DNA from: a virus
IMG/VR virus record: IMGVR_UViG_3300036716_000305
Coordinates: 1 to 52,777 of that record
Length of the DNA: 52,777 bases
Reading direction: 5' to 3' (one strand)
The notes below the pieces were generated by a model. It was not told the origin of the DNA, ran no database searches, and saw only the letters and a list, made by a program, of their open reading frames with translations. Shown one piece after another: positions 1 to 52,777 of this stretch; the first letter of the stretch is position 1, and every line of letters begins with the position of its first letter. The position numbers and the translations under genes were made by a program.

Positions 1-2
1 TT

Positions 3-533
3 AAAGAGTTAGGTTTAAGAGAGGTTGCTTTTGAGAGGCTCACACACGATGGGTCTGCTGAAAGAAACCCCCACATATTCCCAACTAATCGCCAAATAGA
101 TGATTGGATATGGGAGATGCATCAGGTTAATGACAGGGGTTACTTTAATAACGTACTTCTCGAATCGATTTACGCTAAGTTTGAGGGCGGCGGCAACAGG
201 AACTCCACCTTTTGCAGAGGCTGTGAAAAGATAATGTTTACGATTAATGCAGACGGGACAATAGCCGGTTGCCCTAATAGCGCACCCACTAGTCATTATG
301 CCCACATAGGTGATGACATAGACAGTATACTGAACCATGAGAAAAGAGGCTGTATGATAGCCACAGAGGCTCTTATAGACCCGAGATGCATACCGTGCGA
401 AGTTTTCGGACAGTGCGGTGGTGATTGTTACAAACTAGATTGGGACACACAATGTCCCGCGCCTAAGAGGTTAATGTATGGACTTAATAATAAAACCGAC
501 AGAGCTGTGCAACTTCAAGTGCACCTTCTGTAG
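3..533 (+). CDS. Radical SAM/SPASM protein, C-terminal part (5' end outside window)
   Basis: The reading frame is open from base 3, so the gene begins before the window; 176 residues are visible. Only the C-terminal region is present. Its cysteines come in clusters (CRGC, GCPN, CIPC, CGGDC, then CPAP), the pattern of a SPASM domain that binds auxiliary iron-sulfur clusters in radical SAM enzymes acting on peptides or proteins. The CxxxCxxC core would lie upstream and cannot be checked. The 3' end overlaps the next radical SAM gene by 56 bases, an unusually long overlap. It is first in a coupled cluster with two more radical SAM genes and a cupin-type gene. Substrate unknown. Confidence 0.75.
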   Translation, partial: KELGLREVAFERLTHDGSAERNPHIFPTNRQIDDWIWEMHQVNDRGYFNNVLLESIYAKFEGGGNRNSTFCRGCEKIMFTINADGTIAGCPNSAPTSHYAHIGDDIDSILNHEKRGCMIATEALIDPRCIPCEVFGQCGGDCYKLDWDTQCPAPKRLMYGLNNKTDRAVQLQVHLL

Positions 534-1440
534 TAGCTCAAACATATCGGAAGATAGTGCCAAGTTACTAGATATCAACGAGATATTTAAGTTTCTTGAC
601 GAGCACCCAGACACAAGAACCGTTATAGTAAATGGTGGAGACCCTTTGATGGTCAAGCCCGAATATTACTATCAGATAATAGACTATCTTGACGAACACG
701 ACATGGACACATCTATATCGTTTACAACCAATCTATGGCCTTTTTATAAGACTAAAAAGTGGGATGAGTTGTTCAAACACCCTAGAATGGCCGTAACGAC
801 ATCTTTCCAATACGGAGGTGGCAGACTCAAGGGTGACTACTCTATGTTCACAGAAGAGGACTTCTGGGGCGTTTCAGACTCAATGTTAGATAGAATAGGT
901 TATAGACCAGATTTTATCGCTGTTGTGGTTGATGGTGAGCAAGACATAGCTATTGACAATGTTAAGTTAGCAAAAAAGATGGGTGTAGAGTGTAAGCTCA
1001 ATTATGCCATGGCCTCCGGCTCACAAGGTAAACCACTATTACTTGCTGATATATATAGTATATATTTAGATATATATGACCAAGGTCTAGAGGAGTGGGA
1101 GTACAACACAAAAGACATAATAAAGTCTATGGCTGGAGAAGATACAACCTGTCCAAGAAATAGAAAGTGTGACGAAGGTATCAGATGCATACAACCAGAA
1201 GCCGACCAATACACTTGCGGATCTTTTGCCGATGACAAAGAGTATCCTATAGGTGACAACTTTAGAGACGACCCTGAGTTGTTATCGATGAACAACTGGT
1301 GTTTTACTTGCCCATTGTTCAATCTGTGCAACGGCTGCTCTAAGACTATAAAAGACCATAAGAGGTTTGATATGCAAGGTAGACATTGTTTTGAAATGAA
1401 GCAACTTGAAGGTAGGCTTCTTAGCATGGAAATAAGATGA
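478..1440 (+). CDS. Radical SAM/SPASM domain protein
   Basis: This 320-residue protein has the radical SAM signature CNFKCTFC at residues 11-18 (CxxxCxxC) and the SAM-contact motif GGDP at 53-56. The C-terminal third is cysteine-rich (CPRNRKC, RC, TCG, WCFTCPLFNLCNGC, HC), a SPASM-like region able to hold auxiliary 4Fe-4S clusters. Members of this family modify peptides or proteins by radical chemistry, including RiPP maturation. The start lies inside the previous gene; a later start would cut into the CxxxCxxC region. The stop shares an ATGA with the next gene, indicating translational coupling. What it modifies is unknown. Confidence 0.85.
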   Translation: MDLIIKPTELCNFKCTFCSSSNISEDSAKLLDINEIFKFLDEHPDTRTVIVNGGDPLMVKPEYYYQIIDYLDEHDMDTSISFTTNLWPFYKTKKWDELFKHPRMAVTTSFQYGGGRLKGDYSMFTEEDFWGVSDSMLDRIGYRPDFIAVVVDGEQDIAIDNVKLAKKMGVECKLNYAMASGSQGKPLLLADIYSIYLDIYDQGLEEWEYNTKDIIKSMAGEDTTCPRNRKCDEGIRCIQPEADQYTCGSFADDKEYPIGDNFRDDPELLSMNNWCFTCPLFNLCNGCSKTIKDHKRFDMQGRHCFEMKQLEGRLLSMEIR

Positions 1441-1820
1441 ATAAAAAAGTTAAGTTACTGAGTGCTGGCAATAGGTTCTTTTACATCGATAATGATGGAA
1501 GAGATTTTGAGTTAACAAAAGCTGAGGCTGTTATTAAGGTCTGTGAAGGGTTTTTTGTTGTTAAGGTAGAGGGGTTAGAGTCAGTTCATAAGTGGGGAAA
1601 GTCTGTACATGCTTTTATCTCTCCAGCTGGAAGCGCTTCATTCGATACACACACTGACGATGTGAACCTAGTAATAGCTAGCATAGAAGGTACAAAGTTT
1701 TTTGAGGTGTACGGAGAGACTGTAGAGATTAATGAAACATCTTCTTTATATGTGTCCGCAGGTAGCCCTCATAGAGGTGTTAATAGGTATGACTCAATAA
1801 CACTAAGTATTGAAGTATGA
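1437..1820 (+). CDS. Small cupin/JmjC-like oxygenase-type protein
   Basis: This 127-residue protein looks like one double-stranded beta-helix domain. It contains H72-T-D74 and, after a GTKFFEVYG strand, H112 in AGSPHRGV. HxD...H is the iron-binding triad of JmjC/cupin 2-oxoglutarate oxygenases such as bacterial ribosomal oxygenases. A complete 2OG enzyme is usually longer, so it may be a minimal or non-catalytic cupin. ATGA overlaps join it to radical SAM genes on both sides, so the four are probably made together and may act on one substrate. The fold call rests on visual pattern only. Confidence 0.55.
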   Translation: MNKKVKLLSAGNRFFYIDNDGRDFELTKAEAVIKVCEGFFVVKVEGLESVHKWGKSVHAFISPAGSASFDTHTDDVNLVIASIEGTKFFEVYGETVEINETSSLYVSAGSPHRGVNRYDSITLSIEV

Positions 1821-2722
1821 ATATCTCAATCAACCCCTCATACTTCTGCAACTTCAGTTGTAAGTTTTGCTACTTAACACCTGAACAACTTAACGACCAA
1901 AAGAGGATAGACTTAAGGGTTTTGGACAGCCTATTAAAGCAAGTCCCCAAGATAGACTATATAGACCTTTATGGTGGTGAAATAGGAGCACTAAGTTCAA
2001 CATATTTTAAAAAACTAAAAAAGACTATAAGGAAGCACTATAAGGGTGAGATAAACATCATAACTAACTTCTCCATGCTTAGTGATAACTTCTTTGCTGA
2101 TGATATATCCCTTTCGGTGTCGTATGACTTTACCGGAAGAGAGAGACATGCACAAGTATTCTCTAATATGCTAATGTCTCCTAAAAGGTATTCTGTATTG
2201 CTATTAGCTACAGAAGACGTTATTAAGATGGATGTTGATTCAATGGTTTCTCAGTTCAACATATTGCGTAACTTGGACAGCGTAGAGATTAAACCATACT
2301 CTATAAATCAAGCCAACTCCTTCAATGTAACTCATAAGGATTATGAAGACTTTGTGATAAAGTGGCTTGAATGTGATGTTCCAAAAGGCTTTACCTTTGG
2401 CAACAAAAGAAGTATTGAAAAGTCGTTAAAGAAGGAGTACAACGCATTCTCTGATGACCATATATACATCACGCCTAATGGCAAGTTTGGTGTATTAGAT
2501 TTTGACAAGGATGACAAAGAGCTATTCTTAGAACTTGATAACTTTAAAGAATACCTCGAATGGTGTGAGCGTGAAAAGGCTGAGCTTTCTGATATATGCA
2601 ATAGTTGTAAGTATCTTGGAACTTGTCTGACAGAGCACTATAGATATGTAGAGAATCTAGATAACTCTTGTAATGGATACATAGGGTTGCTGGATTATTA
2701 CGACAAAGAACATATGGAATAA
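1817..2722 (+). CDS. Radical SAM protein with C-terminal twitch/SPASM cysteines
   Basis: This 301-residue protein has CNFSCKFC at residues 11-18, exactly the same position as in the 478-1440 gene, and GGE at 53-55. The tail carries CNSCKYLGTC and a final NSCNGY cysteine, fitting a reduced SPASM or twitch domain with one auxiliary cluster. The two proteins share design but little sequence between motifs, so they are diverged paralogues or separate acquisitions. Its start overlaps the cupin-like gene by four bases, and the next gene begins two bases after its stop. Confidence 0.85.
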   Translation: MNISINPSYFCNFSCKFCYLTPEQLNDQKRIDLRVLDSLLKQVPKIDYIDLYGGEIGALSSTYFKKLKKTIRKHYKGEINIITNFSMLSDNFFADDISLSVSYDFTGRERHAQVFSNMLMSPKRYSVLLLATEDVIKMDVDSMVSQFNILRNLDSVEIKPYSINQANSFNVTHKDYEDFVIKWLECDVPKGFTFGNKRSIEKSLKKEYNAFSDDHIYITPNGKFGVLDFDKDDKELFLELDNFKEYLEWCEREKAELSDICNSCKYLGTCLTEHYRYVENLDNSCNGYIGLLDYYDKEHME

Positions 2723-2724
2723 AT

Positions 2725-3150
2725 ATGAAGGACTGGAAAATTAGACAAGAGATGTATCACAGAATGAATGATGATTTCGGAGATGATCTTTCAGATAAGG
2801 ATATTCAATATAGGTACGACACGATAGTTGGGGATTGTGTTGATTACATTAAAAAACCCAAAGAAGATACTGGCTGGATGTATCCTGCTAAGTCATATGT
2901 AGTTGCATTGTGCTATGCACAGTGGATATCAGAGGATTTTAAAGAAGACTTTAACGAGCTTATTAATGACCCTGACCTACTTTATAACAACGACCCTCAC
3001 TTCGTAATATACAAAGACAGCGAAGATGAGTACAAAGGTATTATAGAGAAGATGGGTTTGCCGTTACCGTTTACCGGTGTGGTCCCCGATATAAGAAAAT
3101 ACTACGAGAGAGAATTCATGCTAACACCAATGGAGAATTATGAGCATTAG
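2725..3150 (+). CDS. Unknown protein in the radical SAM operon
   Basis: I do not recognise this 141-residue acidic protein. It is rich in Asp, Glu and Tyr and contains short Pro/Gly segments (PLPFTGVVPDIRKYY) near the C-terminus. No cysteine cluster, membrane segment or signal peptide is evident. It starts two bases after the third radical SAM gene, so it is likely part of that unit, as accessory factor, substrate carrier or substrate. That role comes from position alone. Its end overlaps the next gene by 11 bases. Confidence 0.6.
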   Translation: MKDWKIRQEMYHRMNDDFGDDLSDKDIQYRYDTIVGDCVDYIKKPKEDTGWMYPAKSYVVALCYAQWISEDFKEDFNELINDPDLLYNNDPHFVIYKDSEDEYKGIIEKMGLPLPFTGVVPDIRKYYEREFMLTPMENYEH

Positions 3151-3406
3151 AGAAGATAAATGGCACCTAAGTAGATCGGTAAGCATTAGCCACCTACTGA
3201 CGACAGGGGCTTTAATATTTGGGGCCTTAATGTATGTTACAGATATAAGGCAAGACATTGCGGTGATGCAGGCAGAGCAGAAGCATATACAGCAACAGAT
3301 CGTTACCATTCAAGAAGATAATAAAGAAATGTTTGCGTCCATCGATGATAAGCTGGATCAAATGATATCGATTATCCATAACTATCGAACGGAGAATTTA
3401 CGATGA
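3140..3406 (+). CDS. Small membrane protein with coiled coil, possibly lysis-related
   Basis: This 88-residue protein has a basic N-terminus, one hydrophobic segment at about residues 16-34 (ISHLLTTGALIFGALMYV), then a charged heptad-like stretch rich in Q, I and E likely to form a coiled coil. It begins a run of four overlapping small membrane-protein genes placed before the tail genes. Such clusters often hold holin or spanin components in podoviruses, but this one has no diagnostic motif. It could also be an unrelated membrane-anchored protein. Confidence 0.55.
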   Translation: MSIREDKWHLSRSVSISHLLTTGALIFGALMYVTDIRQDIAVMQAEQKHIQQQIVTIQEDNKEMFASIDDKLDQMISIIHNYRTENLR

Positions 3407-3606
3407 TGAAGAAAATAAAGCTATACCTACTACTTACAGCCATTGGTTCAACTGGGTTATTCGCTGGTTATAGCTGGCTGGAAGGTGTTGTTACTGATGC
3501 TTTTATTACGGTAGGCACTGACAAGGTAGAAGAGGTAGTTAAGCAGAAAGCTGAAGACAGGTTAAAGGAGAAGCTGGGTGACCTACTTGAGAGCGCATTA
3601 CAATGA
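3403..3606 (+). CDS. Small exported or membrane-anchored protein
   Basis: This 67-residue protein has a signal-like N-terminus: Lys residues, then a hydrophobic run (LYLLLTAIGSTGLFAGYSWL), then an amphipathic, charged C-terminal half (KVEEVVKQKAEDRLKEKLGDLL). It overlaps its neighbours by four bases on each side, within the membrane-protein cluster. A role in lysis, for example spanin- or holin-associated, is a guess from context. No lipobox cysteine is present. Confidence 0.5.
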   Translation: MMKKIKLYLLLTAIGSTGLFAGYSWLEGVVTDAFITVGTDKVEEVVKQKAEDRLKEKLGDLLESALQ

Positions 3607-3806
3607 AGATCGACACGCCCACACTATTAACCTTGGCTGGAATTATTGGGGGAATAGTGTTCACTTACGGACAATTAACCAACAAAGTCAACAGCTTAGA
3701 GTACCTGAAAGAGTTGTCAGACACAAACATGAACAGGGTTATTGTGCTGGAAACAAAGATTGAAGCCGCACAGACGGCTTTTGAATTATACATAGGGGGA
3801 CAATAA
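3603..3806 (+). CDS. Small single-span membrane protein
   Basis: This 67-residue protein has one hydrophobic segment (TLLTLAGIIGGIVFTYGQL) near the N-terminus followed by a helical tail with Asn, Glu and Lys. The layout resembles the 3140-3406 product (membrane anchor plus coiled coil) and the two may interact. The ATG overlaps the end of the previous gene and its stop overlaps the next start by one base, so translation is probably coupled. Holin or lysis-accessory function is possible but unproven. Confidence 0.5.
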   Translation: MKIDTPTLLTLAGIIGGIVFTYGQLTNKVNSLEYLKELSDTNMNRVIVLETKIEAAQTAFELYIGGQ

Positions 3807-4237
3807 TGTTTGGACTACCAATTGAGATTTTGACGATGCTCGCAAGTACACTTGGGGGTGGCATAATGAAGATGTGGAGTCAGTCACAGGCTGACCTTGC
3901 TGACGAGAGAAACCATCGTAAAGAACAATATATGAACGTAGAGGCTAGTATGGAAAGGGCAGGTAAGCTCAACACTCCAGAGGCGTCTTGGGCTAAGAGA
4001 TTCTTAGTCGTATCATTCATGGCTATGGCCGCTTACATACTAATTGCACCCGCACTAGGAATGTCAACTGTCGTACCAGTAGAGGTTACCTCTGGATTTA
4101 AGTTCTTGTTCTTAGATTTTACAAATACAGTTACAGAATATGTTAGCCTAGAAGGCACAGTAGTTCCAGAATGGCTAGGACATGCAATTATGGCAGTCGT
4201 AGGCTTATATTTTGGTCAATCTATAACTAGACGTTAA
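3806..4237 (+). CDS. Probable holin (3TM, gene-transfer-agent type)
   Basis: This 143-residue protein has an N-terminal hydrophobic helix (MLASTLGGGIMKMW), a charged cytoplasmic linker (about residues 30-60), a second strong membrane span (FLVVSFMAMAAYILIAPALG) and a C-terminal helix (AIMAVVGLYFGQSITRR). This layout and the WAKRF...MAAYI segment resemble the 'holin of 3TMs' family found in phages and gene transfer agents. Holins let the lysozyme cross the inner membrane. It ends the small membrane-gene run; the next gene has its own ribosome site (TTAAGGAG). Confidence 0.6.
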   Translation: MFGLPIEILTMLASTLGGGIMKMWSQSQADLADERNHRKEQYMNVEASMERAGKLNTPEASWAKRFLVVSFMAMAAYILIAPALGMSTVVPVEVTSGFKFLFLDFTNTVTEYVSLEGTVVPEWLGHAIMAVVGLYFGQSITRR

Positions 4238-4246
4238 GGAGTCGAT

Positions 4247-5800
4247 ATGTCTTTTACTAAAACACCAGAGGTTGATTTCTCATCCGTAGGTTTAATTACA
4301 GATGTTCCGAGTCACTCTCTACCTCAAGGGGCATGGAGTGACTGCTTAAATATTAGATGCAAGGACGGTAGTGTTCAAGGTGTTAATGTATTTGAAGATG
4401 GATTTCCTTTATTCACTAGTTCTAACACTGGTATTCGAGACGGAAAGGCCATGGCGGTCACCCAGTTCTTGGAGGCCGGTGGTAACAACCTTGTAATAGC
4501 TTACATCGTAAAGGATGCTAGTGGAGATGGTCACGTTGTAACGTACAACACAGGAACCTCAACATACTTAAACCTTACTAACGCGCTTACACCTAATCAG
4601 TTTACCTTTGATGACAGATACCCTCCACAGATTTATGTGTTCAATGAACTGTTGATTGTTAATCCAGCTAACGATGCTCCTCCAATGTTTTCAGACGATG
4701 TGAACACAGCAGGAAGTCTTGTTACGCTACCAAATTGGCCTAGTGATTCTCATGGTTCAAAATTAGTAACAAGAATATTAAAGCCATTCAACAATAGATT
4801 GATGGCTATGAATATATTTGAAGAGCACCAAGCAACAGCGGACGACGATGAGTTTCTTCCTATTGATATTTTATGGTCATCCCACATAACTGGGATTGGA
4901 AGTATAGATGCCGTAGAGTGGTCTTACGATGGTATTAACACTGCTGGCGATGCCTTTGCAGTTGAGACGCCCGGCAAGATACTTGATGGTGGTCAGCTAG
5001 GAGAATACTTTATTGCTTATAAGACAGATGCTGTCATAAGGGTTAGAGAGACTGGTGACACATACGTACTAGCTTTTGAAAGTATCTTTGAAGATGATGG
5101 TATTTACTCTGCAAGATGTTTTGCTAATATAGGAAACGCACAGCACTTGGTTATTGGAAACTATGGAGTGTACCTTCATGATGGTCAATCACAGAAAGAA
5201 GATATTGCTAAAGGATTATTCCAAGATGTAATGTTTAACTCTGTAAAGGCTACTAAGAAGGACAAGTCGTTCTGCTTCCAACAGACTAGAGATAAAGAAG
5301 TGTGGTTTTGCTTCCCATCTAAAACTATTAGTGGCGATGGTTGTGACAGGGCTTTTGTATTTGACTATAGCACTAGAAAGTTACACTTAAGAAGTTTGCC
5401 AAACATATCCGATGCTTTTGAAACAGAGCAAAATGGAGAGCTTAAGATTTATGCAGCTAAAGAAGGTGCTGCGGCTGAAATTCAAACACTATCAAGTACG
5501 GTGTTTGAGGAAAATGGATTCTTCATAAGGGTTAATGATAACTACAAAGACAGTGCATATAAATGGATAAACGCTATCCATCTTGATTCTATGAATAGTG
5601 TACAGATTAGTGTAGTTGGAACCAATAGTATCACTGATACTGCGGTATACTCTTTACAGACATTTAATCCCACTACGGATTATAAGTTAGACTTTAGAAC
5701 GTCTGGACGTTATATGAATATTAAGGTGCAAATGTTAGGGGCTTCAAACCCATTATTAGGCAGGATGCAATTTGAATTAAAGGTTGCTGGAAAACGATAA
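4247..5800 (+). CDS. Putative tail nozzle / packaged-DNA stabilisation-type protein
   Basis: This 517-residue protein is rich in beta strands with repeated aromatic and Gly/Asp turns and has no coiled coil. The N-terminus (VDFSSVGLITDVPSHSLPQG) followed by a 'W.DCLNIRCKDG..QGV' segment resembles beta-propeller tail proteins of podoviruses that form the nozzle below the adaptor (P22 gp10 or T7 gp12 role). Length is close to P22 gp10. It lies between lysis genes and the long fibre, which suits a tail part. Assignment rests on composition, size and position; no motif proves it. Confidence 0.5.
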   Translation: MSFTKTPEVDFSSVGLITDVPSHSLPQGAWSDCLNIRCKDGSVQGVNVFEDGFPLFTSSNTGIRDGKAMAVTQFLEAGGNNLVIAYIVKDASGDGHVVTYNTGTSTYLNLTNALTPNQFTFDDRYPPQIYVFNELLIVNPANDAPPMFSDDVNTAGSLVTLPNWPSDSHGSKLVTRILKPFNNRLMAMNIFEEHQATADDDEFLPIDILWSSHITGIGSIDAVEWSYDGINTAGDAFAVETPGKILDGGQLGEYFIAYKTDAVIRVRETGDTYVLAFESIFEDDGIYSARCFANIGNAQHLVIGNYGVYLHDGQSQKEDIAKGLFQDVMFNSVKATKKDKSFCFQQTRDKEVWFCFPSKTISGDGCDRAFVFDYSTRKLHLRSLPNISDAFETEQNGELKIYAAKEGAAAEIQTLSSTVFEENGFFIRVNDNYKDSAYKWINAIHLDSMNSVQISVVGTNSITDTAVYSLQTFNPTTDYKLDFRTSGRYMNIKVQMLGASNPLLGRMQFELKVAGKR

Positions 5801-5812
5801 AAGGATTACAAT

Positions 5813-8800
5813 ATGGCTAAGATTTCAGAAACGGAACTTCAGAGAAAACTAAGAAACGCTAAAACATCCTCTGGAACCACTGGAGGAAGAACTGCTGTTC
5901 AGAAGGACGGAGTTTGGGAATACACAAGCCCTGTTATTTATACGGCCTATGCCGATAATATTACTAATCGCTCAACAACCGGTAAGATTCCATCACAAGC
6001 AGATGCTGCGGGATTCCAATTGGAGCCGCATGATGCTGGTGGAGAACTGTTAGACTGGAGAGGGCACTTGTTCTCTACAAGTATTTATGAGTCCGGAGAT
6101 CCAACTGATTACACATGGGAGTTGGCCGACTATACTGGTGTTACAACATCTTTTGAGAGAAGCTATACAACATCTACTAAACTACTAGTTGACGTTGGAA
6201 ACCCAACCTTTCCGGGAACTGGCATAACTTGGACGTCAATTGCGTCTAACCTAGCCCTTCCAGATAATGCTTATTTTGTAGCAGAGAGGTACACAATTAA
6301 AGGAGCAACTTCAGCGTGGATGGTTTATCCTGTTGCTGTTGAGGAGAATGGCTTTGGTCTAATTCCTTACACAATAACTGGTAGAGATGCACCAGCCCTT
6401 AATAGTGCTCAGTGGAACACAGATACTTTAACAGCTGTTACTTCTTTTACTGGAAGAACATATTCAACTATTAAAGAGTTCGGATATGGAACAACTATTG
6501 TTATTACATACGATGATGGAAAGCTATATGGGCTACTTAAAAAGGTCAGTGGCACTGCATCTTTTGTTGCTCCTGTGGATTACATCGACGGTGCTTTACT
6601 TGTAGATACATCAATCATTGCAGACAAGATTGCCAACAACGCTATCACGGTTAATAAGATTCTTAACGACTCTATTAACGCTGATAAGATTGCTGATAAT
6701 GCAGTCACTACAGCAGCGATTATTAGCAACGCCATCAATTCAGATAAGATAGCTAACAACGCTGTAACATCTAATGAGATAGCTGCAAACACTATTGTTG
6801 CTAACAATATACAAGCTAACGCAATAGGTGCTAACGAGATAGCTGCAGATGCTATCACTGCTAATGAGATAGCCACAGACGCTGTTACGGCCAACGCCAT
6901 TCAGGCAGGATCTGTTGGTGCTAATGAGATAGCTGCAAATAGTATCACAGCAGGTGAGATAGCTGCAGACGCTATCACTGCAAGCGAAATAGCTGTAGAC
7001 GCTGTAGAGGCTTCAAGTATTAAGGCTGGAGCTGTCACAACAAACAAGATAGAGGCTTTAGCAATAACTGCTGAAACTATAGCGGCAAATGCCATCATAT
7101 CAGACAAGATTGCAACAAATGCTATCACCTCTGGAAAACTATTAATAACCGGAACAGGCAATGTCTCAGAAGTAATCACACCAGCTTATATTGGTGCACC
7201 AACTACTGCTGCATTAGCAACTGTAATTGGCGATGTTGCAACTGCACAGAGTACGGCTGACGGAAAGATAAACTCTTACTTTCAGGACGCTGCACCAACT
7301 AGTTTAACTGCTAGTGATGAAGGTGACTTATGGACAGACACCCTTGCTGCAAATAACAATGAATCATATAGATGGTCAGGAACCGCTTGGGAAGCTATTG
7401 CTGACGGTGGTATCGCAGATGCTATTGCAAGCGCTGCAGCTGCACAAAGTACTGCTGATGGAAAGGTCACAACCTTTTATCATGATGATCCTCCAACTGC
7501 TGAAGGTGAAGGTGACTTATGGGTAGACACTAATGATAGTAACAAACTACATAGGTGGAATGGAAGTGCTTGGCTAGATATTCATGATACAACATACTCC
7601 TCAATAGGTAGTATTACAGGAGGCATTTCAGCCTCTCAAGTTGCAAATGCTGTAAATACAAACTCAACAACAGTTGATGGCGGAAAGATTACAGCCGCCT
7701 CTATTGGAGCTTCACACTTAATTGTCAGTGGCGCAAACGCTGTTGAACTTGATGGTCTTAAAACATTTAGACAAACAACATCACCAACAGCAGAGAATGA
7801 AGGCGACCTATGGTATGACAGTGATGACCATAACAAACTATACAGGTGGGACGGCTCTACTTGGGTCTCAAATCAGGACAATACGGTTGCTGACAATATC
7901 TATTCGTCTGGCACAACCTATATAAATGGTGGTATTATAACTACAGACACAATTTCAGGCAATCATATTCAGGCTGGAGAGATTGATGCTGGCCACCTTA
8001 GTGTTGATTCTGTAACTGTAGATAAGATAAACGTTGATGGGCAATTAGACATTAGCGAATCGACAGGCTCGTTCACTTTTAAGAAGACAAAGTATAGTGA
8101 TTATTCAACAAACGGTGTCTTCCTAGGAAACAGAACAGGTAGCAACATACCCGTGTTCTTGGCAGGAAGCACTACAAGCTATATCCAAGTGGATGATGGT
8201 GGTGTAACTATCGTTGGTGCAGATTTTGCTGACTCAACAACTATTTCAACACCAGCATTGCCTAATGTTCCAACGGAATATAATACTAGTGGTCAATTTA
8301 CCTTTCCTATCTCTAGTGCTTACGACACGCTAACTTTTGAACTATCTGGTGCAGGTGGTGGTGGTGGTGGAGCTCGTGCAGGTGGTGGTAGTACCTCGGG
8401 TGGCGTAACCGGTGGACAAACCAAAGTAGAAATTTTAGATGGTAATGGTGCTGTTGTGAGTGGTGCAACATGGACAGCGAACGGTGGTTCAGGTGGTGGA
8501 CATAACACAACCGTAGCTTCTACTAGATATGGTGATGATTTTGACGTCTCACCAGTTGACACATTTTTTACAGGTGATGGCGGTACGGGAACCCCTTCAA
8601 ACCCAAGTAGTGGTACTTCCCATACTGGTAGCGTTGGTGGCGCGGTATCGTCTGGAGGCGAGGGTGGTGCTGATGGCGCATCTTGGTCTGACTTTGATGA
8701 CGATAGGTTTGGTGTTGGCGGTAGTGCTGGTAGCTTCTCCTCACCAAGTGCTTACACCCTACAAAGTTCTCACCATTCTGTAAGAGTGACGGTTGGAACT

Positions 8801-8881
8801 GGCGGGAATGGTGGTAGTGGTGCTGCTAGTGGTGGTAGAGGCGCCCATGGTGCCGTTCGTATTTCAGTAACTTTACATTAG
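5813..8881 (+). CDS. Large tail fibre/adhesin with decapeptide stalk and polyglycine tip
   Basis: This 1022-residue fibre has four parts. Residues 1-260 form a beta-rich N-terminal region. About 265-440 is a run of degenerate 10-residue repeats of the type IAxNAITxxK/E (for example NEIAADAIT), likely a trimeric stalk. About 490-690 holds three modules of form EGDLWxD...NKLYRWxGSxW. The C-terminal 200 residues begin with GAGGGGGGARAGGGS and are Gly/Ser rich, like polyglycine receptor-binding domains of T-even adhesins. It probably binds the host surface. The following gene looks like a fibre chaperone. Confidence 0.8.
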   Translation: MAKISETELQRKLRNAKTSSGTTGGRTAVQKDGVWEYTSPVIYTAYADNITNRSTTGKIPSQADAAGFQLEPHDAGGELLDWRGHLFSTSIYESGDPTDYTWELADYTGVTTSFERSYTTSTKLLVDVGNPTFPGTGITWTSIASNLALPDNAYFVAERYTIKGATSAWMVYPVAVEENGFGLIPYTITGRDAPALNSAQWNTDTLTAVTSFTGRTYSTIKEFGYGTTIVITYDDGKLYGLLKKVSGTASFVAPVDYIDGALLVDTSIIADKIANNAITVNKILNDSINADKIADNAVTTAAIISNAINSDKIANNAVTSNEIAANTIVANNIQANAIGANEIAADAITANEIATDAVTANAIQAGSVGANEIAANSITAGEIAADAITASEIAVDAVEASSIKAGAVTTNKIEALAITAETIAANAIISDKIATNAITSGKLLITGTGNVSEVITPAYIGAPTTAALATVIGDVATAQSTADGKINSYFQDAAPTSLTASDEGDLWTDTLAANNNESYRWSGTAWEAIADGGIADAIASAAAAQSTADGKVTTFYHDDPPTAEGEGDLWVDTNDSNKLHRWNGSAWLDIHDTTYSSIGSITGGISASQVANAVNTNSTTVDGGKITAASIGASHLIVSGANAVELDGLKTFRQTTSPTAENEGDLWYDSDDHNKLYRWDGSTWVSNQDNTVADNIYSSGTTYINGGIITTDTISGNHIQAGEIDAGHLSVDSVTVDKINVDGQLDISESTGSFTFKKTKYSDYSTNGVFLGNRTGSNIPVFLAGSTTSYIQVDDGGVTIVGADFADSTTISTPALPNVPTEYNTSGQFTFPISSAYDTLTFELSGAGGGGGGARAGGGSTSGGVTGGQTKVEILDGNGAVVSGATWTANGGSGGGHNTTVASTRYGDDFDVSPVDTFFTGDGGTGTPSNPSSGTSHTGSVGGAVSSGGEGGADGASWSDFDDDRFGVGGSAGSFSSPSAYTLQSSHHSVRVTVGTGGNGGSGAASGGRGAHGAVRISVTLH

Positions 8882-8889
8882 GTATAGTC

Positions 8890-9234
8890 ATGTATATAAT
8901 AACAGATAGAAAGACAGGAAGAGTGTTAAGGACTGGCCTAAGCCGAAGTGAAATGCAAGGCATTATCAATACTTCAATGGACTTCGCTGAAGACAGTGAG
9001 CATGGTGTTGTAACTATTGGAATGAAGTACGACAAAAGCTCTAATAGTTTTGTTGACATGACAGATAGTGATGTTAGAGACATTAGGGCTAAAATACTTA
9101 AAGATACAGATTGGCGAGCCACTGTTGACTATCCAAACACAGACCAAAGTGCTTGGCTTGAATACAGACAGGCGCTAAGAGATATGCCACAGAATAGCTC
9201 TGTGGTATTCCCACAATCACCGGAGGGTGTTTAA
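8890..9234 (+). CDS. Tail fibre assembly chaperone-like protein
   Basis: This 114-residue protein ends with the pattern DWRATVDYP...AWLEYRQALRDMPQ...VVFPQSPEGV. The 'TDW..D.P....W..YRQ.LRD.P......FP..P' arrangement is typical of phage tail (fibre) assembly chaperone families. It lies nine bases after the long fibre gene, the usual partner position, and probably helps fold or trimerise that fibre. The N-terminal half has no clear motif. Confidence 0.7.
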   Translation: MYIITDRKTGRVLRTGLSRSEMQGIINTSMDFAEDSEHGVVTIGMKYDKSSNSFVDMTDSDVRDIRAKILKDTDWRATVDYPNTDQSAWLEYRQALRDMPQNSSVVFPQSPEGV

Positions 9235-9237
9235 AAG

Positions 9238-9675
9238 ATGTATGAGATAAAGCAAGTAGTCGGGGAAGATATCCTGATTAGATACAACAGCCTCAAGGTT
9301 GAAATTGATAGGGCGATGGAGCATTCTGACGGAGAGTGGAATGCTTCTCAAATTGTTACTAAATGCATTACTGACCCAGTTAACTTTCATATATGGGAAG
9401 TGTGTATAGATGGCTCTCCAGTTGCTATAGCGTCTACTAGGGTTATGTATTACAATAGTTTCACAGCCTTACATATAACAACACTCGGAGGTTCTGGATT
9501 GTACAATCACATGACGGACCTAATCGAAGAGTTTGAGGCAAAGGTAAGAGGGTACAAGAATATTGACTTTCTAGAATATACAGGACGGAAAGGGTTTCTT
9601 AAACAACTCACAAAGTCTGGTTGGAGAGAGACATACACTACTATGAGAAAAGATATCAGGGGGAATAATGAGTGA
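9238..9675 (+). CDS. GNAT-fold protein, T7 gp13-like position
   Basis: This 145-residue protein has an acyltransferase-like layout: strand-helix start, central strands (HIWEVCIDGSPVAIASTRV), then a C-terminal stretch LEYTGRKGFLKQLTKSGWRETYTTMRKDI resembling the end of GNAT domains. No clear acetyl-CoA loop (Q/RxxGxG/A) is visible, so enzymatic activity is doubtful. T7 gp13, needed for internal virion protein assembly, has a similar size and place before the core proteins. It overlaps the lysozyme gene by eight bases. A structural or assembly role is the favoured reading. Confidence 0.5.
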   Translation: MYEIKQVVGEDILIRYNSLKVEIDRAMEHSDGEWNASQIVTKCITDPVNFHIWEVCIDGSPVAIASTRVMYYNSFTALHITTLGGSGLYNHMTDLIEEFEAKVRGYKNIDFLEYTGRKGFLKQLTKSGWRETYTTMRKDIRGNNE

Positions 9676-10261
9676 TTTTGACCTTGGCGAATTCATTCCG
9701 CCAGTTAAGTATGACAATACACGACTTCTTAGTTTTTTAAAAGAGAAGGAAGACCTGAGACTTGAGGGTTATCACGCAACAAAGGATGAGGCAAAAGACG
9801 AACTAGTGACTGTTGGTTGGGGCTCTACTAGGCGTGTTGGACTTGGCGACAAGATTACAGAAGAGCAAGCTGAAGAGTTTTTTAAACAAGATGTTGGTGA
9901 TGCTGAAGGGCATATTCGAGATCTTGTTAAAGTACCACTTAACGATAACCAAAGAATGGCTCTTGTGTCCTTGGTCATGAATATTGGTAGACAGAGACTG
10001 TTAGATTCAAAAGCTTTAAAGAATCTAAACAATGGAGATTACAAAGGCTTCTTATTTGAAGCTAATGATCCAGCAATGGGTTTTGTAAAGGACAGGAAAG
10101 GTGGCGAGATACTTGGCGGACTTCTAAAAAGAAGAGACGATGAAGGGAAGATGTTTAATGGAACCCTTTGGCCAGAAGAAGAGCGTGACTGGCAGAAAGA
10201 GAACTTGGGAGCGTTTGACACAACAAACGACAGGTTCGACGAATTATATTTAGGAAACTAG
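9668..10261 (+). CDS. T4-type lysozyme (glycoside hydrolase family 24) endolysin
   Basis: This 197-residue protein matches muramidases that cut between MurNAc and GlcNAc. The catalytic Glu motif is EDLRLEGYH (Glu28), followed by VTVGWGST (residues 47-54), matching E..rL.aY...TIGyG.T. Later N..q..ALvSl.mNiG is also present (NDNQRMALVSLVMNIGRQ). It has no signal peptide and would need the holin. A C-terminal tail of about 30 residues (DWQKENLGAFDTTNDRFDEL) extends beyond the domain. It sits among structural genes, so it may also be a virion-associated lysozyme. Confidence 0.85.
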   Translation: MSDFDLGEFIPPVKYDNTRLLSFLKEKEDLRLEGYHATKDEAKDELVTVGWGSTRRVGLGDKITEEQAEEFFKQDVGDAEGHIRDLVKVPLNDNQRMALVSLVMNIGRQRLLDSKALKNLNNGDYKGFLFEANDPAMGFVKDRKGGEILGGLLKRRDDEGKMFNGTLWPEEERDWQKENLGAFDTTNDRFDELYLGN

Positions 10262-10268
10262 GAGACCT

Positions 10269-10982
10269 ATGCTAAATACAAAAACAAAGATTTATGACGG
10301 TGTTACATTCGATATGAGCACTGGAGATGTTATTAGTCACGGTAAGGTTTCTTACGTTGATAGTAACAAGGTGGCTTACACAAAAGGTGGAGACACTACA
10401 CAAACGACTACGATGGACCCTGCATTAACAGCGGCAGCAACAAAGATGCTTGGCCACGCAAGTACCGCTTACGAAAATGGTGAGCTTGGTGGTGTTGCTG
10501 AGTTAAATCCATTAGCACAACAAGCAATTGACCAAGCAGGTGGTGTTGCATCTAATCAAGACCAATTAGCAGCCAACATGATGGCTCAGGCTAACCAAGG
10601 CGTTGACCTATCAGGCATGAAGACTAAGTACTCACTTGAGGCTCAACAAGCTCTTGGTGGAAACGCAATGGGCGCTTCTGCAACTGGAACTATGGGTGGT
10701 CAAAGAGAAAGGTTTAACCAAGCCGGTATTCAGAACAATCTTGCAGCTAATTTTGCAAGTGTTGACCAGACGGCAGCACAGCAGAACATGGCATTCAACC
10801 AAGCGGCTCAAGCAGCTCAAAGCACTGGAATTCAAACATTAGGTCAGGTTGGACAAGCTCAACAGACTTATAACCAACAAGTGGCTGACGCGGAAGGCAA
10901 AGCTTTGGAGCAATACGCTCAAACATTTGGTCAGGCTGGCAACTCATTCGGTAAAACTGTTACGCAGACCGGAGGTAAGTAA
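10269..10982 (+). CDS. Small internal virion protein, Ala/Gln-rich
   Basis: This 237-residue protein has a short beta-like N-terminus and then a long Ala/Gln/Asn/Gly-rich helical region (for example AQQAIDQAGGVASNQDQLAA). Composition and place, directly before the giant ejection proteins, match the T7 gp14 role: a small core protein that inserts into the outer membrane on ejection. Sequence similarity to gp14 itself cannot be judged. It overlaps the next gene by one base. Confidence 0.55.
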   Translation: MLNTKTKIYDGVTFDMSTGDVISHGKVSYVDSNKVAYTKGGDTTQTTTMDPALTAAATKMLGHASTAYENGELGGVAELNPLAQQAIDQAGGVASNQDQLAANMMAQANQGVDLSGMKTKYSLEAQQALGGNAMGASATGTMGGQRERFNQAGIQNNLAANFASVDQTAAQQNMAFNQAAQAAQSTGIQTLGQVGQAQQTYNQQVADAEGKALEQYAQTFGQAGNSFGKTVTQTGGK

Positions 10983-11257
10983 TGAACTGGTCAGACCTTG
11001 ACCTTGGCTCAGTTTTTGACTATAAAAAATTAGCCGAGATGAAGATGGACGATGAGGTTGTTAAGGGTGTCACTAATAGTGATATTGCAACTAGCGGTAT
11101 TGGAGCATTGAACTCTGGCAACTGGGGACAAGCTGCGGCTGGACTAGCTGGTAAAGCTGCTGGAACTGCTGTGTTAGGACCAGTCGGTGGTATGGTAGGT
11201 GGAGCTGTAGCTAGTTATTTGACACAAGGTCCACAGCCAATGACTATATGGGATTAA
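10982..11257 (+). CDS. Glycine-zipper virion-associated protein
   Basis: This 91-residue protein has a charged N-terminal 35 residues, then a glycine-zipper region (AAAGLAGKAAGTAVLGPVGG, then MVGGAVASYL), a pattern of membrane-inserting helices. It lies between two internal virion protein genes with overlapping or close spacing (1-base overlap, 10-base gap). It may be ejected and help form the DNA-entry channel; that is inferred from composition and context. Confidence 0.5.
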   Translation: MNWSDLDLGSVFDYKKLAEMKMDDEVVKGVTNSDIATSGIGALNSGNWGQAAAGLAGKAAGTAVLGPVGGMVGGAVASYLTQGPQPMTIWD

Positions 11258-11267
11258 GGAGAGTGTT

Positions 11268-13379
11268 ATGACACCAGAAGAATTAGAAAGATTAAAGATG
11301 GAAGGTATCAAAGGATATCTTTCAGGAAACCTCTCACAATCAAGAACAGCTGAGATTTCAAATGCTGTACAAGAAGGTTCGGTAAAACAAGTAACCAGTC
11401 AAACCTCAGCATTTGATCTAAGCCCAGAAAACAGATTTACACCAATGATTGCAGCACAAGCTAATAACAAAGGTGTGAACACAGAAAACCTTGAAACAGG
11501 GAAAATATCTGATTCAATATTTGACCAGATAGGAAAATGGTGGGACGGAGATAAGGCAACTAGTGCTGTAGCAGAATCTCAACCAACGTTTCGACTTAAC
11601 CCAGAAGCAAACAGAGCAGCATTTGATGCGTTGAACGAAAAGTATCCATCAGCTAACTTTAATATGTACCTCCCGGATGTAGACTGGTCTAGTCCAGAGG
11701 CAGAGGCGAAGTTTCAAGCTACTGTTCCAGATAACCTTGCAGTAGACCCTAGAGGGACAAAAGAAGGTATAGTTGTCAATACTACTAACGCTGAGTCTGA
11801 GTTGGTAAACCCTAGAGTCACGGCAAGACAGAACGTTCAAGAAAGAGACGCAGCTGTGAAAGCGGATGTGCAAGCATTTGAAGACGTTTTTGGAGAGAGT
11901 GGCGGTGATGTTCGTGCAGAATATAATGAACATAAAGACACTATTGAAGCTCTAAGCGGACTACAAGAGAGATATAATGCTCTGACCCCTGCTCAACAGA
12001 AAGGTCGTGTTGGATTGGGATTATTAAAGAGGATTGAAGACCTTTCGGTTAATAAAAGCGAAATAGAAGAAAGTATTTTTGAAACTGAAGAGGCTGTATA
12101 TTCTACTAAGGTTGATACTAAGCAGAAAGAAGAAGCCAAACCAGCGGCCACAAAAGAAGAGGTTTATAGCGGTTTAGGCGATGCAGCAAAGAGCTATCAA
12201 GTTCACACCGACGCAGGTGATGCTGAGGGTCAGGCGAATGTTGAAAATGGAATCATTAAAGAGATCGAGAGAAACAAAGGCGACGAAGGCTTCTTAGACA
12301 AACTAAACTCTTGGATTGTAGATAACCCTGCATTAGCCAGTGGTATCGGAAATGCCCTTGTTGGTTTTATTTCAACAGGTAGCGCCTATAAAGCTTTAGG
12401 TCTTGGTATTCAAGGCTATATAAATGGTGTTGGCAAGGCTGACGCAGACAAGAAGGCATGGGACAAGATTGGTAGAGACTTGATGATTGATGATGGAGCC
12501 ACACCGGCTTCTGTCAAGAAATATCTAAAGACTCAGAACATTGAGGACCTTGTATTCTCTAAAGCGCCTCCTGAGATTAAATCAGACTCTCACGGCTCTA
12601 AGTGGGTTGGCGGAAGAAGGTATGAGTTTTGGAATACCCAGCAAGGTATATGGATTAGAAACCCTAATGGAACAGGTTATATTCCAGCAAAGTATTTGTC
12701 TGAGGACTTTCAAAGGTATCCAGACTTTGACAAATCAATACACACAAAGAAAGGTAGAGATGAAGCTCAAAATCAATATGCCAAGGAACAAGCCAACATT
12801 GTAAGCAATGTTATGATAGATTCTGGAGTGCCAACTCATAAGGCAAACGCTCTTCATACAAACCATATTGGAAACGCAATAGATTCGCTACGCACAGCAT
12901 ACGGGCTTGACTTTACAGACCCAGCAACCAGAAACGCTGCTGGCATGGCGATGCAGAGCCATGTTAACTCTGAGGCCGCTAGGTGGCATACCTTTAAAGA
13001 TAAGCACGATGAAAAGGAATATCACAAGTTCAAGTGGGATACTAACTATAAAGCCGCTATTGAGAAAGGGATGATTAAACAGCAGCTTGCTAGTAACTCT
13101 CTTCCACAGGAGATATTGCTTAACAAGGATGGCGAAGTTGACAAGAAAGGTACTTCAAAGTTGTACAGGAAGATTAACAACTTTATTAACCACCCAGACA
13201 ACAAAGGAAAGACGCAAAACCTTGGTTCTGCAATTAAAACCATTTATAACGAATGGGTTACAGAGGTTCATGGTGGAAACAAAGAAAACGCTTTGAAGCA
13301 CAACAAGGGAGAAAGTGCATTTTTAAGGTGGGCTGATGAACACGCAGACTTTGTGATTGAACCACCTGAAGACAAATAG
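11268..13379 (+). CDS. Internal virion (ejection) protein, 703 residues
   Basis: A long, mostly helical protein rich in Glu, Lys, Asn and Ala with no signal peptide. A short hydrophobic stretch (ALASGIGNALVGFISTGSAY) lies near residue 360. A GSKWVGGRRYEFWNTQQGIW segment near residue 445 is the only aromatic-rich part. Size and order (glycine-zipper protein, this, 1341-residue protein, 1023-residue protein) parallel the T7 gp14-gp15-gp16 block, so it is likely a T7 gp15-like core protein. No catalytic motif is visible. Confidence 0.6.
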   Translation: MTPEELERLKMEGIKGYLSGNLSQSRTAEISNAVQEGSVKQVTSQTSAFDLSPENRFTPMIAAQANNKGVNTENLETGKISDSIFDQIGKWWDGDKATSAVAESQPTFRLNPEANRAAFDALNEKYPSANFNMYLPDVDWSSPEAEAKFQATVPDNLAVDPRGTKEGIVVNTTNAESELVNPRVTARQNVQERDAAVKADVQAFEDVFGESGGDVRAEYNEHKDTIEALSGLQERYNALTPAQQKGRVGLGLLKRIEDLSVNKSEIEESIFETEEAVYSTKVDTKQKEEAKPAATKEEVYSGLGDAAKSYQVHTDAGDAEGQANVENGIIKEIERNKGDEGFLDKLNSWIVDNPALASGIGNALVGFISTGSAYKALGLGIQGYINGVGKADADKKAWDKIGRDLMIDDGATPASVKKYLKTQNIEDLVFSKAPPEIKSDSHGSKWVGGRRYEFWNTQQGIWIRNPNGTGYIPAKYLSEDFQRYPDFDKSIHTKKGRDEAQNQYAKEQANIVSNVMIDSGVPTHKANALHTNHIGNAIDSLRTAYGLDFTDPATRNAAGMAMQSHVNSEAARWHTFKDKHDEKEYHKFKWDTNYKAAIEKGMIKQQLASNSLPQEILLNKDGEVDKKGTSKLYRKINNFINHPDNKGKTQNLGSAIKTIYNEWVTEVHGGNKENALKHNKGESAFLRWADEHADFVIEPPEDK

Positions 13380-13402
13380 GCAACACTAATACCGGAGAAT
13401 AC

Positions 13403-16400
13403 ATGGCAAACATTAATCTAGCAGCGCGTGATGACACCTTTATTGATACAGAGGTTGGCAAATATGCCTTTATTGATAACGATACAATTAAAAATGATGA
13501 GGGACACTCTGTTAGACTAAAAGGCTTAGCAGGTCCAGAGACATCAAAGTTTCTTAAGCACGATGGACTGTTTGGCGATGAGTACTCTATATCTTCCGGT
13601 CAATACAAGGGAGACCTTAAGACAAAACAAGTAGGTCAGATTGCAAATGAAGGTGGGTACAACAAGCTTGTACTCACTGGCAATCAAACTCATGGAAGAG
13701 ATGAGGGTGACCTTGTGAACGAGGAGGGTCAAACACTCTCTGACAGGCTTATATTCGAGGGCATTATTGACCCAGCAACTAATGAGGGCCTAAAGAAAAG
13801 CGAGCTTGGAAGAATACATAGAGCATTAAGTGGCGAAGGTGATGACATATACTCTCAGGCACGTGCAGAGGAAGCTCAGAAAGATAGAGAGCAGTTTATT
13901 GGCTGGAAAGGGCAAGCCATTGATGAACAAGACCTTATGGAGTACAATCAAGCAAGAGGCTTGGTCTCTGACGGTACTTGGGGTCAGTATGTTCAAAACT
14001 CAGTTCAATTCAGGTCTAACGATAGAGATATAAACAACCAAGCAAACAGTGCATTCTCTACAGGTCTTGAATCAGGTCTTAATAACATCGCCTCGTCTGC
14101 TTATGGCTTTGCCAGCCTTATTGGAGATATGGTTAATAATGAAGAGTTGTTCGACTGGGGTCAAAGAAATGCAGAGCATTATGAGATTGAGAATGAACAG
14201 TTAGGTCATTATGTAAATACTATTGGAGATGTTGATAGTCTTGTAGACTTTGGAAGATACACAGCTGGAATGTCTGGACAGATGATTCCGTATCTTGTTG
14301 GCTTATTTGGCGCTACAGTTGGTGGTATTGCAGTTGGTACTGCTACTGGTGTAGCCGCTCTAGGAACAGGTATAGCTGTTGGTATCCCTTCAATTATCTA
14401 TGCTGGTGAATCATACCAAGGAATGGAAGGAGACATGACTGAGCGCGGTGTTGGCTGGGCTTTGTCAGCAGGTGTTGCTGCGACTCTTTTAGATAGGGCT
14501 GGACTAAGAGGTATGCTAGATGTTAAAGACGTCTTGTCAAAAGATATTACTGAGCAATTAGTAAAGTCATATGCAGCTAAACAAAACATACCTGTAGATA
14601 AGGCAAGAACATTTTTACAACACCAAGCCAATGCAAGAGTTGTTAGTGCTTATGCAAAACTCAATGGTATTGGATTCGCTGAAGCTAAAAAGAAGATTGG
14701 AGACATAACTGCTGACATTCAACAAGAATTGATTAAGTTCTTAGGAGACAAGGCGTCACTAACACTTAACAAAAGACTTTTGGCTAAGCAAGCAGCTAAA
14801 TCTTTTGGAACTTCTGGTGTTAAAGAGTCATTCACAGAGATGGGTCAAGAGGGTTCTATATACGCATCACAGGTTTTAGGTTCTCAAAAAGAATTTAATT
14901 CTGACGAGTTGCAAGACATCCTTATAAACTCAGCTACTGGTGGCTTTATACTTGGTGGCGGCATTGGTGGATTCCACGGAACTGGGTCATCTTACGCTAA
15001 ATTTCAACAAGCCAAAAGAAACATAAGTGTTTCAGATGGGTTTCATGATAGAAACTTTTATGGAAACAACACAGAGGTTAACTATCAGACTATAGTTGAT
15101 CTGGCTGACAAGGAGTTTGAAAGAATCAAGGCAGAAAATCCTGATGTAGATATTGATGTTACAAAAGAAGGTGAGAAAGATTATAAAGAGGGAACTCTAC
15201 TAGACTCTGTTAAAGAGAAAGGCGTAGTTAAAACAGCCAAAGAGTTTCCCGGTAGGTTTGCTAGAAAGTTTGGTGAGATTATTCAAGATAAGGCAGACGG
15301 CCTGTCTGATGACGCCAAGTTTACTTTGTTTACATTGCTAGATAACTTTGCTCCATCTAATACATCACATATGGCTGGAGTAAACTTTGGAAAGCTAAAA
15401 AGATCTTTGATTGGAAGTCTGAATAGAGAGGTTGGTAATATAGAAGCTAAGCTTATTGCCAAGATAGGAAAGAGGGTCAACAAAAAGTCTAAGCAAGATG
15501 TTTCTGATATGCTAGTTGCATTTCAAAGACTTCAAGAGAAGAAAGGTGAAGAGCCACTTACTGCTAAAGACCTTCCTGAGAATCTTAAGCCACATTTAGA
15601 TGAATTGCACGATGCTAGCAATAAGATAAATCAAGCCACAGACACTCTTCTTCAGATTGTTGAAAGACAAACAGGTACAAAGGTTGGAAGACAGGGTAAT
15701 TACTTTAGTAATGCTGTTCAGTTAGATATTGATAAGATAATCAAAAAGAAAGCTAAGTTCATTCAAGATGTTTTAATAATTCATTTAGGAATGACTCAAG
15801 CTGACGCTTTGCAGTTTTATGATGACCTTGTTAACAGTCCTAAAGGGTACGACCCAGAAAAGCTAAAAGAACTTGGGTTTAAAAACACATCAGGTCCTCA
15901 GAATCTAAAGAGAGCAAATGCTGGTCTTAAGAATTTTAAAGATATTGATGAGTTTACTTATGACAATAAGTTTGACCAGTTGGTTGGTATAGTTGAGAAC
16001 AATATTAACTACGCCATTGATACTAAGTATCTTGGAAAGAACAATGAGAAGTTAGACAAGGCTCTTCAGGTGCTTAAACAACAGATGGGAGACCAGTGGG
16101 ATCCTAGAATTGCAACTTGGATTAAAGATTCAATTGCTGCTGAAAGAGGTGATTACAAGCCTGTTAAGAATAAGTACCTAAGAGAAATGCAATCTTGGAT
16201 ATCTTGGTATAACGCCACTACTCAGCTAAACACAACTCTTCTAGCGTCACTACCAGAGCTAGGTATGGTTATGTTTGGAAAGAGAGCTAAGTCAAACAAC
16301 GAGTTAATATTAGACGCCACAAAAGGTGTTAGTGGTAAATGGTTGCATGACTTTAGAAGAATGAAGTCTAAAGTTCTTAAAAACTCTGGCTTCAGTGAGG

Positions 16401-17428
16401 AGAGTGAGAATAGAGCTGTAGAAGATTTTTACAGATATCAATACGCTCACGGCTCTCAAGGTGCTGTAGCTCAGTTTGATATTGAGATGGGTAATGGCAG
16501 GTCTAGGAAGTTTAGAGAGAAGACTTTAGAGGCTTTCTTTAAGCTTAACCTCCTAGGACCATTTACAGACGGAACTCGTATCGCTCGACTAGCTATGGCG
16601 GTTGATGCCATCTTTAGTGATATAGAGATTATGATAAATCACTACAACGGTTCCCAAAGGGTTTCCAATTATGCAGCTGACGCTTTTGCTAGGCTGAGAG
16701 ATTTAAATGTAAATCCTACGGATATCTCTAAAAGGTATGATAAGCTTGTAAATAATATGAAGAATGACCCTATGGTCGACAAAACAGACGCACAGTCTAT
16801 TCATGAGTATATCGTAAAGAACGACCCAGAGTTGTTAGAAATACTAGATATTGCACGTAAAAGTTACGTTGACAACGCTCTAGCAAACCCTAACCCTGTT
16901 GACAGGCCTTTATGGTATTCTAATCAGCACTTTAGATTGATGACACAGTACAATGGTTTTCTTTCAACATTTTCTTCTCATATTCTACCAAGAGTGTGGA
17001 GAGAGATTAAGCAAGGAAACCCTTCAGCAAGATACAACGCTGTAGCTGCTGTAGCTGGTATGATGGCTCTTGGTTTTATTGGTCAGTCACTTAAAGATGA
17101 GGTTGATAGAGAGGGTGAAACACCTGAAACTTTAACTGAAATGGGATTCTACCAGAGAGGAATAACAGCATCAGGCTTGTTAGGAACTTCTGAAAGGTTC
17201 TTAAACATTGTCCACCCTTTATATAGGTCTTATGAAACAGTTCCAGAACAAATGTTTGATGAGATTGCAGGACCAACATCTGGATCTGCTGGAAAGATAT
17301 ACAGGGCTTTAGAAACAATAGCTGAAGGTAACAACCTAAGGCCAGTGCAATACGGTAAGTTGACTCCTTATGGATCCACTTTGAACTCGTGGAGCAATAT
17401 AGGAAACAATATCATTGGAGATAAATAA
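13403..17428 (+). CDS. Giant internal virion protein with SNase-like N-terminal domain
   Basis: This 1341-residue protein has a domain at about residues 20-125 resembling a staphylococcal-nuclease OB fold: DTIKNDEGHSVRLKGLAGPE followed by GRDEGDLVNEEGQTLSDRLI and FEGIID. The usual catalytic arginines are not clearly kept, so it may be inactive. A strongly hydrophobic segment at about 290-335 is rich in Gly and could insert in a membrane. A second Gly-rich stretch (GGFILGGGIGGFHG) lies near 515. The rest is helical. It probably enters the cell with the DNA. It overlaps the next gene by one base. Confidence 0.65.
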   Translation: MANINLAARDDTFIDTEVGKYAFIDNDTIKNDEGHSVRLKGLAGPETSKFLKHDGLFGDEYSISSGQYKGDLKTKQVGQIANEGGYNKLVLTGNQTHGRDEGDLVNEEGQTLSDRLIFEGIIDPATNEGLKKSELGRIHRALSGEGDDIYSQARAEEAQKDREQFIGWKGQAIDEQDLMEYNQARGLVSDGTWGQYVQNSVQFRSNDRDINNQANSAFSTGLESGLNNIASSAYGFASLIGDMVNNEELFDWGQRNAEHYEIENEQLGHYVNTIGDVDSLVDFGRYTAGMSGQMIPYLVGLFGATVGGIAVGTATGVAALGTGIAVGIPSIIYAGESYQGMEGDMTERGVGWALSAGVAATLLDRAGLRGMLDVKDVLSKDITEQLVKSYAAKQNIPVDKARTFLQHQANARVVSAYAKLNGIGFAEAKKKIGDITADIQQELIKFLGDKASLTLNKRLLAKQAAKSFGTSGVKESFTEMGQEGSIYASQVLGSQKEFNSDELQDILINSATGGFILGGGIGGFHGTGSSYAKFQQAKRNISVSDGFHDRNFYGNNTEVNYQTIVDLADKEFERIKAENPDVDIDVTKEGEKDYKEGTLLDSVKEKGVVKTAKEFPGRFARKFGEIIQDKADGLSDDAKFTLFTLLDNFAPSNTSHMAGVNFGKLKRSLIGSLNREVGNIEAKLIAKIGKRVNKKSKQDVSDMLVAFQRLQEKKGEEPLTAKDLPENLKPHLDELHDASNKINQATDTLLQIVERQTGTKVGRQGNYFSNAVQLDIDKIIKKKAKFIQDVLIIHLGMTQADALQFYDDLVNSPKGYDPEKLKELGFKNTSGPQNLKRANAGLKNFKDIDEFTYDNKFDQLVGIVENNINYAIDTKYLGKNNEKLDKALQVLKQQMGDQWDPRIATWIKDSIAAERGDYKPVKNKYLREMQSWISWYNATTQLNTTLLASLPELGMVMFGKRAKSNNELILDATKGVSGKWLHDFRRMKSKVLKNSGFSEESENRAVEDFYRYQYAHGSQGAVAQFDIEMGNGRSRKFREKTLEAFFKLNLLGPFTDGTRIARLAMAVDAIFSDIEIMINHYNGSQRVSNYAADAFARLRDLNVNPTDISKRYDKLVNNMKNDPMVDKTDAQSIHEYIVKNDPELLEILDIARKSYVDNALANPNPVDRPLWYSNQHFRLMTQYNGFLSTFSSHILPRVWREIKQGNPSARYNAVAAVAGMMALGFIGQSLKDEVDREGETPETLTEMGFYQRGITASGLLGTSERFLNIVHPLYRSYETVPEQMFDEIAGPTSGSAGKIYRALETIAEGNNLRPVQYGKLTPYGSTLNSWSNIGNNIIGDK

Positions 17429-20400
17429 TGTCAAAGTTTAATATTAATCTAGGATTAAGGGATAAACAAAACCTTAGTGCAGAGAATGTGGCAAGTGCCA
17501 ATGCAGTGCTGGAGAGGATGAGCCGAACAGCCTCAGCAAAGAACCCTCAGGATGATGCTTATGCAGGTCTTGAGGGGACTGAGGTTCCATATAGTGAAGA
17601 GCTTAACAATGTGCTTACTAGGACTGTTAATAGAACAAAGAAAGACTTACCAACAGATGACCTTGCTCAAAACCCAGCTGTCTACGCTGGGACGCTCAAT
17701 CAAATCAATCAGGCAGAGGATAATCTTAACACTACAGACCTTGGCATTAACCCCTCAAGCGACATCAAAGGTCCTTTTGCTGAGGGTGCAAACCAATCTC
17801 CTGAGGAGGCTCTTAATACAGCAGCCGCTGGGAACTTAAGAACTATGGAGACCGGTGAATGGGTAGAGAATTTCGCACCTGAGTGGACTGGTCAGTCTAA
17901 GGCGCTTATGCACGACCAAGTAGAGTCGTTTCTTGGCTACTCTGCTGAGGTAAACAAAAACGCTCAAAAGCTGTCAATTGGGTTAACAGGGCCTCAAAGA
18001 ATAGCGTTTAGTCGGAACTTGGCTGAAGAGAACGGATTAGACCCTAACTCTGTTGGTGAATACCTTAATGGATTTATTGTAAACTACGCACACCTTCAAG
18101 AAAAGGGCGTACCTCAAGCTCTTACAGATATCCATATGGCTGCGATGCTACACGTTGGTATGGAGAACAAATGGATGTCTGCACAGACTAAAGAACAAAG
18201 GGATGTCTTACAACCCGGACAGGTTGCTGTAGACTATGAAACTGAGCTTGGAGCGTCATCTCGTACAGATGAAAAGGTTGGTAGGTTAATACACAAAACA
18301 CTTGGTATTCAATCTGACTCAAAGATGGACGTGATTGGAGGAGCTATAGCTAGAAAGCTAGTTGTAGATACTCATGGTGGTGATAAACTATGGGGAGTAG
18401 CCAGAATAGCCACATCCAAAAGAGATGATCAAGGGGTTCAGCATACAGCAAATGTTTCTGTTTTAACCAGAGAGGGTGTTGCTAAAGCCAAGTCGATGAG
18501 GGGATTGATTGAAACAATGATACCGTCAACCCTTAAAGAGCCTAGGTTTACTCGTACAGAAGAGCCAGCAAACTTTGTAAGGCCATCTAAAGGAGATCCA
18601 AAGAAAGACTATGGAAGGTTTAAGTTTGTAAACAAAACCATAGATATTCTTGATAACACACCCGGAAGAGCGTCAACGCTTGTAGCTAATGTTCTCAATA
18701 TCATTCAAGATACTAAAGCCTTTCAAGAAGAGGGTTTCTTAAATATCAAGAAAGATGGAAAGGGCGGAGAGAAGACTGTTCAACTGGATGAGGCTACTGG
18801 ACAGTACAAGCCATACAAGGGTAACGAGATAAAAAGAAGAGCTGCAAACAATGAGATAGCGTTCGCCTTTCATATGAACAATGCCTTTTCGTATAATGAC
18901 CACTTCTTAGGGACTAACAACAGGTTCTATGCTAGAGGCGTTCATTTTAACGGAGCTAGTGTTGGAAACTATCAGGCAACCAAGTCCGCTAGAGCTATGC
19001 TTGAAGGGCTCCCTGTCGAGTACAATATAGATCCAAACCCAGCAGGAAACAGCAAAGATGGAAGTAATGATCTTCAGAATCTTAAGGCTGGAATCATGAA
19101 GAAGTTTGGAAAGCCATACAGTACAACACGATATGGAGTTAGAGAAGCTGCAATGGTGTTTGATAAGAGGGTTGCATACTGGGCAGAGTTAATGAAAGAT
19201 GATGCCGCTATCCATCAGAACAAAGAGGAAATTGCACAAGAAGCTATTAGAGAGTTTGCAGATGAGCATAACAATAAAGGTGAGGGCGAAGGCTACATGG
19301 CTGTTAGTGCAATGGTTGAGGCCGTTAAGCTTCACCAAGCTATGCAGGTAAACAAAAATAGAGCGAGAGCTGGCCAAAAGGCACTTACTTATCGGTCTGG
19401 TTTTTATACAGAGATTGATGGTATCGCTAATGGTATTGGTCATAATACATTACAAGGTGGTGGGTCTGAGCTTATCCAAAGGGCGGTTGGACTATACTCT
19501 CCAAAAGAGTTGGCGCAAGTTGCAAAAGATGTTAAAGATGGCATTCACAACCCTGATGATGTATATGAGTTAACAACGGATGGTGCTATAGCGGCCTTAA
19601 CAAGCAAAGGTTGGAACGATGAAAGACAAGCAAAGGTAGATGCAGTTCTTTCCTTGTTCACACTTGACCGTGGTTTCGGTAAGAAGCCAATGATGATCTT
19701 TGGTTATGGCGCTCGTGAGGCAAGGATACTAGATGCTGTTGGTGATTGGGTTGATGAGCAGATAAACAAAGACCCTGATTTGGCGAGAGCTATCGCAGAC
19801 TCGGGTGTTATTAACTTGGAAGATGTTAAGCAAATTCTTGGATGGGGAGCTAACAGCGCTGTAGAGGAGACGTTCACATCTGTCAAGCTTCTGAATTCGT
19901 TTATGCAAGAAACTGCACAGATTGCAATCAATGCTGGCTTAGAACCTTGGTTTACTATGAGAGAGGGTCATCGCATTAACTTTGGTGAGTTTATAGATGA
20001 AATAATCCCGGGCGCAGGAATTCCTATAAGATATCAAGAGGGTAATAGGGTAGGAGACGACATGAATGTCACAGCCTATCCTAGATTTAGAGGTATTCAG
20101 GGCAAGAGTAACAAGTCTGTTACACAGGCTGGAGTTCTTCCAACACAGGCTCAGGATGGTATTAATATCGGAACCTCTTTTCAAAACATGGAGAGATACT
20201 TCGCCAAGCGTGGTAATGCTAGAAAAGGAGCTGGAGGTCACCAAGTGTTTGATGGTATCTTTATGACACCTAAAGACGCTCCAAAGTGGGCAAAAACTCT
20301 AAATGATGACTTTTACGACATCAACAAAAGCTTTAGTTTTGCTCAAGAGTTTTACGACCAGTTGATGACTGAAGCAGCATTTAGAAATGCAGACAAAAAG

Positions 20401-20499
20401 GGGATTTTAGGCATGTTAAATGCAATTAATAACGCTAGAAGATCTGTGCTTGGTAGAGTTAGTAAGGAAAATGTAAGACAATTCTATTGGGACCATTAA
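17428..20499 (+). CDS. Putative virion-packaged single-subunit RNA polymerase
   Basis: This 1023-residue protein stands last in the ejection-protein block, where T7 has gp16. Its C-terminal 540 residues carry every catalytic motif of the T7/N4 polymerase family in order: motif T-like GTNNRFY (R499), motif A IDGIANGIGH (D664), motif B RGFGKKPMMIFGYG (R748, K752, M756, Y760; spacing identical to T7 R627, K631, M635, Y639) and motif C QVFDGIFMTP (D942). After motif C about 81 residues remain, compared with 71 in T7. DxxGR and the His of HDS are altered, as expected for a very divergent member. Like N4 vRNAP it probably travels in the capsid and makes the first transcripts; packaging is inferred from position. 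Confidence 0.75.
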   Translation: MSKFNINLGLRDKQNLSAENVASANAVLERMSRTASAKNPQDDAYAGLEGTEVPYSEELNNVLTRTVNRTKKDLPTDDLAQNPAVYAGTLNQINQAEDNLNTTDLGINPSSDIKGPFAEGANQSPEEALNTAAAGNLRTMETGEWVENFAPEWTGQSKALMHDQVESFLGYSAEVNKNAQKLSIGLTGPQRIAFSRNLAEENGLDPNSVGEYLNGFIVNYAHLQEKGVPQALTDIHMAAMLHVGMENKWMSAQTKEQRDVLQPGQVAVDYETELGASSRTDEKVGRLIHKTLGIQSDSKMDVIGGAIARKLVVDTHGGDKLWGVARIATSKRDDQGVQHTANVSVLTREGVAKAKSMRGLIETMIPSTLKEPRFTRTEEPANFVRPSKGDPKKDYGRFKFVNKTIDILDNTPGRASTLVANVLNIIQDTKAFQEEGFLNIKKDGKGGEKTVQLDEATGQYKPYKGNEIKRRAANNEIAFAFHMNNAFSYNDHFLGTNNRFYARGVHFNGASVGNYQATKSARAMLEGLPVEYNIDPNPAGNSKDGSNDLQNLKAGIMKKFGKPYSTTRYGVREAAMVFDKRVAYWAELMKDDAAIHQNKEEIAQEAIREFADEHNNKGEGEGYMAVSAMVEAVKLHQAMQVNKNRARAGQKALTYRSGFYTEIDGIANGIGHNTLQGGGSELIQRAVGLYSPKELAQVAKDVKDGIHNPDDVYELTTDGAIAALTSKGWNDERQAKVDAVLSLFTLDRGFGKKPMMIFGYGAREARILDAVGDWVDEQINKDPDLARAIADSGVINLEDVKQILGWGANSAVEETFTSVKLLNSFMQETAQIAINAGLEPWFTMREGHRINFGEFIDEIIPGAGIPIRYQEGNRVGDDMNVTAYPRFRGIQGKSNKSVTQAGVLPTQAQDGINIGTSFQNMERYFAKRGNARKGAGGHQVFDGIFMTPKDAPKWAKTLNDDFYDINKSFSFAQEFYDQLMTEAAFRNADKKGILGMLNAINNARRSVLGRVSKENVRQFYWDH

Positions 20500-20501
20500 A
20501 A

Positions 20502-20549
20502 TAAAAAATACCCACCGAACACTTAATTGTGTCTGGTGGGTATTTTTTT
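20502..20549. terminator. Bidirectional intrinsic terminator
   Basis: An inverted repeat, AAAAATACCCACCGAACAC with GTGTCTGGTGGGTATTTTT, has a near-perfect stem, a 5-6 base loop, an A-run on one side and a T-run on the other. It sits in the 52-base gap between the rightward virion block and the leftward middle genes, so it can stop transcripts from both sides. Confidence 0.9.
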
Positions 20550-20551
20550 AT

Positions 20552-20830
20552 CTAATAGCCTCTTTGGGCTGTTACATTCTTTAAGTTCTTTTTAGCTTGA
20601 ATCATACCATCCTTGGCCAGCTTAGTAGCTAAGGACATAGCCTCACCGGGTTCCATGCCAGCTTCTAGGTTTGCTTTGGTTTCTGCTTCAATATTCTCTC
20701 TGTAAATCTTATCAATCATGTAGTCATTGATTTTAGGCGTACCACATAAACTCTCTGGTACACCATATTGTTCGCAATAATCAGAGTCTTTAACTCCGTG
20801 TATTGACATTATGTTATGATCTCTTGACAT
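20552..20830 (-). CDS. Small conserved-looking phage protein, unknown
   Basis: This 92-residue acidic protein (MSRDHNIMSIHGVKDSDYCE...) has a helical C-terminal half with YRENIEAETKANLEAGMEPGEA and AKKNLKNVTAQRGY. No family is recognised. It is the last gene of the leftward block and ends at the bidirectional terminator. A good ribosome site (AAAAGGAGAAGACGA) precedes the ATG. Confidence 0.6.
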   Translation of the reverse strand: MSRDHNIMSIHGVKDSDYCEQYGVPESLCGTPKINDYMIDKIYRENIEAETKANLEAGMEPGEAMSLATKLAKDGMIQAKKNLKNVTAQRGY

Positions 20831-20985
20831 TCGTCTTCTCCTTTTTTGTTTGTATCAATCCATTCGATTAGGTGTTGAACTGGATGTTTGTCACCAACTT
20901 CAAATGGTCCATACTCTGTAATTATGGTTGTCTTCTCACCCGTGTGGTCATCAACAATTGTAAACACGGCTTTACACAAGGCCAC
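20809..20985 (-). CDS. Small unknown protein (GTG start)
   Basis: A 58-residue product, VALCKAVFTIVDDHTGEKTT... ending ...DTNKKGEDECQEIIT, with alternating strand-like pattern (FTIVDD, TTIITEYGPFEV) then a helix (HPVQHLIEWID). The GTG start overlaps the upstream TAG stop (TAGTG) and follows a GTGAGGA ribosome site, supporting translational coupling. It overlaps the next gene by 22 bases. Function unknown. Confidence 0.6.
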   Translation of the reverse strand: MALCKAVFTIVDDHTGEKTTIITEYGPFEVGDKHPVQHLIEWIDTNKKGEDECQEIIT

Positions 20986-21164
20986 TACCTGTCCTCACTA
21001 ACCATATTAAAACCATGAATAGCTGCTGACTTCAATAGGCTTTGTATGGTTGTCTCTGCAGCGTCTACCATTGAATCTGATGCTACAGTTGATTCTAGAA
21101 CCATTCTAGCTTCCTTTAGCATGACAGATAGTCCGGCAGAAATTGCTTCTGTGTTTTCTAACAT
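20985..21164 (-). CDS. Small helical unknown protein
   Basis: A 59-residue product (MLENTEAISAGLSVMLKEAR...) predicted to be almost entirely helical, rich in Ala, Ser and Glu. It begins one base after the thyX stop codon and ends in the TAGTG overlap with the next gene, so it belongs to the same transcript. No function is suggested by sequence. Confidence 0.6.
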   Translation of the reverse strand: MLENTEAISAGLSVMLKEARMVLESTVASDSMVDAAETTIQSLLKSAAIHGFNMVSEDR

Positions 21165-21165
21165 A

Positions 21166-21807
21166 TTATTCTTCTCCGTGTGTTGTAAGTGCCTTCCATG
21201 ACACTGGGTATAGTGGTTTTACAATGTCTTGAATAAGCATTGCCAGTTCTGTTACTTCTTGTTGGGCTCCATCATGAGTCCTTTGTGTATAAAATCTTGC
21301 GTAAGCCGCTAAAGAGCCTGTCCAGTACCATTCGGTATAAACACCTTGTGGTAGTACGAACCTTGCTTGCTCTGGAGCGACACCTAGCTTTAATAAAGAA
21401 TCATAATTAAAAAGGGCTGTCTTACACCCATCTCTATACGATGCCTCTACTAACCATAGGTTACTACCTATCTCTCCAGAAGAGCCTTGCTTGGCTCCAT
21501 CGGTAGGGGCTTTTCTCCATTTAGGCATAAAGAGCTCTGGAGGGTCTGAAACATATCTTCTGCTTATTTCATTCTCAGTAAAGCCAACTTTGTGTTTGAA
21601 ACATTGTGTTCTTATGCTTATTGGTGCTTTAATTCTTAAAGTAATCTGCGGGTGTGCAAATGGTGTCCAATGGTTATGAGATGCTAAGTACTCTATTAGC
21701 TTTTCATCCTTGGAATCAAAAGTATCTTTGTGTTTATTGAAAGAAACTCTTGCTGCGTTTGCAACTGTTGCGTCACTACCCATACTATCTACTAGTGTTG
21801 CATTCAT
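21166..21807 (-). CDS. thyX: Flavin-dependent thymidylate synthase
   Basis: This 213-residue protein is a ThyX enzyme, which makes dTMP from dUMP using FAD, NADPH and methylenetetrahydrofolate. The signature region FKHKVGFTENEISRRYV corresponds to the RHRxxSxNExSxRY motif in the variant form seen in phage ThyX proteins (K/R-H...NE.SRRY). HNHWTPFAHPQITLRI and the C-terminal QEVTELAMLIQDIVKPLYP helix also fit. It overlaps the upstream small gene by four bases and forms a deoxynucleotide supply set with the ribonucleotide reductase genes. Confidence 0.92.
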   Translation of the reverse strand: MNATLVDSMGSDATVANAARVSFNKHKDTFDSKDEKLIEYLASHNHWTPFAHPQITLRIKAPISIRTQCFKHKVGFTENEISRRYVSDPPELFMPKWRKAPTDGAKQGSSGEIGSNLWLVEASYRDGCKTALFNYDSLLKLGVAPEQARFVLPQGVYTEWYWTGSLAAYARFYTQRTHDGAQQEVTELAMLIQDIVKPLYPVSWKALTTHGEE

Positions 21808-21998
21808 TCAGGTGGCTCCCCAATGTTTCTTAAATTACCTATAGAGTCTATTTCTGGAAGTACGTCATCTAGCTTTTTAACGTACTCTCTGTGCTGTTGA
21901 CATAGTAGAAGCTCTTCATCAGTAAGTAATAACCTTTCTAATACTTCACTTAAGGTGTATTTTTTACCCCATATTTTCTTCTCTTCTGGTTCGTTCAT
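21804..21998 (-). CDS. Small unknown charged protein
   Basis: A 64-residue product beginning MNEPEEKKIWGKKYTLSEVL. The ATG at 21998 follows a GGGAGAG ribosome site four bases upstream, so it is preferred over the in-frame TTG four codons earlier. It is helical with a Leu-rich middle (LERLLLTDEELLLCQQHREY) and an acidic end. It overlaps thyX by four bases. No family recognised. Confidence 0.6.
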   Translation of the reverse strand: MNEPEEKKIWGKKYTLSEVLERLLLTDEELLLCQQHREYVKKLDDVLPEIDSIGNLRNIGEPPE

Positions 21999-22052
21999 TA
22001 TCTCTCCCAATGGCAGGACAACCCTATAAACATAAGGTTGCCATGTTTTTGT

Positions 22053-22154
22053 TTAGCCTCCAAATACTAGCATCAATACCACAATGCCAGCAAATACCAA
22101 GGTGCTACTTTTAGCAGCTAAGACTTTATCAATTAAAACTTTTAAGTCATCCAT
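22053..22154 (-). CDS. Tiny membrane protein (33 residues)
   Basis: MDDLKVLIDKVLAAKSSTLV then FAGIVVLMLVFGG: an amphipathic helix followed by one membrane span. AAGGAG lies 8 bases before the ATG, supporting translation. It lies between nrdB and the 64-residue gene. A plus-strand-oriented hairpin with a T-run (about 22009-22053) lies just after its stop. Function unknown. Confidence 0.5.
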   Translation of the reverse strand: MDDLKVLIDKVLAAKSSTLVFAGIVVLMLVFGG

Positions 22155-22169
22155 ACGTATTACTCCTTA

Positions 22170-23123
22170 TTAATTCCAACCCCACTCACCAGTCATACCA
22201 GACTTTGAATAGTCTGTGACTGTCTTCTCAAAGAAGTTACTCATCGAATCACCTGATGTTAACTCCTCTACCCAAGGCAAGGGGTTTGTCTTTACCTTGA
22301 AGTTTCCTTTAAATCCCATCTGGATTAGACGCCTGTCCGCCAGATACCTAATGTACTCTTTAACTTCAGCTTTGTTAAGACCATCCACACTTCCAGCCTT
22401 ATAAGCAAGATCGATAACCTTATCCTCCAGCTTAACAATGGTCCTTGCCATTCTGTAAATCTCTTTCTTAAATTCATCGTTTACCAACCTTGGGTGCTCC
22501 GCTACAAACTCACGGAATAGTTTACTCATACCTTCAACATGCATAGTCTCGTCTCTGATACTCCATTCAACTACCGTGTTCATTCCTTTCATCTTGCCGT
22601 ACCTTTGATAGTTTAACAGCATAACGAACGCACTGAAGAGGGACACACCCTCGTTGAATACACTTAAAGCTAGAGCTTTCGCTAATCCGTGCTGTGTGTT
22701 CACGTCTGCGTCCTTCATAAACTCTACCTTCTTTACCATGGCGTCGTACTCAAGAAACATGGAGTACTCACTCTCATGAAGTCCAAGTGTGTCGTTAAGT
22801 AGAGCATAGGCTCGTTGGTGTATGCCCTCTCTAGCTGCAAAGGACAGTAGCATAGACCTAATCTCATTATTCATAAACTTAGGTATATACAGTGTTGAGT
22901 AATTACCAGCAACCACAACATCAGACTGTGTAAACAATCTGAGTATCTGTGTAATGTGGTTCTTCTCAATGTCTGATAGTGACCCATCCTTCCATTGAGT
23001 TATATCATCAGCTAAGTTTATTTCACTCTCAGTCCAATGCAAGTCCTCGTGCTGCTCTGTAAGCTCCATAGCCCATGGGAACTTAAAGGGCTTATAGGTT
23101 TTATTCTCTTCTAATAGACTCAC
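22170..23123 (-). CDS. nrdB: Class Ia-type ribonucleotide reductase, beta (radical) subunit
   Basis: This 317-residue protein houses the di-iron tyrosyl radical. The metal ligands line up with the E. coli family: Asp in QSDVV, then Glu and His in REGIH (31 and 34 residues later), Glu in NEGVSLF, and Glu/His in RDETMH. The Tyr of HQRAY stands four residues after the His, the position of the radical Tyr122. It works with NrdA to make deoxynucleotides for phage DNA. A free-standing HNH gene separates it from nrdA. Ribosome site AGGAG precedes the ATG. Confidence 0.93.
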   Translation of the reverse strand: MSLLEENKTYKPFKFPWAMELTEQHEDLHWTESEINLADDITQWKDGSLSDIEKNHITQILRLFTQSDVVVAGNYSTLYIPKFMNNEIRSMLLSFAAREGIHQRAYALLNDTLGLHESEYSMFLEYDAMVKKVEFMKDADVNTQHGLAKALALSVFNEGVSLFSAFVMLLNYQRYGKMKGMNTVVEWSIRDETMHVEGMSKLFREFVAEHPRLVNDEFKKEIYRMARTIVKLEDKVIDLAYKAGSVDGLNKAEVKEYIRYLADRRLIQMGFKGNFKVKTNPLPWVEELTSGDSMSNFFEKTVTDYSKSGMTGEWGWN

Positions 23124-23132
23124 TTATTTCTC

Positions 23133-23519
23133 CTAATTATCAGATAGCCTCATCTCAATATGTCTTATTCTGTGACAATTGGGACAAAGCATATCGCATT
23201 TCTCTGCTTCTCTTTCAACCTTATCCTTAGATAGGGCAATCTTTGAAGAAACGTTGAATAGTTTTTTGCTTGGGTCTCTGTGATGGTAATCAAAGAAACC
23301 AACTGTCTTGCTAGTCATTCCACAATCTAAACATTTGTAATCATTCTTTGCGTAAAAGTATAGCGTTCTTTCTATCTTAACACTTGTCTTAGTTTTTGAG
23401 CCACACTCTCTACATTTGTATTGAAGCCCTCCCCGAAGCTTGCTACTCTTAGCAAAACACTCCAGCTCTTTGTCTTCTTTACATGTGTTACATTTTTTTA
23501 ACCTTGGCAACTTAAGCAT
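23133..23519 (-). CDS. Free-standing HNH homing endonuclease-like protein
   Basis: This 128-residue protein starts with a zinc-knuckle region (CNTCKEDKELECF, then YKCRECGSK), followed by YKCLDCG, a DYHHRDPSKK segment and CPNCHRIRH. HH...N..H with two CxxC pairs is the HNH nuclease fold common in mobile phage genes. It lies between nrdA and nrdB, and its start overlaps the 3' end of nrdA by 22 bases in another frame. This is the location where T-even phages carry homing endonucleases. It probably cuts related genomes lacking it. Confidence 0.85.
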   Translation of the reverse strand: MLKLPRLKKCNTCKEDKELECFAKSSKLRGGLQYKCRECGSKTKTSVKIERTLYFYAKNDYKCLDCGMTSKTVGFFDYHHRDPSKKLFNVSSKIALSKDKVEREAEKCDMLCPNCHRIRHIEMRLSDN

Positions 23520-25279
23520 TCGTCATCCTCTACAAAGTCCTTGAGAGCAATACGTTCAACCTGTTTGCCCACATTCTCAGCGTTACTACTTGCTGATGTG
23601 CGTAGGTAATACAGACCTTTTAGTTTATTCTTCCAAGCCTTGATGTGGACTTTATTAACATAAGACTTATCACTTCCAGAGGGAAAGAATAGGTTCACTG
23701 ATTGACCCTGACAGATAAACTCCTGTCGTTGTGCGGCTTGTTCAACTACCCAGCTCTGGTCAAGCTCAAAGGCAGTCTTGAAGACGTCCCTCTCCCACTC
23801 AGACAGATAGTCAAGTTGCTGAACAGACCCTTCATGGTGTCCAATGTTTCTCCACTCACGATCTAGCCAGTCCTTGTCTTTCCCAAGTCTTAGTCGGTGC
23901 TCTTCTAGTACAGCTTCAAGGTGTTTGTTCTTGATAAAGTGTGAGCCAACCCTAGTCTTGTGCGTGTAAGCATTTGACTTAATAGGCTCAATAGAAGCTG
24001 AGGTGCCAATGATCATCCCGCTATTAGCATTAGGAGCAATAGCAAGGAGATGAGAGTTCCTGTCACCAGTGCCGGTCCCATCAGGATACTCTCCTCTAGT
24101 TTTAGCAAGTTCTTTAGTAGCTTCAACGGCCTTCTCCTTAATATGTTTGAATAACATCTTGTTCTGGCCAACAGCCATCGAAGATTCCCAAGGGATATTC
24201 TTTGATTGCAGGTACGAATGGAAGCCCATTGCGCCCAAACCTAAGCTACGTTCTTGATAAGCCGAGTGAGTAGCTTTAGCTAACTCCCTAGGAGCACTAT
24301 CAATGAAACAAGTGAGAACATTGTCCAACATAGTAATAAGGTCAGCCACGATTGAGGTTTCTTTCCACTCATCATACATCTCCAAGTTAAGTGACGAGAG
24401 ACAACATACCGCTGTACGATTTTCATCTGTTGGTAGGTGAATCTCATTACATAGATTACTTCCACGAATCTTTAACCCTTTCTTTTTAAGACTTTTTGGA
24501 AGATGCTTATTAGCCTCGTCGATGAAGTTAATGTACGGCTCGCCCGTTCTAAACCTCGTCTCCAGAATGCGTTCCCACAATTCTCTAGCAGGTACGCTAT
24601 CGCGTACAGAACTATCATTTGGATCAACCAAACTCCATACACCACCACTAACAACGGAATCCATAAAATCAGTACAAACATTAACAGCATTGTTAATATT
24701 AAAGCACTTACGGTTGCTATCGCCTCCCGTAGGTATTCTAATGTTAAGAAACTCAATAATGTCTGGGTGACTGACGTCCATATACGCTGCATAACTTCCT
24801 TTTCTTGTTTGTCCTTGTTTGTAAGCAGTCATTGCTGAGTCTGCTACTTTAATAAACGGTATTGGTGATGGTGCTTTATCACTTACTGCACGAACATCCG
24901 ACCAATGACCTCCAACTCCTCCACCTTTTACACTAAGCCAAGCCAGTTCTGCTTGATGATCAATAAGTCCACCAAGAGTATCAGGTACATAGCTAAGAAA
25001 GCAAGATATAGGCATGCCTTTAGATTCCTCTTCGGGGTTAGGAGCATTGCTAAGAATAGGACTGCTGAACATGAACCAATTATTACTAATACCATCATAT
25101 AACCTCTGAGCTAATTCTAAATCACCACCACAATATGCAACACATGCTCGTGCATATGCTTCTTGTGGGTCTTTCTCAGCGCCCCTTAAGTAATATCCCT
25201 TAAGCAGGTCTATTGACTGTGGGGTAAGCGCCTTACTCCTTTCTCTATCTATTGTTATTCCTAGATACTTTGCTTTCAT
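23498..25279 (-). CDS. nrdA: Class I ribonucleotide reductase, alpha (catalytic) subunit
   Basis: This 593-residue protein reduces ribonucleotides. Active-site features include Cys93 in PISCFL, the radical-site CNEIHLP, the partner VCCLSSLNL, and the Tyr pair KGLYYLRTS. The C-terminus ECLSCQG holds the redox Cys pair that shuttles electrons. It is about 170 residues shorter than E. coli NrdA because the N-terminal ATP-cone is missing, so dATP inhibition is probably absent, as in many phage enzymes. The HNH gene overlaps its 3' end without disturbing the C-terminal cysteines. Confidence 0.93.
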   Translation of the reverse strand: MKAKYLGITIDRERSKALTPQSIDLLKGYYLRGAEKDPQEAYARACVAYCGGDLELAQRLYDGISNNWFMFSSPILSNAPNPEEESKGMPISCFLSYVPDTLGGLIDHQAELAWLSVKGGGVGGHWSDVRAVSDKAPSPIPFIKVADSAMTAYKQGQTRKGSYAAYMDVSHPDIIEFLNIRIPTGGDSNRKCFNINNAVNVCTDFMDSVVSGGVWSLVDPNDSSVRDSVPARELWERILETRFRTGEPYINFIDEANKHLPKSLKKKGLKIRGSNLCNEIHLPTDENRTAVCCLSSLNLEMYDEWKETSIVADLITMLDNVLTCFIDSAPRELAKATHSAYQERSLGLGAMGFHSYLQSKNIPWESSMAVGQNKMLFKHIKEKAVEATKELAKTRGEYPDGTGTGDRNSHLLAIAPNANSGMIIGTSASIEPIKSNAYTHKTRVGSHFIKNKHLEAVLEEHRLRLGKDKDWLDREWRNIGHHEGSVQQLDYLSEWERDVFKTAFELDQSWVVEQAAQRQEFICQGQSVNLFFPSGSDKSYVNKVHIKAWKNKLKGLYYLRTSASSNAENVGKQVERIALKDFVEDDECLSCQG

Positions 25280-25285
25280 AACTGT

Positions 25286-25987
25286 TTATCCTTTTATAAT
25301 TTCCTTCGCTTTAATGTAATCTTTTACGATTCCAGATCTTACAATATCATCACTAGAAAAGTAGTTAAAATCAACCCACTTTGACATTCTTTGGAGGATA
25401 CCCATAAAATCACTAATATCCTTGCTTTTGTTAAATACAAAATCTGTTTGGTCTGTATCTCCACAAAAGATAATCTTGGAGCCTTTACCTAATCTTGTCA
25501 TAATAGAGTCTGCTTCATGAGCTGTCATGTTCTGAAACTCATCAACAATTACTATCGTGTCATCAAGGGTGATGCCCCGTACATAAGATGTAAGCATGAA
25601 CTCTACGATTCTATTCTTCTTCATCAGCCCGTAAGCGTCACCTCTACCAAATAGCTCGTTACAGATGCCTATATAAGGCAACTCATATATGGCTTGCTTC
25701 TCTTCAAGTGAGCCGGGTAAGTGACCGATATCCCTTGTGGCTACAGCTGACCTTACAATTACAACTCTTCTATACCTTGACTTTGAGTTAAGTATCTCAT
25801 CAAAGGCGCTAGCAAGGGCTAGATAGGTCTTTCCGGTGCCAGCAGAACCTCTTAATACTTGTGACCTTCCGGATTCATAGTTGTTAAAATAAGCTTCCTG
25901 TGCTCCCGAAATCGGGGTCACACTCTCCATCTCCAGATGTTGCTTCATCATTAGCGCTCTGGCTGTTGACTGTCGGTTCTTTGACAT
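25286..25987 (-). CDS. phoH: PhoH-family ATPase
   Basis: This 233-residue protein has Walker A GSAGTGKT (residues 47-54), Walker B IVIVDEFQNM near 145-153, and the family motif IIFCGDTDQTDF. PhoH proteins are P-loop ATPases very common in marine phages; their role (RNA metabolism or stress response) is not settled. It is spaced seven bases from nrdA. The start at 25987 has a weak GGAAAG ribosome site; the previous gene overlaps it by about 100 bases. Confidence 0.9.
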   Translation of the reverse strand: MSKNRQSTARALMMKQHLEMESVTPISGAQEAYFNNYESGRSQVLRGSAGTGKTYLALASAFDEILNSKSRYRRVVIVRSAVATRDIGHLPGSLEEKQAIYELPYIGICNELFGRGDAYGLMKKNRIVEFMLTSYVRGITLDDTIVIVDEFQNMTAHEADSIMTRLGKGSKIIFCGDTDQTDFVFNKSKDISDFMGILQRMSKWVDFNYFSSDDIVRSGIVKDYIKAKEIIKG

Positions 25988-26168
25988 TGTTTTCTTTCCA
26001 TTGATTGTTTAAATAAGTTTTAAGCACTCCCTCGTCTTGCCATGTTCCTCCGGGGAGATTGTCCATCCAAGATGTATCTACTGTATAGCATTTGTGCATA
26101 AGTATCATACTTGGACTAGGCTTTGAATAACCGGGAACACCCGCCCTAATTTCTTTTCTTTTTGCCAT
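25884..26168 (-). CDS. Unknown 94-residue protein
   Basis: MAKRKEIRAGVPGYSKPSPS begins a product with an aromatic middle (SWMDNLPGGTWQDEGVLKTY) and an acidic low-complexity end. No ribosome site is seen at 26168, so it probably depends on coupling to the upstream gene, which it overlaps by 23 bases. The 3' end overlaps phoH by 104 bases; the C-terminal part may therefore be constrained mainly by the phoH frame. Function unknown. Confidence 0.5.
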   Translation of the reverse strand: MAKRKEIRAGVPGYSKPSPSMILMHKCYTVDTSWMDNLPGGTWQDEGVLKTYLNNQWKENNVKEPTVNSQSANDEATSGDGECDPDFGSTGSLF

Positions 26169-26361
26169 GACTATATTTAATAGTAATGCAATCCATTCCA
26201 TCTTCGTCCTCGTACCTATCATAGGTAAGAATTCCTTCAGAATGCATCTCTACTGCGTATTGTACTCCTTCCTCAAACGCTTCTTTCTTTGCTTGAGCGA
26301 TTAAAAGGTACACTATAAAAATTGATACCGGTAATAGTATCATCCAAAGCTCTATAAACAT
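26146..26361 (-). CDS. Small membrane protein
   Basis: A 71-residue protein with an N-terminal membrane span (LWMILLPVSIFIVYLLIAQA) followed by a charged cytoplasmic tail (YDRYEDEDGMDCITIKYSHG) and a basic end. AAGGAG stands before the ATG. Function unknown; one of several membrane peptides in the leftward genes. Confidence 0.55.
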   Translation of the reverse strand: MFIELWMILLPVSIFIVYLLIAQAKKEAFEEGVQYAVEMHSEGILTYDRYEDEDGMDCITIKYSHGKKKRN

Positions 26362-26370
26362 ATAGTCTCC

Positions 26371-26565
26371 TTAATGTATTTGCCACATTCCATCCTCTTC
26401 TCCATAATCATCAAGTGTTATAAATCTTAACCCTAAAGACCTCATGATATCTATAGTTCCATACCAAGCTTCACATTCTAATATGAGCTCTTCATCTGTT
26501 GTTGCTCTAAGCACTAATGTAATCTTTTCTTCTAGGTCGTTGATGTGTATCTGGTATGTTGCCAC
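26371..26565 (-). CDS. Unknown 64-residue protein
   Basis: MATYQIHINDLEEKITLVLR, then a helical segment and an acidic tail ending EEDGMWQIH. It begins one base after the upstream gene stop and shares its transcript. No family recognised. Confidence 0.5.
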   Translation of the reverse strand: MATYQIHINDLEEKITLVLRATTDEELILECEAWYGTIDIMRSLGLRFITLDDYGEEDGMWQIH

Positions 26566-26566
26566 G

Positions 26567-26947
26567 CTACTCCTCCTCTACAATTTCTACCATTACATAG
26601 TCCTCTTCGCCATAACCACCAAAGAATGCCGAGAAACCTACAAGTATCTCAACATTGTCATCAGCTATCTTCCCGGCCTTAGTCATTTCATCACACATAA
26701 ACTTATGCACAGGATATGTGAGGTTGTCAACATCCTTCTTCCTTTTGTTACTGAAGAACAATGTGTAATGAATACTTATGCGCCCCTTGTATACTGGAAG
26801 ACTTTCAATAAATCCAGTAATATGTTCTGCATAATCTCTTTTAGACTTTGCCAACGCAGCCCAATGAGCATTTCTGTAGATATTCATTGTAAGCATTCTG
26901 TCTGACTTGTTCTTTCTTATGGTCGGTAAGTCTAATCTAGCTATCAT
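26567..26947 (-). CDS. RusA-like Holliday junction resolvase
   Basis: This 126-residue protein has the RusA core: NAHWAALAKSKRDYAEHI, a hydrophobic strand, then KKDVDNLTYPVHKFMCDEM and KIADDNVEIL. The aspartates of D-x-DN and DDN are the metal ligands that cut four-way junctions. It would resolve recombination or replication intermediates before packaging. It overlaps the DUF3310 gene by four bases and is near the exonuclease and helicase genes, forming a recombination set. Confidence 0.8.
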   Translation of the reverse strand: MIARLDLPTIRKNKSDRMLTMNIYRNAHWAALAKSKRDYAEHITGFIESLPVYKGRISIHYTLFFSNKRKKDVDNLTYPVHKFMCDEMTKAGKIADDNVEILVGFSAFFGGYGEEDYVMVEIVEEE

Positions 26948-27237
26948 GCCTTTTTACTTTTCGGAAGAGGATCTTTCATCTTCATAACATAAGGGTAGTC
27001 CTTTTCTGGAGGGGCAGACATAGCTTCATTAAGTATAGCTCTACTCTCCTCCAGCTCTATAAGCTTCTTTAAATACCAATGGGCCTTTTTAAGGTCCTCA
27101 ATACCATTTTTAAACTTATATCTAGAAACGTACTTAACGATATTACCCTCTAGATATGAGAACTTCTGATCTAAGATGTAATCAATAACTTCTATCTCCC
27201 CTTGTTTATAATGGTCTGGGTTTATTTTATCACTCAT
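26944..27237 (-). CDS. DUF3310 family protein
   Basis: This 97-residue protein begins MSDKINPDHYKQGEIEVIDY and contains NIVKYVSRYKFKNGIEDLKKAHWYLKKLI, cut here only for description: the NP.HY..g.iE.id, vkYv.Ry..K.g..DL.Ka.wYl..l pattern is DUF3310. The family is common near phage nucleotide-metabolism genes and its exact function is unknown. It overlaps the exonuclease gene by four bases. Confidence 0.8.
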   Translation of the reverse strand: MSDKINPDHYKQGEIEVIDYILDQKFSYLEGNIVKYVSRYKFKNGIEDLKKAHWYLKKLIELEESRAILNEAMSAPPEKDYPYVMKMKDPLPKSKKA

Positions 27238-28052
27238 TTAATTTCTCCAACTGTCCAAGTACCTGTTTTGTTGTTACGTCTACATCTTACACCATTTCCT
27301 TGGTGACTTTGGTTGTCACACATGTAAATAAGATCGTGCCTAAGGTTTTTTAATTCCTTGGTGTATTCGTCAACCAACCCTTTACAGGCTATCCATTTTG
27401 TTGTTGTTTCCAGCCAAACTTTATCATCTCTCTTTACAATGTCTAGCGGTCCAGCTTCGGGCTTGCCCTTAAAATACTCTTTCCAGCCATCCAAGATTGT
27501 TTCTCTTATCTCTGGGTCGCTTTGGTAAACAATGTATTGACCATCTTTATTCTTCCAGTCATACACCACAAAGTTACAGAAAGACTCTTTGGATAACATC
27601 ATCTGCTGTTCCATCTGCATCCGATATTGTAGGGGCAACTCTTCACCGTTTAACACTGTTAGCCACAATGGACTTTCACAACCATTAAGTGGTACTTTAA
27701 TTTCTACAATCTCAGTACCTCCATAGTATTGCTGGCCATCTAAGGAGGCCATTAAAGGCATACCAAAGGTTTCATCATCAACAATACAAAGTGGTAGGAA
27801 GAATTTTTTAGATTCTCTCTCGTACCACTCTAAGGCGGAATCTTCATATTGAGAACCTATAGACATAGCAAAGTTTTGCTTAATCTCAAGCTCTCCGTGT
27901 TTTAATTCCCAAAGCTGTAGCCTACTCTTTGGTATCCATGGGGAGACTTCACAAGCACTTGATGCTTCGCTAGCTGTTCCATACTTTCTTCTAAGGTTTA
28001 GCCATTCTTCGCTACCCTGCTTAAGGTCTTCTTCTTTATATACTTTAATCAC
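27234..28052 (-). CDS. YqaJ/lambda-exonuclease-type recombination nuclease
   Basis: This 272-residue protein has the PD-(D/E)XK layout of phage recombination exonucleases: EEWLNLRRKYGTASEAS (helix with the GxTASE-like motif), GSQYEDSALEWYE (motif with catalytic Glu), LMASLDGQ (Asp) and TEIVEIKVP (ExK). It would chew double-stranded ends 5' to 3' for strand annealing, with an SSB-like partner. It overlaps the helicase gene by one base. No obvious Beta/Erf annealing protein is recognised nearby. Confidence 0.85.
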   Translation of the reverse strand: MIKVYKEEDLKQGSEEWLNLRRKYGTASEASSACEVSPWIPKSRLQLWELKHGELEIKQNFAMSIGSQYEDSALEWYERESKKFFLPLCIVDDETFGMPLMASLDGQQYYGGTEIVEIKVPLNGCESPLWLTVLNGEELPLQYRMQMEQQMMLSKESFCNFVVYDWKNKDGQYIVYQSDPEIRETILDGWKEYFKGKPEAGPLDIVKRDDKVWLETTTKWIACKGLVDEYTKELKNLRHDLIYMCDNQSHQGNGVRCRRNNKTGTWTVGEIK

Positions 28053-29551
28053 TACTTTCTCCTTTTTGATCTTCTAATATTTAAGTATGTTATGTAGCTT
28101 TTAGTGTCTTTTGAGGGAGGCTTTGCGTTTGCATCTCTAAAGTCAGGGTCTGTTTTGAACCTAACTCTATAGCTGTGTACACACCATGATGGGTTGTATC
28201 CTTTAACGATAGCATATCCCATTAACTCTTCAAAAAAGTTCTTCTTAAAACCATCTCCATACCTTTCGGACTTCTCAACCTTTTTGGTTTTTTTGTCTAC
28301 TAAACCTAAAAGACCATCTACGTAAGCAACATGCTCACTCTTTGGTTTGGCTATATGACCACAGTTAGGACATATATTACTTCCAGAGAACACATGAAAA
28401 CAACCATCGCAAACAACTTGTGCCTCTTCTCTATCTTTAGAGTCTTTCCTTTCATTTTCCGAACTCCTTCCATTTGTCAGCACCCACTCATGGTCATCTG
28501 TTGCAAATCCACACGTATGAACGGCTCCTGAATGGTCAATGACGATTGCATTGGCCTTACCGGGGTAAGGTCTAAGAACTCTTCCAACCATCTGTATATA
28601 TAGCCCTAGAGACTTTGTTGGTCTCGCTAGGACGCATGTCTGAGCAATAGGGGCGTCAAACCCCTCTGTTAGAACCATGCAGTTACATATCACACTTATA
28701 TCGCCCCTGTTAAAGGCGGTGAGGACTTTTAATCTCTCTTCATTATCTGTTGTTCCATCAATGTGTGCAGCAGTAACTCCAGCTTGTTGGAATTGATTGG
28801 CAATATTCATTGAATGCTTAACGCTTGATGCGAAAACAATGGTGCTTGTGTCATTAGCTATGTGCTTCCAAGTTTCAACGATATTTCCAACCAGTTTAGG
28901 CTTATCCATAACATCGTTAAGATCTTTCTGGTTGTAGTCGTTGCCTATCGTTCCAACTTTCCTCAAGTCTGGAAGAGATGGCGCATAATAATTAGCAGTA
29001 ACTAAGCTTTTGTTCTCGGTTAATTCTTTAATGCTTGGAGCCTGAACCATGTCTGTGTATATATTGCCTAATCCAGTTCCATCACTGCGTATTGGTGTGG
29101 CTGTTAACCCGACAACTAATGGTGTACCAAGCTTCTCATAAAGCTCTAATAGCTTTAAATATGTTGGAGATGCAGACCTATGGGCCTCATCAATAACAAT
29201 CAAATCTGCTGATGGTAATTCCATCACTTTTCTTTCTATAACTCTAGCTCTAAGCGTGTCAATAGATGCTAATTGCACCCTTATATGGTCGCTAGATGGC
29301 ATTCCAGCCATTATTACCCCGTGGTCAACCCCTAGGTTATCTAGGGTCGTAGAGGCTTGTGTAATCAATTCTCTACGATGGGCTAAAAAAATAATTCTCT
29401 TGTCTTTAGAGATGTAGTGTTTTATTAATGCACTTGACATGACTGTTTTACCTGAGCCTGTCGCAGCTTGAAGAAGTATTCTTTTATGTCCAGATTTGGC
29501 AGAATGTACTATCTTATTTAAGACGTCTTTCTGATATTGCCTTAATTCCAT
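28052..29551 (-). CDS. SF2 DEAD/DEAH-box helicase (UvsW/RecQ-like class)
   Basis: This 499-residue ATPase has helicase motif I (QAATGSGKTVMSSAL), Ia, II (VIDEAHRS), III (TATPIRSDG), V and VI (MVGRVLRPYPGK), then a zinc knuckle (CDGCFHVFSGSNICPNC) near residue 385. The C-terminal part carries an aromatic/basic tail (YGDGFKKNFFEELMGY). Phage members remodel forks or recombination intermediates; it is not a hexameric replicative helicase. Overlaps the exonuclease gene by one base. Confidence 0.88.
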   Translation of the reverse strand: MELRQYQKDVLNKIVHSAKSGHKRILLQAATGSGKTVMSSALIKHYISKDKRIIFLAHRRELITQASTTLDNLGVDHGVIMAGMPSSDHIRVQLASIDTLRARVIERKVMELPSADLIVIDEAHRSASPTYLKLLELYEKLGTPLVVGLTATPIRSDGTGLGNIYTDMVQAPSIKELTENKSLVTANYYAPSLPDLRKVGTIGNDYNQKDLNDVMDKPKLVGNIVETWKHIANDTSTIVFASSVKHSMNIANQFQQAGVTAAHIDGTTDNEERLKVLTAFNRGDISVICNCMVLTEGFDAPIAQTCVLARPTKSLGLYIQMVGRVLRPYPGKANAIVIDHSGAVHTCGFATDDHEWVLTNGRSSENERKDSKDREEAQVVCDGCFHVFSGSNICPNCGHIAKPKSEHVAYVDGLLGLVDKKTKKVEKSERYGDGFKKNFFEELMGYAIVKGYNPSWCVHSYRVRFKTDPDFRDANAKPPSKDTKSYITYLNIRRSKRRK

Positions 29552-29570
29552 ACCAACTCCGTTATTAAGA

Positions 29571-29616
29571 ATCAGTTAAACCTATAGGACTGAAGCCTTA
29601 CATAGGTCTAACTGAT
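29571..29616 (-). terminator. Hairpin between SSB and helicase genes
   Basis: Two 15-base arms (29571-29585, 29602-29616) pair fully only in leftward RNA, where the one A/C mismatch becomes a G-U pair. The 3' flank (TTCTTAATAA) is a poor U-tract, so this may be a weak terminator or an RNA-processing hairpin. Confidence 0.55.
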
Positions 29617-29629
29617 ATTTGCTTACCCT

Positions 29630-30139
29630 TTAAAAGGGAGGTTCGTCATCCATTCCAGCACTTGCCGAAGACAAACTTACTTCGGATTTTGGAGTGAAAG
29701 AGAAAGAACTACCCTCTCCACCATCGCCACCAGCGTACTCAACCAGCTCAAGGACTTGCACGGCTCTTAGTTCTGAGCCTACACCTGCGCGACCTTTGAA
29801 GTTGTACTCATATGTAGAGACTTCTACATTACAAACACTTCCGTTACCGATAATTGTGGTATCTACAGCATCACCAAACTTATCAACAACAACTGGGGCT
29901 GCTTTAGCGTCACCAGACTTCTTAAAAGTGCAACCACGCTTAACACCAATGGTTTCTACACCATCTTCAGACACCTTAATCTCAGGAGATGCTTTAGATG
30001 CTCTCCATTTTTTAGCTTGATCAGAGTCCAAAACAATAGTAATAGACCATTGCTGACCATCCTGATTAAAATTATCTTCTGTGTTAACGCCAAGTTTAGG
30101 CCACAAAACTTTTACATTTTCAAATACTGTTTTAGCCAT
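29630..30139 (-). CDS. Single-stranded DNA-binding protein, phage type
   Basis: This 169-residue protein is beta-rich and ends in an acidic tail GMDDEPPF, the hallmark of SSB proteins that recruit partners through a terminal Phe. The body (FENVKVLWPKLGVNTEDNFN, later CNVEVSTYEYNFKGRAG) fits an OB-fold protein of the T7 gp2.5 functional class. It is followed by helicase, exonuclease and resolvase genes. A second SSB-like protein is at 40090-40401. Specific family not certain. Confidence 0.7.
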   Translation of the reverse strand: MAKTVFENVKVLWPKLGVNTEDNFNQDGQQWSITIVLDSDQAKKWRASKASPEIKVSEDGVETIGVKRGCTFKKSGDAKAAPVVVDKFGDAVDTTIIGNGSVCNVEVSTYEYNFKGRAGVGSELRAVQVLELVEYAGGDGGEGSSFSFTPKSEVSLSSASAGMDDEPPF

Positions 30140-30142
30140 TTG

Positions 30143-30433
30143 TTATACTCCTATATTTTTAAAGGTTTTTATCTTATAGCGAACCTTCATTTGATTCACT
30201 AATACTCTAGTCATCGCACGAACCATCGATAGTCTCTCACTCTTTTCAACCTGAGCGAATTGACGTTGATTCATGTTTAGACGTCTCTCGATCATTCGTG
30301 TCGCTTCAGCTCTCAACCTATTGGTTTTGAACGCTTTGACAGAACGACCATACCTAGCAATAGGCAGTATGTCCTCTTCGGACAACTCGTACATGCTAAA
30401 TTCTTTTGGTGTAATTAATTTTATTTCTATCAT
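30143..30433 (-). CDS. Unknown 96-residue basic protein
   Basis: MIEIKLITPKEFSMYELSEE... is a helical, Arg/Lys-rich protein with NMNQRQFAQVEKSERLSMVR. The ATG at 30433 has a strong site (AAGGAGTAAT); the longer reading frame upstream runs through the terminator hairpin and is rejected. It is first gene after the early terminator and the phage promoter, so it starts the middle unit. DNA binding is possible but not shown. Confidence 0.6.
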   Translation of the reverse strand: MIEIKLITPKEFSMYELSEEDILPIARYGRSVKAFKTNRLRAEATRMIERRLNMNQRQFAQVEKSERLSMVRAMTRVLVNQMKVRYKIKTFKNIGV

Positions 30434-30442
30434 ATTACTCCT

Positions 30443-30504
30443 TATAAAAAAGAGCCATAAAAGACTATGCAGGAGGTGCATTGTGGTAGTAGTCTTCTAT
30501 GGCT
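30443..30504 (-). terminator. Early-region intrinsic terminator
   Basis: A 15-bp stem (30453-30467 with 30490-30504) with a 22-base loop, followed in leftward direction by CTTTTTT. One A/C mismatch on the plus strand is a G-U pair in leftward RNA, so it works leftward. It lies between the RNA polymerase gene and the middle genes. Confidence 0.85.
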
Positions 30505-30551
30505 TATTTATTATTATCACTTTCCACTACCACGTGGACCGGTGTAATTAA

Positions 30552-30581
30552 AATTTATTCTCTATAACCCGTAGGACGAGA
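30552..30581 (-). promoter_or_regulatory. Putative promoter for the phage RNA polymerase (leftward copy)
   Basis: The 30 bases on the minus strand, beginning just after the polymerase stop codon, are identical to 41804-41833 on the plus strand. The core CCTACGGGTTATAGAGAATA resembles the T7 promoter end (CACTATAGGGAGA), so initiation is expected at the G of TATAG. It would drive the middle genes leftward. Confidence 0.75.
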
Positions 30582-30582
30582 T

Positions 30583-33015
30583 TCAACAGAAGAAATAATC
30601 TGAATCAACGACCTTTGAGATATCCAGTCTTCCTAGTTTAGGAGGGTGTTCTGTATATCCAATACCAGCCATATCTTTTCTTATATGACCAAATATATCC
30701 CTATCGTACATATTGATAAAGACGCTCTTTGTTACTCTTACTAAGTCTTCAACATCATCTGCATGGACACTATAAGAATCATGAATAGCGCCAAACGATG
30801 TAATACCCATATCATGTAGTTCATTAATGACCAGTGACATATGGCTAGCATCCATGCTGTGAACGTAGTTGGGGCTTATCCCACTCATTACCTCATGTAT
30901 AGCTGGTATTTCAGTTTGCTCTCTATAAACTAAAACGATCTTTTTGTTTTTGTAGAACAATGATACATCCTTTTGTCGAGTTACCCACTTCTCAGATATA
31001 ACTGGGAAGCCACTGGGAGTTGACCAAGTAACACAACTATGCCCCTCATCTTTCATTACATACTTCACAACAGATTGCAGGTAGTTCTTAATAGCTACTG
31101 GGCCACTACATATAGTGTTGTATGTATCAACCAAGTCCTTACTAAGCTTTCTAGCGATTGACTTTGTTATTCCATACTTTGTGGTCATCCCGGCATTGTA
31201 GCAGTCTGTATAGATAATGTCAGCGATACAGTTGACTCCAGCATCGTATGCCTTGGTCATAGACCCACGCTTACTAATTCCTTTACGAATCAGCTTCATC
31301 GGTATCTTAGCCAAGACAGCGCCCAAGTCAGTACCAATATTTCTATTGATAATTCCTTTGGCCACAATGATGTAGAAGTCTATCGGCTTATCTTTAGGTA
31401 TTAAACCGACCATACCGCCAGACACCTCATCTCTACTCATAGCCGCTAGATGTTGTGTTCCGTTTGAACTTCCATCTATGGATATTGGTAGTCGTGTGTA
31501 GTATTCATCACCAGACAACAAAGAACCATGATAGGCACAAACTTCAAAACAAAGGGACAGAAATACCCAAGGTTTCTCAGCATCCATCCAAATGTCTTTA
31601 TTCTTTAATGGATCTTCAGCAATATCCCATAATAACTCGATATTCTCTTCAGCCCATCTAAACCTGTCATTTAGCGACATTTTGTCCACACTCAGGTCAG
31701 GTATTCCATCAGCCTTAAGGTCTGTCACATAGTCAACCTCGAGCCAATCAAGCTTATTCAACTCATTAATCGTATATGATTTGTTGAAACTGTTGGCTGT
31801 GTGGATCATCATCCACCTATAACCTTTGTCAGTCATTAACCTCTTCTCATTGAACATTAAATGCCCTCTGGCAAGGTCGCTAGACTGATATGAAAAGAAC
31901 GGGTCTTTAGCATATATACGCCCTCTAAAGTCTAAAAACATAGACTGATAGAAAGAGTACGATGCCCAGCCACTAGGACCATTAATAGTCTCTAAGATTG
32001 CCTTATCTCTAGCTGCTTTGGATTGTTTGGCTAAGCAGTATTGCTTTGCTATCCAATTCTGATTATGAGCCTCAAACAAGACTTCTGTCTCTTTGATTTG
32101 CTCCTTAATCTTTAAGGCAACCTTTCCACCATCCTTTAAAGACCTTACTCTTCTGAAGAGTTTATTCAATTCAGACTCAATAGTCTTAACTGTTGTGGCG
32201 TTTCCCTTTTCTGGTTGGAATATCGCTCCATCCTTGTACAGGTCTACACCAATCAATTGTTTATTGAACGAGCCTCTTCTGATGTCTCTTACATCAAACA
32301 CCCTGTCTTTATTATTTATATCTTTAAGAACTATGGTGGTCGAGGTAATGTCATCCTCTAAAGACTCTGAGACTCTTGCAACATCTGGATTAACAATCCA
32401 TTTGACAGATTCAAGGTTGTTGACCGCCTTTACATATTCAGCCTTTGATTCTATAGTGTTCACCTTAGACTTAACAAGCTTACTTTTAATACCACCTACC
32501 ATGCGCTCGTTGGACTCCCATTGGGGGTACTTGTAGAGGCTGATACCAGACCGTTCTTTCTCGATAAAGCTAATATCCATGAAGTTGACACCCATCTCTA
32601 AATGATATGGCTGTAATCTTAACGTTCTTGTGATATTGTTCGACTTTATCTGCTCTAATGTAAAGTACGGCTCTCTACCCATTACTAAGTAGTCCGCAGA
32701 CACTAGTCTTGTTAGTATTAGCCAACCAAGCCTCATCCTATCGTCAGATGATACATCTAGAGACAGGTTGTCTTTTACAATACCTCCAATAACCATGTTG
32801 GCATTTGTTAGCATTATGTGTCCATCATGCCTCCTGAATTGCCCAATTAGGGCGAGGAATGAATCTTTAACAATATTGAACATTCTAAAATCATCTCTAA
32901 GGCATTTTGCATTCCTGATGATCTTACATGCAATGTTATTATTGTTGCGCTTGTGCATAACGTAGTCTTCTACGATCCACACAATCTCTTGAATTTCATT
33001 TCGATTGTCTTGCAT
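30583..33015 (-). CDS. T7-like single-subunit RNA polymerase
   Basis: This protein (810 residues from the ATG at 33015, which follows AGGGTGG) has all T7-family motifs: DFRGR (362-366), motif A IDGSSNGTQH (D514), motif B KGISKRGSMTKAYD (K582, M586, Y590) and motif C IHDSYS (D746), with about 65 residues after it. Two positions differ from T7: the motif-B Arg627 equivalent is Lys578 (Arg577 next to it), and Gly640 is Asp591. It is the last early gene, followed directly by its likely promoter. It should transcribe middle and late genes. An upstream TTG start would add 17 residues. Confidence 0.93.
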   Translation of the reverse strand: MQDNRNEIQEIVWIVEDYVMHKRNNNNIACKIIRNAKCLRDDFRMFNIVKDSFLALIGQFRRHDGHIMLTNANMVIGGIVKDNLSLDVSSDDRMRLGWLILTRLVSADYLVMGREPYFTLEQIKSNNITRTLRLQPYHLEMGVNFMDISFIEKERSGISLYKYPQWESNERMVGGIKSKLVKSKVNTIESKAEYVKAVNNLESVKWIVNPDVARVSESLEDDITSTTIVLKDINNKDRVFDVRDIRRGSFNKQLIGVDLYKDGAIFQPEKGNATTVKTIESELNKLFRRVRSLKDGGKVALKIKEQIKETEVLFEAHNQNWIAKQYCLAKQSKAARDKAILETINGPSGWASYSFYQSMFLDFRGRIYAKDPFFSYQSSDLARGHLMFNEKRLMTDKGYRWMMIHTANSFNKSYTINELNKLDWLEVDYVTDLKADGIPDLSVDKMSLNDRFRWAEENIELLWDIAEDPLKNKDIWMDAEKPWVFLSLCFEVCAYHGSLLSGDEYYTRLPISIDGSSNGTQHLAAMSRDEVSGGMVGLIPKDKPIDFYIIVAKGIINRNIGTDLGAVLAKIPMKLIRKGISKRGSMTKAYDAGVNCIADIIYTDCYNAGMTTKYGITKSIARKLSKDLVDTYNTICSGPVAIKNYLQSVVKYVMKDEGHSCVTWSTPSGFPVISEKWVTRQKDVSLFYKNKKIVLVYREQTEIPAIHEVMSGISPNYVHSMDASHMSLVINELHDMGITSFGAIHDSYSVHADDVEDLVRVTKSVFINMYDRDIFGHIRKDMAGIGYTEHPPKLGRLDISKVVDSDYFFC

Positions 33016-33037
33016 AGCTACCACCCTATATAATGAA

Positions 33038-33196
33038 TTATTTGTCTTTCTTGTTAAAGGCGTCAATAACCCTTATTGGATTTACTTCCTTACCTCGCCT
33101 AGTATCTCGCCACTCATATGTGTAGCGTTCTTTACCTGTCACCGACCAATACACATCTGACTTAAAACCATCCCAAAGATCTTTGAAGAAGCTCAA
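33038..33196 (-). CDS. Small unknown protein (TTG start)
   Basis: A 52-residue product beginning (TTG)SFFKDLWDGFKSDVYWSVTG and ending VIDAFNKKDK. TTG overlaps the upstream TGA (TTGA) and follows GGAGAG six bases earlier, so coupled translation is likely. The sequence is aromatic and basic. It precedes the RNA polymerase gene by 22 bases. Function unknown. Confidence 0.55.
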   Translation of the reverse strand: MSFFKDLWDGFKSDVYWSVTGKERYTYEWRDTRRGKEVNPIRVIDAFNKKDK

Positions 33197-33387
33197 TTCA
33201 GACTCTCCATTACTGTGAAGAGCCTCCTCATACTTGTGCGGTCTTCTTTGGTTTTAACATTGAAGTGCAACGTTCGCTCCAATGGCATGTCGTTAGTTAC
33301 TGTTTCGAGACCCTCTTCCGAGGCAATACTATAAAGAGTATCCGCACCTTTTTGAGTATCCATCTGAATTGTTATAATTATATTCAT
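33193..33387 (-). CDS. Unknown 64-residue protein
   Basis: MNIIITIQMDTQKGADTLYS... has a ferredoxin-like alternation (strand, helix, strand, helix) and ends RRLFTVMESLN. It overlaps the primase gene by four bases. A small regulator is possible, but nothing identifies it. Confidence 0.5.
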   Translation of the reverse strand: MNIIITIQMDTQKGADTLYSIASEEGLETVTNDMPLERTLHFNVKTKEDRTSMRRLFTVMESLN

Positions 33388-34316
33388 TTTAATCCTTTCA
33401 TGTGTAAATCATTAAAGTCTGTGCCTACCTGTTCGGGTAGAAATACATACACCTCTAAACCTTTATTTCTGAGCTTCTTAGCAAGGATATAGGCCGATGC
33501 TTGACCAGTAAAGGATTTGTCATTATCTCCATAGATAAACACAGTCTTAACCTTTTCTGGCGGTACAAAACTTTCCAAGCCACCTGAACTAACCGTTGCG
33601 AATGCCGGCAACCCACAATCAATATGGGCAGCATAAGCGGTCTCAACACCCTCAGCAATACAGATCTTATCTTCAAAGTCAATATGAAGCCTAATCGCAG
33701 CGCCACTTATTGTACCTTTAGGAGGCATAACCTTTCTTGCTGGGTCTAGATTAGCTTTCTTACCATCCTTAGTATATGTAAGGTGATAAGAGACCCCATT
33801 ACCCTCGTAGTCCTGAATTAAAGACACAAGGGTATCGTATGTACCAACTACGCGACCATCAGCCCAGTAGTCAAGCTTAGCCTCTCTCAAGCCATCAGGT
33901 ATCCCACCAAACCCTCTAGACATTAAGTACTTGTGAACACTCCCGGATGGGTGTATTCTCGAAGTCTTCTGAGCCACATTCCTTAGAGCAGGAACAGGGT
34001 CTCTCTTAGCTGTCTTGGGTTTTGCGAATACCTCAGGATTGTTGTTGTAGTCAACAATGGGTTTAACCATTTCTACAGCTTGTGCGAAACCAATCCCTTG
34101 GTACTTCATGAGTAACGTCCAGCCATCACCATTGCCACAACCGCGACAAAGATAAACACCAGCATCGTTCATGTCTGTAAAGGCAAAACGATCTTTACCT
34201 CCACACATTGGGCAAGGAGTATTCTTACCGCTTAGAAATGTTTCGTCAATACCGCATTGCGATAGTATCCCAAACCATTTCCCTTTTACCATTTCGGTAA
34301 TATCTTCTCTATACAT
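33384..34316 (-). CDS. Toprim DNA primase with zinc-finger N-terminus
   Basis: This 310-residue protein has a four-Cys zinc ribbon (CPMCGGKDRFAFTD...CRGCG, about residues 35-61) of the P4/T7 primase type. The C-terminal half is a Toprim_3-type catalytic domain: KICIAEGVETAYAA (Glu), VFIYGDNDKSFTGQ (DxD-like Asp pair) and GTDFNDLH. It would lay down RNA primers. It has no helicase part, unlike T7 gp4, and no replicative helicase is seen elsewhere in the window. It overlaps the next gene by four bases. Confidence 0.88.
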   Translation of the reverse strand: MYREDITEMVKGKWFGILSQCGIDETFLSGKNTPCPMCGGKDRFAFTDMNDAGVYLCRGCGNGDGWTLLMKYQGIGFAQAVEMVKPIVDYNNNPEVFAKPKTAKRDPVPALRNVAQKTSRIHPSGSVHKYLMSRGFGGIPDGLREAKLDYWADGRVVGTYDTLVSLIQDYEGNGVSYHLTYTKDGKKANLDPARKVMPPKGTISGAAIRLHIDFEDKICIAEGVETAYAAHIDCGLPAFATVSSGGLESFVPPEKVKTVFIYGDNDKSFTGQASAYILAKKLRNKGLEVYVFLPEQVGTDFNDLHMKGLK

Positions 34317-34354
34317 CTTATTACTCCTTATTTATTATTAATTACACCACTAAC

Positions 34355-34750
34355 TTACCAGACTTTCTCCTCCATGGCTTTGTGCCAAGACTTCTTCCAG
34401 TCTGACTCTCTGGCGTAAGCTTCCTCCTCGTTGTTAGCGAAGTCGTTAAAATCAAACCTACCATCCCTATACTGCTCGAAATGAATCAGTTCGTGAGCAT
34501 AGGTTGTCAAGAGTTCGTCAATAAACAGGTCATCGCTCTCTAAGAGTTGTACTCTTGAACCACAAACTATATTAATCTCTATTGGGAACTCCTCCCAAGG
34601 ATCGGTCTCTTCAAAGAAAGGGTTAAAGAAACCCTCTATGTACCATTCGGCATTTATGCCTTGGCAAGCTTCCGCATCTTCGACTACGTTCAACTCAACA
34701 TAGTCTGGCAATGCAAAGCGCATTGTTTTAGCCATTCTCTCTATGTTCAT
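34355..34750 (-). CDS. Zincin-type metallopeptidase-like protein
   Basis: This 131-residue acidic protein has TYAHELIHFEQYRDG with HELIH at residues 86-90, the HExxH zinc site, and a downstream EEEAYARE that could supply the third ligand. Small zincins of this design occur in phages and mobile elements; substrates are unknown. No signal peptide, so it acts inside the cell. AGGGG precedes the ATG. A possible host-type promoter lies just upstream (34782-34812). Confidence 0.65.
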   Translation of the reverse strand: MNIERMAKTMRFALPDYVELNVVEDAEACQGINAEWYIEGFFNPFFEETDPWEEFPIEINIVCGSRVQLLESDDLFIDELLTTYAHELIHFEQYRDGRFDFNDFANNEEEAYARESDWKKSWHKAMEEKVW

Positions 34751-34773
34751 AATTTACCCCTAAGTCATTGTAC

Positions 34774-34812
34774 TTGTTACAATTATAACAAATAATAACC
34801 ACTAAGTGTCAG
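34774..34812 (-). promoter_or_regulatory. Candidate host sigma70-type promoter with overlapping dyad
   Basis: On the minus strand CTGACA (34812-34807) is followed after 19 bases by a perfect TATAAT (34787-34782). The -10 lies inside an inverted repeat TTGTTA/TAACAA (34774-34791), which could be an operator. It stands before zincin, primase and RNA polymerase. The long spacer makes it weak on its own. Confidence 0.4.
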
Positions 34813-35114
34813 TCATCTTCATATTCTCCAGTTATTCCATCAGGATTGTAGCTCTCATGTTCCATCCAATATTCAAGGAATGATCTAAGCGCCCGAATAT
34901 CTTCGATTTTCTCTACATCAACAGATATTGACTTAAAGCCAACCTCTCTTTCATCTAAAGATGCTTTTAACGAATCACCTGAAAAGTCCACATCTTGCTG
35001 AATTACCTTACCCTCAACAAAATCCATTTCCATGTCGCTCTGTGTTGCTAGGCAAAGTAACTGCCACATCTTATGCTTCTTCTCAAAGTCATTTTCAATT
35101 ATTAGTATTTTCAT
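34809..35114 (-). CDS. Unknown 101-residue protein
   Basis: MKILIIENDFEKKHKMWQLL begins with a strand-helix pair; the middle carries strand-like acidic segments (FVEGKVIQQDVDF, FKSISVDVE), and the end is helical and acidic (FLEYWMEHESYNPDGITGEY). No family recognised. Overlaps the upstream gene by four bases. Confidence 0.55.
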   Translation of the reverse strand: MKILIIENDFEKKHKMWQLLCLATQSDMEMDFVEGKVIQQDVDFSGDSLKASLDEREVGFKSISVDVEKIEDIRALRSFLEYWMEHESYNPDGITGEYEDD

Positions 35115-35332
35115 TTGTTACTCCTTTTTAGTTCTAAAATTGCTTCTAATCCCTCAATGATAAAAGACCATTCTTGGGAGTTGTTACCCTCAAAGCACAA
35201 ATGTGACCATTCATCATTAGAGAGTGTTGTGTCTAACGCGTGTTCAATAGACTCCTTATTCCAATGAGCTATTATGATGTTATCCTCTAACGGCTCTTCT
35301 TCCAATATTTCTATTGCTTCTTTTACTAGCAT
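35111..35332 (-). CDS. Unknown 73-residue protein
   Basis: MLVKEAIEILEEEPLEDNII... with HWNKESIEHALDTTLSNDEW and an SFIIEGLEAILELK helix. The layout is common for small phage proteins of unknown role. One base separates it from the upstream gene. Confidence 0.55.
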   Translation of the reverse strand: MLVKEAIEILEEEPLEDNIIIAHWNKESIEHALDTTLSNDEWSHLCFEGNNSQEWSFIIEGLEAILELKRSNK

Positions 35333-35333
35333 T

Positions 35334-35564
35334 TTACGCTCCTACTGGTAGTATTGAAATGTCTTTATCTGATGTGTATAACGCACCGGGGCCATTACCC
35401 TCATCATCTTGACTTGGAAATAAGAACGAACCATCAGTAAACTCTATTATTGGACAAGATCTGTCCCAATACATTTCTTTCTGTTCATCCTCGGTCATCC
35501 ATCGAATTGACTGAATGACTTTCCCTTTGAATGCCTTTGTGGCTTCATCTTCCCAGTTTCTCAT
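35334..35564 (-). CDS. Unknown 76-residue protein
   Basis: MRNWEDEATKAFKGKVIQSI then RWMTEDEQKEMYWDRSCPII, EFTDGSFLFPSQDDEGNGPG: an alternating strand pattern typical of a small beta-rich domain. Overlaps the upstream gene by four bases. No function visible. Confidence 0.55.
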   Translation of the reverse strand: MRNWEDEATKAFKGKVIQSIRWMTEDEQKEMYWDRSCPIIEFTDGSFLFPSQDDEGNGPGALYTSDKDISILPVGA

Positions 35565-35737
35565 TTTATTACTCCTATGAAATCATCTAATTGGTCTTCC
35601 GTTACTTCATCATTCCATTCATCTAAATGGCTCTTCAGTAAACTTATGTATGTTCTAAACGCATCGTCCTTACTACTGGCGATAACCTTTGCTACATCTC
35701 TTACAAGCCATTCTGGCTTAATTATTTCAAAAACCAT
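35561..35737 (-). CDS. Unknown 58-residue protein
   Basis: The ATG at 35737 follows AAAGGAGTAAGT and is preferred to an upstream in-frame start that would lie in the leader. MVFEIIKPEWLVRDVAKVIA... is helical with an acidic end (EVTEDQLDDFIGVIK). No family recognised. Confidence 0.55.
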   Translation of the reverse strand: MVFEIIKPEWLVRDVAKVIASSKDDAFRTYISLLKSHLDEWNDEVTEDQLDDFIGVIK

Positions 35738-35756
35738 ACTTACTCCTTTATTATTA

Positions 35757-36836
35757 TTAATCATCTCTTTCAACCCTCATCTCTTGCAAGATGTGGCTTA
35801 TTACATCGACAGTCCAACCATTACCAAGCATACGGTATCGCTGGGTATTTGACACACCCTCTGTGTAGTTGTCAGGTACGGTTTGCAGTCTTTCGCATTC
35901 CAAAGGCGTTAGTTTGCGATAGGTTGGGTGTTCATACCGCATGTAATCATAGTTCGCAGCAGTCAGACAGTTACTCTTGTCTTTCATGTTGCGCCCTCTT
36001 CTGGTCTTTGAGTTGATAAAGGTAGCATCAAAGCAATCACCATCTTCTATCTCTGTATAGCCTTTTTTGGTGGCTTCTGGAACAACTAAAACCTTTGGCT
36101 CTCTGTGACCACCACCCATCGTTGTCAAGGTAGGGGATTTTCCATCACGGTGATAAACTCTTTTAATAGAGTCATTCCCACTTAGATCTGCATCGCCCAC
36201 ATGGCACAACCCATCCTTGGAGAACACTAACTGTCTACGGTGCTTCTCAAAGTAAGACTTTAAGTTGCCACCTTTGAAGTAGTTAGCATCTATACAGAAA
36301 CTTTTGTCTCTATCGACAACTCCATCTTCCAGAATATCCTTTAGAACAATACCCTTATCTTCGGGTTGTTCGATGTTTGGGATATTAGTCCAATACAGTC
36401 TCACTCTATTCTGAGCGCAAAGCAAAGAACTATTGATCTTTACCGGCTTACAACCTACGGCCTCGCTGATAACGTCTTGATACTCCTGTTTCATTCTTAC
36501 ATTCTCTAGCAAGAAGTATTTAGGCTTGCATTCCTTTAGCAAGCGAACAAACTCAAAGAACAACGCTGACCTTGGGTCATCAAAGTTCAACTGTTTGCCA
36601 GCGAAAGAGAATCCTTGACAGGGACTTCCACCAATCAACAAGTCAATCTCTGGAAGCTGACTTGCTTTAACTTGTGTTACATCTCCGATATGCTCCATGT
36701 TCGGAAAGTTCTTCTTAGCTATCTTCATAGCCCATTTATCAATCTCAGATGCATAATAGTTATCCACCTTTACTCCAAGTTTAGCCAGTGCTATCTGCCC
36801 ACAACTCATACCATCAAATAAACTTAATACATTCAT
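35757..36836 (-). CDS. Orphan DNA (cytosine-5) methyltransferase
   Basis: This 359-residue enzyme has C5 methyltransferase motifs: I (LSLFDGMSCGQ, residues 5-14), IV with catalytic Cys73 (GGSPCQGFSF), VI (LLENVR, Glu111), VIII (QNRVRLYW), a target-recognition region between about 180 and 310, IX (RKLTPLECERLQ) and X (RYRMLGNGWTVDVI). No restriction gene is next to it, so it probably protects phage DNA from host enzymes or marks phage DNA. Recognition sequence unknown. Confidence 0.92.
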   Translation of the reverse strand: MNVLSLFDGMSCGQIALAKLGVKVDNYYASEIDKWAMKIAKKNFPNMEHIGDVTQVKASQLPEIDLLIGGSPCQGFSFAGKQLNFDDPRSALFFEFVRLLKECKPKYFLLENVRMKQEYQDVISEAVGCKPVKINSSLLCAQNRVRLYWTNIPNIEQPEDKGIVLKDILEDGVVDRDKSFCIDANYFKGGNLKSYFEKHRRQLVFSKDGLCHVGDADLSGNDSIKRVYHRDGKSPTLTTMGGGHREPKVLVVPEATKKGYTEIEDGDCFDATFINSKTRRGRNMKDKSNCLTAANYDYMRYEHPTYRKLTPLECERLQTVPDNYTEGVSNTQRYRMLGNGWTVDVISHILQEMRVERDD

Positions 36837-36846
36837 TATGTTTCTC

Positions 36847-37242
36847 CTATCTTGTTAACATTATGCCAGAAGCCTCAATAACTGTAAAGTCACTATGCTT
36901 TATTGGCTTGTCATTTCCCACCACAAATGATGTATATTTGTAGGGATTAAAGCGCACTTTGCGAGTTGGTATGAATGTTTTGGCATTCTTATCAATCTGT
37001 ACCTTTCTTCCTAATCGGCTCACAAAGCCTTTCATTTGGACGATGTGTCCGTTAACTGTAGCTACTACAGCTTTACGCTTATCGCGTCTTATACGGGCAA
37101 CACCGGCCTCTGAGACCTGAAACGTCACATCTGAGAGCTTAATCTCGTCACAATGACCAACAACCAGCCCTGATGACTGATCTTTAATCGATAGCTTACC
37201 GTTGTGTAAGTTTCGATACACTTTGTACATTAAATTATTCAT
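36847..37242 (-). CDS. Unknown basic 131-residue protein
   Basis: MNNLMYKVYRNLHNGKLSIK... is strand-rich with Lys/Arg-rich segments (RIRRDKRKAVVATV, GFVSRLGRKVQIDKN, FIPTRKVRFNPYKY). It looks like a compact basic beta domain, perhaps nucleic-acid binding. Proteins with this 'YRNLHNGKLS...' start occur in other phages without known role. Its leader is nearly identical to that of the next upstream gene. Confidence 0.6.
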   Translation of the reverse strand: MNNLMYKVYRNLHNGKLSIKDQSSGLVVGHCDEIKLSDVTFQVSEAGVARIRRDKRKAVVATVNGHIVQMKGFVSRLGRKVQIDKNAKTFIPTRKVRFNPYKYTSFVVGNDKPIKHSDFTVIEASGIMLTR

Positions 37243-37275
37243 TTATTACTCCTATGTTATTGTTTATAACTTTCT
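37243..37275 (-). repeat. Repeated leader/ribosome-site sequence, copy 1
   Basis: Leftward AGTTATAAACAATAACATAG followed by GAGTAATAA precedes the gene starting at 37242. The second copy, before 37530, differs at one base within the shared part. Confidence 0.7.
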
Positions 37276-37530
37276 CTGCACCGGTAATCCATACTGTATG
37301 CCAGCCTCTAAAGCCTCTTTGCGATGTCTTTCGCTCCTTGCTCTTATGTGGCTAGCGACAATGTTAAGAAGCAAGAAAGTACCCTCATACAATTGCACCC
37401 CATCTTTAACCTCTTCGCCCTCAGATACTTTTATAACATTATCGATGTATCGTATAGCCGCTTCAGCGGATTCTACATCTGAAAACACTCCGTGCCACTC
37501 TAGTAGCCTCCATTCTGCGTCAGTTAACAT
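37264..37530 (-). CDS. Unknown 88-residue protein
   Basis: MLTDAEWRLLEWHGVFSDVE... is helical; the end (RARSERHRKEALEAGIQYGL) is basic. The ribosome site sits in a duplicated leader. Function unknown. Confidence 0.55.
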   Translation of the reverse strand: MLTDAEWRLLEWHGVFSDVESAEAAIRYIDNVIKVSEGEEVKDGVQLYEGTFLLLNIVASHIRARSERHRKEALEAGIQYGLPVQRKL

Positions 37531-37563
37531 ATTATTACTCCTATATTATTGTTTATAACTTTT
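37531..37563 (-). repeat. Repeated leader/ribosome-site sequence, copy 2
   Basis: Nearly identical to 37243-37275: leftward AGTTATAAACAATAATATAG then GAGTAATAA before the ATG at 37530. Confidence 0.7.
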
Positions 37564-37570
37564 TCCTCCA

Positions 37571-37654
37571 CTAGGGGAGACTCAGCCCCAGTATAGTAAA
37601 CACTATAAGCCATGTGCTTATGGTTACCGCAAGCACTAACATCATTTTTAACAT
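37571..37654 (-). CDS. Tiny membrane peptide (27 residues)
   Basis: MLKMMLVLAVTISTWLIVFT ILGLSLP is one hydrophobic helix. The ATG directly follows the upstream TAA, and GGAG is eight bases before it. A short G/C-rich inverted sequence lies around its stop. Function unknown; possibly a membrane effector. Confidence 0.45.
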   Translation of the reverse strand: MLKMMLVLAVTISTWLIVFTILGLSLP

Positions 37655-38188
37655 TTAATCATCTCCATTATTCATAAAGCCGTACTGATCTATCGACAAA
37701 AGCCATTCATTCCTTGCAATGTCCATGTCTGATGGTGCTAGCTTGTCACCCTCTACCCAGTCTACAAATGGAACTCCCCACACTACTCGAGTTTTCTGTT
37801 TATTACTCTCTAGTGCTTCAACTGCAAGCTTAGCCCTCTCTTCACCATTAAAATCTGTCTTACCTTTGGGCGCATATACCCTTACAGGGTCATCATATTT
37901 GTTTAATCTTGACCTTGCTGCGGCTTCATTCAACCTACACTTCACCATAAGATCTTTATAGTTTATTTCGTCACCATTTGACAAAATGTACGTCTTAAGT
38001 TTTGCATACACTCTCCTACCGCTTTGTGTTCCGGCCTTTTTAAAGATTTCTTCTTTAGTTTGGGCTTTTCTTAGCCTATACCTTACAGCGCCATTAGTTT
38101 TAAGACCAGTAACCTCCTTTATTTCATTGACTGTTACTTTAAAACCATCTGGAAGTGTGTGCACTACAGCCTTTCTACCTCTTTTCAT
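37655..38188 (-). CDS. Putative DNA-binding protein with two related HTH-like repeats
   Basis: This 177-residue basic protein contains two similar segments: VNEIKEVTGLKTNGAVRYRL (about residues 20-39) and INYKDLMVKCRLNEAAARSR (about 75-94), each followed by an acidic/hydrophobic end (KAQTKEEIF, KYDDPVRVY). Both look like helix-turn-helix units. It may be an early regulator. It overlaps the next gene by four bases. No named family recognised. Confidence 0.55.
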   Translation of the reverse strand: MKRGRKAVVHTLPDGFKVTVNEIKEVTGLKTNGAVRYRLRKAQTKEEIFKKAGTQSGRRVYAKLKTYILSNGDEINYKDLMVKCRLNEAAARSRLNKYDDPVRVYAPKGKTDFNGEERAKLAVEALESNKQKTRVVWGVPFVDWVEGDKLAPSDMDIARNEWLLSIDQYGFMNNGDD

Positions 38189-38601
38189 TTAATTCTCCTT
38201 GTTTTGGTCCAGTGATTGGGTGCATATTCTACATCTTCTTCTATGTAAACATCAGGCTCATCTTCTTCGATGTAGTCATCATCGTTCAAGTCTGTAAAGA
38301 CAAAACGATCGTTACCTCCCTCGTAGATGTCAGAGTCACCCGTATCTTTTGCTTCTTGTTTTGCTGCCCTCTCATTGAGCATGATAGCCATACACTCATT
38401 CATCGCATCAAGCGGAGAGATGATCTCTGAAGATGTTATATTTAATTCTATTGTGTGAATTAAACACTTGCCGGTGATTGAGCGAACCTCCATCGTTTCT
38501 TTACCAAAAGACAGTAACACACCAATCAGCCTTACATCATCAGTAAATTGGTGAAACACTTTGATAAATCTTCCTCGATTACTTCCTGTCCATGCTTTCA
38601 T
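38185..38601 (-). CDS. Unknown 138-residue acidic protein with a primase-derived segment
   Basis: The N-terminal half is strand-like (FIKVFHQFTDDVRLIGVLLS). The C-terminal half holds GGNDRFVFTDLNDDDY, matching GGKDRFAFTDMNDAGVY of the phage primase zinc ribbon but without the cysteines. The DNA match is 37 of 40 bases (38280-38319 against 34163-34202). The end is very acidic. It could be a decoy or a recombination product; function unknown. Confidence 0.6.
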   Translation of the reverse strand: MKAWTGSNRGRFIKVFHQFTDDVRLIGVLLSFGKETMEVRSITGKCLIHTIELNITSSEIISPLDAMNECMAIMLNERAAKQEAKDTGDSDIYEGGNDRFVFTDLNDDDYIEEDEPDVYIEEDVEYAPNHWTKTRRIK

Positions 38602-38765
38602 CTCAAATCTCCTAAATATCTACTCGCATCCATCCATAACGACTCATAAGAGCCTAGCTTGGCTAGTTTAAGCCTAACATCACCGGGCAATTCATCCCAG
38701 TGGTTATATACCGCCCATTTATTAAGTAATTTCACTTGATTTCTATTTAATGTTCTTGTTGACAT
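38598..38765 (-). CDS. Unknown 55-residue protein
   Basis: MSTRTLNRNQVKLLNKWAVY then NHWDELPGDVRLKLAKLGSY: two helices with conserved-looking Trp residues. CAGGAGAAATACG precedes the ATG; its stop overlaps the next start (ATGA). It is too short for typical gene callers but well supported by spacing. Confidence 0.6.
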   Translation of the reverse strand: MSTRTLNRNQVKLLNKWAVYNHWDELPGDVRLKLAKLGSYESLWMDASRYLGDLR

Positions 38766-38871
38766 CGTATTTCTCCTGTGTTTTCTTATTAATTTTATTA
38801 GCTGTTTCCTTGATGCCCACCATACAGTAGGCTATCAAGAGAGTGATTAAACCTAAAAGTATGATAATCAT
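38743..38871 (-). CDS. Tiny membrane protein (42 residues)
   Basis: MIIILLGLITLLIAYCMVGI is a membrane span, then KETANKINKKTQEKYDVNKN forms a charged tail. The ATG overlaps the upstream stop (ATGA), and the end overlaps the next gene by 23 bases. Function unknown. Confidence 0.5.
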   Translation of the reverse strand: MIIILLGLITLLIAYCMVGIKETANKINKKTQEKYDVNKNIK

Positions 38872-39083
38872 GCGTACATACCATCTATGAACTCTATTTC
38901 AACCCCGATACATCTGTCGGGATCTCCTTGGGCTTCACATTCTCTAGTGGATAGCCAATGACCCTCGCCAGACATATCCTCAGTTAGATGAACGCAGTGC
39001 TCGCAGTGTTCGCAATGAATACCATCATCGAAAACCTCATCCATGCAGTATTGTCGGTCTGCTAACCATTGTTCCTTACTCAC
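38868..39083 (-). CDS. Small Cys/His-rich protein (possible zinc binder)
   Basis: This 71-residue acidic product has GIHCEHCEHCVHLTED and two more Cys (RECEAQ, DRCIGV). Paired CxxC units suggest zinc binding. The GTG start at 39083 overlaps the upstream gene by eight bases. No family recognised. Confidence 0.55.
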   Translation of the reverse strand: MSKEQWLADRQYCMDEVFDDGIHCEHCEHCVHLTEDMSGEGHWLSTRECEAQGDPDRCIGVEIEFIDGMYA

Positions 39084-39249
39084 AATTCACCTCCTCTTCA
39101 AAGTTCAACGCTAAATTTACCACTTTAACGTCATCATATCCGTTGTCAGTCCAACTCTGTTTGATGCGTAACGCTGTTTCTTTACAAACAAGGTGATTAA
39201 CAACCTCTGCGCCACCAACCCATACTGTATATGTGCCTTCTCTTTTCAT
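39076..39249 (-). CDS. Unknown 57-residue protein
   Basis: MKREGTYTVWVGGAEVVNHL then VCKETALRIKQSWTDNGYDD and VKVVNLALNFEEEVNCE: strand-helix-strand. It resembles small phage proteins predicted to fold as a single compact domain. AAGGAG precedes it. Function unknown. Confidence 0.55.
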   Translation of the reverse strand: MKREGTYTVWVGGAEVVNHLVCKETALRIKQSWTDNGYDDVKVVNLALNFEEEVNCE

Positions 39250-39259
39250 TTCTTACTCC

Positions 39260-39982
39260 TTATAGGTTTATTAACTTACTAATTGTGTCAATCACAAAGC
39301 CACTTGTATCTTTCTTTGCTGACCCTTTGGCTGACAATCCAACGACAACGCGTTTCTCATCTAAGAATCGCATATCGTGCTTATCTCCATCAATTACCTT
39401 TCGACCCTTAAAGGTCTTAGGGAATATCTTTGTTCTGAATACTACGGCAATGTTATTATCTGTATCCCACACATGCTCCAGAGACTTGAGATATTCTTCA
39501 GAGTGTTCGCTGTAGCTGTATGTAAGATGATAATTGCTAGGAAGTACCTTGTTGGATCTGTTGCCAACCTTAGTATAGTCATAGAACTGAATGTCCGGGA
39601 ACTCTTCCACGACCTTGAACCAGTTGACATCCGAAATAACATTTAGTCGAACAACTGGGATTTCGCCTTTCTTTTGGCATTTTATTTGTATCTTGGCAAG
39701 CTCACCTCTCAAGATCATCATAAATGTCTTGCGGTCTTTGTGAAATAACTCAGCCTTAGCCTTACGAGCTTTGATTACATTTGGGAAATTACCATGACCT
39801 GCTGATCTTAAGCATCCCTCCGTGCATCCAGCTTGCTCTTGCTTTGGACACAAGATAGGGTCTGGGTACAACGAAAGACCAAAAGTAACGTACTTCTTAA
39901 GGCCTCTAATAGCCATTTCGATGGCTAATTCGTTACTTTTCTCAAGTTTGGCATTGGACTTGCCGGGTGCTAGTAGTTGCAT
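39260..39982 (-). CDS. GP88-like phage protein
   Basis: This 240-residue protein has CPKQEQAGCTEGCLRSAG, then ARKAKAELFHKDRKTFMMIL, a central VVRLNVISDVNWFKVVEEFP with IQFYDYTKV, and LPSNYHLTYSYSEHS. This order (Cys cluster, N-A-R helix, 'R.N..SD', 'DYTK', 'N..lt.S.S') matches the mycobacteriophage Gene product 88 superfamily, whose role is unknown. Conserved cysteines suggest metal or cluster binding. A hairpin repeat lies upstream (40033-40091). Confidence 0.6.
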   Translation of the reverse strand: MQLLAPGKSNAKLEKSNELAIEMAIRGLKKYVTFGLSLYPDPILCPKQEQAGCTEGCLRSAGHGNFPNVIKARKAKAELFHKDRKTFMMILRGELAKIQIKCQKKGEIPVVRLNVISDVNWFKVVEEFPDIQFYDYTKVGNRSNKVLPSNYHLTYSYSEHSEEYLKSLEHVWDTDNNIAVVFRTKIFPKTFKGRKVIDGDKHDMRFLDEKRVVVGLSAKGSAKKDTSGFVIDTISKLINL

Positions 39983-40032
39983 ATTAATGCTCCTTTATTA
40001 TTATTAATTATCAATTGCTTATGGTGTAAGTT

Positions 40033-40091
40033 TAACACACCTCATTGCCATCTGCAAGTTTTTATCCTCACAAATGGCAATAGGTTGTATT
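40033..40091 (-). repeat. Hairpin cassette family B, copy 1
   Basis: Leftward AATACAACCTATTGCCAT pairs with ATGGCAATGAGGTGTG across a 19-22 base loop. The flanks match copy 2 at 40474-40521 while the loops differ. Confidence 0.65.
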
Positions 40092-40401
40092 ATTGTTGCT
40101 TGTTAGATGGAGCAAAGTCAACATGCGCCACAGTAAACTCTGGCACTTTGAACTTAGACTCTTGAGATTGACCCATTGTCGGTGTAACCGTAACAATGAC
40201 AGGTGAACCAACCTTGAAATGATTGTTCAAGAACTCAGCAGTACTTTCAAAGGCCGTAAGAGGGAAGAACTCCGCTCTTGACTCGCCCTTAACTTGGTAG
40301 TTATGAGCCACCGATACCTTGGTGACTGACTTCTTACCGTTACGTGCTGGGAAATACTTAAGTGCTGCAATGTTACCTGCTAATGTGAAAGTTGTTTTCA
40401 T
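40090..40401 (-). CDS. SSB-like OB-fold protein
   Basis: This 103-residue protein resembles a bacterial-type SSB core: TLAGNIAALKYFPARNGKKS, VTKVSVAHNYQVKGESRAEF, FPLTAFESTAEFLNNHFKVG, SPVIVTVTPTMGQ. It lacks the acidic tail of SSB and ends in NKQQ. It lies in the early block near the control region. It could protect single-stranded DNA or assist the virion polymerase, as host SSB does for N4 vRNAP; the latter is speculation. Confidence 0.65.
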   Translation of the reverse strand: MKTTFTLAGNIAALKYFPARNGKKSVTKVSVAHNYQVKGESRAEFFPLTAFESTAEFLNNHFKVGSPVIVTVTPTMGQSQESKFKVPEFTVAHVDFAPSNKQQ

Positions 40402-40473
40402 GATATTTATACCTTTTGTTTTATTATAAGTGCCTCCGTAGCCTCATGACTACAGATAGCGTGATGTATTTAA

Positions 40474-40521
40474 TAACACATCTCATTGCCATCTTTATTG
40501 AAGATAGCAATAGGCTGTATT
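40474..40521 (-). repeat. Hairpin cassette family B, copy 2
   Basis: Leftward AATACAGCCTATTGCTATC pairs with GATGGCAATGAGATGTG, with G-U pairs that exist only in leftward RNA. Shares flanks with 40033-40091. Confidence 0.65.
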
Positions 40522-40606
40522 ACTTGATAAGAATCCAAGCGATTATAAAAGGAATAGCTGTCAGGCATGCTCCAGATATTACTAATAACATTTCTGCATC
40601 GTTCAT
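40520..40606 (-). CDS. Tiny membrane peptide (28 residues)
   Basis: MNDAEMLLVISGACLTAIPF IIAWILIK, one hydrophobic helix. Its ATG overlaps the upstream TGA (ATGA). A GGGGGGTG stretch lies six bases before. Function unknown. Confidence 0.45.
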   Translation of the reverse strand: MNDAEMLLVISGACLTAIPFIIAWILIK

Positions 40607-40842
40607 AGCACCCCCCATCGCTCTAGTTGAGCCTCTGTGAAGTCTCCATACTTGCCAAATGCCTTCAAGTCATGGCGAAATTGAGCTTCCTCCATCTCTT
40701 GGGTTTCGCTCAGTATCAACAAGAGCCTTTCTATCTCAGACCCTTGTTGACCCTCTGTCAAGTACTCAAACCACTCACAAACCTCTTCGCTTGGTCTGGA
40801 CAAGTGTACTTCTTTCCAGCAATCACTAAACATATTAAACAT
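40603..40842 (-). CDS. Unknown 79-residue protein
   Basis: MFNMFSDCWKEVHLSRPSEE... is acidic and helical (LLLILSETQEMEEAQFRHDL) and ends LERWGVL. Its ribosome site GGAGGTG lies in hairpin cassette A copy 1. Function unknown. Confidence 0.55.
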   Translation of the reverse strand: MFNMFSDCWKEVHLSRPSEEVCEWFEYLTEGQQGSEIERLLLILSETQEMEEAQFRHDLKAFGKYGDFTEAQLERWGVL

Positions 40843-40909
40843 AACGCACCTCCAGTGCTAAAGTAAACGATAGAGACTGCTCGTTAGAACAGCCTCGACT
40901 CTTACTCTA
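40843..40909 (-). repeat. Hairpin cassette family A, copy 1
   Basis: Leftward the unit begins with the stop codon (TAGAGTAAGAGTC), has a 10-bp stem (GAGGCTGTTC/GAGCAGTCTC, loop TAAC), then TATCGTTTACTTTAGCAC and GGAGGTGC, the ribosome site of the next gene. Two G-U pairs work only in leftward RNA. Confidence 0.8.
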
Positions 40910-41164
40910 TCCAATCCCAAAGTTCATTGAACATATGAACTTATAAATAGCTGGCTGAGACTTGCCATTAGGCCAGATCTTAGTCATCTTAAAGGACTGT
41001 GTGTATGGCTCTTCTTTCATGAACCATTTACGAAACGCAACGCGTCTCTTTGGTGAACTATCAAGTTCCTTAATCCACTTAGGATTAAACACCTTAAACT
41101 CAATTAAGGATTCGCCCGACTCATGGTGTGTTGCACCTGTCATTTCATAGCTTTCTTCTAACAA
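40907..41164 (-). CDS. Unknown 85-residue protein (TTG start)
   Basis: (TTG)LEESYEMTGATHHESGESL, then basic segments (FNPKWIKELDSSPKRRVAFR). TTG at 41164 is six bases after GGAGG in cassette A copy 2; an ATG seven codons later lacks such a site. Its stop codon forms the first bases of cassette copy 1. Function unknown. Confidence 0.5.
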   Translation of the reverse strand: MLEESYEMTGATHHESGESLIEFKVFNPKWIKELDSSPKRRVAFRKWFMKEEPYTQSFKMTKIWPNGKSQPAIYKFICSMNFGIG

Positions 41165-41230
41165 TTTGCACCTCCGTGCTTAAAGTAAACGATAAAGGCT
41201 ACTCTATGAATAGCCTTGACTCTTACTCTA
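41165..41230 (-). repeat. Hairpin cassette family A, copy 2
   Basis: Same plan as 40843-40909: TAGAGTAAGAGTC, a 9-bp stem (AAGGCTATT/AGTAGCCTT), TATCGTTTACTTTAAGCAC, then GGAGGTGC. Stem bases differ from copy 1 but pairing is kept. Confidence 0.8.
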
Positions 41231-41413
41231 CAACTCATGCTCTAACCCATACAGGCCAGACTGCTTATGTTTCCTTGTATATGAGCCTTTGACTCCAAAT
41301 ACAAAGTCAATATAGGCGGCTATGTGTGCTGAATGACTAGTGCAAGATCTGTACTTATCAAACGCACATTTAGCTTGTTGTAACGCTCTTTCTTCTCTTT
41401 CTCTATGTAACAC
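41228..41413 (-). CDS. Unknown 61-residue protein (GTG start)
   Basis: (GTG)LHREREERALQQAKCAFDK then AAYIDFVFGVKGSYTRKHKQ. A basic, partly helical product. GTG is seven bases after GGAGG in cassette copy 3. The ribosome-site/start sequence GGAGGTGCATTGTG is complementary to the loop of the early terminator (30468-30489). Function unknown. Confidence 0.5.
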   Translation of the reverse strand: MLHREREERALQQAKCAFDKYRSCTSHSAHIAAYIDFVFGVKGSYTRKHKQSGLYGLEHEL

Positions 41414-41486
41414 AATGCACCTCCGTGCTTAAAGTAAACGATAGATACTACTGGGTCTCAGTCCAATAGTATCGACTCTTACTCTA
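41414..41486 (-). repeat. Hairpin cassette family A, copy 3
   Basis: TAGAGTAAGAGTC, an 11-bp stem (GATACTATTGG/CCAGTAGTATC), TATCGTTTACTTTAAGCAC, GGAGGTGC. GCAC-GGAG-GTGC is itself a small hairpin that shows the ribosome site in its loop. Confidence 0.8.
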
Positions 41487-41765
41487 AATATGACCACCAC
41501 GCACACCCTTGCTACCACCAGCAAAACCATACGCACACTCAAGACTATCCCAAGCCTTAACATCCTCAGAGAGGAAGTCAACACAGACAACCCACTCCAT
41601 GAACATCGAAGACCCAACACCACACATAGCCTCAACCATGTGGTAAGCCTCGTCCTCAGTGCCAGCCTCAACAACAATCTCCTGACCAAACTTGTACTTC
41701 CATACAGGGTTAGTTGCATCGCCATAGTTCTCTTCTACCTGTGTAATTGCTTTATATGTGTTCAT
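41484..41765 (-). CDS. Unknown 93-residue protein, first early gene
   Basis: MNTYKAITQVEENYGDATNP, then FGQEIVVEAGTEDEAYHMVE, later FMEWVVCVDFLSEDVKAWDS and a Gly-rich basic end (GFAGGSKGVRGGH). The strand-helix-strand layout is compact. It is the gene nearest the control region and so likely the first transcribed after entry; such genes often counter host functions, but no evidence for that is seen here. Confidence 0.55.
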   Translation of the reverse strand: MNTYKAITQVEENYGDATNPVWKYKFGQEIVVEAGTEDEAYHMVEAMCGVGSSMFMEWVVCVDFLSEDVKAWDSLECAYGFAGGSKGVRGGHI

Positions 41766-41803
41766 TGTATTTCCTTATATTATTATTAAATTATTAGATC
41801 TAT

Positions 41804-41833
41804 TCTCGTCCTACGGGTTATAGAGAATAAATT
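41804..41833 (+). promoter_or_regulatory. Putative promoter for the phage RNA polymerase (rightward copy)
   Basis: Identical over 30 bases to 30552-30581 on the other strand. The core is CCTACGGGTTATAGAGAATA, with T7-like TATAG around the expected start. It points to terminase and the late block about 860 bases downstream. Confidence 0.75.
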
Positions 41834-42024
41834 ATTTTCTTGAGCGCCTTTTAGAGTTACGACCCAGACTCACACAAGGTAGGCGCAATAGGGACGAGCT
41901 GTTAAAAGCTCACACTACCACAATGGGTCACCCAGTATCTATATGTATCTGAGAGATGAATATGTCCATCTTCCTCTGATGCCATAGATACCTATTGAAA
42001 CATTGAGTATGATAAGCTCTTCGT

Positions 42025-42360
42025 GTACTATAAGCTGACCTTTGGGAAGCAAAGACACTGAGTGTACTTAGTGTACTTGAGTGTGCTTGTATGTACAATG
42101 TATGTACAATGTATGTACCATTGAGTACCCTTGGGGTTAAACATACGTACACCACACGCACCATCAGTACACCATGATCCCTACAGTAACTCAGCGAATA
42201 CAGTGTACCTTATGGTGATAATGTACCCACAATGTACCCACAGTACCCATCTGTACCCATCTGTACCTATATGTATCATGCGACCTTTGGGAGCAGTGTG
42301 ATCTTAAAGTACTGTGTGTACCTATAAGCCGCCATCCGTCCTGTTAGTCATCGATCGTAC
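42025..42360. repeat. Dense, helically phased GTAC array
   Basis: GTAC occurs 18 times in 336 bases, against about one or two expected by chance. Most spacings are 9-11, 18-22 or 38-39 bases, that is one, two or four helical turns. Local forms are TATGTACAA (twice) and TGTACCCA (several). Likely a protein-binding array such as an origin or regulator site. Confidence 0.75.
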
Positions 42361-42378
42361 TATATACGACCTCTGGGA
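42037..42378 (-). repeat. Three copies of a CCCARAGGTC motif
   Basis: On the minus strand TTCCCAAAGGTCAGC (42037-42048), CTCCCAAAGGTCGCA (42282-42292) and CTCCCAGAGGTCGTA (42368-42378) are each followed by an A/T-rich TATA-like stretch. They face the early genes and could be early promoters or operators. Confidence 0.5.
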
Positions 42379-42467
42379 GTTAAGGGGGGTGTGGAATCTA
42401 TTCGTCCCCCATCAATTATATAGATAACTCACAAACGACGAAAGGTACCAAACGTCAGAACAGCACC

Positions 42468-42494
42468 AACAATACTAACAATACTAACAATACT
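42468..42494 (+). repeat. Tandem 9-bp repeat, three copies
   Basis: AACAATACT occurs three times in a row, directly before the structured element. A/T-rich direct repeats of this size can serve as DNA-unwinding elements. Confidence 0.8.
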
Positions 42495-42497
42495 AAT

Positions 42498-42657
42498 AGG
42501 TTAAATTAGAAACCATACAGGTCTCTCACAGAGCCCGTTCGCACCCTAACCCAAACTTAGCGGTCTGGTGGATGCAACAGCTGGTTGCGTAAGAACATAC
42601 AGGGAAAGTTAAGATCTTCGGAGACTTAGCAGATTTGTATGGTTCCTAATATAACTT
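42498..42657 (+). ncRNA. Candidate structured RNA element before terminase
   Basis: Two 22-base arms (42498-42519 and 42636-42657) pair with only two mismatches and enclose 116 bases. Inside are smaller helices: GGTCTCT/AGAGCC, GCAAC-AGCTG-GTTGC and GTTAAG...CTTAGC closed by a TCTTCGGA (UUCG-type) loop. The layout suggests a folded RNA in the late leader: regulator, processed small RNA or packaging RNA. No known class is recognised. Confidence 0.55.
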
Positions 42658-42684
42658 AAATTTCTAGAAAGTAAAGGAGGCTAT

Positions 42685-43173
42685 ATGCCTAGAAAACATG
42701 ATAAACCTGATTACAATATTAGTGATAAGATTGCGGATCAGATAAGGGATGCAGTCCACAAAGGATTAGATGGCAACCTTATTGTTAAGAGTGCTAAAAG
42801 GTCTAGAACGCAAGCACAGATTGATAGAGATACAAATCCTACAGAGGATCAAATAAAGAACAGGTGGTCCGAAGGGGTGTCTGGAAATCCTGCGGGAAGA
42901 CCTAAAGGTTCAAAAAATAAAATAACTGGAGTTTTAGAAGCTATTACTAGGGGTGATGGATTAAGCCCTGCTGAAATGATGATGGAGATTGCAAGACGTC
43001 AATTTGCTCAAGAAACTACAGCTGGTGATGCATTGGCACTTAAGGTTATCGTTGAGGCTAATAAGTTTATTGAAACTACTGCGGATACTAAAGCTACACT
43101 TCAAGATGTTAAAGCAATGTCAGACGATGAGATTCGTACAGAAGTATTAAGATTGGTAGGAAACGATAAGTAG
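42685..43173 (+). CDS. Terminase small subunit (putative)
   Basis: This 162-residue protein starts with a basic helical region and carries NPAGRPKGSKNKITGVLEAI (about residues 74-93). The 'sGNPaGRPkGskNK' motif marks DNA-associated proteins next to large terminases. The C-terminal half is helical and acidic. It lies 10 bases before the large terminase gene, as expected for the DNA-recognition partner. AAAGGAGG precedes the ATG. It is the first late gene after the control region. Confidence 0.75.
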   Translation: MPRKHDKPDYNISDKIADQIRDAVHKGLDGNLIVKSAKRSRTQAQIDRDTNPTEDQIKNRWSEGVSGNPAGRPKGSKNKITGVLEAITRGDGLSPAEMMMEIARRQFAQETTAGDALALKVIVEANKFIETTADTKATLQDVKAMSDDEIRTEVLRLVGNDK

Positions 43174-43183
43174 GAGTATTATT

Positions 43184-44818
43184 ATGAAACATGACCCTCA
43201 AGAGTTGTTGCTAGAGATGCAGAGGAGAGAGTCTTGGAAGCTTTACAAGGACGACCCATTAAAGTTTATAAACGAATGTTTGTGGATATATCCTAAAGAC
43301 CCCTCACAGGGTAAGATAAAGCTTACAGTTAATAAGGCACAGGAATTAGTTGTTGCAGAGTTTGTTAGACAGATGAAGGATACTGGTAGGGTGAGAATGA
43401 TTATCGCCAAGTATAGACAGGCAGGATTTAGTACAATATCCTCAGCTCTTATCTTCCACAGGTCTTTATTCTTTGAATCTACTCGGTCTGTTATTATTTC
43501 CTTAGACAAGCCAACAACAGAAAGTATTTTTAGTATGTCACAAACCTTTTGGGAAAACCTTCCTCAGGAATTAAAGCCCATACTCTCTCAAGCTAATAAA
43601 AGAGAGATGAAGTTTGAAGACAACAAGAGTATGTATAGATGTTTTACAGCCGGTGCAGACAATCCCGGACGAGGAACAACTAACACAGCTCTTCTATGTG
43701 ATGAAACAGCGTTCTTCCAGAATGCCGCTAAAGTTATGGCTGGTCTATTCCAGTCAATATCTACAGCAAAAGGAACAATCATTATTATTAATAGCACCTC
43801 TAATGGTGCTCAAGGTGTTTACTACGATCTATGGAATAAGGCTGAGAAAGGGGAAGGACAATTCACCCCATTATTTGTTCCTTGGTATCTTCAAGATGAA
43901 TATACGCTTGAAGTTCCTGACGATTTAGAGATGACTTTAGATGAAAAGAAGTTAAAAGAACAATGGTCCCTTACAGATGGGCAAATTTTCTGGAGACGAA
44001 TAAAAATATCTGAAACATCAACCTCTACATTTAAACAAGAATATCCCTTCACGGCTGAAGAATCCTTCATCCAATCGGGATCAAACGTGTTTGATATGGA
44101 GGCAATTAAGAAGTACATATCAACACCATATGCTTCGCTTAGAGCTTTCAATAGAGAGTACGCTTCGTTCGATGAGAATGAGGACGGTCACCTAAGTGTG
44201 TGGGAGCCACCAGCCAGAGATAGTAAGTACCTAATAGGTGCAGACGTCGCAGGTGGTGTCGGAGGAGACTACAGTGTAGCAGTGGTAATGGACAGCGATA
44301 GAAATATTGTTGCCATGTACAGGAATAATAAGATCGACCCTGTTTACTTCGGTCAAGTTTTATTCTACCTAGGAAGATGGTATCATAACTGTCTTTTGGC
44401 CTGTGAGAGCAACTCAATAGGTCTTGCAACATTACAACAGTTGTTCAGCATGAATTACCCATCGATATACCAGCAAAAGAAAACTGCCAACATAAGGCAA
44501 GCATCTGATGTTACATCTTTAGGTTTTAGAACAACATCTGCTTCAAAGACTCCAATCATATCAAACTTACAATCGCTTATTAAGGATTATGATATAAACA
44601 TCCCGAGTCAAATTATTCTCGACGAGCTTAGAAACTATATACTCGTTGGAGATAATCAAAAAATGACAGCAGCACCCGGACACTATGACGACACAGTTAT
44701 GGCTTTAGCTATATGCTGCGAAGCATGGAGAACACATGGACATGCATTAACAAACCGAGCGTTTTCGTTCGGGGAATCAAATAACTATTCAACCCAGATA
44801 GAAACTAACTGGATTTAA
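43184..44818 (+). CDS. terL: Terminase large subunit (packaging ATPase/nuclease)
   Basis: This 544-residue protein powers DNA packaging. ATPase part: a deviant Walker A KYRQAGFSTIS (76-86) and Walker B LLCDETAFF (170-178). Nuclease part: IGADVAGGVGGDYS with Asp354, ACESNSIG and HYDDTVMALA with Asp502/Asp503, the RNase-H-like metal site. It docks on the portal encoded next. AGGAGTATTATT precedes the ATG. Packaging mode (headful or site-specific) cannot be read from the window. Confidence 0.93.
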   Translation: MKHDPQELLLEMQRRESWKLYKDDPLKFINECLWIYPKDPSQGKIKLTVNKAQELVVAEFVRQMKDTGRVRMIIAKYRQAGFSTISSALIFHRSLFFESTRSVIISLDKPTTESIFSMSQTFWENLPQELKPILSQANKREMKFEDNKSMYRCFTAGADNPGRGTTNTALLCDETAFFQNAAKVMAGLFQSISTAKGTIIIINSTSNGAQGVYYDLWNKAEKGEGQFTPLFVPWYLQDEYTLEVPDDLEMTLDEKKLKEQWSLTDGQIFWRRIKISETSTSTFKQEYPFTAEESFIQSGSNVFDMEAIKKYISTPYASLRAFNREYASFDENEDGHLSVWEPPARDSKYLIGADVAGGVGGDYSVAVVMDSDRNIVAMYRNNKIDPVYFGQVLFYLGRWYHNCLLACESNSIGLATLQQLFSMNYPSIYQQKKTANIRQASDVTSLGFRTTSASKTPIISNLQSLIKDYDINIPSQIILDELRNYILVGDNQKMTAAPGHYDDTVMALAICCEAWRTHGHALTNRAFSFGESNNYSTQIETNWI

Positions 44819-44832
44819 AGGAGCGAGAGAGA

Positions 44833-46986
44833 ATGGATCACTCAAAAATAACCGACGAGGAATTGTTAGCATCAATTGACTCAAAGGTAAGGAATAGTGT
44901 AGGCGGAGCTACGGGGTCATCAGACCTCTCTAAAAAGCGAGAAAGTTCTACATACGAATATACTATGGACCCTAGGGGTGATTTAGCACCACAAGGCGTA
45001 TCAAAAATTGTATCCTCGGATACTGTTGAGATTATCGAGGGGTATACGTCCTTGCTAGTAAAGCTATTACTAGATAACAATAAATTAGCAAATTTTATAC
45101 CTAGGTCTGCGACAGCTAGAGACATCCATGATGCCAAAACAGCATCAGACATAGTTAACTACTGTATCTTTAATAAGAACGATGGTTGGAGAATTATTAA
45201 CACTTGGATCAAATCTTCATTATTATATGGAAACGGAACGGTTAGCTGGATATGGGAAGAGGCAGCAGATTATGAAATAGAAGAGTACGATGAGATTCCT
45301 GAGGCTGTTCTTGACGAACTCCTTGCGGACTCAAACGTTGAGATAGTGGGCGAACTGGAAATCAGCGAAGAAATTAACCCTGAGAACCCTGAGATCGTCT
45401 ATCAGAATGTCCGACTAAGAAGAAAGGTAGATAAGTCTAGAGTGACTTTCGATGCCATTCCTCCTGAGACATTCTTAATCAACAGGTCGGCAACGAGCAT
45501 TCAAAGTGCCTCGTTTATTGGAAAGGTAACTGAGTTGTCTCATTCAGAGATTAGACAAATGTTTCCTGAGTTCAAAAAGGATCTAAGCGAACTAGGCGAA
45601 AACGCAGAATCTTCAAGAGGCAGTCATTGGTCCTCTGAGAAGTTCTCACGTAGAGACGCTACTGGTATTGAAAACCTTGGTTATGAAGAAGAAGACGAGG
45701 AAGCCAATACTATTGTAGAAGTTATCGAGTGCTGGATTAGATCGGACAGAGATGGTGATGGTATTGCTGAATTAAAGCATGTTATCAAAGCTGGTGAAGA
45801 TATCCTTTTAGAAGAAGATGTCTCATACATCCCTGTGGCTGACCTGAACCCTATTGAAGTGCCTCACGAACACTTTGGACTATCTTTATCAGATATGGTC
45901 CGCCCACAAATGCAAGCTACTACAGCTATCATGCGTGGATTCGTTGAGAATGTTTATTATGGTAACTACGGAAGAACATTAGCAGATCCTAATGTTGTTG
46001 ACTTCGCAGCTTTACAGAACCCTGTTCCTAAGCAAATTATCGCTACGAATGGTACACCTGTAAACTCTGTTCAACAACTAAACCCTGAGCCTATCAGCTC
46101 TGGGACACAAGGTATGTTAGAATTCTTACAGTTGCAGAAAGAGCAAGCTACTGGATTAACAAAAGCATCTATGGGTCTTAATGACGCACTATATGTTTCT
46201 GGAAACTCAGCAGAGAAGACAGCACAAGCTCAATCAGCAGCTCAAATTCGTATCGAACATATAGCTAGAAGATTTATGGAGACAGGTCTTAAAGACTTGT
46301 GTAGAGGTCTTCTTAAAGAAATGAAGCAGAATATTAAAGAAGATATGATGTATAAAACCGAAGCCGGTTATGCGTCCATCTCTCCTTTGGATCTGCAAAG
46401 AATACCTTCAAATATGGATTTGGATATTCAAGCCAATCTTGGTGAAAACTCAAACTCTTCCCTGCAACAAAAGCTTGGGAAAGTGGCTGAGCTATTACCT
46501 ATGATGGCACAAGACCCAGAGGCTAGAAAGTATATTTCTCCTCAGGCTGCTATGAACTTAGGAACTCAAATGATTAACTCAATGGGCTTTGACCCGCTGG
46601 ATTACTTCGTTGACCCTGAAGACCAGCAGACAATGGATCTTGTTCAGAAGCAAATCGATCAAGAGGCGCAAGGTGCACAACAGGCTAAAGAGCTTGAGAT
46701 GAAGACCATCACAGCAAACATTAGTTTGGTTAAGGCTGAAGTTGACAATAAGAAGATTGACAACAAGAGGCAATTACTAGAAGCGCAGGATGAATCAAAT
46801 CGTAAGTGGGCTGAGTTGGAGATTAAGGCTGTTCAAGCTGGAACACCTCCAATCAAAACTGTACCACTAGACTTTCCAACTCTTTATACAGACACGGAAG
46901 GTAACGAGAAGAGACAGGCTGAGCATGAGCAAATGAAACAGCAAGCCGCCCAACAGCAGCAAGCTGGTCAAGAGCCACAACAATAA
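44833..46986 (+). CDS. Portal protein
   Basis: This 717-residue protein is the dodecameric head vertex. The N-terminal wing (VEIIEGYTSLLVKLLLDNNK...), DGWRIINTWIKSSLLYGNGT, a central RRKVDKSRVTFDAIPPETFL with NRSATSIQSASFIG, a DRDGDGIAELKHVI segment, then a long helical stem and a Gln-rich C-terminal barrel (KQQAAQQQQAGQEPQQ) match P22-type portals of podoviruses. Size fits P22 gp1. It follows terL by 14 bases. Confidence 0.88.
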   Translation: MDHSKITDEELLASIDSKVRNSVGGATGSSDLSKKRESSTYEYTMDPRGDLAPQGVSKIVSSDTVEIIEGYTSLLVKLLLDNNKLANFIPRSATARDIHDAKTASDIVNYCIFNKNDGWRIINTWIKSSLLYGNGTVSWIWEEAADYEIEEYDEIPEAVLDELLADSNVEIVGELEISEEINPENPEIVYQNVRLRRKVDKSRVTFDAIPPETFLINRSATSIQSASFIGKVTELSHSEIRQMFPEFKKDLSELGENAESSRGSHWSSEKFSRRDATGIENLGYEEEDEEANTIVEVIECWIRSDRDGDGIAELKHVIKAGEDILLEEDVSYIPVADLNPIEVPHEHFGLSLSDMVRPQMQATTAIMRGFVENVYYGNYGRTLADPNVVDFAALQNPVPKQIIATNGTPVNSVQQLNPEPISSGTQGMLEFLQLQKEQATGLTKASMGLNDALYVSGNSAEKTAQAQSAAQIRIEHIARRFMETGLKDLCRGLLKEMKQNIKEDMMYKTEAGYASISPLDLQRIPSNMDLDIQANLGENSNSSLQQKLGKVAELLPMMAQDPEARKYISPQAAMNLGTQMINSMGFDPLDYFVDPEDQQTMDLVQKQIDQEAQGAQQAKELEMKTITANISLVKAEVDNKKIDNKRQLLEAQDESNRKWAELEIKAVQAGTPPIKTVPLDFPTLYTDTEGNEKRQAEHEQMKQQAAQQQQAGQEPQQ

Positions 46987-47010
46987 GTAGTTAAAAGGAG
47001 ACGTTGAGAG

Positions 47011-47328
47011 ATGAACTATAAACGTACTCCCGGACACAAAAGCGTCGAGGGGAAGCCTAAAAAGGTGACCCCTTACGATGACGCCCAAAGGGTTCTGGAG
47101 AAAGGATGGGGTTGTGAAGATTTAAAAGACACAATGACATTCGTATATGAAGACTTGATGAATGATTTATTCAAGGCTTGGATTGAGACTAAACATCACG
47201 AAACCCAAGCAAGAGAATTTATCTATCACCAAGCGGTTTCGCTAGGGGCAGTTCAAGCTAACATAGAGAGAGCAGTTACAGCGAAAACTAATAAAACTCG
47301 TGAGCTAGAAGGAGATGATGATGAGTAG
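47011..47328 (+). CDS. Unknown 105-residue protein between portal and scaffold
   Basis: MNYKRTPGHKSVEGKPKKVT has a basic flexible start, followed by a helical, aromatic middle (DDLKDTMTFVYEDLMNDLFK-like) and an acidic end (TRELEGDDDE). It may be a small head protein. Function unknown. Overlaps the next gene by eight bases. Confidence 0.55.
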   Translation: MNYKRTPGHKSVEGKPKKVTPYDDAQRVLEKGWGCEDLKDTMTFVYEDLMNDLFKAWIETKHHETQAREFIYHQAVSLGAVQANIERAVTAKTNKTRELEGDDDE

Positions 47329-47491
47329 AGAAAGAAAAGCTATTGAGAATTTAGAGTCGATTATTTCGGTAATGATTAATGATATGAGTATTGGCGCATC
47401 CTATGTTAGGACAAATGCGTCTTCATGCTTAGATATGATTAATCTTGTTGATAAAATCCAAGCTAGAATCCCAAAAGATAAAAAGAAATAG
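47321..47491 (+). CDS. Unknown 56-residue helical protein
   Basis: MSRERKAIENLESIISVMIN DMSIGASYVRTNASSCLDMI NLVDK... ending IPKDKKK. It has a ribosome site (GAAGGAGATGATG) and overlaps the previous gene by eight bases. Hydrophobic helices suggest a small structural or membrane-interacting protein. Confidence 0.55.
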   Translation: MSRERKAIENLESIISVMINDMSIGASYVRTNASSCLDMINLVDKIQARIPKDKKK

Positions 47492-47567
47492 AGGTTCTTG
47501 AAGAACCCTTGATGAGAGAAGTGAGAGTTGTTCAAGACTCTCTTTAACAAAAAGGAGAACTTAAATT
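47492..47567 (+). promoter_or_regulatory. Leader with small hairpins before the scaffold gene
   Basis: GGTTC-TTGAA-GAACC (47493-47507) and GAGAGT...ACTCTC (47523-47542) can fold, and TCTTGAA/TTCAAGA can pair alternatively. The scaffold ribosome site AAAGGAG follows. This may be a processing or expression-level signal. Confidence 0.4.
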
Positions 47568-48701
47568 ATGAGTGAAAATTCTACCGGCTCAGCCGATGAT
47601 GCAAACACGAATGATTCAGTATTTGAAGGCGCAATGGATGATGCAATTGATAGTTTATTAGATAAAGCAGTTGAAAGTGGAACACTACAACCAGCTTATG
47701 ATGAACAGGACGAAGCATCTACCCCGAGCGAGGACGAGGACACAGAAGAACTTGAAGGCGAAGAAGAAGACCAAGCTGACGAGGACGCTGAAAATGTTGA
47801 TGAAGATGAAGATGATGCCACCGAAGACGAGGAAGAATCCAAGGATGATGAAGAATCTACCCTTGATGATGAAACTGAGGAAGAGGAAGAAGGCGAGCTA
47901 GATATGGACTTTATGGTTCCCGTTAAAGTTGACGGAGAAGAATCAGAAGTTACATTAGAAGAGCTTGTTAAAGGCTATCAAACTAATCAGAGCCAGACTA
48001 AGAAAGGTCAAGAATTGGCAGAACAGGCCAAGGAACTAAAAGTTGCAAAGGATAAGGCAGATTTGTTTTCGCAAATTAATGTCGAACTTCTTAAACAGCA
48101 AGATGATAGAGATAAGAGCTTACTAAAGAGTCGCAAGGACATTATGGACTTGGTGGCGAAGGGTGAGTATGTAGAAGGCGTTGATGATGACCTAGCTACT
48201 TTGCAATACAAGTACAAGTCCTTAGAGGATGAGTATACTACTCGCAAAGCAGATAGAGACTCAACAGTGTCCAAGATGGAAGAGGCAAACAAAGAGAGAT
48301 ATGAAGAGGTCGTTAAGGAGCGTGTTGAAAATTTCCAAAAGGAAATAAAGAACATCATCCCTGACTGGTCTACTGAGATCGCTCAAGAAAACTACAAGTT
48401 CGCAATTGATCAAGGAATCCCTGAGGGGTTTGTTGCGTCAATTACCGATCCTGAGATTGCCAAATTCATCGATGACTACAGAAGACTAAAATCTTCATCG
48501 TCTAAAGGTGCTGTTAAGAGAAAGAAAGTCCCTGTAAAGAAAGTTCCTAATAAAAAGCCTGTTTCTGATAAAGTTAAACAGAAGAGCAAGACAAGCAAAG
48601 CACGTTCACGAGTCCAAAAAGGAAAAGGCTCCGACAGCGACTTTGCTACAATCAACGATGGAATCTACGATGATATTTTTGATGGGTCTGAACTCTTCTA
48701 G
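47568..48701 (+). CDS. Capsid scaffolding protein
   Basis: This 377-residue protein has an extreme Glu/Asp-rich N-terminal third (about residues 45-125), a coiled helical middle (KGQELAEQAKELKVAKDKAD) and a Lys-rich C-terminus (KRKKVPVKKVPNKKP) that can bind the capsid protein. Composition and place directly before the capsid gene are typical of scaffolds. No protease motif is seen. AAAGGAG precedes the ATG. Confidence 0.82.
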   Translation: MSENSTGSADDANTNDSVFEGAMDDAIDSLLDKAVESGTLQPAYDEQDEASTPSEDEDTEELEGEEEDQADEDAENVDEDEDDATEDEEESKDDEESTLDDETEEEEEGELDMDFMVPVKVDGEESEVTLEELVKGYQTNQSQTKKGQELAEQAKELKVAKDKADLFSQINVELLKQQDDRDKSLLKSRKDIMDLVAKGEYVEGVDDDLATLQYKYKSLEDEYTTRKADRDSTVSKMEEANKERYEEVVKERVENFQKEIKNIIPDWSTEIAQENYKFAIDQGIPEGFVASITDPEIAKFIDDYRRLKSSSSKGAVKRKKVPVKKVPNKKPVSDKVKQKSKTSKARSRVQKGKGSDSDFATINDGIYDDIFDGSELF

Positions 48702-48722
48702 CTATTTATAGGAGAAATTATA

Positions 48723-49715
48723 ATGGCAACTGTATTTAATACAACAAACGCGGGTTCTCAACGTGAGGACCTAGCGAACTTCATCTCAAACATTGTTCGT
48801 GATGAAACACCATTCATGTCATCGATTGGCAAGACATCTGCAAAAGCATTGTTACATAGCTGGTCAACTGACGAGCTAGCTGTACCGGGTGCTAACAACG
48901 CTGCTGAAGGCGCTGGCTTCCCAAGTACTGTTTCTGCGGGTCCTGAAATCGTTCAACTTACCAACCAAACACAAATCTTTACTAAGTCTATCGAAGTATC
49001 AGGCTCAGTTGAGGCGGTTGATAAAGCTGGTCGTAAGTCAGAATTCAAATACCAATCTACTAAGCGTGGTAAAGAATTGATGCGTGATATCGAATGGGCT
49101 CTTACAACTGGTAAAGGTGTTAAATCATCATCAGGCAACCGTTTGATGGGTGGTTTTCAATCATGGGTTCCAGCTGGTAACACAGTAAACGCTTCTGGTG
49201 GTGCTATCACTTTAGGTAACGCTACTGGTGCAGATGTACCAACTTCTGCTGGTACTGCAGCTGCATTCTCTTTGTCACAAGTTGACCAAGTAATGCAAAA
49301 CTGTTACGAGAATGGTGGACGCCCTAACACTCTTATGATGTCTCCAAGAGTTAAGAGAACTTTCTCTACAGCTGCTCAAGGTCAAGCTGCCAACGGTAAC
49401 GTTCGTCGTAACATTGACGATTCTGGTAAGCTACGTCAATCAGTTGAAATCTATGAGACTGACTTTGGTGTTGTTAAGGTTGTCCCTAACTATGTTATGG
49501 GTTCAACTGGATCAGGTGCTGGCGCGGCTAACGCTGCTGCAGACGACAACGTACTAGTCTATGACGCTTCAACGTTTAAGATGGCTGTACTACGTCCATT
49601 GCATCACAGAGACATCTCTGAAGATGGTGACCGTCTACGTGCGCTTATGGTTCACGAGACTACGCTGGAGTGTGCAAACCCTTCTGCTAACGGTCTGATC
49701 GACAACCTAAGCTAA
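48723..49715 (+). CDS. Major capsid protein (DUF5309/SU10-like)
   Basis: This 330-residue protein begins with REDLANFISNIVRDETPFMS and continues with TEIVQ-like segments (SKSIEVSGSVEAVDKAGRKS) typical of the DUF5309/SU10-type HK97-fold capsid proteins. The Ala/Gly-rich C-terminal part and the codon use (CGT, GGT, AAC; more regular than neighbours) fit a highly expressed protein. It is followed by a strong hairpin. It starts 22 bases after the scaffold gene with AGGAGAAATTATA as ribosome site. Confidence 0.88.
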   Translation: MATVFNTTNAGSQREDLANFISNIVRDETPFMSSIGKTSAKALLHSWSTDELAVPGANNAAEGAGFPSTVSAGPEIVQLTNQTQIFTKSIEVSGSVEAVDKAGRKSEFKYQSTKRGKELMRDIEWALTTGKGVKSSSGNRLMGGFQSWVPAGNTVNASGGAITLGNATGADVPTSAGTAAAFSLSQVDQVMQNCYENGGRPNTLMMSPRVKRTFSTAAQGQAANGNVRRNIDDSGKLRQSVEIYETDFGVVKVVPNYVMGSTGSGAGAANAAADDNVLVYDASTFKMAVLRPLHHRDISEDGDRLRALMVHETTLECANPSANGLIDNLS

Positions 49716-49728
49716 ACACTTAGTACTT

Positions 49729-49762
49729 TACCCCCTATCTACACGATGGGGGGTATTATTTA
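49729..49762 (+). terminator. Hairpin after the capsid gene
   Basis: TACCCCC (49729-49735) pairs with GGGGGTA (49749-49755) over a 13-base loop and is followed by TTATTTAT. It occupies the position of the T7 late terminator after gene 10 and may limit read-through from capsid to tail genes. Confidence 0.65.
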
Positions 49763-49772
49763 TGGAATATAT

Positions 49773-50069
49773 ATGAATAGAAATATAACAAAAGATGGCT
49801 TTGGAGCCTCTCAGGATATAGAAGAGCATCTAAAGTACGCACATGCTATGAGAACCGATATCCAGCAAAATACCACAGTGCGTAGCTTTGCAATCATCCC
49901 CGACATTGTTGCTATTGATATATATTCTAAGCACAAGATTGACGTACACTCAGAAGAGATTATGTCTAATCCTGCACAATTGTCGAAACTACAAAGAATA
50001 ATTCGACAGGAATATCCTAGACTCTTAACAGGCGGGATTACAAATAGATTTAATATGGGAGGTCAATAA
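49773..50069 (+). CDS. Unknown 98-residue head/tail-junction protein
   Basis: MNRNITKDGFGASQDIEEHL... The ATG at 49773 is preferred to 49746, which lies inside the terminator hairpin. The protein is mixed alpha/beta (SFAIIPDIVAIDIYSKHKID) with a helical, Arg-rich end. It lies between capsid and adaptor genes; role unknown. Its stop overlaps the next start by one base. Confidence 0.55.
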   Translation: MNRNITKDGFGASQDIEEHLKYAHAMRTDIQQNTTVRSFAIIPDIVAIDIYSKHKIDVHSEEIMSNPAQLSKLQRIIRQEYPRLLTGGITNRFNMGGQ

Positions 50070-50791
50070 TGGCGATTAATAACCAAGCATCCTTAAGGCT
50101 AGCTATCGCTGACTGGCTTAATAGAGGGGATTTAACAGATTCTCAGATCGACACGTTTATCGAGATAGCGGAAGCCAGAGTTTACGAGGTTCTTAGAGTT
50201 CCGACTCTTGAAGCTGTTGATGGCTTTTCAGTCGCTGAAAGCGATTCTAGCGTAATACTTCCAACTGGATTTAATGAGTTAATAGAATTAAGAAAGGAAG
50301 GTACAGGAACCTGCTCCATATCTGAGCATACAACAAGGTCGGCTTGTAGTTCTGCTTCAGGAACATGGACAGACTCCGACAAGGACGATAACATAACTCT
50401 GCGAAGGGTTGATGGTCAAACTTTTCACAACAATAGAATTCCGAACGCCTTTACTAGAGAGCTTGGAACACTTCTTATTACAGATGAAAACGGAGCAAGA
50501 AAGGCGTCAGGAGAGTACTTATTAAAGTATTATAAATCTGAAGACGCAATTGGAACTATGAGTTCAGCAACACCACCGGTGGAGCAGGTGCCTTGGATAC
50601 TTCTTGTTGAGTATGAGGTAATTCTTTTTGCGGCCTTGGCTGCGGCTCAAATCTTTCTTGGGGACTTTGATGCTGAAAATAAATATAACGAACTAACTAA
50701 TCGTAAAATATCAGCGTTAAACGAAAAGACTAAGAAGGCAGATTTAAGGGGCGGTATCTTTACCTCAAACTTTTCTTCAAATTTAATTTAA
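50069..50791 (+). CDS. Head-to-tail adaptor (P22 gp4 / tail tubular A-like)
   Basis: This 240-residue protein begins with a helical bundle: LRLAIADWLNRGDLTDSQID, TFIEIAEARVYEVLRV, then a strand-rich insert and a helical end (VILFAALAAAQIFLGDFDAE). 'adWlnR.dlt..qid.fI.lae.ri.r.lr' is typical of phage adaptor proteins under the portal. Two Cys in an insert (CSISEHTTRSACSSAS) are unusual. It connects portal to tail nozzle. Confidence 0.75.
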   Translation: MAINNQASLRLAIADWLNRGDLTDSQIDTFIEIAEARVYEVLRVPTLEAVDGFSVAESDSSVILPTGFNELIELRKEGTGTCSISEHTTRSACSSASGTWTDSDKDDNITLRRVDGQTFHNNRIPNAFTRELGTLLITDENGARKASGEYLLKYYKSEDAIGTMSSATPPVEQVPWILLVEYEVILFAALAAAQIFLGDFDAENKYNELTNRKISALNEKTKKADLRGGIFTSNFSSNLI

Positions 50792-50801
50792 AGGAGGGGA
50801 G

Positions 50802-51134
50802 ATGTCTAATAGAAATTCTTTTTATGATGGAGCATCATCATATAGAGTTGTTGTAAATAACTCTTCTGGAGCAGTTGGTCACGATGTCTCTATTGACAGT
50901 TCTTTGGCAGCTGCTCAATTAGCAGAAGAAAATGCAACAACATCGGCTGCTTCTGCGTCGGCTTCGGCAGCTGCTGCACTAACCTCACAAAATGCTGTAA
51001 ATGACATCATACCAACTGGCGGTGATGATGAGATGATCCTTGTAAAGAATAGCGCAACCGATCACGACTTAAAATGGACTAGTACGCTAGACAACACAAC
51101 TATAGACGCCTCTATGAATGGCGGATATTTTTAA
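50802..51134 (+). CDS. Small fibre/stalk-like protein
   Basis: This 110-residue protein has a beta-like N-terminus (NSFYDGASSYRVVVNNSSGA), an Ala/Ser-rich helix (SAASASASAAAALTSQ) and an end resembling fibre modules (ATDHDLKWTSTLDNTTIDAS then GGYF). The last residues resemble the end of the next protein (IDGGTF). It is probably a fibre N-terminal adaptor or short fibre. AAAGGAGGGGAG precedes the ATG. Confidence 0.5.
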   Translation: MSNRNSFYDGASSYRVVVNNSSGAVGHDVSIDSSLAAAQLAEENATTSAASASASAAAALTSQNAVNDIIPTGGDDEMILVKNSATDHDLKWTSTLDNTTIDASMNGGYF

Positions 51135-51149
51135 TTCAAGGAGAAATTC

Positions 51150-52103
51150 ATGGCAAATACAATTAAAATCAAAAGAGCTGCGAGTAGCAGTTCAAGCGCA
51201 CCATCATTAGCAGAGGGAGAATTAGGTCATAATGAATACAGTAAGCTTCTTTATATTGGAACCAGTGGTGGAAACATACAAGTTATTGGTGGTAATACTG
51301 ATGTAACAAAGTTAGCTACAATTGAGACAAATGCTGACGTAACAGACACAGCTAATGTAACATCTGCTGGTGCTTTAATGGACAGCGAATTAGCTGGACT
51401 TGCGGCAGTAAAAGCTACAACAGGTACATTCCTAACTGCTGACCAAACTAAACTAGATGGTATAGCAGCAAGTGCTAATAATTACTCTTTACCAGTTGCT
51501 TCCTCGACTGTTTCAGGTGGTATTAAGGTTGGTGCAAACCTAACAATAACTGGTGGCGTTCTCGCCTCAGCCAGTTCGTATTCTCACCCAACACATCCGG
51601 GCGACGACCTTTCTGTAGATACTACAGCCTTAACAGGCGCCACAGTAGTTAGTGACATTGACATCAATGTAACAACGGATACACTTGGACACGTTACAGA
51701 TGCTAACGGCACTGTATCTACTCGTGAATTAAGTTTGGGTGATCTTGGCTATACAGGTGCAACCGATGCTAATAACTATTCACTACCAACAGCTACCTCA
51801 AGTGTATTAGGTGGTGTTAAGAATGGTGCTGGAATAACAAACACAGCAGGTGTTCTTTCGGTTTCTACAGCATACTTAGCTAGTGGTCATGATGCCTCTA
51901 ATGTAACGTCCAGCAAGATAACAAACTGGGACAATGCCTATTCATGGTATAACACAATGACCACAGCTGATGGTGATAGTGTTATTGATACTGTGACTGA
52001 AATAGTTGCTGCATTCGAGAACCATGCTGAAGGCTTAAATCTAATTACAGAGCTTGATGCAAAACTAACTGCATCATCTACAATTGACGGCGGTACATTC
52101 TAA
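51150..52103 (+). CDS. Tail fibre with Mtd-type N-terminus
   Basis: This 317-residue protein starts MANTIKIKRAASSSSSAPSL then AEGELGHNEYSKLLYIG, the pattern of major-tropism-determinant-like N-terminal domains that attach fibres to virions. Next are short repeats (NNYSLPVASSTVSGGIKVGA and a near copy at NNYSLPTATSSVLGGVKNGA). It ends STIDGGTF. AAGGAG precedes. No diversity-generating retroelement was seen in the window. Confidence 0.7.
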   Translation: MANTIKIKRAASSSSSAPSLAEGELGHNEYSKLLYIGTSGGNIQVIGGNTDVTKLATIETNADVTDTANVTSAGALMDSELAGLAAVKATTGTFLTADQTKLDGIAASANNYSLPVASSTVSGGIKVGANLTITGGVLASASSYSHPTHPGDDLSVDTTALTGATVVSDIDINVTTDTLGHVTDANGTVSTRELSLGDLGYTGATDANNYSLPTATSSVLGGVKNGAGITNTAGVLSVSTAYLASGHDASNVTSSKITNWDNAYSWYNTMTTADGDSVIDTVTEIVAAFENHAEGLNLITELDAKLTASSTIDGGTF

Positions 52104-52147
52104 ATATTTCTAACCCGCTTATATAAGCATTTAAGGGAGTCATACAT

Positions 52148-52777
52148 ATGGCAAATACGATTAAGATAAGACAGAGTGCGACTGCAGACAAAGTTCCTAC
52201 TACTGATAATACAATAACTGGCACACCAACCATAGCACAAGGTGAGTTAGCGATAAATACGGCAGACCAGAAGTTATTCTCTTCTGACGGGTCAAGTGTT
52301 TTTGAGCTTACTGGCGGTAGTGGAAGTGGAGACATTACAACCACAGCCCTAACGGCCTTTCCAACAGATACTGATGCCGCCTCTTCAGACTTTATTCCTG
52401 TATACGATGTTAGCGCATCTAGATGGGAGAAGCAGACAATAGCCAATGCAGCATTGCAAGGAGCTACAGGTGCTACAGGAGCCGCTGGAGCCGATGGCGC
52501 TACAGGAGCAACTGGCGCTACAGGTGCAGACAGCACGGTAGCTGGACCAACAGGAGCAACTGGAGCCACAGGACCAACTGGTGCTACAGGTAGTCAGGGA
52601 CCAATAGGTAATACTGGTTCACAAGGACCTACAGGTTCAACAGGTGCCACAGGCGCTACCGGCGCTACAGGAGCTACGGGAGCGGATGGTGATGATGGTG
52701 CTGATGGTGCTGATGGTAACTCAGATTACACAGAAGCCACAAGTGCGCCAAGCTCACCGTCAAATGGTGATATGTGG
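52148..52777 (+). CDS. Collagen-like tail fibre, 3' end outside window
   Basis: 210 residues are visible. The N-terminus ([20 protein letters not shown], later [17 protein letters not shown]) is a second Mtd-type attachment domain, related to the gene before. From about residue 105 there are Gly-X-Y triplets ([26 protein letters not shown]) forming a collagen-like triple helix, rich in Thr and Ala. The visible end, [10 protein letters not shown], matches the start of the 'GDLW' modules of the 1022-residue fibre. It probably binds host. AAGGGAG precedes the ATG. Confidence 0.8.

What the first reader, a model, noticed from the sequence alone, without database searches (positions are those of the whole stretch)
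17428..20499. A second, highly divergent single-subunit RNA polymerase encoded as an internal virion protein
The 1023-residue protein at the end of the ejection-protein block carries R499 (motif T-like GTNNR), D664 (motif A), R748/K752/M756/Y760 (motif B, same internal spacing as T7) and D942 (motif C). Distances are T7-like: K to C-motif Asp is 190 residues here and 181 in T7; the tail after it is 81 against 71. The same phage has a clear T7-like enzyme (30583-33015). Known N4 packages a giant 3500-residue vRNAP; a compact 1023-residue packaged version beside a separate T7-like enzyme would be a new arrangement. Packaging is inferred from gene order.
Basis: partly seen in the sequence, partly recalled or inferred. 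Interest (0 to 1): 0.92.

Follow-up and report, generated by a model that had tools for sequence, protein, structure and literature searches.

The report
Compact virion-type phage RNA polymerase
A marine phage carries, as the last gene of the block that makes its internal (injected) proteins, a small single-chain RNA polymerase related to the giant enzyme that phage N4 packs into its virion, and it has an ordinary T7-like polymerase as well; if it is packaged, it shows that the N4 strategy does not need a 3,500-residue protein.

Summary
The ORF at 17428-20499(+) encodes 1023 aa. All seven named residues are present and lie in profile-aligned register with T7 R425/D537/R627/K631/M635/Y639/D812; six also match N4 mini-vRNAP R424/D559/R666/K670/Y678/D951. 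In eight homologues (23-29% identical to it) only 58 positions are invariant, and all seven are among them. The family is closer to N4 virion RNAPs (hhalign 99.0%, E 2.6e-18) than the T7-like enzymes are (80.8%), and falls on the N4 side of the tree, outside the giant clade. It lacks N4's N- and C-terminal modules. Every family contig checked also has a separate T7-like RNAP of about 820 aa (here 30583-33066, minus strand). The gene directly follows a conserved 1300-1540 aa ejection-type gene. All members have zero cysteines, as do the 10 giant vRNAPs examined; the T7-like RNAPs have 9-14. Packaging remains inferred; N4-type promoter hairpins were not found; AlphaFold failed (pLDDT 36). I read it as a compact, stand-alone virion-type RNAP: a new variant of a known kind. 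A published N4 survey discarded vRNAP hits under 2,500 aa, so such proteins would have been missed. Cultured phage CRP-7 probably carries a more divergent version (gp33).

The parts
17428..20499 (+). Compact virion-type single-subunit RNA polymerase, 1023 aa, no cysteine
18922..18924 (+). R499 codon, T/DxxGR-like motif (T7 R425, N4 mini-vRNAP R424)
   Evidence: profile alignment; invariant in 8 homologues
19417..19419 (+). D664 codon, motif A, within EIDGIANG (T7 D537, N4 D559)
19669..19710 (+). Motif B: R748, K752, M756, Y760, G761 (T7 R627/K631/M635/Y639/G640; N4 R666/K670/-/Y678/G679)
20251..20253 (+). D942 codon, motif C, within FDG (T7 D812, N4 D951)
13403..17428 (+). Upstream ejection-type protein, 1341 aa, no cysteine; conserved partner gene in every family contig read; overlaps the RNAP start by one base
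   Evidence: PHROG virion structural protein 9.5e-15; homologues; cysteine count; junction
11268..13379 (+). Further ejection-block protein, 703 aa, no cysteine; same position in relatives
   Evidence: no family match
30583..33066 (-). Separate T7-like RNA polymerase, 827 aa from TTG (810 from the ATG at 33015), 10 cysteines
   Evidence: PF00940 2.3e-73, phrog_414 2.1e-113; cysteine count

Best explanation
The protein is an active single-subunit RNA polymerase of the N4 virion-RNAP kind, in compact form: the polymerase core plus an N-terminal extension, without the ~1000-residue N-terminal and ~1400-residue C-terminal modules of N4 gp50. Most likely mechanism: it is made late with its upstream neighbours, packaged as an ejection protein and passed into the host with the first DNA. 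There it transcribes the earliest phage genes, which include or lead to the separate T7-like RNAP; that enzyme then transcribes the rest. Shown by sequence: homology, catalytic residues under constraint, the two-polymerase arrangement, position in the ejection block, absence of cysteine. Inferred: catalysis, packaging, injection, early role.
For: Profile match to ten N4-type vRNAP cores, 99.0%, E 2.6e-18; to T7-like RNAPs 98.4%, E 4.4e-15; reversed and shuffled controls 1.3% or less. Catalytic residues in register with T7 and N4 and invariant in 8 homologues at 23-29% identity. RNAP families hit by 8/8 members; one homologue hits an N4-like vRNAP by plain tblastn, E 3e-4, another hits annotated phage RNAPs, E 6e-7. 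vRNAP signature ExDGxxxG in 5/8 members and 0/8 T7-like enzymes. Tree: with the giants against T7-like, 100/100. Last gene of the virion block directly after the same partner gene in all contigs read. Zero cysteines in members, neighbours and giants; 9-14 in T7-like RNAPs. Separate T7-like RNAP in every family contig checked.
Against: No structure: AlphaFold pLDDT 35.7. No N4-type promoter hairpin in the window. No sequence match to the N4 N- or C-terminal modules, so how it would be packaged is unknown. Other virion proteins here also lack cysteine, so that trait is not specific to ejected proteins. Packaging rests on gene order and composition only.
Confidence: 0.75

Rival explanations
1. 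It is an active second RNA polymerase that is not packaged: made late in the cell, it transcribes a late gene class while the T7-like enzyme does early or middle genes.
For: The gene lies in the late block and the catalytic residues are intact; virion location has not been measured.
Against: Zero cysteines in all members, as in giant vRNAPs and the neighbouring virion proteins, against 9-14 in cellular T7-like RNAPs of the same phages; invariant coupling to the ejection-type partner gene; nearest relatives are packaged enzymes.
Confidence: 0.15
2. It is a catalytically dead polymerase fold kept as a structural or DNA-gripping ejection protein.
For: The phage already has a full T7-like RNAP, and the sequence is very divergent.
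Against: All catalytic residues are invariant although overall identity is 23-29% and only 58 columns are invariant.
Confidence: 0.06
3. It is an ordinary internal virion protein and the motif matches are chance.
For: The window protein has no BLAST match in the phage collection and no match in the IMG/VR pattern scan.
Against: Profile-profile match at E 2.6e-18 and family-level hits to curated RNAP models, with negative reversed and shuffled controls.
Confidence: 0.02

Closest known systems
N4 virion RNA polymerase gp50 and its Schitoviridae homologues (LUZ7, pVa5, pYD6-A and others)
   Same: Polymerase core in full catalytic register, motif-A signature ExDGxxxG in most members, FDG motif C, no cysteine, last gene of the virion block facing replication genes, separate T7-type RNAP in the same phage
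   Different: 1023-1215 aa against 3095-3537 aa; no match to the N- or C-terminal modules; outside the giant clade in the tree; no N4-type promoter hairpins in this window
T7-like RNA polymerases (T7 gp1; the phage's own enzyme at 30583-33066; PHROG 414, PF00940)
   Same: Homologous core with the same catalytic residues and closely similar spacing
   Different: More distant than N4 vRNAPs by tree; T7-like enzymes have 9-14 cysteines and lie in the replication block, not the virion block
Roseobacter phage CRP-7 gp33 (1235 aa, hypothetical protein)
   Same: Same slot after a homologue of the 1341-aa gene, no cysteine, collinear D/K/Y/D candidates, separate T7-like RNAP (gp30)
   Different: No significant sequence score to this family (2-18% by hhalign); membership probable only
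Putative vRNAP of phage StenR_269 and the corresponding Zobellviridae proteins (PMC10747016)
   Same: Cysteine-free large internal-protein genes in a vRNAP-like position
   Different: That proposal rests on size, absence of cysteine and helicity, not on polymerase motifs; not compared here

Membership tests
Single-subunit (T7/mitochondrial/N4) RNA polymerase superfamily | Motifs T, A, B and C with catalytic R, D, R/K/Y, D in order | tested here: met
Single-subunit (T7/mitochondrial/N4) RNA polymerase superfamily | Significant profile similarity to known members | tested here: met
Single-subunit (T7/mitochondrial/N4) RNA polymerase superfamily | Right-hand palm/fingers/thumb fold | tested here: inconclusive
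   AlphaFold pLDDT 35.7; top PDB match is a chain of a mitochondrial transcription complex, prob 0.80 but E 0.14
N4-type virion RNA polymerase | Polymerase core closer to N4 vRNAP than to T7 RNAP | tested here: met
   hhalign scores and tree
N4-type virion RNA polymerase | ExDGxxxG signature at motif A | tested here: met
   present in the window protein and 5/8 family members; absent in G003, L052, L054
N4-type virion RNA polymerase | Giant size (about 2,800-3,800 aa) with N- and C-terminal modules | tested here: not met
   1023 aa; no match to N4 NTD or CTD
N4-type virion RNA polymerase | Fusion to a metallopeptidase domain (PMC5512222) | tested here: not met
   No such domain in Pfam scans
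N4-type virion RNA polymerase | Early promoters as short hairpins with a C-GNA-G loop | tested here: not met
   0 in the window; exactly 3 in the first 8 kb of N4 as positive control
N4-type virion RNA polymerase | Packaged in the virion and injected | not testable with these tools
   Gene order and absence of cysteine only

The most novel reading that the evidence does not exclude
A widespread marine podovirus lineage, extending to cultured Roseobacter phage CRP-7, injects a stand-alone compact RNA polymerase. This is the unfused, possibly older form of the machine that in Schitoviridae became the giant gp50 by fusion with flanking modules, so RNAP injection arose before, or independently of, the giant architecture.
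Probability: 0.35. Interest if true: 0.82.

Novelty: new variant of a known kind. Interest (0 to 1): 0.72.

Why it matters
Virion-packaged single-subunit RNAPs are known as a Schitoviridae hallmark tied to a giant multi-domain chain. Iyer et al. 2017 (PMC5512222) state they occur only in N4-like phages or prophages and almost always fused to a metallopeptidase. A natural version of about 1000 residues outside that clade would make long-standing questions testable: what in the 3,500-residue chain is needed for packaging, for ejection through a ~35 Å channel, or for autoinhibition by the C-terminal domain (PMC12633501), and whether the giant form is a fusion of an ancestral compact enzyme. It would also supply small, cysteine-free polymerases that may have unusual promoter rules. 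And it shows a survey blind spot: a large IMG/VR search for N4-type vRNAPs discarded all hits under 2,500 aa (PMC10654107).

Tried and rejected
(1) Direct tblastn and pattern searches with the window protein found nothing; relatives were reached through the portal protein and then the family profile. (2) AlphaFold on the family and on CRP-7-type gp33 gave unusable models; fold searches on them were not relied on. (3) I tested whether the 1341-aa neighbour is the missing part of N4 gp50: weak match to the N4 NTD only (41.8%, E 2.7e-4; controls 0.4% or less), none to the CTD. Suggestive, not claimed. (4) CRP-7 gp33 as a family member: collinear catalytic-like residues but no significant score; kept as probable. 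(5) N4-type promoter hairpins: absent. (6) A repeated stem-loop near 41 kb was considered as a promoter; its conserved tail was not found in the loci fetched from relatives and it is left unexplained. (7) Bacterial genome collection: no relatives. (8) Chance motif matches: rejected by profile controls. (9) The KPP25 structural protein shares a stretch of the neighbour protein; its annotated gene list shows no obvious separate compact RNAP beside it, which was not tested by profile.

Full report
WHAT WAS CHECKED. The window is an IMG/VR virus record of 52,777 bases. The ORF at 17428-20499(+) is intact, 1023 aa, and shares one base with the preceding 1341-aa gene. The T7-like enzyme is real but on the minus strand, 30583-33066.

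IS IT A POLYMERASE? The window protein alone gives only PHROG 414 'RNA polymerase', E 2e-4 at residues 646-838, no match in phage records and none in the IMG/VR pattern scan. Relatives were found through the portal protein, then through the family's own profile and the neighbouring gene. Twelve further IMG/VR contigs carry a homologue; eight distinct full-length proteins were aligned (alignment A6). Every one hits PHROG 414 (best 4.2e-26), two hit PHROG 2206 'virion RNA polymerase' (1.4e-10), and four hit Pfam RNA_pol (best 2.4e-13). Identity to the window protein is 23-29%. Only 58 of its 1023 positions are invariant, and all seven residues predicted beforehand are among them, chance about 1e-9.

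WHICH POLYMERASE? Ten Schitoviridae vRNAPs were fetched, cut at the N4 boundaries published in PMC12633501, and compared by hhalign. Family against vRNAP core: 99.0%, E 2.6e-18. Family against T7-like RNAPs: 98.4%, E 4.4e-15. T7-like against vRNAP core: 80.8%, E 1.3e-5. Reversed and column-shuffled controls: 1.3% or less. The alignments place R499/D664/R748/K752/Y760/D942 on T7 R425/D537/R627/K631/Y639/D812 and on N4 mini-vRNAP R424/D559/R666/K670/Y678/D951 (the D942-D951 pairing appears only with a permissive realignment threshold or in global mode). M756 matches T7 M635 but faces T674 in N4. Local sequence is N4-like: EIDGIANG (published vRNAP signature ExDGxxxG, PMC10654107; in 5/8 family members at motif A, 10/10 giants, 0/8 T7-like), KKPMMIFGYG and FDG. 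A tree of 26 cores separates family plus giants from T7-like enzymes at 100/100. The giants are one clade at 100/100 and the compact proteins are not inside it. The branches are long and the rooting rests on T7-like enzymes alone, so whether the compact form is ancestral is open. No match was found to the N4 N- or C-terminal modules.

IS IT PACKAGED? Three indirect arguments. First, gene order: in all family contigs read, the gene directly follows a conserved 1300-1540 aa gene (PHROG virion structural protein), with a 700-815 aa gene before that; it ends the virion block and faces the replication genes, as vRNAP does in N4 and its relatives. Second, composition: no cysteine in any member, in either neighbour, or in any of ten giant vRNAPs, while T7-like RNAPs of the same phages have 9-14. 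Other virion proteins here also lack cysteine, so this marks the virion class rather than proving ejection. Third, each family contig checked also has a separate T7-like RNAP of about 820 aa, matching the N4 division of labour (vRNAP early, RNAPII middle; PMC4496689). None of this is proteomics.

LIKELY MECHANISM. Made late, packaged, ejected with the DNA, transcribes the first genes; the T7-like enzyme takes over. Shown: homology, constraint, gene order, two polymerases. Inferred: catalysis, packaging, injection, timing. The promoter signal probably differs from N4's: a scan for the C-GNA-G hairpin finds exactly three sites in the first 8 kb of N4 and none here.

CULTURED RELATIVE. Roseobacter phage CRP-7 (PMC6918029) has the 1341-aa homologue (gp34; hhalign 100% between families) and, in the next position, gp33 (1235 aa, hypothetical, no cysteine). 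D, K, Y and D in its family fall in collinear register with motifs A, B and C, but scores are weak (2-18%, controls 0.1-0.5%). The best BFVD match of the poor window model is a 1235-residue protein, A0A646QWN9, the same length as gp33, but its identity could not be looked up. Probable, not shown. The CRP-7 paper annotates only ORF30 as RNAP.

NOVELTY. PMC5512222 states that N4-like vRNAPs occur only in N4-like phages or prophages and almost always fused to a metallopeptidase; PMC10654107 removed all vRNAP hits below 2,500 aa. I found no description of a compact stand-alone version in the papers searched, which is not proof that none exists; subscription papers are mostly not held. Verdict: a real, interesting new variant of a known kind. 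Decisive tests are virion proteomics of a cultured relative and an in vitro transcription assay.

Noticed in passing
window 40837-40912, 41159-41233, 41408-41489, minus strand: Three copies of a two-tier stem-loop ahead of small genes: conserved flanks (TAGAGTAAGAGTCRA ... TATCGTTTACTTTAAGCAC-GGAGG) around a 10-11 bp inner stem whose sequence varies while pairing is kept; RNA folding z -3.2 to -5.1. Candidate promoter or RNA-processing site; unexplained.
   Followed up: partly
window 13403-17428: The 1341-aa neighbour family begins with a DGDT...VR...ET pattern; one member reaches Pfam SNase at E 0.0053, so an ejection protein with a nuclease-like domain is possible. Its region near residues 385-530 weakly resembles the N4 vRNAP N-terminal module.
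   Followed up: partly
window 42086-42300: Tandem 11-nt repeats with TGTACA palindromes and GGGTACA repeats in the large intergenic gap before the small gene upstream of terminase; iteron-like, possibly an origin.
   Followed up: no
window 117-2722: Two radical-SAM genes (PHROG 1802, E 4.7e-51 and 4.6e-31), about 1.3 kb apart, with small ORFs between and beside them, upstream of the tail genes.
   Followed up: no
window 20552-42164: No DNA polymerase gene appeared among the ORFs scanned against family libraries, although primase, helicase, ribonucleotide reductase, ThyX and exonuclease are there; the record may be incomplete or the gene unscanned.
   Followed up: no

What the first reader, a model, noticed from the sequence alone, without database searches (positions are those of the whole stretch)
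40843..41486. Three copies of a stop-codon-to-ribosome-site hairpin cassette between small early genes
Each unit spans the full gap between two genes. It has conserved flanks (TAGAGTAAGAGTC and TATCGTTTACTTTAAGCAC-GGAGGTGC) and a central stem whose bases differ but keep pairing, using G-U pairs only in leftward RNA. Covariation with conserved flanks implies a selected RNA structure. The cassettes recall promoter-stem-loop elements that help shuffle small genes in T4-type phages, but the sequence is different. The first three bases double as the stop codon of the gene before.
Basis: partly seen in the sequence, partly recalled or inferred. Interest (0 to 1): 0.72.

Follow-up and report, generated by a model that had tools for sequence, protein, structure and literature searches.

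The report
T7-type RNase III cutting sites
The three hairpin cassettes are almost certainly sites where the host enzyme RNase III cuts the phage's early messenger RNA into single-gene pieces, the same kind of signal known from phage T7 but here in an uncultivated phage with unrelated capsid genes and with each gene's stop codon built into the foot of the hairpin.

Summary
The repeats are real and under-described. Their "conserved flanks" pair with each other (UAGAGUAAG/UUUACUUUA), so each unit is a two-tier hairpin: a 9-bp lower stem, an asymmetric 4/5-nt internal loop (AGUC/UAUCG) and a 10-11 bp upper stem. This is the anatomy of the T7 R1.1 RNase III substrate.

A covariance model built only from T7 and T3 RNase III sites ranks exactly these three units first in the 52.8-kb window, on the correct strand (best E=1.7e-7). 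The reverse model, from the window family, finds T7 R1.1 and R0.5 and the annotated T3 R0.5 and R1.1. Covariation over 20 units in the window and seven other contigs supports both stems.

A motif-free scan finds five such hairpins in the window, all leftward and all between consecutive early genes. All five begin on a stop codon.

The genome combines a distant T7-like RNA polymerase with SU10-type portal and capsid, so T7-type sites occur outside T7-type virion lineages. The T4 PeSL comparison fails because there is no promoter. Cleavage itself is inferred, not shown. Verdict: a new member of a known kind, with a stop-codon-fused arrangement that may be a group trait.

The parts
41428..41488 (-). 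Two-tier hairpin A1 (e1|e2 gap): stop codon TAG 41486-41484 is the foot of the lower stem; upper stem 11 bp; predicted RNase III cut between 41441 and 41440 (UAU^CG)
   Evidence: cut position by analogy with T7 R1.1 nt 5887 (PMC8708148)
41417..41428 (-). RBS mini-hairpin GCAC-GGAG-GTGC ahead of e2
41181..41230 (-). Two-tier hairpin A2 (e2|e3 gap), best match to the T7/T3 RNase III model; predicted cut between 41192 and 41191
41168..41179 (-). RBS mini-hairpin GCAC-GGAG-GTGC ahead of e3
40859..40909 (-). Two-tier hairpin A3 (e3|e4 gap); predicted cut between 40870 and 40869
40846..40858 (-). RBS mini-hairpin GCAC-TGGAG-GTGC ahead of e4
40472..40524 (-). Two-tier hairpin B1, different sequence (TAATACA-GCCT-ATTGC...), between a 28-codon ORF and SSB; its conserved part starts on TAA 40522-40520
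40033..40092 (-). Two-tier hairpin B2, sister of B1, between SSB and the gp88-like gene; starts on the SSB stop TAA 40092-40090
41484..41765 (-). early gene e1 (93 aa), no family match
41228..41413 (-). early gene e2 (61 aa, GTG start), no family match
40907..41164 (-). early gene e3 (85 aa, TTG start), no family match
40603..40842 (-). early gene e4 (79 aa), no family match
40520..40606 (-). 28-codon ORF (MNDAEMLLVISGACLTAIPFIIAWILIK), start overlaps e4 stop (ATGA), stop is the foot of hairpin B1
   Evidence: read directly from the sequence printed
40090..40401 (-). single-strand DNA-binding protein
   Evidence: Pfam SSB E=1.5e-7, phrog_44
30583..33066 (-). single-subunit T7-like RNA polymerase (context)
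   Evidence: PF00940 E=2.3e-73; about 25-27% identity to cultured phages

Best explanation
The units are intercistronic RNase III processing sites of the T7 type. The leftward early operon is transcribed as one polycistronic RNA. Each intergenic hairpin offers the host's RNase III about two turns of duplex interrupted by an asymmetric internal loop. By analogy with T7 R1.1, RNase III nicks the 3' side of that loop (UAU^CG). The upstream mRNA then ends in a protective hairpin directly after its stop codon, and the downstream mRNA starts with a short leader (about 25-30 nt) carrying the SD in a weak GCAC-GGAG-GTGC hairpin. Shown here: structure, strand, covariation, position and two-way match to known sites. 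Inferred: transcription as one unit, cleavage by RNase III, the exact cut, and the effect on stability and translation.
For: 1) A model built only from T7/T3 sites (A3) gives the three units as the top three hits in the window with filters off, all on the right strand: 42.6 bits E=1.7e-7, 27.1 bits E=8e-4, 18.2 bits E=0.11; the next is 14.4 bits. Over 901 kb of 86 loci it finds only units of the window's relatives (E 1.5e-6 to 5e-4), then nothing below E=0.94. 2) The reverse model from the window family finds T7 R1.1 E=5.6e-6, T3 R0.5 3e-5, T3 R1.1 3.5e-5, T7 R0.5 0.002; the T3 sites are annotated as RNase III recognition sites in its record. 3) Same 4/5 asymmetric internal loop as R1.1 (R1.1 described so in PMC6121014). 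4) Covariation over 20 units: 97.8% of cells paired, 13 of 18 pairs with double changes, 0 of 500 shuffles as high, collapse on sliding. 5) Five hairpins in five consecutive early-gene gaps, none elsewhere in the genome. 6) A degenerate core pattern run over 2.9 million viral contigs returned 33 stretches, mainly from 37-41 kb genomes (T7 and other T7-like isolates by length and content) plus the window's relatives.
Against: No RNA data exist for this phage. The host is unknown, and its RNase III may have other preferences (S. meliloti RNase III cuts R1.1 at an atypical site; PMC6121014). Units A1 and A3 match the T7/T3 model less well because their upper stems diverge. B-type hairpins have 3/3 loops and no sequence match to T7 sites. 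No match to the T7/T3 model was found in the closest cultured phage by terminase (CRP-7), nor in SP6, gh-1 or HMO-2011. CM E-values are from shortened calibration.
Confidence: 0.91

Rival explanations
1. Intrinsic terminators or attenuators between early genes: the upper stem plus U-rich TATCGTTTACTTT lowers transcription step by step.
For: The consensus scan flags all three as terminator-like.
Against: The 'U-tract' is the paired 3' arm of a conserved, covarying lower stem, which a terminator does not need. The upper stems hold only 4-5 G-C pairs. Downstream genes have no recurrent promoter of their own. The closest known relatives are RNase III sites, not terminators.
Confidence: 0.05
2. Recombination cassettes (PeSL-like) whose main role is to let small early genes be swapped between phages.
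For: Copies are homogenised within genomes (terminal loop identity 47% within vs 21% between; three near-identical copies in L269). The same hairpin plus RBS cassette borders unrelated genes in L269. Early-gene content differs between relatives, and one gene sits in different positions beside units.
Against: The defining promoter is absent. The structure is explained in full by RNase III recognition. Homogenisation may be a by-product of short repeats. Not exclusive with the best explanation.
Confidence: 0.1
3. Protein- or ligand-binding regulatory leaders (cis-regulatory RNA) acting on translation, with no RNase III cleavage.
For: The units lie directly upstream of the SD; the RBS sits in a small hairpin; no Rfam family at gathering score.
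Against: The match to RNase III sites and the 4/5 loop need no extra ligand. The main hairpin does not sequester the SD.
Confidence: 0.03
4. Convergence (a question of origin, not of function, so not exclusive with the best explanation): RNase III sites unrelated by descent to those of T7; the sequence likeness reflects shared enzyme preference.
For: SU10-type virion genes and an RNAP only about 25% identical to cultured phages; no such sites found in SP6, gh-1 or CRP-7.
Against: The likeness extends to AAGG..ATTC..GAGT..CCTTTAT, beyond what the enzyme is known to need (own knowledge).
Confidence: 0.35

Closest known systems
Phage T7 R1.1 and R0.5 RNase III processing sites
   Same: Two-tier hairpin, 4/5 internal loop, TCAAGG...CCTTTAT core, gaps of the early operon; in R0.5 the gene 0.4 stop codon also lies in the lower stem
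   Different: The stop codon forms the exact foot of the lower stem in most units here, but its offset is scattered in T7-like phages; in the window the 3' arm runs into a GCAC-GGAG-GTGC RBS hairpin; UAUCG instead of UAUGA in the loop
Phage T3 RNase III recognition sites (annotated R0.5, R1.1)
   Same: Found by the window-family model; R1.1 lower stem GAGAGTTAA/TTAACTTTC is close to L107 TAGAGTTA/TAACTTTA
   Different: T3 has five annotated early sites spread over about 5.7 kb (0.3-1.3); here five sites lie in 1.5 kb between very small genes
T4-type PeSL cassettes
   Same: Repeated stem-loops between small early genes
   Different: PeSLs are promoter-terminator composites; no promoter here, different structure

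Membership tests
T7-type RNase III processing sites | Irregular hairpin of about two turns with asymmetric (4/5) internal loop | tested here: met
   A1-A3 have lower 9-11 bp, loop 4/5, upper 10-11 bp; R1.1 described as 4/5 in PMC6121014
T7-type RNase III processing sites | Sequence-structure match to known sites | tested here: met
   T7/T3-only model: top three hits; reverse model finds T7/T3 sites
T7-type RNase III processing sites | Between co-directional genes of the early region, sense strand | tested here: met
   All in leftward gaps e1 to gp88-like gene, none elsewhere; 'early' is inferred from synteny (SSB, small ORFs, position)
T7-type RNase III processing sites | Structure conserved by covariation | tested here: met
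T7-type RNase III processing sites | Cleaved by RNase III in vivo and in vitro | not testable with these tools
   needs bench work
T7-type RNase III processing sites | In B1 and B2: sequence match to T7 sites | tested here: not met
   not among hits of R1 or R2; only the two-tier architecture is shared
T4 PeSL | Early sigma-70 promoter in each cassette | tested here: not met
   no promoter-like site recurs at the units
T4 PeSL | Mediates gene shuffling among relatives | tested here: inconclusive
   homogenised copies and variable gene content; no junctions mapped
Intrinsic terminator | G+C-rich stem followed by an unpaired U-run | tested here: not met
   U-rich arm is paired in the lower stem

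The most novel reading that the evidence does not exclude
In this phage group the stop codon is welded to the foot of the RNase III hairpin (14 of 20 A-type units, plus both B-type in the window). A terminating ribosome would then mask the lower stem and make mRNA cutting wait for, or report on, translation of the upstream gene; and the cassette (stop, hairpin, RBS) works as a ready-made module for inserting new small early genes.
Probability: 0.15. Interest if true: 0.62.

Novelty: new member of a known kind. Interest (0 to 1): 0.4.

Why it matters
T7-type RNase III sites were defined in T7 and its relatives. Here they occur, at sequence level, in uncultivated phages that pair a distant T7-like RNA polymerase with an SU10-type portal and capsid. 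So this way of splitting early mRNA is either older than, or has moved between, phage lineages. The two-tier scan and covariance models give a simple way to annotate such sites in viral metagenomes. The stop-codon-fused form makes a link between translation termination and RNase III cutting testable.

Tried and rejected
Rfam at gathering score: no match. BLASTN of 38-44 kb against cultured phages: no match. The first exact-pattern scan (TATCGTTTACTTTA) mostly returned chance matches, but exposed L107. A second scan with a loose gapped pattern was again mostly noise, giving L132 and L230. The gh-1 'putative RNase III sites' in its record do not fold like T7 sites and were not used for the model; T7 and T3 R1.3 were also left out because their lower stem is short. 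Terminator, promoter and PeSL readings were considered and set aside. No RNase III domain was found in the 30 window proteins scanned against Pfam (not every ORF was scanned), so host RNase III is assumed.

Full report
What is there. On the minus strand of 40843-41486 three units fill the gaps between four very small genes. Each begins with the TAG stop of the gene before and ends just before the start codon of the next. Read as RNA, the two 'conserved flanks' are complementary: UAGAGUAAG pairs with UUUACUUUA. The unit is therefore one long hairpin: lower stem 9 bp, internal loop AGUC/UAUCG (4/5 nt), upper stem 10-11 bp, loop 3-8 nt. A weak second hairpin, GCAC-GGAG-GTGC, then carries the Shine-Dalgarno. 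Leftward RNA folds to -25.9 to -29.4 kcal/mol (z -3.7 to -5.1, none of 200 shuffles as good); rightward RNA is much weaker.

Context. The window is a whole IMG/VR virus record. It encodes a single-subunit T7-like RNA polymerase (about 25-27% identical to cultured phages), SSB next to the units, primase, helicase, ribonucleotide reductase and ThyX, but an SU10-type portal and capsid protein. The closest cultured phage by terminase is Roseobacter phage CRP-7 (43%). The proteins of e1-e4 match no family.

Relatives. Pattern scans and covariance searches found further units in L107, L132, L230, L268/L269, L276, L288 and L289. L107, L132, L269 and L289 share the window's terminase at 62-65% identity; L230 and L276 are linked by SSB and early genes to that group. 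In 20 aligned units 97.8% of cells pair, 13 of 18 pairs show double changes (5 of 8 in the lower stem), and none of 500 shuffles reaches this. Sliding the partner by 1-3 columns drops pairing to 37-55%. Examples in the lower stem: UAGAGUAA/UUUACUUUA, UAGAGUUA/UAACUUUA, AAAGUAUA/UAUACUUU, UAAAUAGU/AUUAUUUA. The structure was derived from these sequences and some rows were fetched by patterns covering part of it, so the counts lean in its favour. The pattern, however, did not touch the lower stem, and L276d and L289b came from the model.

Identity. T7 R1.1 reads AACTCAAGGTCATTCGCAAGAGTGGCCTTTATGATTGACCTT; window unit A2 reads AGAGTCAAGGCTATTCATAGAGTAGCCTTTATCGTTTACTTT. To test this, a covariance model was built from T7 and T3 sites only. 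In the window with filters off its three best hits are the three units on the correct strand: 42.6 bits E=1.7e-7, 27.1 bits E=8e-4, 18.2 bits E=0.11. The best other hit is 14.4 bits. Across 86 loci (901 kb, mostly unrelated viral contigs) it finds only units of relatives, then nothing better than E=0.94. The model made from the window family finds T7 R1.1, T3 R0.5, T3 R1.1 and T7 R0.5; the two T3 sites are annotated in the record as RNase III recognition sites. Calibration was short, so E-values are rough; the ranking does not depend on them.

Five sites, not three. A scan with no sequence motif (upper stem at least 9 bp, internal loop 3-5/3-6, lower stem at least 7 bp) over both strands of the whole window gives exactly five hits. 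All are leftward and all lie in the gaps from e1 to the gp88-like gene: the three units plus 40524-40472 and 40092-40033. The two extra ones are sisters of each other and flank SSB. Controls: 1 hit in ten shuffled single-strand genomes, and 6 hits in 923,666 bases of unrelated viral loci. Positive controls: T7 R0.5, T3 R0.5 and T3 R1.1 are recovered, and SP6 shows three such hairpins. Five early sites in a row parallel the R0.3-R1.3 series of T7 and T3.

Stop codon. In the window all five hairpins start on a stop codon (TAG x3, TAA x2). For the first B-type hairpin the stop belongs to a 28-codon ORF whose start overlaps the e4 stop; there the scan also counts two extra pairs outside the stop codon. 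In the group 14 of 20 A-type units have offset zero. Both TAA and TAG can pair with the UUUA of the 3' arm, so the constraint is compatible with either stop. In T7-like isolates the offset varies from -28 to +6, with a few at zero. This is the main difference from the T7 form.

How it most likely works. R1.1 is cut at T7 nucleotide 5887 (PMC8708148), that is after UUUAU on the 3' side of the internal loop. The same point here is UAU^CG: 41441|41440, 41192|41191 and 40870|40869. The upstream message would keep a hairpin right after its stop codon; the downstream message would start with a short leader and its SD. A single cut that leaves a folded 3' end is reported to stabilise mRNA, though R1.1 is reported inconsistently as cut once or twice (PMC6993053). 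T7 has ten such sites (PMC9135205). Cleavage here is inferred.

Cassette question. Copies within a genome resemble each other more than copies between genomes, most clearly in the unpaired loop (47% vs 21%), and L269 has three near-identical copies. The AAGCACGGAGGTGCATT leader recurs in L269 before a gene unrelated to e2. This suggests copying of the module along with, or between, small genes, but no junction was mapped. The PeSL label fails because no promoter recurs at the units.

Verdict. A real, selected RNA element, correctly spotted. Its identity is a T7-type RNase III processing site in a lineage outside T7-type virions, with a stop-codon-fused variation. A new member of a known kind.

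Noticed in passing
window 41805-41832 (+) and 30580-30553 (-): A 28-nt sequence CTCGTCCTACGGGTTATAGAGAATAAAT occurs twice, identical, once pointing at the rightward late genes and once leftward just after the RNA polymerase gene; it looks like a promoter of the phage's own single-subunit RNA polymerase.
   Followed up: partly
L107 5860-5810, 5070-5003, 4385-4322 (minus): A leader repeated before three early genes forms a hairpin whose loop (GTGTC or GTGCC) can pair with a downstream GACAC or GGCAT just before the SD: a covarying pseudoknot candidate.
   Followed up: no
window 43184-49715 and 30583-33066: The genome joins an SU10-type portal and capsid protein with a T7-like RNA polymerase; closest cultured terminase is Roseobacter phage CRP-7 at 43%.
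   Followed up: partly
window 40606-40520 (minus): A 28-codon ORF encoding a membrane-helix-like peptide, starting in an ATGA overlap with the stop of e4 and ending at the foot of hairpin B1.
   Followed up: partly
window 37240-37273 and 37528-37562 (minus): A 35-nt leader with SD (TATAAACAATAATATAGGAGTAATA) repeated before two neighbouring genes, 94% identical.
   Followed up: no
window 42084-42130: Tandem 11-nt units (TGTATGTACAA) in the 0.9-kb non-coding region between the leftward and rightward operons, possibly an origin or regulatory iterons.
   Followed up: no
L230, L276, L289 just downstream of units: A shared leader GATTAAACCT(C/A)AGTAGGTC follows the RNase III-type hairpin in three different contigs.
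   Followed up: no
L257 (SP6) 2366-2413, 8527-8583, 9363-9419: Three two-tier hairpins, two of them overlapping the stop codons of gp6 and gp12, that resemble RNase III sites but do not match the T7/T3 model; not annotated in the record.
   Followed up: partly
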